DNA of 32,338 bases. Origin: a virus. Of this stretch, positions 1 through 32,338 are shown one piece after another. Within the stretch, counting starts at the first letter, position 1. Each line of letters opens with the position of its first letter. The stretch is taken from IMG/VR virus record IMGVR_UViG_3300028025_006318, positions 1 to 32,338 of that record; one strand, 5' to 3'. Position numbers and translations under genes: made by a program. The notes under the pieces were generated by a model, which was not told where the DNA came from, made no database searches, and saw only the letters and a list, made by a program, of their open reading frames with translations.

Positions 1-38
1 TATGGGTTTGTCAAATGTAAAAAATGAAAAAATAAAAC

Positions 39-47
39 TATTTATAA
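39..47 (+). promoter_or_regulatory. TATTTATAA box upstream of the first gene
   Basis: A TATTTATAA element lies 15 nt before the ATG at 63. The same box recurs before many genes of the window (see findings), so it is probably a phage promoter element. The remaining 5' bases (1-38) show no gene. Confidence 0.45.
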
Positions 48-62
48 TAAAAATAATAAAAT

Positions 63-1634
63 ATGAGAGGATACTTCGGATTAGGACAATTGTCCGCCAC
101 TGAAAAACAAGACATACTGAACCAACACAAAAGTTTGTACAACGGATACCAAACCATGCAGCCGCAGGTATCAAATACTCAACCTTTATACACTTACGAT
201 TTCGCAGGTGATAAAGAGGGATTGGTTGTTAACAACAAAGGTGAAGTTAAGAAATATACAAATATGGGAATCAACGAACAAGTTGAATCCAAAGAAATGT
301 GTGAACAATGTGGAGGTCGAATGACCGAAGGCGTTTGTGAGCAATGTGGCGACGGAGAAATGGAAGAAGGTGTTGGTAAATTAGACGACATTTATGATGT
401 TAATGATTTAGGTGATAATGACTTTGACTATGTTGAAGGCGGTGGTAATGACTATGGCACATTTGAAAAAATGCACCACATGAAAAAACTAAAATCAGAA
501 GGTGAATATGAAGACGATGATAATGAAGATGACGCAGTTGTAGGATCAGAAGACTTACAAATCGATTCAAGTGAAATGTATGAAGATGAAACCGATGACC
601 AACCTTATGAAAAAGGTAAAAGAGGTATGAAAGCATCCCGAGCAAGGGCTTCATTCACTCCAACTCCACAAGAAAATGAAATTCTAAATAACTTGTTTGG
701 ACAATATGGTGAGGACATCCCACCAATTGTAATCCGATACTTAAGAAAATTACCAAGAAAAACATTATTGAATCGTTTAGTTAAAGTAGGTCTTATCGAC
801 AAAGATTTATTACAAGGGAAAGAAACTATTGACGAACAAGGATATACAGGTGGTGGAAACGCTCCTGACATGGATTTAAGTAATATTGAACCCGCTTACG
901 ATTTTATTTCTGATGGACCAATGGCAGGTGGAGATGTTTACCCAACGGAAGGAGAAATGGAAGAACAAGCACCTGAGGATAAGATGAGGTATAAAAGAAG
1001 AGGGATTACTTATGACAACCTATTAAAATTCATTGACTATGAAAAAACTCAGTGGGATATGTGCCACGATTTTAGTGATGAATTTGAATACGCTGACAAC
1101 ATTATTTCTTCGGCAATCGATAATTTCTTTGCTGAAACAGGACAAGATTATGAAAACGATGACCTTTTTGATGAATTACATGACATTTGTAAAGATTGGT
1201 TCGGACCGGATTTAATTTCGGGTTATTACGAAGAATGTGAAGGCCACGAAGAAGAAGATGAAGAAGACGAAGATTTTATGTTTGAAGAAATGAAATCCGC
1301 ATTTGAAGAAGATGAAATGGAAGAAAGTTGGGCGACTGTGGCAAGAATTGCAGCACCAATAGCAATCAATTACGCTATCGATTCATTAAACAATGAAGAA
1401 GAAATCGATGAAGTGGATGTGTCAGGATCTCAAGGAATTTATGGAGATATGGAACCACCTTATGATTTTGACTCAGAAGGACCAGGTAAAGCTGGACCAT
1501 ATCAAAGATCGAGTTATTATGAAGAAGAGGAGTTAGAAGAAGAATTTGATATTGATGAAGATTTACAAGAATCTTTCCACAATCAGAAAAACAAAATTAA
1601 TGAAATGATGAGTAGAATGAAGATTATAAAATAA
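63..1634 (+). CDS. Large acidic putative virion protein with a Cys4 zinc-ribbon-like motif
   Basis: This 523-residue protein is strongly acidic, with long Glu/Asp runs, especially around residues 395-420 and 490-510. Near residues 80-96 it has two CxxCG pairs (CEQCGGRMTEGVCEQCG) that could bind one zinc. Two related segments, YDFISDGPMAGG and YDFDSEGPGKAG, form an internal degenerate repeat. The N-terminus (SATEKQDILNQHKSLYNGY) resembles that of the gene at 3860 (EESEKTQILMMHKSLFEQ), which suggests a shared sorting or propeptide-like signal in virion proteins. It is a single-gene unit: a TATTTATAA box upstream and a strong terminator at 1685-1709. No enzymatic domain is recognised; the structural role is inferred from composition and neighbours. 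Confidence 0.8.
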   Translation: MRGYFGLGQLSATEKQDILNQHKSLYNGYQTMQPQVSNTQPLYTYDFAGDKEGLVVNNKGEVKKYTNMGINEQVESKEMCEQCGGRMTEGVCEQCGDGEMEEGVGKLDDIYDVNDLGDNDFDYVEGGGNDYGTFEKMHHMKKLKSEGEYEDDDNEDDAVVGSEDLQIDSSEMYEDETDDQPYEKGKRGMKASRARASFTPTPQENEILNNLFGQYGEDIPPIVIRYLRKLPRKTLLNRLVKVGLIDKDLLQGKETIDEQGYTGGGNAPDMDLSNIEPAYDFISDGPMAGGDVYPTEGEMEEQAPEDKMRYKRRGITYDNLLKFIDYEKTQWDMCHDFSDEFEYADNIISSAIDNFFAETGQDYENDDLFDELHDICKDWFGPDLISGYYEECEGHEEEDEEDEDFMFEEMKSAFEEDEMEESWATVARIAAPIAINYAIDSLNNEEEIDEVDVSGSQGIYGDMEPPYDFDSEGPGKAGPYQRSSYYEEEELEEEFDIDEDLQESFHNQKNKINEMMSRMKIIK

Positions 1635-1684
1635 AATTCCCCTCCTAAGGATAGAATCGTAGGACCGACTCAAACGAGTTTCAA

Positions 1685-1709
1685 CCCCATAGTAATATGG
1701 GGTTTTTTT
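1685..1709 (+). terminator. Rho-independent terminator
   Basis: A 7-bp stem CCCCATA/TATGGGG with a GTAA loop is followed by seven T. It ends the transcript of the acidic protein gene. Confidence 0.88.
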
Positions 1710-1776
1710 ATAATATTCTATGAAAAATGTGGCTTTTCATATATTTTTTAATATTTGTTTATAAATTGATATTATT

Positions 1777-2076
1777 ATGGAAATCAAGGAAATCGTATCT
1801 TATTATTTTAATAATGAGACCAATTTAGTAGATGTATCATTTAGAACCATCGAAGATGAAGAAGATGTTGTAAGAATCGATACAATAGATTATAGTGTAA
1901 TAGAAAGTTATGGGTTTGACTTAATTGCAGAATCTTTCGATTTTTTTGATGATGACCTTGAGGATGATTTATTTGAAGAAACAATAATTGAATTAGATGA
2001 AGATATCCTAATAACTTTTCTAAACGAATATTATATCGTTAATCCATCGTCAATACCTAACCCTGAATTCTATTAA
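1777..2076 (+). CDS. Small acidic hypothetical protein
   Basis: The 99-residue protein is rich in Asp and Glu, with hydrophobic residues spaced as in a compact beta-rich fold. No signal peptide, membrane segment or known motif is visible. It stands alone, about 70 nt after the preceding terminator, and its 3' end converges on the minus-strand lipoprotein gene with a 4-nt overlap of stop regions. The leader holds a relaxed TTTATAA element and no clear Shine-Dalgarno sequence. Function unknown. Confidence 0.7.
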   Translation: MEIKEIVSYYFNNETNLVDVSFRTIEDEEDVVRIDTIDYSVIESYGFDLIAESFDFFDDDLEDDLFEETIIELDEDILITFLNEYYIVNPSSIPNPEFY

Positions 2077-2603
2077 GGACCAACTCGAGTTAATGACATG
2101 GTCATGACCTGCTTTTCACCCAATTTACCAGAAAACCATGCCCCTGATGATTTTAATTGGAGAGTTTCCAATCCATCATCTTCTATCATGAATGTTACAG
2201 AAACATAATTACCATCCTTAGTTTTATAGTGATATTGGATGTATCCAGCATGAAAAGGAGTACCTCCAAAATTTTTATAAAAAATATAATTGGGTTCAGA
2301 CCCATAAAACCAAATGTCCTGACCTGAGGGAGACACTCCAATAAATTTCATTCTTACTGTCGAATAATCAAAATGAATGTAAAAATGATTTATTATAATT
2401 TCGTTGAATGGGTCTGGTAATTTTGGATTTTTATATGATGACCCCAACAAATACATCGCATCTTTTGTTTGATTTTGGTCAACATTAGTTATTTCTAACT
2501 TGGAAACAACGTACTTTCCACTCAACGTGACATCCTTTCTTTCGGTGACGTAGAGTTGACATGAAGTAAATAATAAAAGAATTATGAGTATAATCTTTTT
2601 CAT
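2073..2603 (-). CDS. Putative lipoprotein
   Basis: The 176-residue product starts MKKIILIILLLFTSC, a type II signal peptide with the lipobox cysteine at residue 15, so it should be exported and lipidated. I chose the ATG at 2603 rather than the in-frame one 30 nt upstream because it puts the signal peptide at the N-terminus. The mature part looks beta-rich (alternating residues, many aromatic residues) with no catalytic motif seen. Small phage lipoproteins of this kind are often superinfection-exclusion or envelope-modifying factors, but nothing here proves that. It lies opposite to flanking genes, as an isolated insertion among virion genes. Confidence 0.78.
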   Translation of the reverse strand: MKKIILIILLLFTSCQLYVTERKDVTLSGKYVVSKLEITNVDQNQTKDAMYLLGSSYKNPKLPDPFNEIIINHFYIHFDYSTVRMKFIGVSPSGQDIWFYGSEPNYIFYKNFGGTPFHAGYIQYHYKTKDGNYVSVTFMIEDDGLETLQLKSSGAWFSGKLGEKQVMTMSLTRVGP

Positions 2604-2640
2604 CTGCCAAATATAAAAAAAAGTTTTTGACAATACAAAA

Positions 2641-2649
2641 TATTTATTA
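2641..2649 (+). promoter_or_regulatory. TATTTATTA box 2 nt before a start codon
   Basis: TATTTATTA ends 2 nt before the ATG at 2652. This tight spacing recurs at 8806, 10908, 23738, 28937 and 29480. Confidence 0.4.
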
Positions 2650-2651
2650 GT

Positions 2652-2888
2652 ATGATATTAGACATTGACTTCCTTATTGATTTTTTTAATAAAAATTCCT
2701 TTACAGGAACTAAAGATGAAATGGGGGAACAAGAAGCCGCAGCAGCACCTACAGGAGGCGGAGGAGGTAAAGTTCCAAAATGGGCTGATTCATATCCAAT
2801 AACAAGAGGTAAAGCAAATCGATTGGGAGCTTCGGGGGAAAAGTGGAATACCGACCTTAAAAGAGGATCCGCCAATCAGATTTGGTAA
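2652..2888 (+). CDS. Small hypothetical protein, putative virion-associated
   Basis: The product is 78 residues. An N-terminal hydrophobic/acidic stretch (MILDIDFLIDFF) is followed by an Ala/Gly-rich linker (residues about 29-40) and a basic, polar C-terminal half containing KWADSYPITRGKANRLG and KRGSANQIW. The flexible linker and basic tail would suit a minor structural or nucleic-acid-contacting protein, but this is inference. The start is supported by the TATTTATTA box immediately upstream. It sits with a row of plus-strand genes that look structural. Confidence 0.6.
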   Translation: MILDIDFLIDFFNKNSFTGTKDEMGEQEAAAAPTGGGGGKVPKWADSYPITRGKANRLGASGEKWNTDLKRGSANQIW

Positions 2889-2896
2889 TTAACGTA

Positions 2897-2905
2897 TATT
2901 TATAA
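2897..2905 (+). promoter_or_regulatory. TATTTATAA box upstream of a putative structural operon
   Basis: TATTTATAA lies 17 nt before the ATG at 2923 and would drive the three closely spaced genes 2923-5589. Confidence 0.45.
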
Positions 2906-2922
2906 AATAAAATATTAAAACT

Positions 2923-3852
2923 ATGGTACAACCAAAGTATAGCCCAGAAGAAGCACTAGAACGAGTGAAATTGATGATGAAGTATGATACTTCAAAAACT
3001 TTGAATGAGAATAAAAAAGTCATATTTGAACAAAGTTATGTTGATCCAGCAGCCGTTGGGTCTGCTGCCGTACTCGGTGGCGTTGGAACATATGCTGGAG
3101 CCATAGCAGGTGCTGCCTATGGAGCCACTGCCGGAAGTATGGTATTTCCAGTAGTTGGAACCGCCATAGGAGCTTTAGCCGGACTTGGTTTAGGTGCTTT
3201 AATAAATTGGGCGGCAACCGGCGATCAAGGTGAAGATGGATTTAGAAAAGTAATGGAAGCATGTAATGCCGAGGGAGCATCTAAATTAGTTCCTAAGTTA
3301 TCTAAAGCTGAAGTTAGAAGTATCGCACAGAAAATTGAAGATGCTAAAGGCGATTGGAATGACGATGAAGATGCAATCGTAAGTGCTATGATGGAAATAC
3401 CAACAGTTGCCGATTTATGTGCTGTTAATAAGAAAATTGCTGGCGGTCTTGCAGAGTTTTTGGATAATTTAACGGATGATCCTGACGAGTGGAGGATGTT
3501 TACTCGACCTTTGGAAGGAATAATTGAAGATTCTGAAATTGTCTTAACTCCTGAAGAACAAGAACAGGGTAATGTGGATGGTGGAGCAGCTAGCGGAGGA
3601 TCTATTACAGGTGGTTATAAATCTTGTTCAGGTACCTATAGTTACGGATGTAAATCAGATGCCATTAAAACTGTACAGGGATGTTTGGGTTTAGTTACGG
3701 ACGGTAAGTTTGGTCCAAAAACACAGGCAGCTCTCAAAGCTAAGGGTTTTGATTCATTCACAGATGCTGACGTAAATAAAATTTGTAATAAAACAACTAC
3801 GGTTGATTCCGATGAAGAAGATGTCGACCCTGAAGACCCAAATCAAATTTAA
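2923..3852 (+). CDS. Glycine-zipper protein with a C-terminal peptidoglycan-binding domain
   Basis: This 309-residue protein has three parts. Residues 1-40 are a charged N-terminal segment ending in FEQSY, similar in style to its neighbours. Residues about 42-100 are a long Ala/Gly glycine-zipper segment (GxxxG spacing), typical of membrane-inserting or pore-associated proteins. Near residues 230-285 a PGBD-1-like fold is visible, with AIKTVQGCLGLVTDGKFGPK followed by TQAALKAKGF, the usual peptidoglycan-binding signature. Cysteines around the domain could form disulfides. The combination suggests a virion protein acting at the host envelope during entry, or a lysis factor. It leads a tight plus-strand cluster with 8-nt gaps to the next genes. 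Confidence 0.8.
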   Translation: MVQPKYSPEEALERVKLMMKYDTSKTLNENKKVIFEQSYVDPAAVGSAAVLGGVGTYAGAIAGAAYGATAGSMVFPVVGTAIGALAGLGLGALINWAATGDQGEDGFRKVMEACNAEGASKLVPKLSKAEVRSIAQKIEDAKGDWNDDEDAIVSAMMEIPTVADLCAVNKKIAGGLAEFLDNLTDDPDEWRMFTRPLEGIIEDSEIVLTPEEQEQGNVDGGAASGGSITGGYKSCSGTYSYGCKSDAIKTVQGCLGLVTDGKFGPKTQAALKAKGFDSFTDADVNKICNKTTTVDSDEEDVDPEDPNQI

Positions 3853-3859
3853 TTAGAAT

Positions 3860-4873
3860 ATGAAAAAATTTTTAATAGAAGAATCAGAAAAAACACAAAT
3901 TTTGATGATGCATAAGAGTTTGTTTGAGCAAGCTGATGACAAACCTATTACAGACGAGCAAAAATTGAGAAACGCAATTTCTGTAGGATGCCTCAAAAAT
4001 GGTTCTTTGAAACGTCAAAAATCTACAGGTAGAATTTATTATAAAAAAGAAAGTGTTAAACAAGCTGGTAAAATGGTTAGGTTTTTTCCTGACATGACCT
4101 ACGAGTTTGAAGATGGAAGTAGTAAAGGAAAGTGGAGTTGTCCTCAATTGGCAGCCGCCGCCGCAACCGCAGCAGCTACCGCAGCAGTTACGGCGACACA
4201 ACAAGCAGAAATAGATTCTAAAATCGCAACTGAAATGAAGAAAAATTGGAAAAAATTAGAAACTTTGAAGGCTGAAGGAGTTGATTTGACAACTTTAGAT
4301 AAAGTTTTTGACAAACAAGTAATCGGTAATGTGGCTCTTTTCAGACCGAAAGGATCTTCAACAACTTTTACTCCAGGAACTTCAACTGTTGATTTTAATA
4401 ACGATCAACAATCTTTTGTTGATACATTTATTGATAAAGGATATAAATTAAATCCAACAAGGTTAGAACAAAATTCTTTAGTTAAAGTTACTGGTGAACA
4501 ACTAGGAGCGCCGGCAGACCTTTTCCCTAATGGATTAGTTATGTGGTATGATCCAAATAAACAATCCGCAATCAGAGGTGGAGAAAATAGTATTTTAAGT
4601 GATATCTTGGATAATCAATCTATCAATAGAACCACTTGTAGAAAAAATGTTAAGGATTTCTTCGAATTGTATCGAAGAAGAAATAGTGCTCAAGTCGATC
4701 CAGCAACAGTTGACAGAGCAAAAAGAATTGTACAAGCGTGTAGAGATGAGCATTATGGTAAATGGGGTGTTGCAGGAGGTAAAAACGTTGATGAAATGTT
4801 GGATATTTTATCAGGACGTAAAGAAGGAGGACCATTATCAACTGGACCAACTGCAATTTTCAGAATTAAGTAA
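3860..4873 (+). CDS. Hypothetical virion-associated protein with the shared N-terminal motif
   Basis: A 337-residue protein starting MKKFLIEESEKTQILMMHK, the clearest copy of the N-terminal motif shared with the protein at 63. Residues about 30-95 form a small domain with two Cys (GCLKNGSLKRQ and KWSCPQL) and an aromatic-rich middle. An Ala/Thr-rich linker (AAAAATAAATAAVTATQQ) follows, then a mixed alpha/beta C-terminal region with VMWYDP and several Arg/Lys-rich helices. No catalytic motif is recognised. It sits 8 nt after the peptidoglycan-binding protein gene and 8 nt before the next, which suggests one transcript and a shared virion role. Confidence 0.72.
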   Translation: MKKFLIEESEKTQILMMHKSLFEQADDKPITDEQKLRNAISVGCLKNGSLKRQKSTGRIYYKKESVKQAGKMVRFFPDMTYEFEDGSSKGKWSCPQLAAAAATAAATAAVTATQQAEIDSKIATEMKKNWKKLETLKAEGVDLTTLDKVFDKQVIGNVALFRPKGSSTTFTPGTSTVDFNNDQQSFVDTFIDKGYKLNPTRLEQNSLVKVTGEQLGAPADLFPNGLVMWYDPNKQSAIRGGENSILSDILDNQSINRTTCRKNVKDFFELYRRRNSAQVDPATVDRAKRIVQACRDEHYGKWGVAGGKNVDEMLDILSGRKEGGPLSTGPTAIFRIK

Positions 4874-4881
4874 TTATAGAT

Positions 4882-5589
4882 ATGTTACAGAAAAAAATTA
4901 AAAAAAGTCTGATCGAGACCAAAAACAAAAAAGAATCTATTTTGATTGAACAAAAATTAATCAAAAGCAGAATCATGATGATTGTTGAAAATGAAGATAA
5001 TATCAAAAATTTCAAATCATTACCCAAGTCAAAGCAAGAAAAAATTGCTCACAAACTTTTCGAAGAAATAAATTATCTTCAAGAAACCAATATATTAAAC
5101 GAACAATTAATGGATTTCTTGGGTAAAATTTTTGGAAATTCTTTGGGTGGTATTGCTCAAACAATAGTTGAACCTATGGTTAACTCTCTTTTGAGTGGAA
5201 TAGGACTTGAAGGATACTTCAAAGATTTTTTAGTTTCATTTATTACTTCCAACCCTGCGAGACTGGCGAAGGCACTCAAAAGTTGTGACGAACTAACAAA
5301 GTTAGTTGCAGAATCTTTGTCAGAAGCGGTGTTTATGATGATTCAAAGACAACAAGGATTGGAAGGTCAAGGATATACATTCTTGAGGAATGCTTTAGGT
5401 GGAGCAGTAAAAGATACTGCGTTTATCAAAAGCATAGAAACCCAAATAAGTGGTATTGTTTGTCAGTTGTTCGGTAAAATGAACGACAAAGCATCAGGTG
5501 TATATGACAAACTTAAAACCGATGTTGGGACACAGGGTCTTGGAGGTATATTACCTTCATTATCTTCATTAACGGGCCAAAGTAAGTAA
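4882..5589 (+). CDS. Hypothetical putative structural protein
   Basis: The 235-residue product has a very basic first 30 residues (KKIKKSLIETKNKK) and then a helix rich in Ile/Met (KLIKSRIMMIVENED), again reminiscent of the short N-terminal helices of the two upstream proteins. Residues about 72-125 are hydrophobic and Gly-rich (GKIFGNSLGGIAQTIVEPM) and could be a membrane-associated amphipathic region. The rest is predicted helical. It is the last gene of the 2923-5589 cluster and is followed by a two-way terminator. Function unknown. Confidence 0.7.
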   Translation: MLQKKIKKSLIETKNKKESILIEQKLIKSRIMMIVENEDNIKNFKSLPKSKQEKIAHKLFEEINYLQETNILNEQLMDFLGKIFGNSLGGIAQTIVEPMVNSLLSGIGLEGYFKDFLVSFITSNPARLAKALKSCDELTKLVAESLSEAVFMMIQRQQGLEGQGYTFLRNALGGAVKDTAFIKSIETQISGIVCQLFGKMNDKASGVYDKLKTDVGTQGLGGILPSLSSLTGQSK

Positions 5590-5649
5590 AATTATTTTGT
5601 GATAAACTGACGAGCAAAAAGTAAAGGGGGTGTTCTAAAGTCTAAGAAA

Positions 5650-5676
5650 AAGAAGGGTTATTTACCCTTCTTTTTT
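5650..5676. terminator. Bidirectional terminator between virion cluster and clpP
   Basis: A 9-bp stem AAGAAGGGT/ACCCTTCTT with a 5-nt loop has T-rich tracts on both strands. It ends both the plus-strand cluster and the minus-strand clpP transcript; the clpP stop codon lies inside the hairpin. Confidence 0.85.
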
Positions 5677-6338
5677 GATTTTACGACCTCGTCAATGATA
5701 CCATACTCCAAAGCTTGGTTACTATCTAACCACAAATCTCTACTAGCATCAATTTTAACTTGTTCAGGGTCTTTCCCACAGAACTCACCAAGTAAACCAA
5801 ATAGAATATCATTCAATTTAGCCCACTCTCTCATTGTGATTTCCGCATCTTGGATGTTACCCACAGCACCACCCGAAGATTGGTGTAGCATTGTTCTAGA
5901 GTACTTCAAAGAGCTTCTTTTTCCTTTGGTACCTGCTCCCAACAATACAGACCCCATAGAAGCCGCCATTCCTGTGTTCACGGTTCTGATATCACAAGAA
6001 ATGTAATTCATTACATCAACCATAGAAAGTCCTGATTTCACACTTCCACCTGGACTGTCAATGTGCATTGTAATGTCAGCCTTGTCACTATTGTCCATGA
6101 ACATCAATTGTGCCTGTACAATTGTGGACATTCTATCATCGACAGGACCAGCAACCCAAATGATTCTGTCCCTCATCAATCTTGAAAAGATGTCAATCTG
6201 AGTAGCTCTCATCTCTCTTTCTTCAAGAATGTAAGGAGTCATAGACGACTGAATTTGATTTGAGAAGTTGTGAAGATCTAATGATCCTTTACCCAAGTGA
6301 TTTACGTAATAGTTTTGAAAGTCTTGTCCGATGTTCAT
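5658..6338 (-). CDS. clpP: ClpP-like serine protease subunit
   Basis: The 226-residue protein is a ClpP homologue of normal length. All three catalytic residues are visible: Ser127 in GMAASMGS, His152 in MLHQSSGG and Asp201 in SRDLWLD. The IDSPGGSV substrate-binding strand is at residues 93-100. ClpP forms a tetradecameric chamber in the cytoplasm and needs an AAA+ unfoldase; a ClpC-type partner with a ClpP-docking loop is encoded at 26290-28305. The N-terminal 40 residues (MNIGQDFQNYYVNHLGKG...) are longer than in mature ClpP and may be processed. Phage ClpP-like proteins also act as prohead proteases, so a capsid-maturation role is the main alternative. The lysine-rich C-terminus is unusual. 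Confidence 0.94.
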   Translation of the reverse strand: MNIGQDFQNYYVNHLGKGSLDLHNFSNQIQSSMTPYILEEREMRATQIDIFSRLMRDRIIWVAGPVDDRMSTIVQAQLMFMDNSDKADITMHIDSPGGSVKSGLSMVDVMNYISCDIRTVNTGMAASMGSVLLGAGTKGKRSSLKYSRTMLHQSSGGAVGNIQDAEITMREWAKLNDILFGLLGEFCGKDPEQVKIDASRDLWLDSNQALEYGIIDEVVKSKKKGK

Positions 6339-6374
6339 ATCTGTTTTTTTTACAAAGTTAATACATTTTTTAGT

Positions 6375-6860
6375 TTATCCAAAAGATTTTTGAAATTCTG
6401 TCCAAACGTTTAATAAAACCACGTCATCGTACATTATAGGTGGTTCATATGCTGACTTGTTCATGGACATTTTAGCCTCCTCAGGGGTCTTATTATCCTT
6501 CTGTCGATTACATTTGGAACAACAAGTTACCAAGTTTGTCCATTCGTTTGTTCCTCCTCTAGATTTTGGTAATACGTGGTCTAAGGTCAAATGTTTTTTT
6601 GACCCACAATAAACACATTCATAACCATCCCTCTTGTAGATTCTACTACGGTTTGGTTTGTTCAACCTTGTTCGGTGTCTAATATATTTTAATAGGCGTA
6701 TGATAACTGGTCGTATAAACGTCTTGTAACCTGTCACAATCGGATTCTCGTCCGACCTTAACACTTCCGCCTTTCCTTTGGTGACCAACACAAATCCTCT
6801 CTGAACACTTGTTACGTTCAAAGGGGTGTAGTCAGAATTCAATACTAATACAGTACTCAT
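6375..6860 (-). CDS. HNH endonuclease
   Basis: The 161-residue protein carries an HNH nuclease domain at residues about 75-120: CVYC (Cys82, Cys85), LDHVLPKSRGG (Asp94-His95), TNLV (Asn109), and CSKCN (Cys114, Cys117, Asn118). The four cysteines form the structural zinc site, and DH plus the Asn residues form the beta-beta-alpha metal nuclease centre. The N-terminal MSTVLVLNSDYTPLNVTSVQ is typical of a widespread Bacteroidota/phage HNH family. In phages such proteins act as free-standing homing nucleases or help DNA packaging. It lies 36 nt upstream of clpP on the same strand, and is divergent from the tRNA promoter at 6909. Confidence 0.9.
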   Translation of the reverse strand: MSTVLVLNSDYTPLNVTSVQRGFVLVTKGKAEVLRSDENPIVTGYKTFIRPVIIRLLKYIRHRTRLNKPNRSRIYKRDGYECVYCGSKKHLTLDHVLPKSRGGTNEWTNLVTCCSKCNRQKDNKTPEEAKMSMNKSAYEPPIMYDDVVLLNVWTEFQKSFG

Positions 6861-6908
6861 TTATCAAATATTTCAACAAAAGTAATTTATTTTTTTTAGA
6901 AACGAAAG

Positions 6909-6939
6909 TTGTTGTGAATGAAAAATTTTATTACCTTTG
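6909..6939 (+). promoter_or_regulatory. Bacteroidota-type promoter for the tRNA array
   Basis: TTG elements at 6909-6914 and a perfect TAnnTTTG box (TACCTTTG, 6932-6939) with 17-20 nt spacing lie about 75 nt before the first tRNA. Confidence 0.6.
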
Positions 6940-7013
6940 TCATGTTGATTTGATGAAAGTACATCGTTGATTTTTACGATAAAGAATATTATCATTGAAA
7001 ACGAAGATAATAT

Positions 7014-7085
7014 GGACCCGTAGCTCAGAGGAAGAGCAGCGCTCTCATAAAGCGAAGGTCGGGATATCATGATTCCCCGGGTCCA
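7014..7085 (+). tRNA. tRNA-Met (CAT), abnormal T-loop
   Basis: Acceptor GGACCCG/CGGGTCC pairs fully, the D-arm is GCTC...GAGC, and the anticodon loop CTCATAA gives CAT. The T-arm is odd: GGGAT...TTCCC encloses ATCATGA instead of the universal TTCRANN. CCA is not encoded. It may be elongator Met, or Ile if the C is modified to lysidine. Confidence 0.8.
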
Positions 7086-7137
7086 CTCAACACTCAAAAT
7101 AGGTTAGACCACTCTACTCTATTTTTTGTTTTTCCGA

Positions 7138-7146
7138 TATTTATAT
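7138..7146 (+). promoter_or_regulatory. TATTTATAT box upstream of endonuclease gene
   Basis: TATTTATAT lies 16 nt before the ATG at 7163. Confidence 0.4.
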
Positions 7147-7162
7147 GTAAATAACTCTGAAT

Positions 7163-7810
7163 ATGGAATGTAGGTATTGTGAAAAGATTTGTAAAAATGA
7201 TAATAGTTTACGAAATCATGAAAGATTATGTAAATTGAACCCTAGTAGACAAATTCTGAAGTCTAATTTTATAGAATATAACAAGAAGAAACAAGAATTG
7301 GGAATGTCAGGAACAAATCAGTTCATTAAAGCAAAAAAAGAAGGTAGAGTGGTGGTTGTGAGTGAGGAGACAAGAAAAAAATTAGGTAAGATAAATAAAG
7401 GGAAACAATTAACTGAGAGTCATAAAAATAAATTAAAAATTGCCATGAGAAAGGCAGTTTTGGAAAATCCAAATAGTTATAGTGCTAATAATGTGAGTGG
7501 TAGAACACCTATTATAGAATACAATGGGTTTCGCTTGAAAGGTAGTTGGGAGTTGTTGGTTGCGAAGTGGTTAGATGAAAATAATATCAAATGGACTAAT
7601 ATTATTGAAGGATTTGATTACGAATGGGAAGGGTCGAAACACATTTACTATCCTGATTTCTATTTATTAGAATATGATAAATACATTGAAGTCAAAGGAT
7701 TTGAAAGGGAACGGGATAGATGTAAATGGGAAGTTGTTAACAATTTAATTATCATCAAAAAGGATGATATTACAAAAATTAAAAATAAAGAATATAAATT
7801 AGAAGATTAG
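7163..7810 (+). CDS. Putative homing endonuclease (zinc finger, NUMOD-like, PD-(D/E)XK-like)
   Basis: This 215-residue protein has an N-terminal Cys2-His-Cys zinc finger (Cys3, Cys6, His19, Cys23), a basic middle (SEETRKKLGKINKGK, ESHKNKLKIAMRKA) that looks like NUMOD-type DNA-binding repeats, and a C-terminal nuclease-like domain. In that domain RLKGSWELLVAKWLDENNI is followed by YYPDFYLLEYDKYIEVKGF, where PD...ExK matches a PD-(D/E)XK or Vsr-like active site. A paralogue with the same order lies at 10908-11534. Such free-standing nucleases commonly sit in phage tRNA clusters and spread into neighbouring sites. It lies directly between tRNA-Met and tRNA-Thr. Confidence 0.83.
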   Translation: MECRYCEKICKNDNSLRNHERLCKLNPSRQILKSNFIEYNKKKQELGMSGTNQFIKAKKEGRVVVVSEETRKKLGKINKGKQLTESHKNKLKIAMRKAVLENPNSYSANNVSGRTPIIEYNGFRLKGSWELLVAKWLDENNIKWTNIIEGFDYEWEGSKHIYYPDFYLLEYDKYIEVKGFERERDRCKWEVVNNLIIIKKDDITKIKNKEYKLED

Positions 7811-7832
7811 TTCGAATCGAACTAATCGTATT

Positions 7833-7904
7833 GCTCCTAAAGCATTGCTGGCGATGCGCATGACTTGTAATCATGATAACTTGGTTCGATTCCGAGTGGG
7901 AGCT
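7833..7904 (+). tRNA. tRNA-Thr (TGT)
   Basis: Acceptor GCTCCTA/TGGGAGC, D-stem GCAT/ATGC, anticodon stem CATGA/TCATG with loop CTTGTAA (TGT), T-arm CTTGG TTCGATT CCGAG. Reads ACA. CCA is not encoded. Confidence 0.93.
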
Positions 7905-8084
7905 CAACGTACTTACCACGCTACCCATCAGAACAGCGTCCCAGGGTAAGTCGTGTACCTCGATGTTAACCGTAAGAACAACACAGAGGTTGTATTGTGA
8001 TATAAGTGAATAGCCCAAGGTATAAGCTAAAATCACACCCCTAACCTCTATTCAAATGACGATTTGATTATGTTAGGTTTAACT
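7905..8084 (+). ncRNA. Putative structured RNA A between tRNA-Thr and tRNA-Ser
   Basis: This 180-nt spacer has no convincing ORF but can fold into several helices: ACTTACC (7911-7917) with GGTAAGT (7945-7951), enclosing ACGCT/AGCGT; ACCTC (7957-7961) with GAGGT (7986-7990); TGTGAT (7996-8001) with ATCACA (8032-8037), enclosing TAGC/GCTA; and a CAAAT-GACG-ATTTG hairpin at 8053-8066. GAGGTT at 7986-7991 can alternatively pair with AACCTC at 8043-8048, giving two mutually exclusive folds. Found by eye, not by folding software. Confidence 0.5.
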
Positions 8085-8169
8085 AGAGGAGTGGCAGAGC
8101 GGTCGAACGCGGCGGTCTTGAAAACCGTTTTACTGAAAGGTAACGGGGGTTCGAATCCCTCCTCCTCTG
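8085..8169 (+). tRNA. tRNA-Ser (TGA)
   Basis: Acceptor AGAGGAG/CTCCTCT, anticodon stem GCGGT/ACCGT with loop CTTGAAA (TGA), a class II variable arm, and T-loop TTCGAAT. Reads TCA. CCA is not encoded. Confidence 0.94.
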
Positions 8170-8352
8170 CGAACCCCTATGACGAAGGAACTCGATTGGG
8201 AACTGGAAGTGAGGGTACTATACACATAGGGTGTTTTTACAATAGATTGTGACGATTCGAAAGAATGACGGAACGGACGCTAAGAATGAAATGGAAACTG
8301 AAGGATTATCCTTGGAAACAAACCGTACAGACGTTACAATCTTTTTCACTTT
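8170..8352 (+). ncRNA. Putative structured RNA B between tRNA-Ser and tRNA-Asp
   Basis: The 183-nt spacer contains two closed domains. Domain 1 is closed by CCCTATG (8175-8181) and CATAGGG (8225-8231). Domain 2 is closed by an 11-bp helix, AGATTGTGACG (8244-8254) with CGTTACAATCT (8332-8342, one G-T pair). Inside domain 2 are a GNRA-type hairpin ATTC-GAAA-GAAT (8255-8266) and AAGGA-TTA-TCCTT (8301-8313). No ORF of note is present. The compact architecture and position between tRNAs suggest a stable RNA cut out with them. Confidence 0.6.
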
Positions 8353-8426
8353 GGGATGTTAGTAGAGTTGGTCACAATGTCGCCCTGTCACGGCGAAGGT
8401 CACGGGTTCGAGTCCCGTACATCCCG
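8353..8426 (+). tRNA. tRNA-Asp (GTC)
   Basis: Acceptor GGGATGT/ACATCCC, anticodon stem TCGCC/GGCGA with loop CTGTCAC (GTC), T-arm ACGGG TTCGAGT CCCGT, discriminator G. Reads GAC/GAT. Confidence 0.95.
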
Positions 8427-8440
8427 CAAATAAAATCATA

Positions 8441-8794
8441 ATGGCTCATCCAAACTTACATGCAAAATCATCCGCCAAAAAGTTTGGTGGAAAACCTGAG
8501 GACTACATTCATTTACATGAATGGCTAGACGAAACCAAGTCATGGTTTGGTGATTCCTTACATAGAATGTTTCGGCACCATAGTGAGGGGATATTCGAAA
8601 TGGAAAAAAGGTTTGGTACCGAATTCAAAAACTCAGATGGAAAAACGGTTTATACCCGTTATGTTGGTGAACAACATGTCAAGGAAGATTGTAACAACTA
8701 CATTCCATCCGCAAAAGAATGGGTTAATAATGTTGCGTCCAGTCAAAGACCACAGTGGATGTTGAAGACCATCAAATTAGAATTCGAAGACTGA
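8441..8794 (+). CDS. DUF6915 family protein
   Basis: The 117-residue protein starts MAHPNLHAKSSAKKFGGKP and contains the conserved His-rich stretch LHRMFRHHSEGIFEMEKRFG, then GEQHVKEDCNNYIPSAKEWV. I recognise this pattern as the DUF6915 family, common in phages and bacteria, of unknown biochemistry; the clustered histidines suggest a metal-binding site. Length matches the family. It starts 14 nt after tRNA-Asp, so it is probably transcribed with the tRNA array, and is followed 11 nt later by another gene. Confidence 0.8.
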   Translation: MAHPNLHAKSSAKKFGGKPEDYIHLHEWLDETKSWFGDSLHRMFRHHSEGIFEMEKRFGTEFKNSDGKTVYTRYVGEQHVKEDCNNYIPSAKEWVNNVASSQRPQWMLKTIKLEFED

Positions 8795-8805
8795 TATTTA
8801 TTTGT

Positions 8806-9501
8806 ATGGAAAATATATTAACACCAAACGAAAAAAAATATTTAGGAAAAATATCAAGGTATCTTAAATCGATGGGAATGAGCTATGGAGAAATTCAATT
8901 TGAAATGGAACCGGACGACGACGAAATTTCATACAGGGAAAATTATTTTCCAACCAATTTTGAAAATAATTATACCGCAGAAATACCGGACGGCCTTGTG
9001 CCAATATTGAAAAAAATTATTGACTATGTTGATGATGAAGGATTATATGACGAGGTACCTAATGATGCTTACATCGATTATCAAAGATTCGAAATAACGA
9101 TTGATAGTGATAAAAGAGAAATATCTTTAACACACTCCTATAGTTATCAAATTGAGGGAGGTTCAGAAGGTGTCGAATACGATGATATAATTGAAGAGTG
9201 GGAAGAAAAAGGAATTTTTAATATGGTCGAAATTCCTGAAGACAATTATTTGGCCTTAAAGTATAATGGAGGTGGAGATAGTGGATACATCGAATCGAAT
9301 TTTGAGAGTGGACAATCTGTACCACCCCCTGTAGAAGAATGGTGTTATCAACAATTGGAAGAAAACTTCGGAGGTTGGGAAATAAATGAAGGATCTCAAG
9401 GTGAATTCCAATTTGATTTTAATGAAAAAACAGTTATATTATCACACGCGTACAACATTGAAGAGTCTAGATCCAACACACTGTGGGAAGAAGAATTTTA
9501 A
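8806..9501 (+). CDS. Acidic hypothetical protein
   Basis: The 231-residue product is rich in Asp, Glu and Tyr. The ATG at 8806 is preferred over an in-frame upstream start because a TATTTATTT box ends 3-4 nt before it and the upstream option would overlap the DUF6915 gene. The central region (residues about 60-130) looks like alternating beta strands and acidic loops; TAEIPDGLVPILKKIIDYV looks helical. No known motif is seen. Strong acidity could mean DNA mimicry, but there is no direct evidence for that. Confidence 0.68.
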   Translation: MENILTPNEKKYLGKISRYLKSMGMSYGEIQFEMEPDDDEISYRENYFPTNFENNYTAEIPDGLVPILKKIIDYVDDEGLYDEVPNDAYIDYQRFEITIDSDKREISLTHSYSYQIEGGSEGVEYDDIIEEWEEKGIFNMVEIPEDNYLALKYNGGGDSGYIESNFESGQSVPPPVEEWCYQQLEENFGGWEINEGSQGEFQFDFNEKTVILSHAYNIEESRSNTLWEEEF

Positions 9502-9518
9502 GATGATTTATTAAATTT

Positions 9519-10169
9519 ATGGTGGAAACAACAATTATCAACGAAGATTTTAGAAACTGCGACATACCAACAGGATTAACAATAACCGACCCACCTTATA
9601 ATCAAGAATATTCCTATAACGAATATAAAGACAAATTAAGCGAACAGGATTATATTGAACTATTATCCAAAATCCCAACTCCTTGTGTCATTATTCATTA
9701 CCCCGAAGAAACAATCAACTTGTTACCAAAGGCAATTAACGCCAAATGTGAACAGGTTGTTTGTTGGGTGTATAACTCCAACACAGGAAAACAAAGTCGA
9801 TTGATATCATGGTGGGGTTGTAAGCCTGACTTCAGGAAAGTCAGACAGGAATATAAAAATCTCAAAGACAAACGTATTCAAAAAAGAATTGCCGAAGGAA
9901 AGACTGGTGCCAAACTTTATGATTGGTGGGAAATCAACCAAGTCAAAAATGTTAGCAAGGAAAAGACCGAGCACCCTTGTCAAATTCCCGAAGAAGTAAT
10001 CCGAAGAATTATCCTAACAACCGCACAACCAAATCAAACAATTATTGATGTGTTTGGTGGAAGTGGAACAACAAGTAAGGTTGCTCAAGAGTTGGGATTC
10101 AACTCTATTAGTTATGAAATCGATGAGAAGTATTGTGAAATTATGAAACATCGGGTTGAAAGTATCTGA
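9519..10169 (+). CDS. Orphan DNA methyltransferase (N6-adenine or N4-cytosine, beta-type order)
   Basis: The 216-residue enzyme has catalytic motif IV, DPPY, at residues 24-27 and the AdoMet-binding motif I, DVFGGSGTT, near residues 177-185, followed by an acidic strand end (YEID). The order DPPY then FxGxG marks a beta-class amino-methyltransferase transferring a methyl group from AdoMet to adenine N6 or cytosine N4. HPCQIPEEVIRRII before motif I is typical of the family. At 216 residues it is compact, with a short target-recognition region. No restriction gene lies nearby, so it likely protects phage DNA or alters regulation. It lies 17 nt after the acidic gene. Confidence 0.92.
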   Translation: MVETTIINEDFRNCDIPTGLTITDPPYNQEYSYNEYKDKLSEQDYIELLSKIPTPCVIIHYPEETINLLPKAINAKCEQVVCWVYNSNTGKQSRLISWWGCKPDFRKVRQEYKNLKDKRIQKRIAEGKTGAKLYDWWEINQVKNVSKEKTEHPCQIPEEVIRRIILTTAQPNQTIIDVFGGSGTTSKVAQELGFNSISYEIDEKYCEIMKHRVESI

Positions 10170-10186
10170 AACTTTCATTATATTTG
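10155..10186 (+). promoter_or_regulatory. Bacteroidota-type promoter for tRNA-Leu
   Basis: GTTG (10155-10158), 20-nt spacer, TATATTTG (10179-10186), ending 9 nt before tRNA-Leu and overlapping the methyltransferase 3' end. Confidence 0.6.
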
Positions 10187-10195
10187 TTAAACAAT

Positions 10196-10277
10196 GTCGG
10201 GGTGTTGGAATGGTAGACAAGATTGACTTAAAATCAATTGGCCAAAAGCCGTGAGGGTTCGAGTCCCTCTCCTGATA
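10196..10277 (+). tRNA. tRNA-Leu (TAA)
   Basis: Acceptor GTCGGGG/TCCTGAT (with G-T pairs), anticodon stem ATTGA/TCAAT with loop CTTAAAA (TAA), class II variable arm, T-arm GAGGG TTCGAGT CCCTC. Reads TTA, a common leucine codon in this AT-rich genome. Confidence 0.92.
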
Positions 10278-10279
10278 CA

Positions 10280-10593
10280 AACACTATCGTTCTTTGGAAT
10301 AAAGGAGAAAATTATATGGATTTAGTATCATTTATTTTAGGAATGTCTATAGTTGTGGTCATTGCTATGGCAGTGGTTGTGGTTATTACTTTTGTTAGAG
10401 TGAATAAACAGGAGGAAAAAATTAAACAAATAGAACAGTTTCTCACAAGAGAAATTGAAAATCAAATGAGAGATCGTGATAGAATTATTGACGATATTTA
10501 TCGAACAATCGATTCACGACTTGATAAACTTGAAAGTAGATTAACTGCCGCAAGGCATAAAGATTAAATAAAACTTTCAAAGACGATAGTGTT
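10280..10593. repeat. 16-bp inverted repeat flanking a small membrane-protein gene
   Basis: Left arm AACACTATCGT-t-CTTTG (10280-10296) is complementary to right arm CAAAGACGATAGTGTT (10578-10593), 16 pairs with one bulged T. The arms enclose the gene at 10316-10567 and could close its mRNA into one large stem-loop. Confidence 0.7.
10316..10567 (+). CDS. Small single-pass membrane protein
   Basis: The 83-residue protein has a transmembrane helix at residues about 4-27 (FILGMSIVVVIAMAVVVVIT) followed by a charged coiled-coil-like tail (QEEKIKQIEQFLTREIENQM, RLDKLESRL). The ATG at 10316 is preceded by a clear Shine-Dalgarno-like AAAGGAG at suitable distance, unusual in this window. It lies between tRNA-Leu and the DUF6435 gene, inside a 16-bp inverted repeat. 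The architecture resembles small phage inner-membrane spanin- or regulator-like proteins, but no family is recognised. Confidence 0.75.
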   Translation: MDLVSFILGMSIVVVIAMAVVVVITFVRVNKQEEKIKQIEQFLTREIENQMRDRDRIIDDIYRTIDSRLDKLESRLTAARHKD

Positions 10594-10604
10594 ATTCACA
10601 TATT

Positions 10605-10769
10605 ATGTTCGGATTATTCAAGAAGAAAACAGAAAAAGAAAAACTACAGGAAACTTATAATAAGTTGTTGAAAGAGGCTTACACGGCTTCTCATTCCAAC
10701 AGAACACTGGCAGACAAGATTATGGCGGAAGCCGAAGAAGTTGGTAAAAAAATTGATTTGATAAATTAA
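10605..10769 (+). CDS. DUF6435 (Lacal_2735-like) small protein
   Basis: The 54-residue protein begins MFGLFKKKTEKEKLQETYNK and continues LLKEAYTASHSNRTLADKIM with AEAEEVGKKI. This is the DUF6435/Lacal_2735 pattern found mainly in marine Bacteroidota: a short hydrophobic N-terminus, Lys cluster, and a helical remainder. Function is unknown. It supports a flavobacterial host or past gene exchange with one. It follows the right arm of the inverted repeat and precedes tRNA-Arg by 9 nt. Confidence 0.85.
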   Translation: MFGLFKKKTEKEKLQETYNKLLKEAYTASHSNRTLADKIMAEAEEVGKKIDLIN

Positions 10770-10778
10770 ATATTACAT

Positions 10779-10852
10779 GGCCCAGTAGCTCAGCTGAATA
10801 GAGTACATCACTTCTAATGATATGGTCCCAGGTTTGAATCCTGGCTGGGTCA
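10779..10852 (+). tRNA. tRNA-Arg (TCT)
   Basis: Acceptor GGCCCAG/CTGGGTC, D-stem GCTC/GAGT, anticodon loop CTTCTAA (TCT) on an imperfect stem, T-arm CCAGG TTTGAAT CCTGG. Reads AGA, a favoured arginine codon here. Confidence 0.9.
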
Positions 10853-10895
10853 CAAGTTATTTTTAATAAAGGAACACTTTTACTCTATCCGTTTG

Positions 10896-10904
10896 TATTT
10901 ATAT
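10896..10904 (+). promoter_or_regulatory. TATTTATAT box 3 nt before a start codon
   Basis: TATTTATAT ends 3 nt before the ATG at 10908 and decides that start over an upstream in-frame ATG at 10893. Confidence 0.45.
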
Positions 10905-10907
10905 AAT

Positions 10908-11534
10908 ATGAAAACAAAATGCAAATGGTGTGAAGAAGTGTTTGATACTTCTGAAAAACCAAAAGGATGGATGGCTAACCACAGTCGATGGTGTAATATG
11001 AACCCCAAAAGAGAGGAATACGAAAAAACTTTGTCGACTGTCAGAAATAAAAACATTACATCAGAAACCCGTGAAAAAATGAAAGTTGGAATTTCAAATG
11101 CTCACAAAAGAGGGGTATATGACCATGTGGATTTTGGAAAGTCATTTAGAGGAAAATCACACAAACCAGAAACTATCGAAATCTTACGACAAAAAGCATT
11201 AAACTCAAATCATAGGAGACTCAGAAAAGGTGTTGTAGAATACAAAGGAATATTACTGGATAGTAGTTGGGAACTTGCTTTGGCTGTCCGACTAGATGAA
11301 GTGAATATAAAATGGATTAGACCTGAACCTATTAAGTGGAAAGATTCGAATGGATACGAACACAATTACTTTCCCGATTTTTATTTGACGGACTATGATT
11401 TGTACTTAGATCCGAAAAATCCTGCAGCATTTCTTAATCAAAAAGAAAAAGTCGATATTTTGAAAAAAACATATGATAATCTGAGATTTATTTTGAGTTT
11501 GAAAGAATGTAAAGAATTCAATATAAATTCATAA
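10908..11534 (+). CDS. Putative homing endonuclease, paralogue of the 7163 gene
   Basis: The 208-residue protein has the same layout as the gene at 7163: zinc finger Cys5, Cys8, His25, Cys29; basic NUMOD-like middle (TSETREKMKVGISNAHKRG, SHKPETIEILRQKAL); and a nuclease-like domain (ILLDSSWELALAVRLDEVNI, then NYFPDFYLTDYDLYLDPKN). The position of the catalytic E-x-K of the paralogue reads D-P-K here, so activity may be changed or lost. It lies between tRNA-Arg and a small-RNA unit. The ATG at 10908 was chosen because of the TATTTATAT box just before it. Confidence 0.82.
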   Translation: MKTKCKWCEEVFDTSEKPKGWMANHSRWCNMNPKREEYEKTLSTVRNKNITSETREKMKVGISNAHKRGVYDHVDFGKSFRGKSHKPETIEILRQKALNSNHRRLRKGVVEYKGILLDSSWELALAVRLDEVNIKWIRPEPIKWKDSNGYEHNYFPDFYLTDYDLYLDPKNPAAFLNQKEKVDILKKTYDNLRFILSLKECKEFNINS

Positions 11535-11546
11535 AGGGAAAAAACA

Positions 11547-11577
11547 TTTGACAAAATAAAAATATTTCATACATTAG
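11547..11577 (+). promoter_or_regulatory. Bacteroidota-type promoter for a small RNA
   Basis: TTTG (11547-11550), 19-nt spacer, TACATTAG (11570-11577; one mismatch to TAnnTTTG), followed by the structured RNA and a strong terminator. Confidence 0.6.
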
Positions 11578-11583
11578 AAGTAC

Positions 11584-11757
11584 TTATCAATACAATGAGA
11601 ACTACAGGTCAACATATTAACAGTAATGGTCAACAAGAGAATTGTTGGTATGAAGGTATTTGCCCTGTAGTTCGGATGTCATAGAAAGTAATTTTTTAAT
11701 TTAAGTTAAATTAAATTTTTAGACCCCGAACTCTTAAAAAAAGTTTGGGGTTTTTTT
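11584..11757 (+). ncRNA. Putative free-standing small RNA with own promoter and terminator
   Basis: GAACTACAGG (11599-11608) pairs perfectly with CCTGTAGTTC (11664-11673), enclosing the hairpin CAACA-AGAGAAT-TGTTG (11631-11647). The unit is bounded by a promoter and a strong terminator, so it looks like an independent stable RNA of about 170 nt. A 29-codon ORF starting MRTTGQHINSN (11595-11684) overlaps it; the extended complementarity fits RNA structure better than coding, but a short peptide cannot be excluded. The exact 5' end is inferred from the promoter. Confidence 0.6.
11724..11757 (+). terminator. Rho-independent terminator of the small RNA
   Basis: Stem CCCCGAACT/AGTTTGGGG (one G-T pair) followed by seven T. 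Confidence 0.88.
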
Positions 11758-11767
11758 ATGACATGTT

Positions 11768-11797
11768 TTTGTTCTTTGAAATATTGTAGTATCTTTG
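11768..11797 (+). promoter_or_regulatory. Strong Bacteroidota-type promoter for the second tRNA block
   Basis: TTTG (11768-11771), 18-nt spacer, perfect TATCTTTG (11790-11797), ending 12 nt before tRNA-Glu. Confidence 0.75.
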
Positions 11798-11809
11798 TAA
11801 GACAAACAA

Positions 11810-11881
11810 GCTCCCATAGTGAAGGGGTTATCACGACACACTTTCTATGTGTAGTCCTCGGTTCAAATCCGGGTGGGAGTA
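11810..11881 (+). tRNA. tRNA-Glu (TTC)
   Basis: Acceptor GCTCCCA/TGGGAGT, D-stem GTGA/TCAC, anticodon stem ACACA/TGTGT with loop CTTTCTA (TTC), T-loop TTCAAAT. Reads GAA/GAG. Confidence 0.94.
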
Positions 11882-12000
11882 CAAACAGGTTTAGATTGAG
11901 GACGCTTAACCAGCAGAATCATGACGTAACCTAAGTGAAATTGATATAAACTGGCCGAGGTGGTTCTTGGAGAAGTGTTGATAAAGTAACTAAAAACATT
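11882..12000 (+). other. Non-coding tRNA spacer with weak structure
   Basis: This 119-nt stretch has no gene. AGGTT (11887-11891) can pair with AACCT (11928-11932). A segment near 11952 (TGGCCGAGGTGG) resembles the 5' part of a class II tRNA and may be a remnant. The structure is weaker than in the other spacers. Confidence 0.3.
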
Positions 12001-12114
12001 AGTCAGTTGGCGGAATGGTGTCAAATATAATCCCTCCACTCAATAGGGATGAAGGTAATAACGAGGGTAATCGGGAATAACTTCATATTACAGGTTCGAA
12101 TCCTGTCCTGACTA
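12001..12114 (+). tRNA. Abnormal tRNA-like element 1, long variable arm, anticodon unclear
   Basis: Acceptor-like AGTCAGT...CCTGACT ends, a D-arm (TTGG/TCAA) and a canonical T-arm ACAGG TTCGAAT CCTGT bracket an anticodon-like hairpin ATCCCT/AGGGAT with a 9-nt loop, and a 39-nt variable region with GAAG (12051-12054) and CTTC (12081-12084). At 114 nt it is far longer than a normal tRNA. The anticodon cannot be assigned. Confidence 0.6.
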
Positions 12115-12133
12115 CAAACTAAAAACAAAAGTT

Positions 12134-12325
12134 ATGGAACAGAAAAAATTAGTAGAACAGTTAATTAAGGCATCAAATAAAATTTCTAAAAATAGAAAAC
12201 CGAGTGCAAATTATATACACCTAAGTGAAGAATATATTCAAGAGCAAGCAAATGAACGAAAAATTTCATTTGATAATATGGTAGAAATTATCAAAAAGGA
12301 ACTGACGCCTAAAACAAATCCTTAA
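12134..12325 (+). CDS. Small hypothetical protein
   Basis: A 63-residue basic/acidic mixed helical protein (LVEQLIKASNKISKNRK, EQANERKISFDNMVEIIKKE). No motif is recognised. The leader AAAAGTT-ATG is the same as at 13210 and 13321, which supports expression as one of a set of small genes scattered among the tRNAs. Likely accessory. Confidence 0.58.
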   Translation: MEQKKLVEQLIKASNKISKNRKPSANYIHLSEEYIQEQANERKISFDNMVEIIKKELTPKTNP

Positions 12326-12337
12326 GTCAAAAAAGAA

Positions 12338-12568
12338 ATGAAACAGACAGCGGTAGATTGGTTAGTTGAACAATATACTCAAGGCGATTACAGTTGGGAA
12401 GTATATGAACAAGCCAAAGAAATGGACAAGGAGCAGCAAAAACAAATGTTAATAGGTCTTTTGAATTGGATGAATAAAGTGGCACAAGATAATCCTATGG
12501 CTTTTGAAACTGATTCTGAGGATATAGTAGATATGTATTTGCGAGGATATTACACTAAAGAGAAATAA
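12338..12568 (+). CDS. Small hypothetical protein
   Basis: The 76-residue acidic protein (AVDWLVEQYTQGDYSWEVYE, EDIVDMYLRGYYTKEK) is rich in Trp and Tyr and appears fully helical. It begins 12 nt after the stop of the preceding small gene, so the two are probably co-transcribed. This pattern of small tryptophan-containing acidic ORFs resembles other T4-type phage accessory proteins, but I recognise no family. Confidence 0.6.
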   Translation: MKQTAVDWLVEQYTQGDYSWEVYEQAKEMDKEQQKQMLIGLLNWMNKVAQDNPMAFETDSEDIVDMYLRGYYTKEK

Positions 12569-12575
12569 TTAATAT

Positions 12576-12718
12576 AGTCAGGTGGCGAAATTGGTAGACG
12601 TGTAATGGGTGATTGATTAGTCGGGCCGTGAGACATCACATTAAATATGTTGACCATCCCGAAGAACCGAATAAAATTGGTCTTTTCAATCATACAGGAT
12701 CAAATCCTGTCCTGACTA
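12576..12718 (+). tRNA. Abnormal tRNA-like element 2 with about 60-nt insertion
   Basis: Ends AGTCAGG/CCTGACT and a Leu/Ser-like D-arm (GGCGAAATTGGTAGACG) mark a tRNA, but it is 143 nt long. TGATTGA near 12612 pairs with TCAATCA near 12697; inside lie TCGGG/CCCGA and an ACC...GGT hairpin. The T-arm has loop ATCAAAT rather than TTCAAAT. Placement of the helix suggests an insertion within the anticodon arm. The anticodon cannot be assigned. Confidence 0.55.
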
Positions 12719-12954
12719 CTGACACGAGAGACAACCGAAGGCATACTAGACACTGTTTAGGCAATGGGAACGATCACACAGAATACCTCTCTCTCGTAGG
12801 TAAGTTTCAAGTTCTGTTGACTGTGGGGAATAGACCCACTCTATTATAACGTGTTGTACCCTTGAGAAAGGAGACATAAAGATGAGTGACATTACTTGAA
12901 TTATGGAAAACATAATCGTGCACTACAACACAGAGGACTTCTCATCCTCAACAT
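12719..12954 (+). ncRNA. Putative structured RNA D between two tRNA-like elements
   Basis: This 236-nt spacer holds several stems: ACGAGAGA (12724-12731) with TCTCTCGT (12790-12797); hairpin GTGGG-GAATAGA-CCCAC (12823-12839); GTGTTGTA (12851-12858) with TACAACAC (12924-12931) enclosing TTATG-GAAAA-CATAA (12901-12915); and hairpin GAGGA-CTTCTCA-TCCTC (12933-12949). The number and length of helices in one stretch is hard to explain by chance. No supported ORF. Confidence 0.6.
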
Positions 12955-13035
12955 AGTCAGGTAGTGTAAAAGTAACTCGTGGGTGACGCTGAAAAGCAAA
13001 AGACCAAGCAACAGGGGCAGTACCTGTCCTGACTA
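12955..13035 (+). tRNA. Abnormal tRNA-like element 3, degenerate loops
   Basis: AGTCAGG (12955-12961) and CCTGACT (13028-13034) give a perfect acceptor, and ACAGG/CCTGT a T-stem, but the T-loop is GGCAGTA rather than TTCRANN and no normal anticodon arm is found (a GCT-GAAA-AGC hairpin occupies the middle). Length (81 nt) is tRNA-like. Either a decayed tRNA or a tRNA mimic. Confidence 0.5.
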
Positions 13036-13049
13036 CAAATAAAAAATAT

Positions 13050-13184
13050 ATGAAATGGATTATTAGACAATTTGGAAACGTATGGTGTTTATTTGTACAT
13101 GGCTTTGTTTTAGATAAACATAAAATGCATAAACCCTATGGACCACAAGAATGTCAAAAATGTGGTAGGTGGTGGGATTTATAA
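13050..13184 (+). CDS. Tiny hypothetical protein with CxxC
   Basis: A 44-residue ORF begins MKWIIRQFGNVWCLFVHG and ends with ECQKCGRWWDL, where Cys-x-x-Cys plus upstream His residues could bind a metal. The basic/aromatic composition and stop directly before a tRNA-like fragment suggest a compact phage accessory gene. No family is recognised. The start has an A-rich leader (AAAAAATAT-ATG). Confidence 0.5.
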   Translation: MKWIIRQFGNVWCLFVHGFVLDKHKMHKPYGPQECQKCGRWWDL

Positions 13185-13185
13185 T

Positions 13186-13193
13186 AGTCAGGT
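13186..13193 (+). repeat. Orphan 5' end of the AGTCAGG tRNA-like family
   Basis: AGTCAGGT occurs here in the same ATAGTCAGGTG-type context as elements at 12576 and 12955, but is followed by A-rich sequence and a small ORF, not a tRNA body. It looks like a truncated copy, perhaps marking a past insertion or deletion. Confidence 0.45.
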
Positions 13194-13209
13194 GAAAAAA
13201 TTAAAAGTT

Positions 13210-13311
13210 ATGAGTAAAGAAGAAATTAAAGAATGGATTGATAGATGGTCAAGGCTAGAACCATCCCCTCAAATAGATATGACAATTAAGATTTGGTATA
13301 GACTTTTGTAA
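13210..13311 (+). CDS. Tiny hypothetical ORF
   Basis: A 33-residue ORF (MSKEEIKEWIDRWSRLEPSP then QIDMTIKIWYRLL) with the AAAAGTT-ATG leader shared with 12134 and 13321. It is probably one helix plus a basic aromatic tail. It starts 9 nt before the stop-to-ATG gap leading to the next ORF, suggesting co-transcription. Too short for a family call. Confidence 0.42.
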   Translation: MSKEEIKEWIDRWSRLEPSPQIDMTIKIWYRLL

Positions 13312-13320
13312 TTAAAAGTT

Positions 13321-13527
13321 ATGGAAAAAGAAATAAGTAAAGAAACTGATGAGTTTATTGATAAATTAGACCATCTGTGTTGGGAACATGGTTTTGAAAT
13401 TTGGCCAACTGACACTATTAACGCAAGAAATGAAGACGGTTCATACCCCACCTTTACTATTCATAATATAGGTAGTGGTGAAAGAGTAAGATTGATATAT
13501 GTCGATGGTGACGGAAGAGGTAAATAA
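13321..13527 (+). CDS. Small hypothetical protein
   Basis: The 68-residue protein (ETDEFIDKLDHLCWEHGFEI, then YPTFTIHNIGSGERVRLIYV) appears to have an N-terminal helix and C-terminal beta strands, a compact alpha/beta fold. The leader is AAAAGTT-ATG. No known motif. It is followed 7 nt later by tRNA-like element 4. Confidence 0.58.
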   Translation: MEKEISKETDEFIDKLDHLCWEHGFEIWPTDTINARNEDGSYPTFTIHNIGSGERVRLIYVDGDGRGK

Positions 13528-13534
13528 TTAGGAT

Positions 13535-13642
13535 AGTTAGGTGGCGGAATTGGTAGACGCTAGGGAGTTGGTACAAAAACTCTATCAGATGCATTGATAA
13601 TGTACCTCATACATCATACAGGTTCGAATCCGGTTCTAACTA
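13535..13642 (+). tRNA. Abnormal tRNA-like element 4 (Leu-like D-arm), long variable arm
   Basis: Acceptor AGTTAGG/TCTAACT, D-arm GCGG...CGC with GGTAGAC, T-loop TTCGAAT. Its anticodon arm is AGGGAGTT (13562-13569) with AACTCTAT (13578-13585), an 8-bp stem with one mismatch and an 8-nt loop GGTACAAA. A 32-nt variable region contains ATGTA-CCTCA-TACAT. Total 108 nt. CAA in the loop may hint at Leu, but the loop is not canonical. Confidence 0.6.
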
Positions 13643-13707
13643 CGCAAAAAACAAATAAGATGGAGTTTCTTTACCCTTTCGAGGATGAGTTTTAGAAATC
13701 TAAAATT

Positions 13708-13775
13708 AGTCAGGTGGTGTAAATGGCAGCACACAGTAGTTAACTGAGGAGCGGGTTAGAAACCCGTCCTGACAC
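13708..13775 (+). tRNA. Short abnormal tRNA-like element 5, possibly tRNA-Asn (GTT)
   Basis: GTCAGG/CCTGAC acceptor, D-arm GTGT/GCAC, T-arm GCGGG TTAGAAA CCCGT (C56 replaced by A). The anticodon hairpin CAG-TAGTTAA-CTG would show GTT, but position 33 is A, not the near-universal U, and the stem is weak. Length only 68 nt. Either a very divergent tRNA-Asn or a decayed copy of the AGTCAGG family. Confidence 0.5.
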
Positions 13776-13784
13776 ATTATAAAT

Positions 13785-13858
13785 GGTCAGATACCCAAGT
13801 GGCTTAAGGGGCTTGTCTGCAAAACAAGTATCCATCGGTTCGAATCCGATTCTGACCT
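13785..13858 (+). tRNA. tRNA-Cys (GCA)
   Basis: Acceptor GGTCAGA/TCTGACC, anticodon stem CTTGT/ACAAG with loop CTGCAAA (GCA), T-arm ATCGG TTCGAAT CCGAT, discriminator T (U73), which fits cysteine identity. Confidence 0.94.
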
Positions 13859-13880
13859 CATTTAATTAATTAATTAAAAT

Positions 13881-14297
13881 ATGAAAATTGTAATTGTAAG
13901 CGGTTATTTTAATCCTGTTCATAAGGGACATATTGAATATTTCAATAAGTCCAAAGAACATGGTGACAAACTCTATGTTATTGTCAATAACGACAAACAG
14001 AGAGAGTTGAAAGGTAGTAAAGAATTCCAAGATGAAGATGAGAGAATGTTCATCATCCAAAATCTAAAAATGGTTGATAGAGTATTTCTTTCAGTTGACA
14101 CAGATCGAACTGTGTGTAAGACAATCGAATTGATCCATTCTTTTGGGGATAGGGACGACGAATTCCTATTCGCTAATGGTGGGGACCAAAACAATAATAG
14201 CATCCCTGAGACACCTATTTGTGATTGGTTGGGGATTAAATTGATTGATGGACTCGGAGATAAAATTCAATCTTCATCTTGGTTGTTGAAAAAGTAA
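13881..14297 (+). CDS. Cytidylyltransferase-like nucleotidyltransferase
   Basis: The 138-residue protein opens MKIVIVSGYFNPVHKGHIEY, with the HxGH nucleotide-binding motif at residues 14-17 preceded by the GYFNP turn: the cytidylyltransferase-like (CTP_transf_like) superfamily, which joins a nucleotide to phosphorylated substrates such as glycerol phosphate, phosphopantetheine or nicotinamide mononucleotide. FANGGDQNN and the C-terminal SSSWLL resemble the second nucleotide-binding region (ISSTxI-like). The size matches stand-alone glycerol-3-phosphate cytidylyltransferase or HldE/RfaE-like domains. Substrate cannot be told from sequence. Its stop codon directly abuts tRNA-Trp. Confidence 0.88.
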   Translation: MKIVIVSGYFNPVHKGHIEYFNKSKEHGDKLYVIVNNDKQRELKGSKEFQDEDERMFIIQNLKMVDRVFLSVDTDRTVCKTIELIHSFGDRDDEFLFANGGDQNNNSIPETPICDWLGIKLIDGLGDKIQSSSWLLKK

Positions 14298-14368
14298 ACA
14301 TCTATGGTGAAATGGTATCATGCCGGTCTCCAAAACCGTTGTTCCAAGTTCGAGTCTTGGTAGATGTG
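14298..14368 (+). tRNA. tRNA-Trp (CCA)
   Basis: Acceptor ACATCTA/TAGATGT, anticodon loop CTCCAAA (CCA), T-arm CCAAG TTCGAGT CTTGG, discriminator G. It begins immediately after the upstream stop codon. Confidence 0.92.
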
Positions 14369-14592
14369 CAAAATGTGAACTTCAGTACCCACACAGCAGT
14401 GGAGATGGGCTAAGTTAGATACGATTCCTCGTAGCTGGGAGTAGAATGCTGAAGAACATTTATAGGTTGATTGGGGAAGGAATGTATGTTAACCTGATGA
14501 TGGAGGTGGTACATTTGGAGTTTGGAATCATCGTAGTAACGCCAATCGTAAAAGGAGATGTCCACTGAACCATCTTCTCCTTTCCTTATTTT
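14369..14592 (+). ncRNA. Putative structured RNA E between tRNA-Trp and tRNA-Tyr
   Basis: Two domains and a terminal hairpin fill this 224-nt spacer. Domain 1: AATGT plus CTTCAG (14380-14385) with CTGAAG (14449-14454) plus ACATT, enclosing TACGA-TTCC-TCGTA (14420-14433). Domain 2: GATTGG (14469-14474) with CCAATC (14542-14547), enclosing GATGAT (14496-14501) with ATCATC (14527-14532); AGGTT (14464-14468)/AACCT (14491-14495) is an alternative pairing. Last is AAAGGA-GATG with CATC-TCCTTT (14551-14583, bulged). No ORF supported. Confidence 0.58.
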
Positions 14593-14674
14593 GGGAACGT
14601 CGCATAGAGGCAATTGCCGGAGACTGTAAATCTCCTCTCTTCGGAGTTCATAGGTTCGAGTCCTATCGTTCCCA
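14593..14674 (+). tRNA. tRNA-Tyr (GTA)
   Basis: Acceptor GGGAACG/CGTTCCC, anticodon stem GGAGA/TCTCC with loop CTGTAAA (GTA), class II variable arm as usual for bacterial Tyr, T-loop TTCGAGT, discriminator A. Confidence 0.94.
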
Positions 14675-14755
14675 CAAGACAGACACACGCTTCCCACGGT
14701 GTTAAAGTACAAGGATAATGAAGAGAATAATACGTCTCCTAAGGTCTGTCTAAAT
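14675..14755 (+). ncRNA. Putative structured RNA F, tRNA-sized, between tRNA-Tyr and tRNA-Gln
   Basis: AGACAGAC (14677-14684) pairs perfectly with GTCTGTCT (14744-14751), with ACAC (14685-14688) and GTGT (14699-14702) stacked inside. The 75-nt closed unit is tRNA-sized and starts like acceptor plus D-arm but has no T-arm. It may be a tRNA-derived RNA or a decayed tRNA. Confidence 0.55.
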
Positions 14756-14826
14756 TGTCTCATGGTGTAACGGTAACACAACTGATTTTGGTTCAGTTAT
14801 TTCAGGTTCGAATCCTGATGAGACAT
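14756..14826 (+). tRNA. tRNA-Gln (TTG)
   Basis: Acceptor TGTCTCA/TGAGACA, anticodon stem ACTGA/TCAGT with loop TTTTGGT (TTG), T-arm TCAGG TTCGAAT CCTGA. Reads CAA/CAG. Confidence 0.93.
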
Positions 14827-14836
14827 CAAGTTATTC

Positions 14837-14875
14837 ATGTTCCAAAACATGAAAAAAAAGTGAGTTTTGGAACAT
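14837..14875 (+). other. 12-bp perfect inverted repeat between tRNAs
   Basis: ATGTTCCAAAAC (14837-14848) and GTTTTGGAACAT (14864-14875) form a perfect 12-bp stem with an A-rich 15-nt loop. Position between tRNA-Gln and tRNA-Ser suggests an RNA processing element; there is no T-run for termination. Confidence 0.7.
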
Positions 14876-14879
14876 CAAT

Positions 14880-14964
14880 AGAGAGTTGCCTGAGTGGTTA
14901 AAGGAGCAGATTGCTAATCTGTCATCTCGAAAGGGATGCATTGGTTCGAATCCAATACTCTCTG
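14880..14964 (+). tRNA. tRNA-Ser (GCT)
   Basis: Acceptor AGAGAGT/ACTCTCT, anticodon loop TTGCTAA (GCT) on stem GCAGA/TCTGT, class II variable arm, T-loop TTCGAAT, discriminator G. Reads AGC/AGT. Confidence 0.93.
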
Positions 14965-14969
14965 CATTT

Positions 14970-15120
14970 TGTAAGGTGTTGAAATTGGCAGACAAGCCCT
15001 CCTGTCTCGGGGGTGGGGATCAAGAAATAGACAAATAATATGAGGGGGTAGACCACCAGCCGGCCGGCGATATGTTATTTGTTGAATCTCCTCGTGGTGG
15101 TTCGAATCCATCCCTTACAG
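14970..15120 (+). tRNA. tRNA-like element with an 82-nt variable arm (anticodon-like GTC)
   Basis: Acceptor TGTAAGG/CCTTACA, Leu-like D-arm, anticodon stem CCCTC/GGGGG with loop CTGTCTC (GTC at 15004-15006), T-arm GGTGG TTCGAAT CCATC. Between anticodon and T stems lie about 82 nt forming a stacked arm: GGGGAT (15015-15020) with ATCTCC (15086-15091), then ACAAATAATAT (15031-15041) with ATATGTTATTTGT (15070-15082, 2-nt bulge), and an apical loop with the palindrome GCCGGCCGGC (15059-15068). The D-arm is Leu-like while the anticodon would be Asp, and position 37 is not a purine, so amino-acid identity is uncertain. Confidence 0.65.
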
Positions 15121-15127
15121 CAATAAT

Positions 15128-15200
15128 GCCCAAATGGCGGAACGGTATACGCGCTTGTTTTAGGAACAAGTTTTTGTAGGTTCGAATCCTACTTTGGGTA
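15128..15200 (+). tRNA. tRNA-Leu (TAG) with short variable loop
   Basis: Acceptor GCCCAAA/TTTGGGT, D-stem GCG/CGC, anticodon stem CTTGT/ACAAG with loop TTTAGGA (TAG), T-arm GTAGG TTCGAAT CCTAC. The anticodon reads CTA leucine codons, but the variable loop is only 5 nt (TTTTT), whereas bacterial tRNA-Leu normally has a long class II arm. Confidence 0.88.
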
Positions 15201-15210
15201 CAGAAAAAAA

Positions 15211-15284
15211 GCGGGTATAGCTCAATTGGCTAGAGTGCCGTCCTTCCAAGTCGGAAGTTGTGAGTTCGAATCTCACTACCCGCT
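15211..15284 (+). tRNA. tRNA-Gly (TCC)
   Basis: Acceptor GCGGGTA/TACCCGC, anticodon loop CTTCCAA (TCC), T-arm GTGAG TTCGAAT CTCAC. Reads GGA/GGG. Confidence 0.93.
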
Positions 15285-15300
15285 CTTTTACTTACAATAA

Positions 15301-15375
15301 TGGAATATAGCTCAATTGGTTTAGAGCATTCGTCTGATACGCGAAAGGTTGGTGGTTCGAGTCCACCTATTCCAA
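15301..15375 (+). tRNA. tRNA-Ile (GAT)
   Basis: Acceptor TGGAATA/TATTCCA, anticodon stem TTCGT/GCGAA with loop CTGATAC (GAT), T-arm GGTGG TTCGAGT CCACC. Last tRNA of the array. Confidence 0.93.
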
Positions 15376-15376
15376 C

Positions 15377-15715
15377 ATGGAAATTCAAATGAAAAAAAGA
15401 ATTGGCAACAAGGCCAAATTCAATAAAATTGTAAAAGAATATAAGGACGCAAGTTCTTATGAAATTTGGGAGGGTGTCCGAGATAATTTTATCTTTGGAT
15501 TCATCGCGGCAACCTTAGTTGTTTTTATCGCAACTCAGACTGATTTGGCGGTTTTAATAGGTTATTTGACTTATTATTTCTTTATGGGTAAAATTGTTAA
15601 TAGACCTAAATATGTCACAGATTTGGGTAAGTTAATTGTATTTCCAATACCCTCGGCTCTCGGTGCTTTTGCGGGATATAAACTTTCATATTACTTTTTA
15701 CAATTTTTACATTAA
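15377..15715 (+). CDS. Small membrane protein
   Basis: The 112-residue protein has a basic N-terminus (MEIQMKKRIGNKAKFNKIVK) and three hydrophobic segments near residues 36-52, 57-72 and 87-106 (FIFGFIAATLVVFIA, LIGYLTYYFFMG, LGAFAGYKLSYYF). It is probably an inner-membrane protein. The start lies 1 nt after tRNA-Ile, so the mRNA must be released by tRNA 3' processing; an internal Met at residue 5 is an alternative start. No family recognised. Confidence 0.7.
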   Translation: MEIQMKKRIGNKAKFNKIVKEYKDASSYEIWEGVRDNFIFGFIAATLVVFIATQTDLAVLIGYLTYYFFMGKIVNRPKYVTDLGKLIVFPIPSALGAFAGYKLSYYFLQFLH

Positions 15716-15743
15716 AAAAAAGGTTTGAAAAAAAACTAAATTA

Positions 15744-15775
15744 TTTGACTCTTCCGTGAAAATTCAATATATTTA
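15744..15775 (+). promoter_or_regulatory. Bacteroidota-type promoter of the small lipoprotein
   Basis: TTTG (15744-15747), 20-nt spacer, TATATTTA (15768-15775; last base differs from TAnnTTTG), about 38 nt before the ATG at 15814. Confidence 0.55.
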
Positions 15776-15813
15776 TAGTTCGTAAATTAAATTAAAAACA
15801 AAAAACAAAAAAA

Positions 15814-16005
15814 ATGAAAAAAATTTTAGTAGTATTCGCAATCCTTTCTACAATCGTTCTTGCTTCTTGTGGAGGTAAGGGTGTTTCAACTGAAGCAGCT
15901 GATTCTGTTGCTGTAGATTCAACTGAAGTAGCTGTTGACACAGTTGCTGTTGAAGTTGTAGATAGCGTTGAGGTTGAAGCCGATCTAGTTGAGGCTGTAA
16001 AGTAA
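15814..16005 (+). CDS. Tiny lipoprotein with VDS/VEV repeats
   Basis: The 63-residue product has a type II signal peptide with the lipobox Cys at residue 19 (VLASC) and then a mature part of only 44 residues made of short repeats of Val, Asp/Glu, Ser/Thr and Ala (DSVAVDSTEVAVDTVAVEVV). Such low-complexity acidic lipoproteins are common in Bacteroidota and in their phages and would sit on the membrane surface; superinfection exclusion or masking is possible but unproven. It has its own promoter, an A-rich leader typical of Bacteroidota, and a terminator shared with the convergent M23 gene, so it is an independent, probably well-expressed unit. Confidence 0.85.
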   Translation: MKKILVVFAILSTIVLASCGGKGVSTEAADSVAVDSTEVAVDTVAVEVVDSVEVEADLVEAVK

Positions 16006-16030
16006 TTTTACCACAACAAAAAAAAAATAA

Positions 16031-16053
16031 CCCACCTTTCGGTGGGTTTTTTT
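16031..16053. terminator. Bidirectional terminator
   Basis: CCCACC-TTTC-GGTGGG with a T-run on the plus side and an A-run on the other serves the lipoprotein gene and the converging M23 gene. Confidence 0.88.
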
Positions 16054-17293
16054 ATAACATCTTTTTTATTCTTTCGATATTCTCGTTTACTTTTTTTCGA
16101 TTGAATGGGTCTTTCAAAAAGTTTAATACGAATGGGTCAACTTGTTTTTTGTCGGCCACACCACCAAATCGTTTTTCAGTTCTGTTGCCTTCTTTGTCAT
16201 ATTTATCTTGGAATATGCTGAGAGGAGCCTTCATTAATGCCGCCATTAATGGATCCCAATATTCAGGTTCTGACGAACCTTTCTTTTTTTCAGTGTCTTT
16301 TTCAACTTCTTTTCCTATTGTTTTTACATTCTCATATGTAATAGGTATTCTAGACCATTTATGATCATACAATGTAACCTCAACATCAGAATCTGTTTTA
16401 CCTAATACATCACCGGAGCTTACAACATCTCCATTTGAAAGGGATGGATTTGATATTCCACAATATTGTAGATATTTGGTCCCATTATTATCATATTCAA
16501 TTGTTGTCTGATTTACACAACCTGAAAAAAATTTTCTATTATTAATTTTTCCAGAAATAGGAGATTTAATTTTTGGATTGTCATCTTTTGGAATTATAAT
16601 TCTACCATATCTGTCCGAGGTATTTTTCCCAAAATTTCTATTTTCAAATATCCCTAGTTTTTCATAATTTACGTCACCGACTAATGGTGCGTATTCTGTT
16701 GGGCCACTTGGTCCAAATGAAATAACATCTGACACGTCGCTCGATGATGTACTCGAACTTGTTGTTGTTCCTGATTTTTTTTCTGGAGTTGTGATAGGAC
16801 CTTTCAAATTTATCCCATCTTTGTTTAAGTAGTCCATCGGATTAATCGGTTGACCATCTTTTTCCAATCCAAAGTGTAAATGTGGTCCATCACTTCTGCC
16901 TCGTCCAACATCATTCAGGCCTCCTCCGCTTATACCTATAATGTCGCCTTGTCTTACTTGTTGACCAGGAGAAACATTAATTTTTTTCAAATGACAATAT
17001 TTAGTTTTGAACCCGCTAGAGTGATTGATTTTTACAGTACCTCCACAATCATCATCCAATATTGCTCCAACTTCTACAATACCGTCGGCTGCGGATTTGA
17101 CATTTGCATTATTCGCAGTCAAATCTACTCCACGATGAAGTCTTCCCCATCTCGGGCCAAATGGTGAGGTTACGGACGTATTATCCACAGGAGAAATAAA
17201 TGCTGCCTCATTAATTGATGAAACTTCTTTGATAGAATTTTTTAACGATTCAAGTTCCTCAAATATTCTTGAAATATTTTTTTCGATACTCAT
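16052..17293 (-). CDS. M23-family peptidase with a second, degenerate M23-like domain
   Basis: The 413-residue protein has a short helical N-terminus and an M23 (lysostaphin-type) zinc peptidase domain at residues about 33-155: His53 and Asp57 in RLHRGVDLTA and His138/His140 in GPHLHFGL provide the zinc ligands and catalytic site for cutting peptidoglycan cross-bridges. After a Ser/Thr-rich linker, residues about 215-320 repeat the fold (SPISGKI, NGDVVSSGDVLGKTDSDVEV) but lack the His residues, so this copy is probably a binding or structural domain. The start at 17293 is chosen because a TATTTATTG box lies just upstream. Role: endolysin or virion-associated lysin. Confidence 0.9.
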   Translation of the reverse strand: MSIEKNISRIFEELESLKNSIKEVSSINEAAFISPVDNTSVTSPFGPRWGRLHRGVDLTANNANVKSAADGIVEVGAILDDDCGGTVKINHSSGFKTKYCHLKKINVSPGQQVRQGDIIGISGGGLNDVGRGRSDGPHLHFGLEKDGQPINPMDYLNKDGINLKGPITTPEKKSGTTTSSSTSSSDVSDVISFGPSGPTEYAPLVGDVNYEKLGIFENRNFGKNTSDRYGRIIIPKDDNPKIKSPISGKINNRKFFSGCVNQTTIEYDNNGTKYLQYCGISNPSLSNGDVVSSGDVLGKTDSDVEVTLYDHKWSRIPITYENVKTIGKEVEKDTEKKKGSSEPEYWDPLMAALMKAPLSIFQDKYDKEGNRTEKRFGGVADKKQVDPFVLNFLKDPFNRKKVNENIERIKKML

Positions 17294-17296
17294 ATC

Positions 17297-17305
17297 CAAT
17301 AAATA
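17297..17305 (-). promoter_or_regulatory. TATTTATTG box (minus strand) before the M23 gene
   Basis: On the minus strand TATTTATTG ends 3 nt before the ATG at 17293. Confidence 0.45.
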
Positions 17306-17318
17306 TCAAAGACAAAAA

Positions 17319-17342
17319 AAAAGACTGAATCTATTCAGTCTT
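17319..17342 (-). terminator. Terminator overlapping the end of the DUF2061 gene
   Basis: A 9-bp stem AAGACTGAA/TTCAGTCTT with a 4-nt loop is followed on the minus strand by nine T. It includes the last codons of the upstream gene. Confidence 0.82.
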
Positions 17343-17648
17343 CTTAGTGTAAACCAATCTTTTTGGGGATGTTGTATTAACTTCTAAATTAATATCAATA
17401 GGAAGATCAACAACGACATCTTTATTTTCTGGAATTTTCGTCTTTATGAGTCCAAATTTGATATGTTTATACCAAACTCTTTCGTGGATATAATATTGAA
17501 TTGGTTTCCATACTAATTCAATTATACTAAAGGCGGCTCCTATTTCTATGGAGTCGGTTATTAACCACATAGTAATAAATCCAATACTCGTACTCAAAAC
17601 ACGATATGATATGGTTTTTGCTAAGTGTCTTTTTGGTGAAACGGTCAT
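17331..17648 (-). CDS. DUF2061 family membrane protein
   Basis: The 105-residue protein begins with a DUF2061 domain: RHLAKTISYRVLSTSIGFIT, then GAAFSIIELVWKPIQYYIHERVW, two transmembrane helices with the conserved LAK..SYR start and the YY.HER.W end. A 40-residue polar tail follows that is not part of the usual short family. In host bacteria such proteins often lie in sulfate or cofactor operons; the role in a phage is unknown. It lies between the M23 gene and a small-ORF/HAD cluster on the same strand. Confidence 0.88.
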   Translation of the reverse strand: MTVSPKRHLAKTISYRVLSTSIGFITMWLITDSIEIGAAFSIIELVWKPIQYYIHERVWYKHIKFGLIKTKIPENKDVVVDLPIDINLEVNTTSPKRLVYTKKTE

Positions 17649-17689
17649 GGAATTTGTATTAAAATTTATTATAAAATAATAGTATATTA

Positions 17690-17884
17690 TTAACTATTAT
17701 CAAAGTTAGTTTTGTTTAATTCTTTTATAGTAATTTCATTATGTTTCCACATTTTCCATGTGTTAAATTCTTTGAGAGATTCTAAAGTTTTTTCATGTAC
17801 TAGGATAAAACCTTCGGGAGCAACTCCACCAAACTTACGAACTTCTCCTTCTTCTTCCAATATTTTTTTTATGTTAACTAGCAT
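17690..17884 (-). CDS. Small hypothetical protein
   Basis: The 64-residue protein (MLVNIKKILEEEGEVRKFGG, then APEGFILVHEKTLESLKEF) looks like helix-strand-helix with no known motif. Its ATG overlaps the stop of the upstream HAD gene by 7 nt, pointing to translational coupling. A TATTTATC box within the HAD 3' end lies 1 nt before the start, so it may also be expressed alone. Confidence 0.62.
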   Translation of the reverse strand: MLVNIKKILEEEGEVRKFGGVAPEGFILVHEKTLESLKEFNTWKMWKHNEITIKELNKTNFDNS

Positions 17885-18483
17885 GATAAATATTTTATTA
17901 TTTTTTCTTTTATTCCACTTTGTTTAATGCCTTCATCACATTGAGGAGTCCATACAAAGTTCTCTAATCCCCAATCTCTGTCGTATGGTCCATAATAACT
18001 CGCATCAACATGAGTACCCATATGAAGGTCATCAACTGCAACCCAATGTGTAACTTCGGGATGTGATTTTAACCATTCTTTAATCTCAAAGTGTCTTTCT
18101 TGTTCTTGACCATCGGTCCTATTCCAATCAAAATCAGACGGAACACGACCTTCATCTAACCAATTTGTGTAATGAAACGCTTCGGTGAATCCGATTGGTT
18201 TTTTGATGATACCTTGAGATGTGTAGTATTCTCCTAATTCCTCTAATGATGCGTGCAATCTCCAATCGGAACTTACCACGATTTCAGCACCAGTGGTTTC
18301 CAGTATTTGATTTAGGATTTTAACCGCCTTTACGTCAAAGTTATCGAAACGATACTCAACTGGTAATTGGTTATTATGGTCAAAGACTGGATTTTCACCT
18401 AATTTTTTTTGTTTTTTATGTCGGGAACCCCAGTTATTACTGAGACAAATTACCCCATCATTATCTAAGAATATTACTTTCAT
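17878..18483 (-). CDS. HAD-superfamily hydrolase (SAK/RNA-repair-type HAD domain)
   Basis: The 201-residue protein has the HAD nucleophile motif FLDNDGVIC (Asp7 and Asp9), motif II VVSSDWR near residue 80, and a late acidic motif VAVDDLHMG near residue 157, in the expected order. The LDxDGV...SSDWR combination resembles the HAD domains found in Swiss-Army-Knife RNA-repair proteins, although a 5'-nucleotidase or pseudo-nuclease role is also possible. The ATG at 18483 was chosen because the nucleophile then lies close to the N-terminus as usual. It starts 1 nt after the upstream membrane-protein stop and overlaps the downstream small gene: an operon. Confidence 0.87.
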   Translation of the reverse strand: MKVIFLDNDGVICLSNNWGSRHKKQKKLGENPVFDHNNQLPVEYRFDNFDVKAVKILNQILETTGAEIVVSSDWRLHASLEELGEYYTSQGIIKKPIGFTEAFHYTNWLDEGRVPSDFDWNRTDGQEQERHFEIKEWLKSHPEVTHWVAVDDLHMGTHVDASYYGPYDRDWGLENFVWTPQCDEGIKQSGIKEKIIKYLSC

Positions 18484-18484
18484 T

Positions 18485-18832
18485 TTATTTCCAAAATACT
18501 TGTACTGAAACAATTATGAATGCTAAAATTAAACAGATTATTGTCTTCGGAGTCATATTTTCTTGAAACAAGGTAGATGACAAAATTGTGAATATGACAA
18601 CACCTAAAGCAAATCCAATCAATCTGCTAGGCCAAATCTGACCTCCAAATCCTTGTACATAAAGATTAACGGATTTGATGTAAAGGTAACTGATTGGAAT
18701 ACCTGATAGTAAGAGTAACCAAAGGTATTTCTCTGACCAACCATATTTGATTGACCCTTGTAGCTGTATAAATGATCCTATTTGACCTAAAATCATTAAC
18801 AGTGTCGCTAGTATTATTTTTGTGATATCCAT
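18485..18832 (-). CDS. Four-helix membrane protein (DMT/EamA-like)
   Basis: The 115-residue protein has four hydrophobic segments near residues 5-22, 35-52, 67-86 and 94-113 and few charges. Length and helix count fit a DMT/SMR-like half transporter or DUF486-like family, but no diagnostic motif (such as the SMR glutamate in helix 1) is clear. Its stop lies 1 nt before the HAD start. It is the first gene of this minus-strand operon and is bounded upstream by a two-way terminator. Confidence 0.72.
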   Translation of the reverse strand: MDITKIILATLLMILGQIGSFIQLQGSIKYGWSEKYLWLLLLSGIPISYLYIKSVNLYVQGFGGQIWPSRLIGFALGVVIFTILSSTLFQENMTPKTIICLILAFIIVSVQVFWK

Positions 18833-18845
18833 TTTGTAAAGATAA

Positions 18846-18878
18846 AAAAAATCCCTTGAATATTCGAGGGATTTTTAA
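18846..18878. terminator. Bidirectional terminator
   Basis: AAATCCCT...AGGGATTT with an inner GAA/TTC pair has A/T tracts on both sides. It ends the minus-strand repeat protein gene at 18875 and would also act on the plus strand. Confidence 0.75.
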
Positions 18879-19387
18879 TTTTTGATAAGGTTTATGATTT
18901 TTTTTATTTTCGTTTTATTTTCTCTGACACCTGCTTTGAGAGAAAGAATTTTTTCTACTTCGAATCGTAAAAGTTCTTTGGAATTTGTTGAGGACACTCC
19001 ATGTTTGAGAACCTCTTCCACCCCATGGGATCTGTGATACGCATCCAAGTGAGTTGAGGACACCCCGCGTTTGAGGACCTCTTCCACCCCGCCGCCTTTT
19101 CTCCGGCTGCTTCCATCTGTTGAGGACACCCCGCGTTTGAGTACCTCTTCCACCCATTCCGCTATAACAGGTTCATATTCTTTCCGTTCCATGCCAAACA
19201 ACGGAAAAAAATCATTGAAGAATGAGTATCTCCACCATAGAACTCCTTCACTTTTTAGTTCCAAATACCAATACTTATTCCCACGGTCTATGAACCAAAT
19301 CGAGTTATTATCATCCACAATAATTTCAGCCTGACCTAAATCTTGGTCTAACTTTTTGAAAATGATTTTTTTAAGCCTTTCGTGCAT
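18875..19387 (-). CDS. Hypothetical protein with three VEEVLKRGVSST repeats
   Basis: The 170-residue protein has an alpha/beta N-terminal domain (residues 1-76) rich in Trp and Tyr (SIWFIDRGNKYWYLEL), then three tandem 22-residue repeats near residues 79-144. Each has a constant 12-residue core VEEVLK(R/H)GVSST and a variable 10-residue part, followed by a basic helix. The repeat is exactly 66 bp, and core differences are mostly in third codon positions, so the unit is under coding selection. Function unknown; the repeats could be a modular linear-motif array or an adhesion/binding platform. A strong Bacteroidota-type promoter lies upstream (19410-19439). Confidence 0.78.
   Translation of the reverse strand: MHERLKKIIFKKLDQDLGQAEIIVDDNNSIWFIDRGNKYWYLELKSEGVLWWRYSFFNDFFPLFGMERKEYEPVIAEWVEEVLKRGVSSTDGSSRRKGGGVEEVLKRGVSSTHLDAYHRSHGVEEVLKHGVSSTNSKELLRFEVEKILSLKAGVRENKTKIKKIINLIKN
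18987..19155 (-). repeat. Three 66-bp constant/variable repeats inside a gene
   Basis: On the plus strand, units begin GTTGAGGACAC at 18987, 19053 and 19119. Each has a 37-38-bp conserved core and a 28-bp unrelated segment. The period divides by three and the cores translate to the same peptide. Confidence 0.88.
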
Positions 19388-19409
19388 ATTGGTTGATGTC
19401 TATGTGATA

Positions 19410-19439
19410 CAAAAATACTAATATTTTACGTAATTCAAA
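19410..19439 (-). promoter_or_regulatory. Bacteroidota-type promoter of the repeat protein gene
   Basis: On the minus strand: TTTG (19439-19436), 18-nt spacer, perfect TATTTTTG (19417-19410), 22 nt before the start codon at 19387. Confidence 0.7.
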
Positions 19440-19500
19440 AATTATCAAAAGTTTTTTCACTTAACAAGAACATAGCCATTTGATAATCTTAAAATCAAGG

Positions 19501-19531
19501 TTTGTCGGCAGGTCCCTCCTAATTATTGTTG
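19501..19531 (+). promoter_or_regulatory. Bacteroidota-type promoter of the TonB receptor operon
   Basis: TTTG (19501-19504), 19-nt spacer, TATTGTTG (19524-19531; one mismatch to TAnnTTTG), 14 nt before the ATG at 19546. Confidence 0.5.
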
Positions 19532-19545
19532 ATAAAAATTAAGGC

Positions 19546-22032
19546 ATGATTAAGAATCTATTTTTTTTACTTTTGTTTCCATTAACGGTGTTTTCACAAC
19601 AAAAACAAATAACCATCAATGGAACAACAAAATCAAAAACGGAAGACATTTACTTCGCTCACGTAACATTTCAAGATACTGATGGTAATAAATTCACAAC
19701 AATTTCTGATGAAAATGCTAAGTACAGTATCCCTTTGAAAGAAGGAACTTATGAAGTAAAAGGAACTTACATTGGATACAAAGATTTCGTAACGACAATT
19801 ACTGTAACCACCGTTACTAACTTGGATATTATTTTTGAGGCGGCCGATACGGAGTTAAACGAAGTTTTAGTTCGAGGAACTGCTCAAAAAGTCACAGATA
19901 TATCGGTTATGAAATCAATACGGAATAATATTGTCGTATCAGATGGATTATCAATAGAATTTATTAAGAAGACCCCTGATAGAAACTTGGGAGACGCTTT
20001 GAAGAGAGTTAGTGGTGTTACAATTCAGAATGAGAAATTCGTTTTGGTTAGAGGACTCGCTGACAGATATAATTCAGCATTATTAAATCAAACCCCATTA
20101 CCTTCTACGGAACCTGATAGACGGGCATTCTCATTTGATATTATACCAACATCCTTGATTGATAATATCATGGTGTCAAAATCGTTTTCTGCAAACCAAC
20201 CAGGTGATTGGAGTGGAGGTTTGGTACAAGTTACGACAAAGGAAGTATCCGACAATTTTTTGGATTTATCTTTTGGTACTGGATTCGGATCTGTTTCAAG
20301 TTTGGAAGATTTTAGAATGGTGAAATCAGTTCCATTTCCATCAACATTTCCTTCAACTTACAAATACCGAATAAGTGGTAATGGAGACAAAAGATTATAT
20401 ACCAAACAAATCGTAAATCCAACCGAAAATAGTTTTCAATCAATACCGAATTTGAATGGAGGACTTTCCTTTGGTTATGTAAAAAACAAATTCAATACAT
20501 TATTCAGTTCAACAATAAGAAATCAATATACTCTCAACAACATTGAGAGAAAGGATTATCAATCCTCCACTGAGTTGGCATATGATTATAATGATAGATT
20601 ATACACACAAAGATTTTCCACAAACGGATTGTTGAATCTAACATACTTGGGTAAAAACAAATATAGTTGGAAAACTTTGGCAAACTTTCAGAAGGAAAGT
20701 TCTTACCTAACAAGAAGTGGTGAAAACTATGACAACGTACAAGATGTATTGAGTAATGCGTCAAACCATATAAATAACGTGGTAATCAACTCCCAAGTTG
20801 ATGGTAATATTGAAACTTTTGATTTCAATTTCGGATATAACTTCATTTTCAGAGAACAACCAGATTACAGAATAAATCCAATCACAAAATCTTTGGGAGT
20901 AAACGAACCGTATTCTACCGCTTGGAGAGACACCTATAGATTTTGGAGTGTTATGGACGAAAACTCATTCAACGGAAACGTGAAAAAAGATTTGGGTAAA
21001 TTCAAAGTCGGTGGTGGATACTTGAAAAGAATGAGAGGGTTTAACGCAAGAGTGTTCCGATATCAAACAACCGACTTGATGGATGAAATAACCAACAATA
21101 CCGATAGATATACTGCGGACTTTGATTTGGGTAATGTTTATTCCATGTATGAAAATGAAATCGGAAAGTGGAAAATAAACACGGGTATAAGAGGTGAATA
21201 CAATTTGTTCGATGTAGAGACCGCAGATTTTAGTGGACAAAAAGTGAAAGTTGATAGAACCTACTTGGATATCTTACCTTCTTTGAACCTTTCTTATAAC
21301 TTAGATAAAACAAAATATAGATTTTCATTAAGTAAAACTTTGGCAAGACCTGAATTTAGAGAAGTCTCCAATTTCGCATATTATGATTTTGTAAGAAACG
21401 CACAAATATTAGGTAATTCTAATTTGGAAAAAACGGACATATACAATGTCGATTTGAAATATGAATTATACCCTTCGACCTCTGAAAATGTGTCGGTTTC
21501 ATTTTTTGGTAAAAATTTCATAAACCCAATCGAACAAGTTGTTGCCGATGGATCAGTTCCATCAAACTTACTTTTAACATACACAAATCCTGAATCCGCT
21601 ATCGTATATGGGGTTGAAATGGAAGTGAGAAAAAGAATAAATGGATGGTTCGATTTTTATACCAACACTTCAATTATGAATTCTGAAGTTGATGTCAATG
21701 GTATAAAAAGACAACTACAAGGGCAATCCAATTATGTAATAAATTCAGGTGTCAACTTTAACAAGAAAAATAATACTTTGAATTTGACATATAATAGAAT
21801 TGGCGAAAGAATTGCGGCGGTCGGATTTCAAGGATATCCCGACATTTTTGAAAATAGTAGAGACGTATTAGACATTACATTCTTACGTAAATTACCAAAA
21901 GGAGAATTGAAATTGGCAATTTCAGACATCTTCGCACAACCATCAATAAACTATCAGAGATTATCAAATCGTAACTTAATAAACACAAATAACGAAACAA
22001 CAGTTTCATTAACCTTAAATCTAAAATTATGA
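19546..22032 (+). CDS. TonB-dependent outer-membrane receptor
   Basis: The 828-residue protein has a signal peptide (MIKNLFFLLLFPLTVFSQQ, cleavage after about residue 18), a carboxypeptidase-regulatory-like/CarbopepD_reg domain at residues about 20-100, a plug domain at residues 120-225 (GDALKRVSGVTIQNEKFVLV, RGLADRYNSALLNQTPLP, DNIMVSKSF, GDWSGGLVQVTTKE) and a 22-strand-type barrel to the C-terminus (TVSLTLNLKL, hydrophobic end). Such receptors import iron complexes, vitamins, glycans or phosphate-linked ligands using TonB energy. The next gene, a lipoprotein overlapping by 4 nt, is its usual partner. A full-length host-like TonB receptor between phage genes is unusual; its AT-rich composition looks like its neighbours'. 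Confidence 0.95.
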   Translation: MIKNLFFLLLFPLTVFSQQKQITINGTTKSKTEDIYFAHVTFQDTDGNKFTTISDENAKYSIPLKEGTYEVKGTYIGYKDFVTTITVTTVTNLDIIFEAADTELNEVLVRGTAQKVTDISVMKSIRNNIVVSDGLSIEFIKKTPDRNLGDALKRVSGVTIQNEKFVLVRGLADRYNSALLNQTPLPSTEPDRRAFSFDIIPTSLIDNIMVSKSFSANQPGDWSGGLVQVTTKEVSDNFLDLSFGTGFGSVSSLEDFRMVKSVPFPSTFPSTYKYRISGNGDKRLYTKQIVNPTENSFQSIPNLNGGLSFGYVKNKFNTLFSSTIRNQYTLNNIERKDYQSSTELAYDYNDRLYTQRFSTNGLLNLTYLGKNKYSWKTLANFQKESSYLTRSGENYDNVQDVLSNASNHINNVVINSQVDGNIETFDFNFGYNFIFREQPDYRINPITKSLGVNEPYSTAWRDTYRFWSVMDENSFNGNVKKDLGKFKVGGGYLKRMRGFNARVFRYQTTDLMDEITNNTDRYTADFDLGNVYSMYENEIGKWKINTGIRGEYNLFDVETADFSGQKVKVDRTYLDILPSLNLSYNLDKTKYRFSLSKTLARPEFREVSNFAYYDFVRNAQILGNSNLEKTDIYNVDLKYELYPSTSENVSVSFFGKNFINPIEQVVADGSVPSNLLLTYTNPESAIVYGVEMEVRKRINGWFDFYTNTSIMNSEVDVNGIKRQLQGQSNYVINSGVNFNKKNNTLNLTYNRIGERIAAVGFQGYPDIFENSRDVLDITFLRKLPKGELKLAISDIFAQPSINYQRLSNRNLINTNNETTVSLTLNLKL

Positions 22033-23225
22033 AAAAACTATTAACAATCTTACTAGCATTAGGACTTTTCAGTTGTGAAAGAGAACTGGGAGGAGATGAA
22101 GGGCCAATCAATGTCCCAACCACAACAACTCTAACGGGTAATATAAACACGACAACAACTTTAACATCGGATAAAGTGTGGACTCTTAAAGGGTATGTTT
22201 ATGTAACAGACGGAGCAAAACTTATTATTCAACCTGGTACTACCATAGTTTCAGACGTGGCTGAGAAGGGAGCTTTATGTATCGAAAGAGGTTCCCAAAT
22301 TATTGCGGAAGGGACTCAATCAAAACCTATCATATTCACCTCTGGTAGACCTGAGGGACAACGATCTCCTGGTGATTGGGGTGGTATAGTAATTTTAGGT
22401 AGAGCGAAGACAAACCGTTCTTCTGAACCTACAATCGAAGGTGGAATCGGAAGACCTTATGGAGGAACAAATGATTCTGATAACAGCGGTGTAATGAGAT
22501 ATGTTAGAATTGAATATGCCGGAATCGCAGCGATGCCGAATTCTGAAATCAACGCACTTACTTTAGGTGGTGTAGGAAACGGAACAATTCTTGAAAACAT
22601 CCAAACAATATATGCTAACGATGACGCATTCGAATTCTTTGGAGGAACCGTAAATGGTAAAAATCTTTATGCATTCGCAACCGCAGATGATGATTTCGAC
22701 TTTGACTTTGGTTATACAGGAATGATTACAAACGGAGTGGCAAAAAGAGACCCACAATTTGTAGATAGTGGTGACGCAGGTAATGGTATTGAATGTGATA
22801 ACGACGGAACTGGCTCAGGGGCACAACCAGTGACACATCCAAAACTTTTCAATATGATTTTAGTTGGACCAAATGTTAGTTCGGCTTTAGCAAACCACAA
22901 TCTCGGATTGAGATTCAGAAGAGCAACCCAATTCACTATGAAAAATAGTGTTGTTTGGGGATGGATGAAAGGTGGATTGAGTTTGGAAAGTAATGAAACC
23001 GCACAATTTGTTAAAGACGGAGTATCTGTATTTGAAAATAACTCAGTTGGTACATTCAATCCTACTCTGAATTTTATTAGTAGAGCAACAACAATACTGA
23101 CAAGTGACCAACTTAAGACTTTGGCACTTTCAAAAAGTAATAAGGAAATTGATGTTGTAATACCTGAATTGGCAACCCCGAGTTGGACTAATGGTTGGAC
23201 AAGATTTCCTTCAAAAGGAAACTAA
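22029..23225 (+). CDS. Surface lipoprotein partner of the TonB receptor
   Basis: The 398-residue product starts MKKLLTILLALGLFSC, a lipobox with Cys16, so it should be an outer-membrane lipoprotein. The body has the repetitive pattern of a family seen next to TonB receptors in Bacteroidota: VWTLKGYVYVTDGAKLIIQP, ERGSQIIAEGTQSKPIIFTS, GDWGGIVILGRA, IEGGIGRPYGG, VRIEYAGIA, TLGGVGNGTILENIQTIYAN, FEFFGGTVN, DDDFDFDFGYTG. The repeated short strands and turns suggest a right-handed beta-helix/solenoid. It overlaps the receptor stop codon by ATGA, indicating translational coupling. Its ligand is unknown. Confidence 0.9.
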   Translation: MKKLLTILLALGLFSCERELGGDEGPINVPTTTTLTGNINTTTTLTSDKVWTLKGYVYVTDGAKLIIQPGTTIVSDVAEKGALCIERGSQIIAEGTQSKPIIFTSGRPEGQRSPGDWGGIVILGRAKTNRSSEPTIEGGIGRPYGGTNDSDNSGVMRYVRIEYAGIAAMPNSEINALTLGGVGNGTILENIQTIYANDDAFEFFGGTVNGKNLYAFATADDDFDFDFGYTGMITNGVAKRDPQFVDSGDAGNGIECDNDGTGSGAQPVTHPKLFNMILVGPNVSSALANHNLGLRFRRATQFTMKNSVVWGWMKGGLSLESNETAQFVKDGVSVFENNSVGTFNPTLNFISRATTILTSDQLKTLALSKSNKEIDVVIPELATPSWTNGWTRFPSKGN

Positions 23226-23230
23226 AAAAA

Positions 23231-23257
23231 AAGGGAGTCAATGACTCCCTTTTTTTG
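23231..23257 (+). terminator. Terminator of the TonB/lipoprotein operon
   Basis: AAGGGAGT/ACTCCCTT stem-loop followed by a T-run; the facing A-run may also stop transcription of the tmRNA on the other strand. Confidence 0.87.
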
Positions 23258-23264
23258 TTGAAGG

Positions 23265-23676
23265 TGGAGTAGCGCAGATTCGAACTGCGGTCTTGCTCAT
23301 CTTGACAATAAATGACTACACGTTTAGGTCAAGGTTTGTTATACCTTCCGAAATATTTGGTTCCTATTTTGACATCGTTACCAACAACTGTGTCGAGTTC
23401 ACTTATACTAAGGTAGTCCTCTGAACGTGACCTTTGATACGCTTTGGGTGGTATCACACCTTGGAGGGCTTCTGTTCCTAGGTTATATGCCCATTCGACC
23501 TGACGTTGTATCAACTAATTAAGCAGTTACAACAGACGCTTCTCTAGTTAAACCTAGAGCAGACATCTTAGCAAGAGTATTGCCGGTTACTTTCTTCACC
23601 ATAGATTTAAGTCATAGATGAATTCTGACTACGTGCCACTTACCCCCAACAACGCCAATCTATACCTTTCTACCCC
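23265..23676 (-). ncRNA. ssrA: Phage-encoded transfer-messenger RNA (tmRNA)
   Basis: On the minus strand the ends form a tRNA-like domain: 5' GGGGTAG (23676-23670) pairs with 3' CTACTCC (23272-23266), and CGCAG TTCGAAT CTGCG is a perfect T-arm. The 3' region has the tmRNA-type CTAAACGTGTAGT stretch. Near the 5' side AGTCA/TGACT forms a hairpin, then AAGTAACC-GGC precedes a resume codon. The tag ORF (23584-23519) is 21 codons, beginning GNTLAKMSALG and ending SVVTA before TAA TTAG. tmRNA releases stalled ribosomes and tags the peptide for proteolysis. The 412-nt length is normal; the long tag is not. The 3' CCA is not fully encoded (A-C-C-T). Confidence 0.88.
23519..23584 (-). other. tmRNA tag-peptide reading frame
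   Basis: Resume codon GGC (23584-23582) follows the AAGTAACC context and the frame ends TAA. The 21-residue tag ends SVVTA rather than the usual ALAA. It contains a hairpin CTCTAG-GTTTAA-CTAGAG. The resume position is inferred by similarity to Bacteroidota tmRNAs (AATAACTGGC-type). Confidence 0.65.
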
Positions 23677-23685
23677 ATTGTTGTA

Positions 23686-23717
23686 CAAATGTAAGTATAA
23701 ATATCTCCAAATCCAAC
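23686..23717 (-). promoter_or_regulatory. Bacteroidota-type promoter of the tmRNA
   Basis: On the minus strand: GTTG (23717-23714), 20-nt spacer, perfect TACATTTG (23693-23686), 9-10 nt before the tmRNA 5' end. Confidence 0.72.
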
Positions 23718-23725
23718 CGAATTGA

Positions 23726-23734
23726 TATTTATTT
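23726..23734 (+). promoter_or_regulatory. TATTTATTT box 3 nt before a start codon
   Basis: TATTTATTT ends 3 nt before the ATG at 23738. Confidence 0.45.
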
Positions 23735-23737
23735 CAT

Positions 23738-24784
23738 ATGATAAGTTTAGAAACATTTGTTGCTCTGAGAAATTACGTCAAAGGAAAAATTGACGCTCAT
23801 CAACTTATGGATGCTGACAAATTGTTTGATTCGATTAAAGAGGATTATAGAAATCCTGCTGAAAGTATTATTCGTATTGACTTCAGAAACAAAGAAGATC
23901 TTCTCAAAACTTTGGGATTGGCGGATGACGATATATATTTTTATTTTGATGTGACAAGTCCTTACAATAGTTATGAGTTCATAGATCATTACTCCGCTAT
24001 AGAAGAGTTCAAAGATGGGTATGGATTTTACAATTATTTAGATGAAGAAAATAAATATACCTTGTCTCAAATATCTCGTGCGATTTTACCAAAAAAAGTT
24101 GACTTTGGAGATGATGAATTTTTACAAGAATTATCCGCAGTTTTATTACAAAACTTCAAACGAGAAACTGAAGATATAATTGATGATTATGCTGCCGAGA
24201 AAAATTATCAAATGAACCGAGAGGCGTATAAAGTTGTTGAAAAGGAATTAAAGGATTACACTGATTCATTAGGATTTGAGGTCACCGATACGGGATTAAG
24301 AATTAGTGTTGGTCAACTAATACACCTTTATTTAATGGAGAACGCAATTCATATACCATTAAAAAAATTGCTTGAAAAAGTTTTTGAATCTGACAAACAA
24401 TATTTTGGATGGTCTGATGATATCTACGAATACGCCAATGATGACGATTTTGATTCGGTAAGTTTTAATAAATACGCTGGACGAATATTAGATAATATTT
24501 TAGATAGAATCGTAGATGCGGGAGAAGAATTGGGAGTAGACATAAATGACTTTACCGCCATGACGGCAAGAATCGAAAAAAAGTTCAAAGCTGGAGAATG
24601 GTATTTTTTACCAAAAGACAAGACCAAACAGACTAGATTCAAAGTGGAGGGATTTGAATTTCCTAATATGAAAATATCGGTATTATTACAAAAAGGATTG
24701 AAAGAAAAAAAAGTATCATTATCAGAACAAAATTTTTATAATTTATTGTATCAACCATCATTATTCAGTTTGGATGAAATCTAA
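23738..24784 (+). CDS. Hypothetical protein
   Basis: The 348-residue protein is acidic and rich in Asp, Glu, Tyr and Phe, with mostly helical patterns and several DD/DDD clusters (LADDDIYFYFDV, YEYANDDDFDSVS). No signal peptide, membrane helix or known catalytic motif is visible. It begins right after a TATTTATTT box and runs to within 20 nt of the M20 peptidase start, though a host-type promoter element precedes that gene. Function unknown. Confidence 0.7.
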   Translation: MISLETFVALRNYVKGKIDAHQLMDADKLFDSIKEDYRNPAESIIRIDFRNKEDLLKTLGLADDDIYFYFDVTSPYNSYEFIDHYSAIEEFKDGYGFYNYLDEENKYTLSQISRAILPKKVDFGDDEFLQELSAVLLQNFKRETEDIIDDYAAEKNYQMNREAYKVVEKELKDYTDSLGFEVTDTGLRISVGQLIHLYLMENAIHIPLKKLLEKVFESDKQYFGWSDDIYEYANDDDFDSVSFNKYAGRILDNILDRIVDAGEELGVDINDFTAMTARIEKKFKAGEWYFLPKDKTKQTRFKVEGFEFPNMKISVLLQKGLKEKKVSLSEQNFYNLLYQPSLFSLDEI

Positions 24785-24804
24785 TTTATTTGTATCTTTA
24801 TAAG

Positions 24805-25638
24805 ATGAACGATATAAATTTGCTCAAAGAAGTTTTGAGCGTACCCACTAAAACTTATCAAGAACATCGGATGGTTGAATTTTTGGTTAATTGGTTAACC
24901 GAAAACAACATTGAACATTATGTCGATGACAAAATGAATATCTATGCTACCAAGCAAGAAACATCTGATATCCCTGATGATTTTTATTTTCCTTGTGTAA
25001 TCGCACATACAGATACTGTCCACCACATAGATACAATTAACATCAGAGAAATGATGTTGGAAAATGCCCAAGGAGAACTTAAACCTTCTTTGAAAGCGTT
25101 TAACGATATAGATTTACCTACAGGTATTGGAGGAGATGATAAATGTGGTGTATTTGCCTGTTTAACTCTATTAAAGGAATTACCAAATCTTAAAGCCGCG
25201 TTCTTTGTTTCAGAGGAAACAGGGTGTCACGGATCTCGTGCGGCAGATTCTAAATTTTTCGAAAATGTTGGATACGGAATTCAGTTCGACGCTCCTGAAA
25301 ATTGGATGATTACTGAAAAATGTTTTGGACAAGTATTATTCGACAGAGAAACAGAATTTTTTGAAAAAATTGATAAGGTTTTGACTGAAGGTATGGACAA
25401 TGATAGAATGCAGTACATGGTTCATCCGTACACTGATGTTTATGCTTTGAGAAGTAAATTTGACTTTTCCTGTATCAATTTTTCTATTGGATATTATGAT
25501 TACCATACCCCGAACGAATACGTAGTAATTGAAGATGTATTCAACGGAATAGAAATGGGTAGAAAAATGATTGAAGAATTGGGATATAAGTTACATTTCA
25601 AAAAATCAGTCCCCAAAGGACAGTGGCATCCATTTTAA
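24805..25638 (+). CDS. M20-family metallopeptidase (peptidase T-like)
   Basis: The 277-residue protein carries the M20 metal and catalytic residues in order: HTDTV (His68, Asp70), GGDDK with the bridging Asp111, SEETGCHG with the general base Glu137/Glu138, and a late YHTPNEY (His234). This is the di-zinc exopeptidase fold of tri- and dipeptidases and acylases. At 277 residues it is shorter than typical M20 enzymes (about 400), lacking the dimerisation lid. The ATG at 24805 fits a TATCTTTATAAG promoter-like stretch. In this setting it could finish degrading peptides released by the phage Clp protease; it converges on the HExxH gene. Confidence 0.92.
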   Translation: MNDINLLKEVLSVPTKTYQEHRMVEFLVNWLTENNIEHYVDDKMNIYATKQETSDIPDDFYFPCVIAHTDTVHHIDTINIREMMLENAQGELKPSLKAFNDIDLPTGIGGDDKCGVFACLTLLKELPNLKAAFFVSEETGCHGSRAADSKFFENVGYGIQFDAPENWMITEKCFGQVLFDRETEFFEKIDKVLTEGMDNDRMQYMVHPYTDVYALRSKFDFSCINFSIGYYDYHTPNEYVVIEDVFNGIEMGRKMIEELGYKLHFKKSVPKGQWHPF

Positions 25639-26247
25639 TTAGATAAAATCCTCTAACTTATCTATGTGTCTTTTAACAATCGGGTGGTCTTGAATATCTT
25701 CATATTGACCTCCCGATTTTTTTATTTGTTTAATGTCGTTTATAATTTGTTGGATACCTCCACGAACCATTTTGGACATCGAAGGATATTGTTGTACGTA
25801 AGGAGAAAGAGAAAATAATTTTTTTGCGATTTCTATTGGTATATTTAACTCGATTACGATTTTTGCCACCATATTTTTAGCAAACGTATCCGCGTCCAAT
25901 TCCATTTCCCAATATTGTTTATAGAGGGCTTCAAAATCTTCCAAGTCGAAATCAGTTAGTGGATTAAGCATTTTCAAGTCCCTCATTTGTTCTTCGTGTC
26001 TGAGTTCGTGAAATATGGTGTAAAGGAAATCTCCGATAGTCTCCATTTGTATTGGAGAGCATATAATTACTTGGTCACGAGTCCTTACTCCTTTGAATCC
26101 CGCCGAACAAGAGTTCAAAAATTTTACGTTAATCTCATTATCTCGAATATAGTTTACGACAAAGTTTTCGATTACATCAACTTTGGATTCTAATTCTGGT
26201 GGGAAAGAATTTTTGAACTTTTCTAATAGTCGGGAAAAATTACTCAT
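25639..26247 (-). CDS. HExxH zinc metallopeptidase-like protein
   Basis: The 202-residue protein has a clear zinc-binding helix, TIFHELRHEEQ (His80, Glu81, His84), and 30 residues on EMELDADTFA offers the third ligand (Glu116), as in gluzincin or ImmA/IrrE-like families. The rest is helical. It may cleave a repressor, modify virion proteins or act as a stress protease. Its stop abuts the converging M20 gene at 25638/25639. The start is supported by a TATTTATAATT box 2-3 nt upstream on the minus strand. Confidence 0.82.
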   Translation of the reverse strand: MSNFSRLLEKFKNSFPPELESKVDVIENFVVNYIRDNEINVKFLNSCSAGFKGVRTRDQVIICSPIQMETIGDFLYTIFHELRHEEQMRDLKMLNPLTDFDLEDFEALYKQYWEMELDADTFAKNMVAKIVIELNIPIEIAKKLFSLSPYVQQYPSMSKMVRGGIQQIINDIKQIKKSGGQYEDIQDHPIVKRHIDKLEDFI

Positions 26248-26249
26248 AA

Positions 26250-26258
26250 TTATAAATA
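26250..26258 (-). promoter_or_regulatory. TATTTATAA box (minus strand) before the HExxH gene
   Basis: On the minus strand TATTTATAA ends 2 nt before the ATG at 26247, directly after the clpC terminator. Confidence 0.5.
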
Positions 26259-26261
26259 TAA

Positions 26262-26286
26262 AAAAAAGGGGAATTATCCCCTTTTT
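26262..26286 (-). terminator. Terminator of the clpC-like gene
   Basis: AAAAGGGG...CCCCTTTT stem followed on the minus strand by a T-run, then the next gene's TATTTATAA box. Confidence 0.85.
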
Positions 26287-26289
26287 AAT

Positions 26290-28305
26290 TTACCGTCCTT
26301 TCTTGATTACTTTGACTACTTCATCTTCGACTTTAATCACATAGGTTTTGCCTGGTATGATTTTGTCGGTCAGAACTTCTTCAGATAATAAGTCTTCAAC
26401 CTTATCTTGAATCGCTCTCTTGAGTGGTCTAGCACCGTATACCTCATCATATCCGATTTTTGATAGGTAATTCAAGAGTGATTCATCGTAAGTAATCTTA
26501 TACTTCATTTCTTCAAGACGCTTCATCAACTTTTTAAGTTCGATGTCGGTGATTTTCTTGATGTCATCTTGTGATAGAGAATTGAAAACGATAGTATCGT
26601 CGATACGATTGATGAATTCAGGAGAGAAGAAATTTTTCATTTCTTTCATCAAGATTTCCTTCTTCGCTTCTTCGTTACTATAGGTATTGTTGGAGAATCC
26701 AATACCAGTTCCAAAGTCTTGTAATTTCTTCACACCAAGATTGGAGGTCAAGATGATGAGGGTATTCTTGAAGTTAATCTTTCTACCCAAACTATCTGTA
26801 ACGTGACCATCGTCCAAGATTTGAAGTAATACTGTAAACACATCTTTGTGAGCTTTTTCAACCTCATCAAACAAGATGACAGAGTAAGGCTTGTTCTTAA
26901 CTTTTTCAGTCAACAATCCACCTTCTTCGTACCCAACGTAGCCTGGAGGTGCTCCAACCAATTTGGATACGGTGTGTTTTTCTTGATATTCGGACATATC
27001 AACACGGATTAACGAATCTTCACTACCGAACATTTCTTTCGCTAGTTGTTTCGCTAAGTGAGTTTTACCCACACCTGTGGAACCCAAGAATACGAACGAA
27101 CCAATTGGACGATTTGGATCTTTGATACCAAGTCGATTTCTCTTGATGGACTTCGCGACCTTGATTACCGCAGCATCTTGACCAATTACGGTTCCAACAA
27201 TATGTTTGTCCAAATTGATAAGTGCTTTAGTATCGTCAACCGACATTCTGCTAACAGGGATTTTAGTCATGTTTGATACCACATCATAGACATCTTCCAA
27301 GTTAATCTTTTGTTTGTCTTTGGACATTTGTTCTTCAAACTTTTGTTTTTCTTGTTCCAATTTGTCCAACAACTTTTTCTCTTTGTCTCTTAGTTGTGCA
27401 GCTTGTTCGTAATTCTGTTTCTTAACAACATCCATTTTCTGTTGTTTAAGTTCCGCAGCTTTACGTTTCAAGTCTTCAATCACTTCAGGAACTTTAAGTT
27501 CGGTCTGCATCTTAGCTCCAACTTCATCCAAAATATCGAATGCTTTGTCAGGAAATTCACGGTCGGTAATGTATCTGTCCGCCAACTTCACACAAGTTTC
27601 GATTACTTCATTTGAATAAATTACCTTGTGGTATGTTTCGTATTTATCTCGAACGTTGTTCAAGATTTGAATTGTTTCTGCCACGGTAGAAGGTTCCACA
27701 ATCACTTTCTGAAATCTACGCTCCAACGCTCCATCTTTTTCAATGTGCTTTCTGAATTCATCCAAAGTTGTCGCACCGATTACTTGAATCTCACCACGAG
27801 ATAATGCCGGTTTGAAGATGTTAGAACCATCCATAGTTCCTGATGAATTACCTGAACCAACAAGAGTATGGATTTCATCAATGAACACGATAATGTTAGG
27901 ATTCGCTTGAAGCTCTTCAATGATTACTTTCATTCTTTCTTCGAATTGACCACGGTATTTTGTACCAGCGACAACTGAAGTTAAGTCCAAATTCACAAGT
28001 CGTTTATCCAACAAATTACGTGGACATTCACCACTCACAATTTTCATTGCTAGACCTTCAGCAATAGCAGTCTTACCACAACCAGGTTCTCCGATAATGA
28101 TTGGGTTATTCTTTTTTCTCCGTGAAAGAATCTGGGCAATTCTCAAGATTTCTCTATCCCTTCCGATTACGGGATCTAGCTTACCGTCTTCGGCAAGTTT
28201 ATTCAAATCTCTACTGAAATTGTCTAGTACAGGAGTCAAGCTGTCCCCAGCGGACTTCTGTTTTTTACTCATCATTTTGTCTTCGTCGTCCATTAAGTCG
28301 TTCAT
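26290..28305 (-). CDS. clpC: ClpC-like AAA+ unfoldase lacking the N-domain
   Basis: The 671-residue protein has two AAA+ modules: Walker A GEPGCGKT (72-79) and Walker B VFIDEIH (140-146), then Walker A GSTGVGKT (408-415) and Walker B ILFDEVEKA (477-485). Between them, residues about 285-312 form a UVR motif (MDVVKKQNYEQAAQLRDKEK), typical of ClpC. The loop LQDFGTGIGFSNN has IGF at 535-537 where ClpC/ClpA dock onto ClpP. The usual N-terminal Clp_N domain (about 140 residues) is absent; only 30 residues precede the first AAA+ core. It should form a hexamer that unfolds substrates into ClpP. It is divergent from the UVR gene at 28485 with palindromes between. Confidence 0.95.
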   Translation of the reverse strand: MNDLMDDEDKMMSKKQKSAGDSLTPVLDNFSRDLNKLAEDGKLDPVIGRDREILRIAQILSRRKKNNPIIIGEPGCGKTAIAEGLAMKIVSGECPRNLLDKRLVNLDLTSVVAGTKYRGQFEERMKVIIEELQANPNIIVFIDEIHTLVGSGNSSGTMDGSNIFKPALSRGEIQVIGATTLDEFRKHIEKDGALERRFQKVIVEPSTVAETIQILNNVRDKYETYHKVIYSNEVIETCVKLADRYITDREFPDKAFDILDEVGAKMQTELKVPEVIEDLKRKAAELKQQKMDVVKKQNYEQAAQLRDKEKKLLDKLEQEKQKFEEQMSKDKQKINLEDVYDVVSNMTKIPVSRMSVDDTKALINLDKHIVGTVIGQDAAVIKVAKSIKRNRLGIKDPNRPIGSFVFLGSTGVGKTHLAKQLAKEMFGSEDSLIRVDMSEYQEKHTVSKLVGAPPGYVGYEEGGLLTEKVKNKPYSVILFDEVEKAHKDVFTVLLQILDDGHVTDSLGRKINFKNTLIILTSNLGVKKLQDFGTGIGFSNNTYSNEEAKKEILMKEMKNFFSPEFINRIDDTIVFNSLSQDDIKKITDIELKKLMKRLEEMKYKITYDESLLNYLSKIGYDEVYGARPLKRAIQDKVEDLLSEEVLTDKIIPGKTYVIKVEDEVVKVIKKGR

Positions 28306-28323
28306 AATGTTTTTTAGTTTTTA

Positions 28324-28355
28324 CAAAGTAATAACAAATTTAGTTCTTGTCCAAA
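28324..28355 (-). promoter_or_regulatory. Bacteroidota-type promoter of the clpC-like gene
   Basis: On the minus strand: TTTG (28355-28352), 20-nt spacer, TTACTTTG (28331-28324; one mismatch to TAnnTTTG), 18 nt before the start codon. Confidence 0.6.
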
Positions 28356-28358
28356 TGA

Positions 28359-28389
28359 TTTGACAAATTGTCAGAAATATTTATTTTTA
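28359..28389 (+). promoter_or_regulatory. Candidate promoter of the UVR-protein gene
   Basis: TTTG (28359-28362), 19-nt spacer, TATTTTTA (28382-28389). The TTTG overlaps the left palindrome. Confidence 0.4.
28361..28373. promoter_or_regulatory. Palindromic operator-like site 1
   Basis: TGACA-AAT-TGTCA, a 13-bp inverted repeat with the same arms as site 2, centred 43 bp (about four helical turns) from it. Confidence 0.6.
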
Positions 28390-28403
28390 TTAAATCTTTT
28401 TTC

Positions 28404-28416
28404 TGACATATTGTCA
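28404..28416. promoter_or_regulatory. Palindromic operator-like site 2
   Basis: TGACA-TAT-TGTCA, with arms identical to site 1. The pair in a divergent intergenic region suggests a dimeric repressor controlling both the clpC-like and UVR genes. Confidence 0.6.
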
Positions 28417-28484
28417 TAGACAAACCATCGGCATAAATCTTGAAACAAAGATAACAAATAAACTTAAAATAAAAAACTAAAATT

Positions 28485-28856
28485 ATGTTTGGTAACAGAA
28501 GATCTTATAACGACATCTTTAGAGCATTCGATGAAATGTTCACACAATTAACCCCAAATAACGGTGAGTGGAAAACTCAAACTAAAGTTTCAGATGACGG
28601 AACAATGAAAATAACAACCTATTACTACGACAACACTAAAACAACCCCAACTTCAAAAAATCTGAAACAACAACTTGAAATCGCAATTGAAAATGAAGAT
28701 TTTGAAAAAGCGGTTGAATTAAGAGACCAAATCAAGAAATTGGATATCAATCAAAAGGAAATCAACAAACTTGAAGAGGAACTCAAAAAATCAATCGAAG
28801 AACAAAACTTTGAAAAATCAATTGAGATTCGAGACCAACTCAAAAAACTAAAGTAA
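28485..28856 (+). CDS. UVR-motif protein, candidate ClpC adaptor
   Basis: The 123-residue protein has an N-terminal part starting MFGNRRSYNDIFRAFDEMF and a beta-rich segment with KITTYYYDN, then two UVR motifs at residues 60-86 and 96-122 (LEIAIENEDFEKAVELRDQI and LKKSIEEQNFEKSIEIRDQL). UVR motifs mediate protein contacts in UvrB, ClpC and McsA-type ClpC adaptors. Tandem UVR motifs plus a position divergent from a ClpC gene, with shared operator-like sites, suggest an adaptor or regulator of that ATPase. No kinase or zinc site like that of McsA is visible, so function is inferred. Confidence 0.82.
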   Translation: MFGNRRSYNDIFRAFDEMFTQLTPNNGEWKTQTKVSDDGTMKITTYYYDNTKTTPTSKNLKQQLEIAIENEDFEKAVELRDQIKKLDINQKEINKLEEELKKSIEEQNFEKSIEIRDQLKKLK

Positions 28857-28862
28857 AATAAA

Positions 28863-28888
28863 CCCCCACTCAAAAGGTGGGGTTTTTT
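28863..28888 (+). terminator. Terminator of the UVR gene
   Basis: CCCCAC-TCAAAAG-GTGGGG followed by six T. Confidence 0.88.
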
Positions 28889-28925
28889 ATTTTTTACCAA
28901 ATATTATAGATAAAATATTTCATAA

Positions 28926-28934
28926 TATTTATAT
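28926..28934 (+). promoter_or_regulatory. TATTTATAT box 2 nt before a start codon
   Basis: TATTTATAT ends 2 nt before the ATG at 28937. Confidence 0.45.
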
Positions 28935-28936
28935 TT

Positions 28937-29269
28937 ATGAAACCATTTGAGAGATATCTGACTCATTTAACAGATTTAAGAAAATTTTTGGACACATATT
29001 TGGAGATGAGGCAATATTTCCAAGAATTAAATTTTTCCGAAGAGGATATGAAAAGTCCTCCAATGTATACTGAAAAAATGTTTTTATATCATGAGAGATT
29101 AAATAGGCTCCATACTGACGTATTGAAACAAGTTAATGATTTTGGATTTGATGTTTCAGAAGAAGAATTTGATGATTTTATAGTACCGCGACTGAAAAAG
29201 ATAAACGAACTAATACCCCTTAAAGATGGCAATAGTAAAAGAACAGATATTGGGAACGAAGATTATTAA
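28937..29269 (+). CDS. Hypothetical helical protein
   Basis: The 110-residue protein is mostly helical (MKPFERYLTHLTDLRKFLDT, YHERLNRLHTDVLKQVNDFG, PRLKKINELI) with a coiled-coil feel and no known motif. It overlaps the next gene by 44 nt in another frame, an unusually long overlap, and is preceded by a TATTTATAT box. Function unknown. Confidence 0.62.
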   Translation: MKPFERYLTHLTDLRKFLDTYLEMRQYFQELNFSEEDMKSPPMYTEKMFLYHERLNRLHTDVLKQVNDFGFDVSEEEFDDFIVPRLKKINELIPLKDGNSKRTDIGNEDY

Positions 29270-29468
29270 TGAAATTAAATCTTCCAATATAAAAAAAACT
29301 GAATACGACACCGAAACCAAAAAACTCGTTATAGAATTTAATAATGGATTCAAATACGAGTACGATGATGTCCCGCATCAAATTTACACTAAATTTAGAA
29401 TGTCAGAGTCTCAAGGCAAGTTTTTTACCACTGACATATCCAAAGCCTACAAGTACAAGAAGTTGTAG
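29226..29468 (+). CDS. KTSC-domain protein
   Basis: The 80-residue protein is almost entirely a KTSC domain: IKSSNIKKTEYDTETKKLVI and EFNNGFKYEYDDVPHQIYTK, then SESQGKFFTTDISKAYKYKKL, matching the family pattern of a beta-rich domain ending in S.G.fF..I...Y.y. KTSC domains are small domains of unknown activity, often in phages or fused to lysyl-tRNA-synthetase-like proteins. The start lies inside the upstream gene; the next gene follows after 11 nt. Confidence 0.87.
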   Translation: MAIVKEQILGTKIINEIKSSNIKKTEYDTETKKLVIEFNNGFKYEYDDVPHQIYTKFRMSESQGKFFTTDISKAYKYKKL

Positions 29469-29477
29469 TATTTATAT
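29469..29477 (+). promoter_or_regulatory. TATTTATAT box 2 nt before a start codon
   Basis: TATTTATAT begins at the KTSC gene's last base and ends 2 nt before the ATG at 29480. Confidence 0.45.
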
Positions 29478-29479
29478 AA

Positions 29480-30223
29480 ATGAATAACTTCCAAAAAATT
29501 CTTAATAGTTTTTCAGTACAGGAAACTCTTAATCCAAAAATTTGGCAGAATCCTGATGACCCTCAGAAATCAAAAATGATTCCTAAGGTGAAAAACGCAT
29601 TGTTGAGAATTGCTGAAGAATTTATTGATTATCTTGGAGAAGAAGTTTTTGTTGAGGATATAGTTTTGACTGGGTCTTTGGCGAATTTTAATTGGTCAGA
29701 ATATTCAGATTTTGATTTACACATCATTGTTGATTTCCAACAATTTGAGGACGAGGCTCCACTATATAAAGAACTGTATAATCTTAAGAAACAAGTATTC
29801 AACGACAAACACGATATTAAAATATTCGGATATGATGTCGAACTCTATGCTCAAGATAGCGTGGAACCACATTTTGCCACAGGTGTTTATTCTGTAATGA
29901 ACGATGAATGGGTGACAAAACCTAAGAAGTTAGAAAATGAAATCGACAAGTCAGTTTTGGAGAAAAAAATCAAAAATTGGACTGAAAAGATAGACAAAGT
30001 AATTGAGACCAATGAACCTGAAGATGATAAAAAGTTAATCGATTCAATTAAAGATAAATTGAAAGATTACAGAAAATCAGGATTAGAAAAAGAAGGAGAA
30101 CTCTCCTATGAAAACTTGGTTTTTAAGTTTCTAAGAAGGTCAGGACACATACAAAAACTGTTTGATATTTCGAATAAAGCTCTCGATAAAGAGCTTTCTA
30201 TCGAGAGAAAAATAGAAGACTGA
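29480..30223 (+). CDS. Predicted nucleotidyltransferase (Pol-beta superfamily)
   Basis: The 247-residue protein has the minimal nucleotidyltransferase signature: TGSLANFNWSEYSDFDLHII, with GS at 65-66 and the metal-binding pair Asp77/Asp79, and a third acidic strand residue Asp119 in YDVELYAQ. The C-terminal half is helical. The nearby IWQNPDDPQ start resembles a phage-specific subgroup. The enzyme may add nucleotides to RNA, protein or small molecules, as MNT-type toxins and CCA-adding enzymes do; the substrate cannot be told. As none of the phage tRNAs encodes CCA, tRNA end repair is one possibility. Confidence 0.85.
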   Translation: MNNFQKILNSFSVQETLNPKIWQNPDDPQKSKMIPKVKNALLRIAEEFIDYLGEEVFVEDIVLTGSLANFNWSEYSDFDLHIIVDFQQFEDEAPLYKELYNLKKQVFNDKHDIKIFGYDVELYAQDSVEPHFATGVYSVMNDEWVTKPKKLENEIDKSVLEKKIKNWTEKIDKVIETNEPEDDKKLIDSIKDKLKDYRKSGLEKEGELSYENLVFKFLRRSGHIQKLFDISNKALDKELSIERKIED

Positions 30224-30255
30224 TAATTAGACCTTAATAATTGTGAATAACCATA

Positions 30256-30264
30256 TATTTATAA
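30256..30264 (+). promoter_or_regulatory. TATTTATAA box
   Basis: TATTTATAA ends 12 nt before the ATG at 30277. Confidence 0.45.
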
Positions 30265-30276
30265 AGAAAAACTTAA

Positions 30277-31029
30277 ATGGCTTTTAATTATTATATAGCT
30301 TCTTCGTGTAATTCGGTTACGAATTATTACATAAAGATAGAGACAGAATTAATCGAGGGAAAAATTTATGACCTCGTTATTCCTGGCGCAAATGGGTGCT
30401 ACACAATTGAATCTGGTTTTGATACTCCATTAGCCCTTACCGCGACAATATTCAATGGTCCTTGGAATACTTGTATTGAGTGTCTTGGAGATGTAACTCC
30501 AACACCAACAGCGTCTAATACACCTACACCTACTGTAACACCAACTACAACTCAGACTCCAACGAATACATCTACAAAAACTCCGACTCCAACACCAACT
30601 AATACACAAACACCAACTAACACCGCAACACAAACTCAAACACCAACTAATACTGCTTCGGCAACAAGAACACCGACACCAAGTGTAACGTCAACTCAAA
30701 CACAGACACCAACAAATACCGCAACAAGAACTCCGACTCCGAGCATCACTTCATCACCTACAGGCACCGCAGGAGTAACTCCAACTCCAACTGGAACACC
30801 AGCATCGACACCAACAACAACTCCTACACCAAGTGTAACTCCGTATCTTGTTATTGAAGTGAACCAACAATATGAATATACTATTGGTATGTTAGGATCA
30901 TTTAGTGGAGGAACCGCACCGACAGGATCAACAGTTCCATATCAAGTCATGACTAGTGAAAGTGGAAATGGAGTAATTGTACAACTAAACGCAATTTCTT
31001 TAGGAGGATTCCAAGGATTAAATAATTAA
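30277..31029 (+). CDS. Thr/Pro-rich putative virion or fibre protein
   Basis: The 250-residue protein has a small N-terminal domain (residues 1-72) with several Cys and aromatics, a long stalk of Pro-Thr repeats at residues about 74-190 ([20 protein letters not shown] and similar), and a C-terminal beta-rich domain ([20 protein letters not shown]). Such PT stalks extend binding domains from virion surfaces, and Thr-rich stalks can be O-glycosylated in Bacteroidota hosts. It may be a decoration or tail-fibre protein. The repetitive DNA could vary in length by slippage. Confidence 0.78.
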
Positions 31030-31059
31030 AAAAACAAAAAAATATAAATAAATCATAAT

Positions 31060-32338
31060 ATGGGAGATTTGAAACCACTTGGCAGTGAAAAATTGACTGG
31101 ACAAGACAAAATAAAAAGAATCATGGAAATCGCTCGTTTCAACGAAGTGATACCAACAAATCTTAATGAAACCGCAAGGTCCGAGTATTCAATTTCTTTG
31201 GCGGATGGTAATAGATATGAAATCGTTAAGGAAAGACAAGGATATATCATTAAGAAAACCATTTCAGAATCCGAAACGGAATATATTGAGCCGATGAAAA
31301 ATAGAAAATACTATTCTTCATATTCTCAGGCTTTCAAGAGACTAAACTTAGTCGCTGGAGAACTTAACAGAATTAATGAAAATGATGAAGGAGTTTCTTT
31401 TTTTGGTGAACAAAAAAAATTCACGTTAAAAACTCCGAAACCAGCTGAAGCACCAGCACCAGCGGCTGAAGTACCAGCAACTCCACCACCAGTTCCCGCA
31501 CCAGCATTACCTCCATCCCCAAGCGCAGAAATGCCGGCAGGTGATGGTATGGGTATGGAAGATATGGGTATGGCCCCTGAAGCGGAAGTTGAGGTTGATG
31601 CTACTATGGATGTTGAATCTCCTGAAACTGGTGAAGAAGAGACAGTAAGTTTCAGAACTATTCAAAAACTTACAGGTAAATTGACTCAGAAAATCAGAAC
31701 TTTGGATACACAAGAAGGAATGACTTCTGAAGATATTAAGTATGTAATCAACATGGTGTTGTCATCATTAGACCTTAAATCATTGTCTGAAGAGGATAAA
31801 GAAGACATCATGGGTAAGTTTGATGAAGAATCTGAAGACTTAAGTGGTGATGATATGGGTGGATTAGATATGACTGACGATAGTGAAGTTGAAGATATCC
31901 AAGCTGACATGGACATTCCAATGGAAGGTGAAATGGAAGAAGATATGTTTGGGTCTTTCGGCAATATGAAGAGAAAAGATTTCAAGGGAGACACTTATTA
32001 CGACGAAGATGACAGAATGGCAAAAGATTCTGATTTATATGGAATAGCTGGTGATGATTTTGATACTGAAGAGTTTGAAACTTTCCAGCAGTTATACGAC
32101 AAGTATGGTGACAAACAAAAATGGTTTGCCAAAAGCGACGGCGAAAAAATGTTTAATTTATACAAACAAAAAACAGGAAAACCATTCAAAGTTAAAACTA
32201 AAAACTTTGAAATGGAAGAGGACGGATATGGAAATGGAGCTATCATCGATAGTATTTTCGGAGAATCTACGGTTGACAAAGTAATCTCTAAGTATTTCGA
32301 AATATCTAAAAAAGAAATTCTTGAAAGTAAGGAAATCG
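31060..32338 (+). CDS. Acidic putative virion protein, 3' end cut off
   Basis: At least 426 residues are visible and the frame runs off the window. The N-terminus (MGDLKPLGSEKLTGQDKIKR, then IMEIARFNEV) carries a short helix similar in style to the N-terminal motif of the first genes. A Pro/Ala linker (PAEAPAPAAEVPATPPPVPA) separates a mixed N-terminal domain from a strongly acidic Met/Gly-rich region and a C-terminal part (FQQLYDKYGDKQKWFAKSDG). No enzyme motif is seen. The style matches the acidic protein at 63, suggesting a second structural block. Confidence 0.76.
   Translation, partial: MGDLKPLGSEKLTGQDKIKRIMEIARFNEVIPTNLNETARSEYSISLADGNRYEIVKERQGYIIKKTISESETEYIEPMKNRKYYSSYSQAFKRLNLVAGELNRINENDEGVSFFGEQKKFTLKTPKPAEAPAPAAEVPATPPPVPAPALPPSPSAEMPAGDGMGMEDMGMAPEAEVEVDATMDVESPETGEEETVSFRTIQKLTGKLTQKIRTLDTQEGMTSEDIKYVINMVLSSLDLKSLSEEDKEDIMGKFDEESEDLSGDDMGGLDMTDDSEVEDIQADMDIPMEGEMEEDMFGSFGNMKRKDFKGDTYYDEDDRMAKDSDLYGIAGDDFDTEEFETFQQLYDKYGDKQKWFAKSDGEKMFNLYKQKTGKPFKVKTKNFEMEEDGYGNGAIIDSIFGESTVDKVISKYFEISKKEILESKEI

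Follow-up and report, generated by a model that had tools for sequence, protein, structure and literature searches.

A predicted phosphorus-acquisition operon combining a TonB-dependent receptor and a beta-helix lipoprotein in phages of Bacteroidota

Analysis of the window, by which we mean the whole 32,338-nt stretch (one entire IMG/VR record, 32 kb), revealed a gene pair encoding a TonB-dependent receptor (TBDR) and a partner lipoprotein (LIP) that probably constitutes a phosphorus-acquisition module, expressed as an operon under host PhoB control (Table 1). The phosphorus reading was based on the gene context of the bacterial homologues, on Pho-box-like promoters common to the phage and bacterial copies, and on lipid-remodelling-type genes in some of the phage operons. 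Uptake of a limiting nutrient, one of the roles suggested by a first-pass annotation, is thereby retained and narrowed to phosphorus.

Table 1. Features of the putative operon and of the cargo slot in which it lies (window coordinates).
Feature	Position	Strand	Description	Basis
Left border gene	18485..18832	-	115-aa small membrane-protein-like backbone gene, cargo slot left border	Same position in relatives that have or lack the pair
Pho-box-like array	19460..19492	+	Three 11-bp units: CTTAACAAGAA CATAGCCATTT GATAATCTTAA	PWM score
-7 element	19520..19528	+	TAATTATTG, likely Bacteroidota-type -7 promoter element	Recurrence in phage upstreams
TBDR	19546..22032	+	828 aa; signal peptide, CarboxypepD_reg-like domain, plug, beta-barrel	Pfam, AF2, Foldseek
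LIP	22029..23225	+	398 aa, predicted right-handed beta-helix	AF2 pLDDT 92
Terminator	23226..23256	.	Bidirectional intrinsic terminator AAAAAAAGGGAGTCAATGACTCCCTTTTTTT	Sequence and hairpin scan
tmRNA gene	23262..23676	-	Borders cargo slot (backbone, outside operon)	Rfam RF00023, 57.3 bits
Right border gene	23738..24784	+	348-aa conserved backbone gene, cargo slot right border	Same position in relatives that have or lack the pair

The complete 828-residue receptor and its partner lipoprotein, both announced by the first-pass annotation, were recovered as intact open reading frames. The TBDR starts with the signal peptide MIKNLFFLLLFPLTVFSQ and matched the plug (PF07715) and barrel (PF14905) families over the Pfam cut-offs; its CarboxypepD_reg-like domain (PF13715) scored 30.6 bits (E 3.5e-7), slightly under the cut-off of 32.2. 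The AlphaFold2 model (pLDDT 86) matched known TBDTs at 1e-24 in Foldseek, and a TonB-box-like motif, LNEVLV at residues 99–104, fits, as judged by eye, the LxEVVV consensus of 69 sequences. A PDB sequence search yielded no ligand-informative relative. In LIP, the lipobox cysteine Cys16 was invariant in 77 homologues, and acidic residues follow this lipid anchor. A Pfam search of LIP gave no match, and the PDB matches to its model were weak and consisted of beta-helix proteins, including pectate lyases and a tailspike (Foldseek). Translational coupling of the two genes, as previously proposed, was borne out by their ATGA overlap, which nearly every phage copy retains. Compared with the window's close relatives, dN/dS of the TBDR was about 0.05–0.07, and by this sequence-based estimate the pair is under strong purifying selection (dN/dS about 0.05).

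The pair had also been credited with its own promoter and terminator. The terminator was found; the promoter was found as well, in the form of the Pho-box-like array plus the -7 element, while a sigma-70 promoter scan of the window performed at chance level and was uninformative here. The array lies 53 bp upstream of the TBDR start codon (ATG), has a core that is conserved among relatives, and ranked second among the 64,612 positions scored on the two strands of the window; the training set of the PWM was the upstreams of 63 bacterial TBDR genes, i.e., promoters of the same gene family. Median PWM scores were 3.5 for phage TBDR upstreams and −15.8 for other phage upstreams (n = 399; p = 1.7e-22), the upstreams not being independent of each other. 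The -7 element recurred as TA(A/G)TTATTG in 24 of 61 phage upstreams, at 16 or 27 bp from the array (16 + 11n), 16 bp being the commonest spacing in bacteria. About 38% of the phage copies had upstream PWM scores of 0 or lower, and no convincing box was found upstream in three relatives (L014, L033, and L038).

High-scoring bacterial sites preceded mostly TBDR, LIP, O/P-porin-like, and metallophosphoesterase genes. From the 11-bp repeats and this regulon context we read the motif as a putative PhoB site; judged by its sequence, the phage array resembles a control element that hosts appear to use for phosphate-starvation genes. A loose Pho-box pattern scanned across two genomes showed no enrichment over the control; only its best matches fell at TBDR/LIP, and one site preceded an O/P porin. 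The use of pstS as a positive control was abandoned, as the PF12849 (PstS-like) genes of five bacterial genomes had no box. PstSABC has been reported missing from plant-associated Bacteroidetes (PMC8115612), and these box-less genes may therefore not be true pstS.

The bacterial homologues adjoin genes for Pit (PF01384), PhoU_div, Porin_O_P, and an OmpR-type regulator with a histidine kinase. The nearest chromosomal relative found was on a 668-kb contig with the order of a Cytophagaceae MAG, where the pair has PitA, an alkaline phosphatase and a phosphodiesterase-like gene among its neighbours, together with genes of phosphonate degradation (TIGR03276 and TIGR03364, both over cut-off). The phage copies of TBDR and LIP were shorter and more tightly spaced than those of Chitinophagaceae. 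Phage-specific miniaturisation was nevertheless rejected, since the nearest bacterial relative, G759, is equally compact (846 aa, 402 aa, and a 1-bp gap), indicating that compaction was inherited. Strict monophyly of the phage copies, which held in the first sampling, was likewise broken once G759 was added, as it clusters with a phage subclade (L039, L040, L043, L049, and L066).

In the mechanism that we propose, host PhoB in an infected, phosphate-starved Bacteroidota cell would bind the 11-bp array and turn the operon on. The beta-helix of LIP, presumably anchored at the cell surface, would capture or present a phosphorus compound, the putative ligand, which the TBDR would bring in, powered by host TonB. 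Phage DNA synthesis would thereby be spared phosphorus limitation, to the likely benefit of the phage.

It is unlikely that the lipoprotein leads, mainly promoting extracellular phosphatase activity in the manner of Caulobacter ElpS, with the TBDR in a secondary role. Secretion of ElpS in Caulobacter accompanies alkaline phosphatase activity, and F-form lipoproteins were reported to be 31–36% identical to it (PMC8115612, PMC2996285); however, the phage TBDR is as well conserved as LIP, to which it is coupled, and LIP bears no catalytic assignment. That the TBDR imports carbohydrate or some other source of carbon, the role suggested for the SusC-like gene of megaphage Mar_Mega_1, is more doubtful still, even though the TBDRs of Mar_Mega_1 and LR745206 were read in this way (PMC9723777). 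The LIP beta-helix is indeed weakly like pectate lyases and other polysaccharide-active proteins, but a SusD partner is absent, a search of the record for the SusC-type barrel (PF00593) gave no match, phosphorus genes adjoin the bacterial homologues, and the promoters are Pho-box-like. Just as improbable, in our view, is the other role suggested initially, in which competing phages would find their receptor displaced or masked by the phage TBDR. TBDRs serve as phage receptors, and different TBDRs occupy the same slot in related phages, which would suit superinfection exclusion; yet a decoy would need neither the plug and TonB-box-like motif, nor the lipoprotein partner, nor a starvation promoter, all of which are conserved, and the strong purifying selection on the pair also speaks against it.

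Phosphorus acquisition by the pair would concern many phages. At least 95 IMG/VR stretches encode relatives of the TBDR and at least 138 of LIP, many on T4-like (Gp23) contigs of up to 326 kb, so that the pair does occur in other huge phages, where the first-pass annotation had advised searching for it. As Terminase_6C had no match in 50 records of pair-bearing contigs, Gp23 and the sheath were taken as phage hallmarks instead: the Gp23 capsid protein was encoded by 16 of these contigs, the sheath protein (PF04984) by 15, and either by 23. Within the 32-kb record itself no phage structural genes were found; Gp23 is encoded by its close relatives 142 and 326 kb in length. The window's neighbouring genes include ClpP, a Clp ATPase, an M23 peptidase, and an M20 peptidase, along with 14 tRNAs (ARAGORN), and besides the pair no other recognised phosphorus genes were found in the window. 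Short records labelled 'Bacteriophage sp.' also matched the TBDR. The minus-strand tmRNA gene, absent from the first-pass annotation, is also present in three relatives (L008, L014, and L253).

Although TBDRs are common among host genes, an assembly chimera or host contamination is practically negligible as an explanation: both borders are shared by five independent contigs from different metagenomes (L001, L002, L003, L004, and L073), and among bacterial loci the nearest one found has no phage flanks and is only 60% (TBDR) and 70–73% (LIP) identical, far from the near identity to a host locus with host flanks that would have betrayed contamination. The AT-rich composition noted earlier also held, the GC content of the pair (0.33–0.40) being that of the adjoining genes. 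The pair was not a recent insertion at the tmRNA gene; in L239, a phage approximately 95% identical from which the pair is gone, the last codons of LIP and the terminator remain, indicating loss there. Seven phage loci carry, directly 3' of LIP, a GT2 gene and a PlcP-like metallophosphoesterase gene, predicted to be of lipid-remodelling type. More tentatively, Bacteroidota jumbo phages may share a host-Pho-responsive phosphorus-economy programme, consisting of outer-membrane import (TBDR and beta-helix lipoprotein) and membrane-lipid remodelling (glycosyltransferase and PlcP-like phosphoesterase), exchanged among distant phages and Cytophagales and swapped in and out of the tmRNA-side cargo slot.

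In the literature on phage TBDRs, with preprints largely outside coverage, only the megaphage report was found, and the combination of a putatively Pho-controlled TBDR and lipoprotein in Bacteroidota phages appears to be new. What is known of phosphorus control over infection comes mostly from marine cyanophages and from periplasmic pstS. If our reading is correct, it is at the outer membrane that phages of Bacteroidota face this limitation, deploying a transporter class usually exploited as a phage receptor while sensing the host's own starvation signal. It would also point to the PhoB motif used by Chitinophagaceae, Sphingobacteriaceae, and Cytophagales, tie jumbo-phage ecology to phosphorus limitation, and give the so far unexplained 'TonB receptor in a megaphage' a phosphorus-based interpretation that can be tested.

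A close parallel is PUSIV of Flavobacterium johnsoniae, in which the phoBR-linked TBDT Fjoh_0545 and its pectin-lyase-fold lipoprotein FII, Fjoh_0546, were upregulated upon Pi depletion (log2 8.0 and 9.9, respectively; PMC8115612). Both systems combine a PF07715, PF13715 (slightly sub-cut-off in the window), and PF14905 TBDT with a following pectin-lyase-type lipoprotein, and the bacterial homologues of the window pair also lie near phoBR-like genes and an O/P porin; the likeness is one of context and fold, not of sequence alignment. Unlike PUSIV, the window pair is phage-borne, lacks the remaining cluster, and falls short of the Chitinophagaceae copies in length. Cyanophage pstS, which is under host PhoBR control (PMC10976474), is likewise a phage-borne, accessory, and patchily distributed phosphorus-uptake gene apparently driven by host PhoB (a control that is predicted for the window), but it encodes a periplasmic binding protein in cyanobacteria rather than an outer-membrane TBDT and lipoprotein in Bacteroidota. 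Mar_Mega_1 and LR745206 also carry a TBDR ('SusC') in a huge phage genome, although it is only 26% identical to that of the window and was read as carbohydrate uptake by the authors (PMC9723777); no Pho-box-like site was found upstream in LR745206, a genome in which a LIP-like protein (42% identity over 77% of LIP) is encoded as well. Finally, the SusCD-like and BtuBG-like pairs of Bacteroidota similarly couple an outer-membrane transporter to a surface lipoprotein, whereas the partner in the window is predicted to fold as a beta-helix and resembles neither SusD nor a beta-propeller.

The window, an IMG/VR record in its entirety (32,338 bases), encodes a TonB-dependent receptor (TBDR, 828 aa) and a partner lipoprotein (398 aa), which the first-pass annotation had described as a complete receptor with a translationally coupled lipoprotein and their own terminator; both open reading frames, their overlap and the hairpin were recovered. 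The TBDR exceeded the Pfam cut-offs for Plug (PF07715) and barrel (PF14905), with CarbopepD_reg_2 slightly under cut-off and TIGR01782 matched only below the model's cut-off; its predicted structure comprised an N-terminal domain and a barrel filled by the plug. The lipoprotein, without a match in Pfam, PHROG or NCBIfam, was modelled as a right-handed beta-helix (pLDDT 92), which matched no PDB entry below E 0.01. Acidic residues right after its lipid-anchor cysteine (CERELGGDE) are a trait of Bacteroidota surface-lipoprotein signals, and because of this resemblance it is likely surface-exposed.

Coordinates of features in the window and in compared loci
Feature	Location	Strand	Remarks
TBDR	19546-22032	+	complete ORF
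Lipoprotein	22029-23225	+	complete ORF; ATGA overlap with TBDR
Hairpin terminator	23226-23256		directly after lipoprotein gene
tmRNA gene	23262-23676	-	Rfam RF00023, 57.3 bits; not called by ARAGORN
Fifteenth tRNA	7014-7085	+	Rfam, 47.5 bits; absent from ARAGORN list
170-aa protein	18875-19387	-	three copies of VEEVLK(R/H)GVSST repeat
250-aa protein	30277-31029	+	long Thr/Pro-rich repeats
ClpP protease	5658-6338	-	phage-encoded
ClpA/C-like ATPase	26290-28305	-	phage-encoded
ClpP-like gene	L381:10010-10750		near TBDR of LR745206
Glycosyltransferase + PlcP/LpxH-like metallophosphoesterase	L253:6972-8424		same cargo slot
Other outer-membrane receptors	L246:4983-8231; L283:4140-7202; L289:3796-6345		same cargo slot

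The tmRNA was also present in three relatives (L008, L014, L253). The 170-aa gene, whose repeat region differs in relatives L239 and L240, looks like a variable repeat gene. Repeated DNA at 30.4-30.8 kb was shared with L239 in several registers.

We read the pair as a putative phage phosphorus-acquisition operon under host PhoB control. Upstream regions of bacterial TBDR genes were rich in (C/G)(G/T)TAACATT repeats with an 11-bp period, the usual geometry of PhoB sites. With a position weight matrix built from 63 of these regions, the window's best TBDR-upstream site ranked 2 of 64,612 positions; in nearly half of the other phages, the corresponding site ranked first within its locus, typically 44-58 bp before the ATG. 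Median scores were 3.5 for phage TBDR upstreams vs. -15.8 for 399 intergenic regions preceding other phage genes (p = 1.7e-22, the sequences not being independent). Downstream of the array, 24 of 61 phage upstreams contained TA(A/G)TTATTG, a motif with an expectation of 0.004 occurrences per 90 bp. The gap between array end and motif was mostly 16 or 27 bp, and 16 bp was also the commonest spacing in bacteria. Bacterial sites scoring above 15 mostly preceded genes for TBDRs, the lipoprotein, O/P-porin-like proteins and LpxH/PlcP-like metallophosphoesterases. Two controls were unsupportive: PF12849 (PstS-like) genes from five genomes carried no such box, and a pattern scan of two whole genomes gave no excess over its control. 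In F. johnsoniae, PlcP and a phoBR-linked TBDT with its lipoprotein are strongly induced on Pi depletion (PMC8115612).

The pair is a phage feature and no artefact. At least 95 IMG/VR stretches encode relatives of the TBDR and at least 138 of the lipoprotein; the gene order Clp ATPase, 202 aa, M20, 348 aa, pair, 115 aa, HAD, DUF2061, M23 was common to approximately 34 loci, the remainder having other neighbourhoods. T4-type Gp23 capsid genes occurred in 16 and tail sheath genes in 15 of 50 pair-bearing records (either one in 23), all classed as linear and probably fragments; Gp23 was also encoded on 142-kb and 326-kb contigs of close relatives of the window. Lipoproteins were 72-89% identical between phages whose capsids share only 30-34% identity, and therefore, judged from sequence identity, the pair moves between distantly related phages. 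For both genes, comparison with the closest relatives of the window gave dN/dS values of 0.05-0.07, and the maximum among the relatives compared was 0.096.

L239 matched the window at ~95% on either side of the slot and lacked the pair, window position 19444 being joined to about 23202. Read directly across this junction, the remaining lipoprotein codons were AGG TTT CCT TCG AAA GGG AAT TAA, vs. AGA TTT CCT TCA AAA GGA AAC TAA in the window; since every difference is synonymous, L239 probably lost an intact gene by deletion. L008-type relatives carried the pair in the same slot in opposite orientation. Among 35 distinct slots, 7 held the pair (2 with an additional Oar-like TBDR), 3 only other TBDRs, 1 a glycosyltransferase with a metallophosphoesterase, and 24 none of these. 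The alternative receptors (L246, L283, L289 and the slots of L250 and L252) were Oar-like OMP_b-brl_4 types and one PF00593 TBDR. A Pho-box-like site preceded that of L283 (score 12.1); the L289 upstream scored 5.3 or -3.6, depending on the length taken.

In seven distinct loci (L023, L028, L042, L048, L051, L129, L136), a GT2 glycosyltransferase and a metallophosphoesterase, the latter truncated in L048, where the contig ends, directly followed the lipoprotein gene on the same strand. PlcP with a glycosyltransferase is a reported combination for phosphate-saving lipid remodelling (PMC4796936), and the phage genes, with PlcP assigned at family level only, may constitute such a module.

Bacterial copies in Chitinophagaceae and Sphingobacteriaceae (TBDR identity up to 44%, lipoprotein mostly 50-66%) adjoined Pit, PhoU_div, Porin_O_P and a response regulator with kinase; among 395 genomes sampled evenly across the phylum, TBDR identity peaked at 43%. 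Two genomes from the same order as the L159 pond MAG ('Cytophagaceae bacterium') encoded lipoproteins at 71-73%. In one of them, G759, the pair (TBDR 60%, lipoprotein 70% identical) lay on a 668-kb contig behind a Pho-box-like site (score 18.5). Next after the pair came a phosphodiesterase-like gene and PitA, and the surrounding region included alkaline phosphatase and phosphonate-degradation genes. Once added to the TBDR tree, this copy fell beside one phage subclade (aLRT 95), a placement that implies repeated or two-way transfer between phages and these bacteria. This chromosomal TBDR (L363, G759 contig C2) thus sits within the phage family, which points to exchange of genes between phages and Cytophagales. 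Given the bacterial relatives and the tree placement, the hosts are probably Bacteroidota near the order of the pond MAG.

Phage TBDRs were already reported in Mar_Mega_1 and LR745206 and read as carbohydrate importers (PMC9723777). Host PhoB control of a phage gene is known for cyanophage pstS (PMC10976474). Judged against a collection of open-licence papers with few preprints, what appears to be new is the occurrence, across Bacteroidota phages, of a TBDR-lipoprotein module of phosphorus type that has Pho-box-like promoters of the bacterial kind and, in some cases, lipid-remodelling-type genes.
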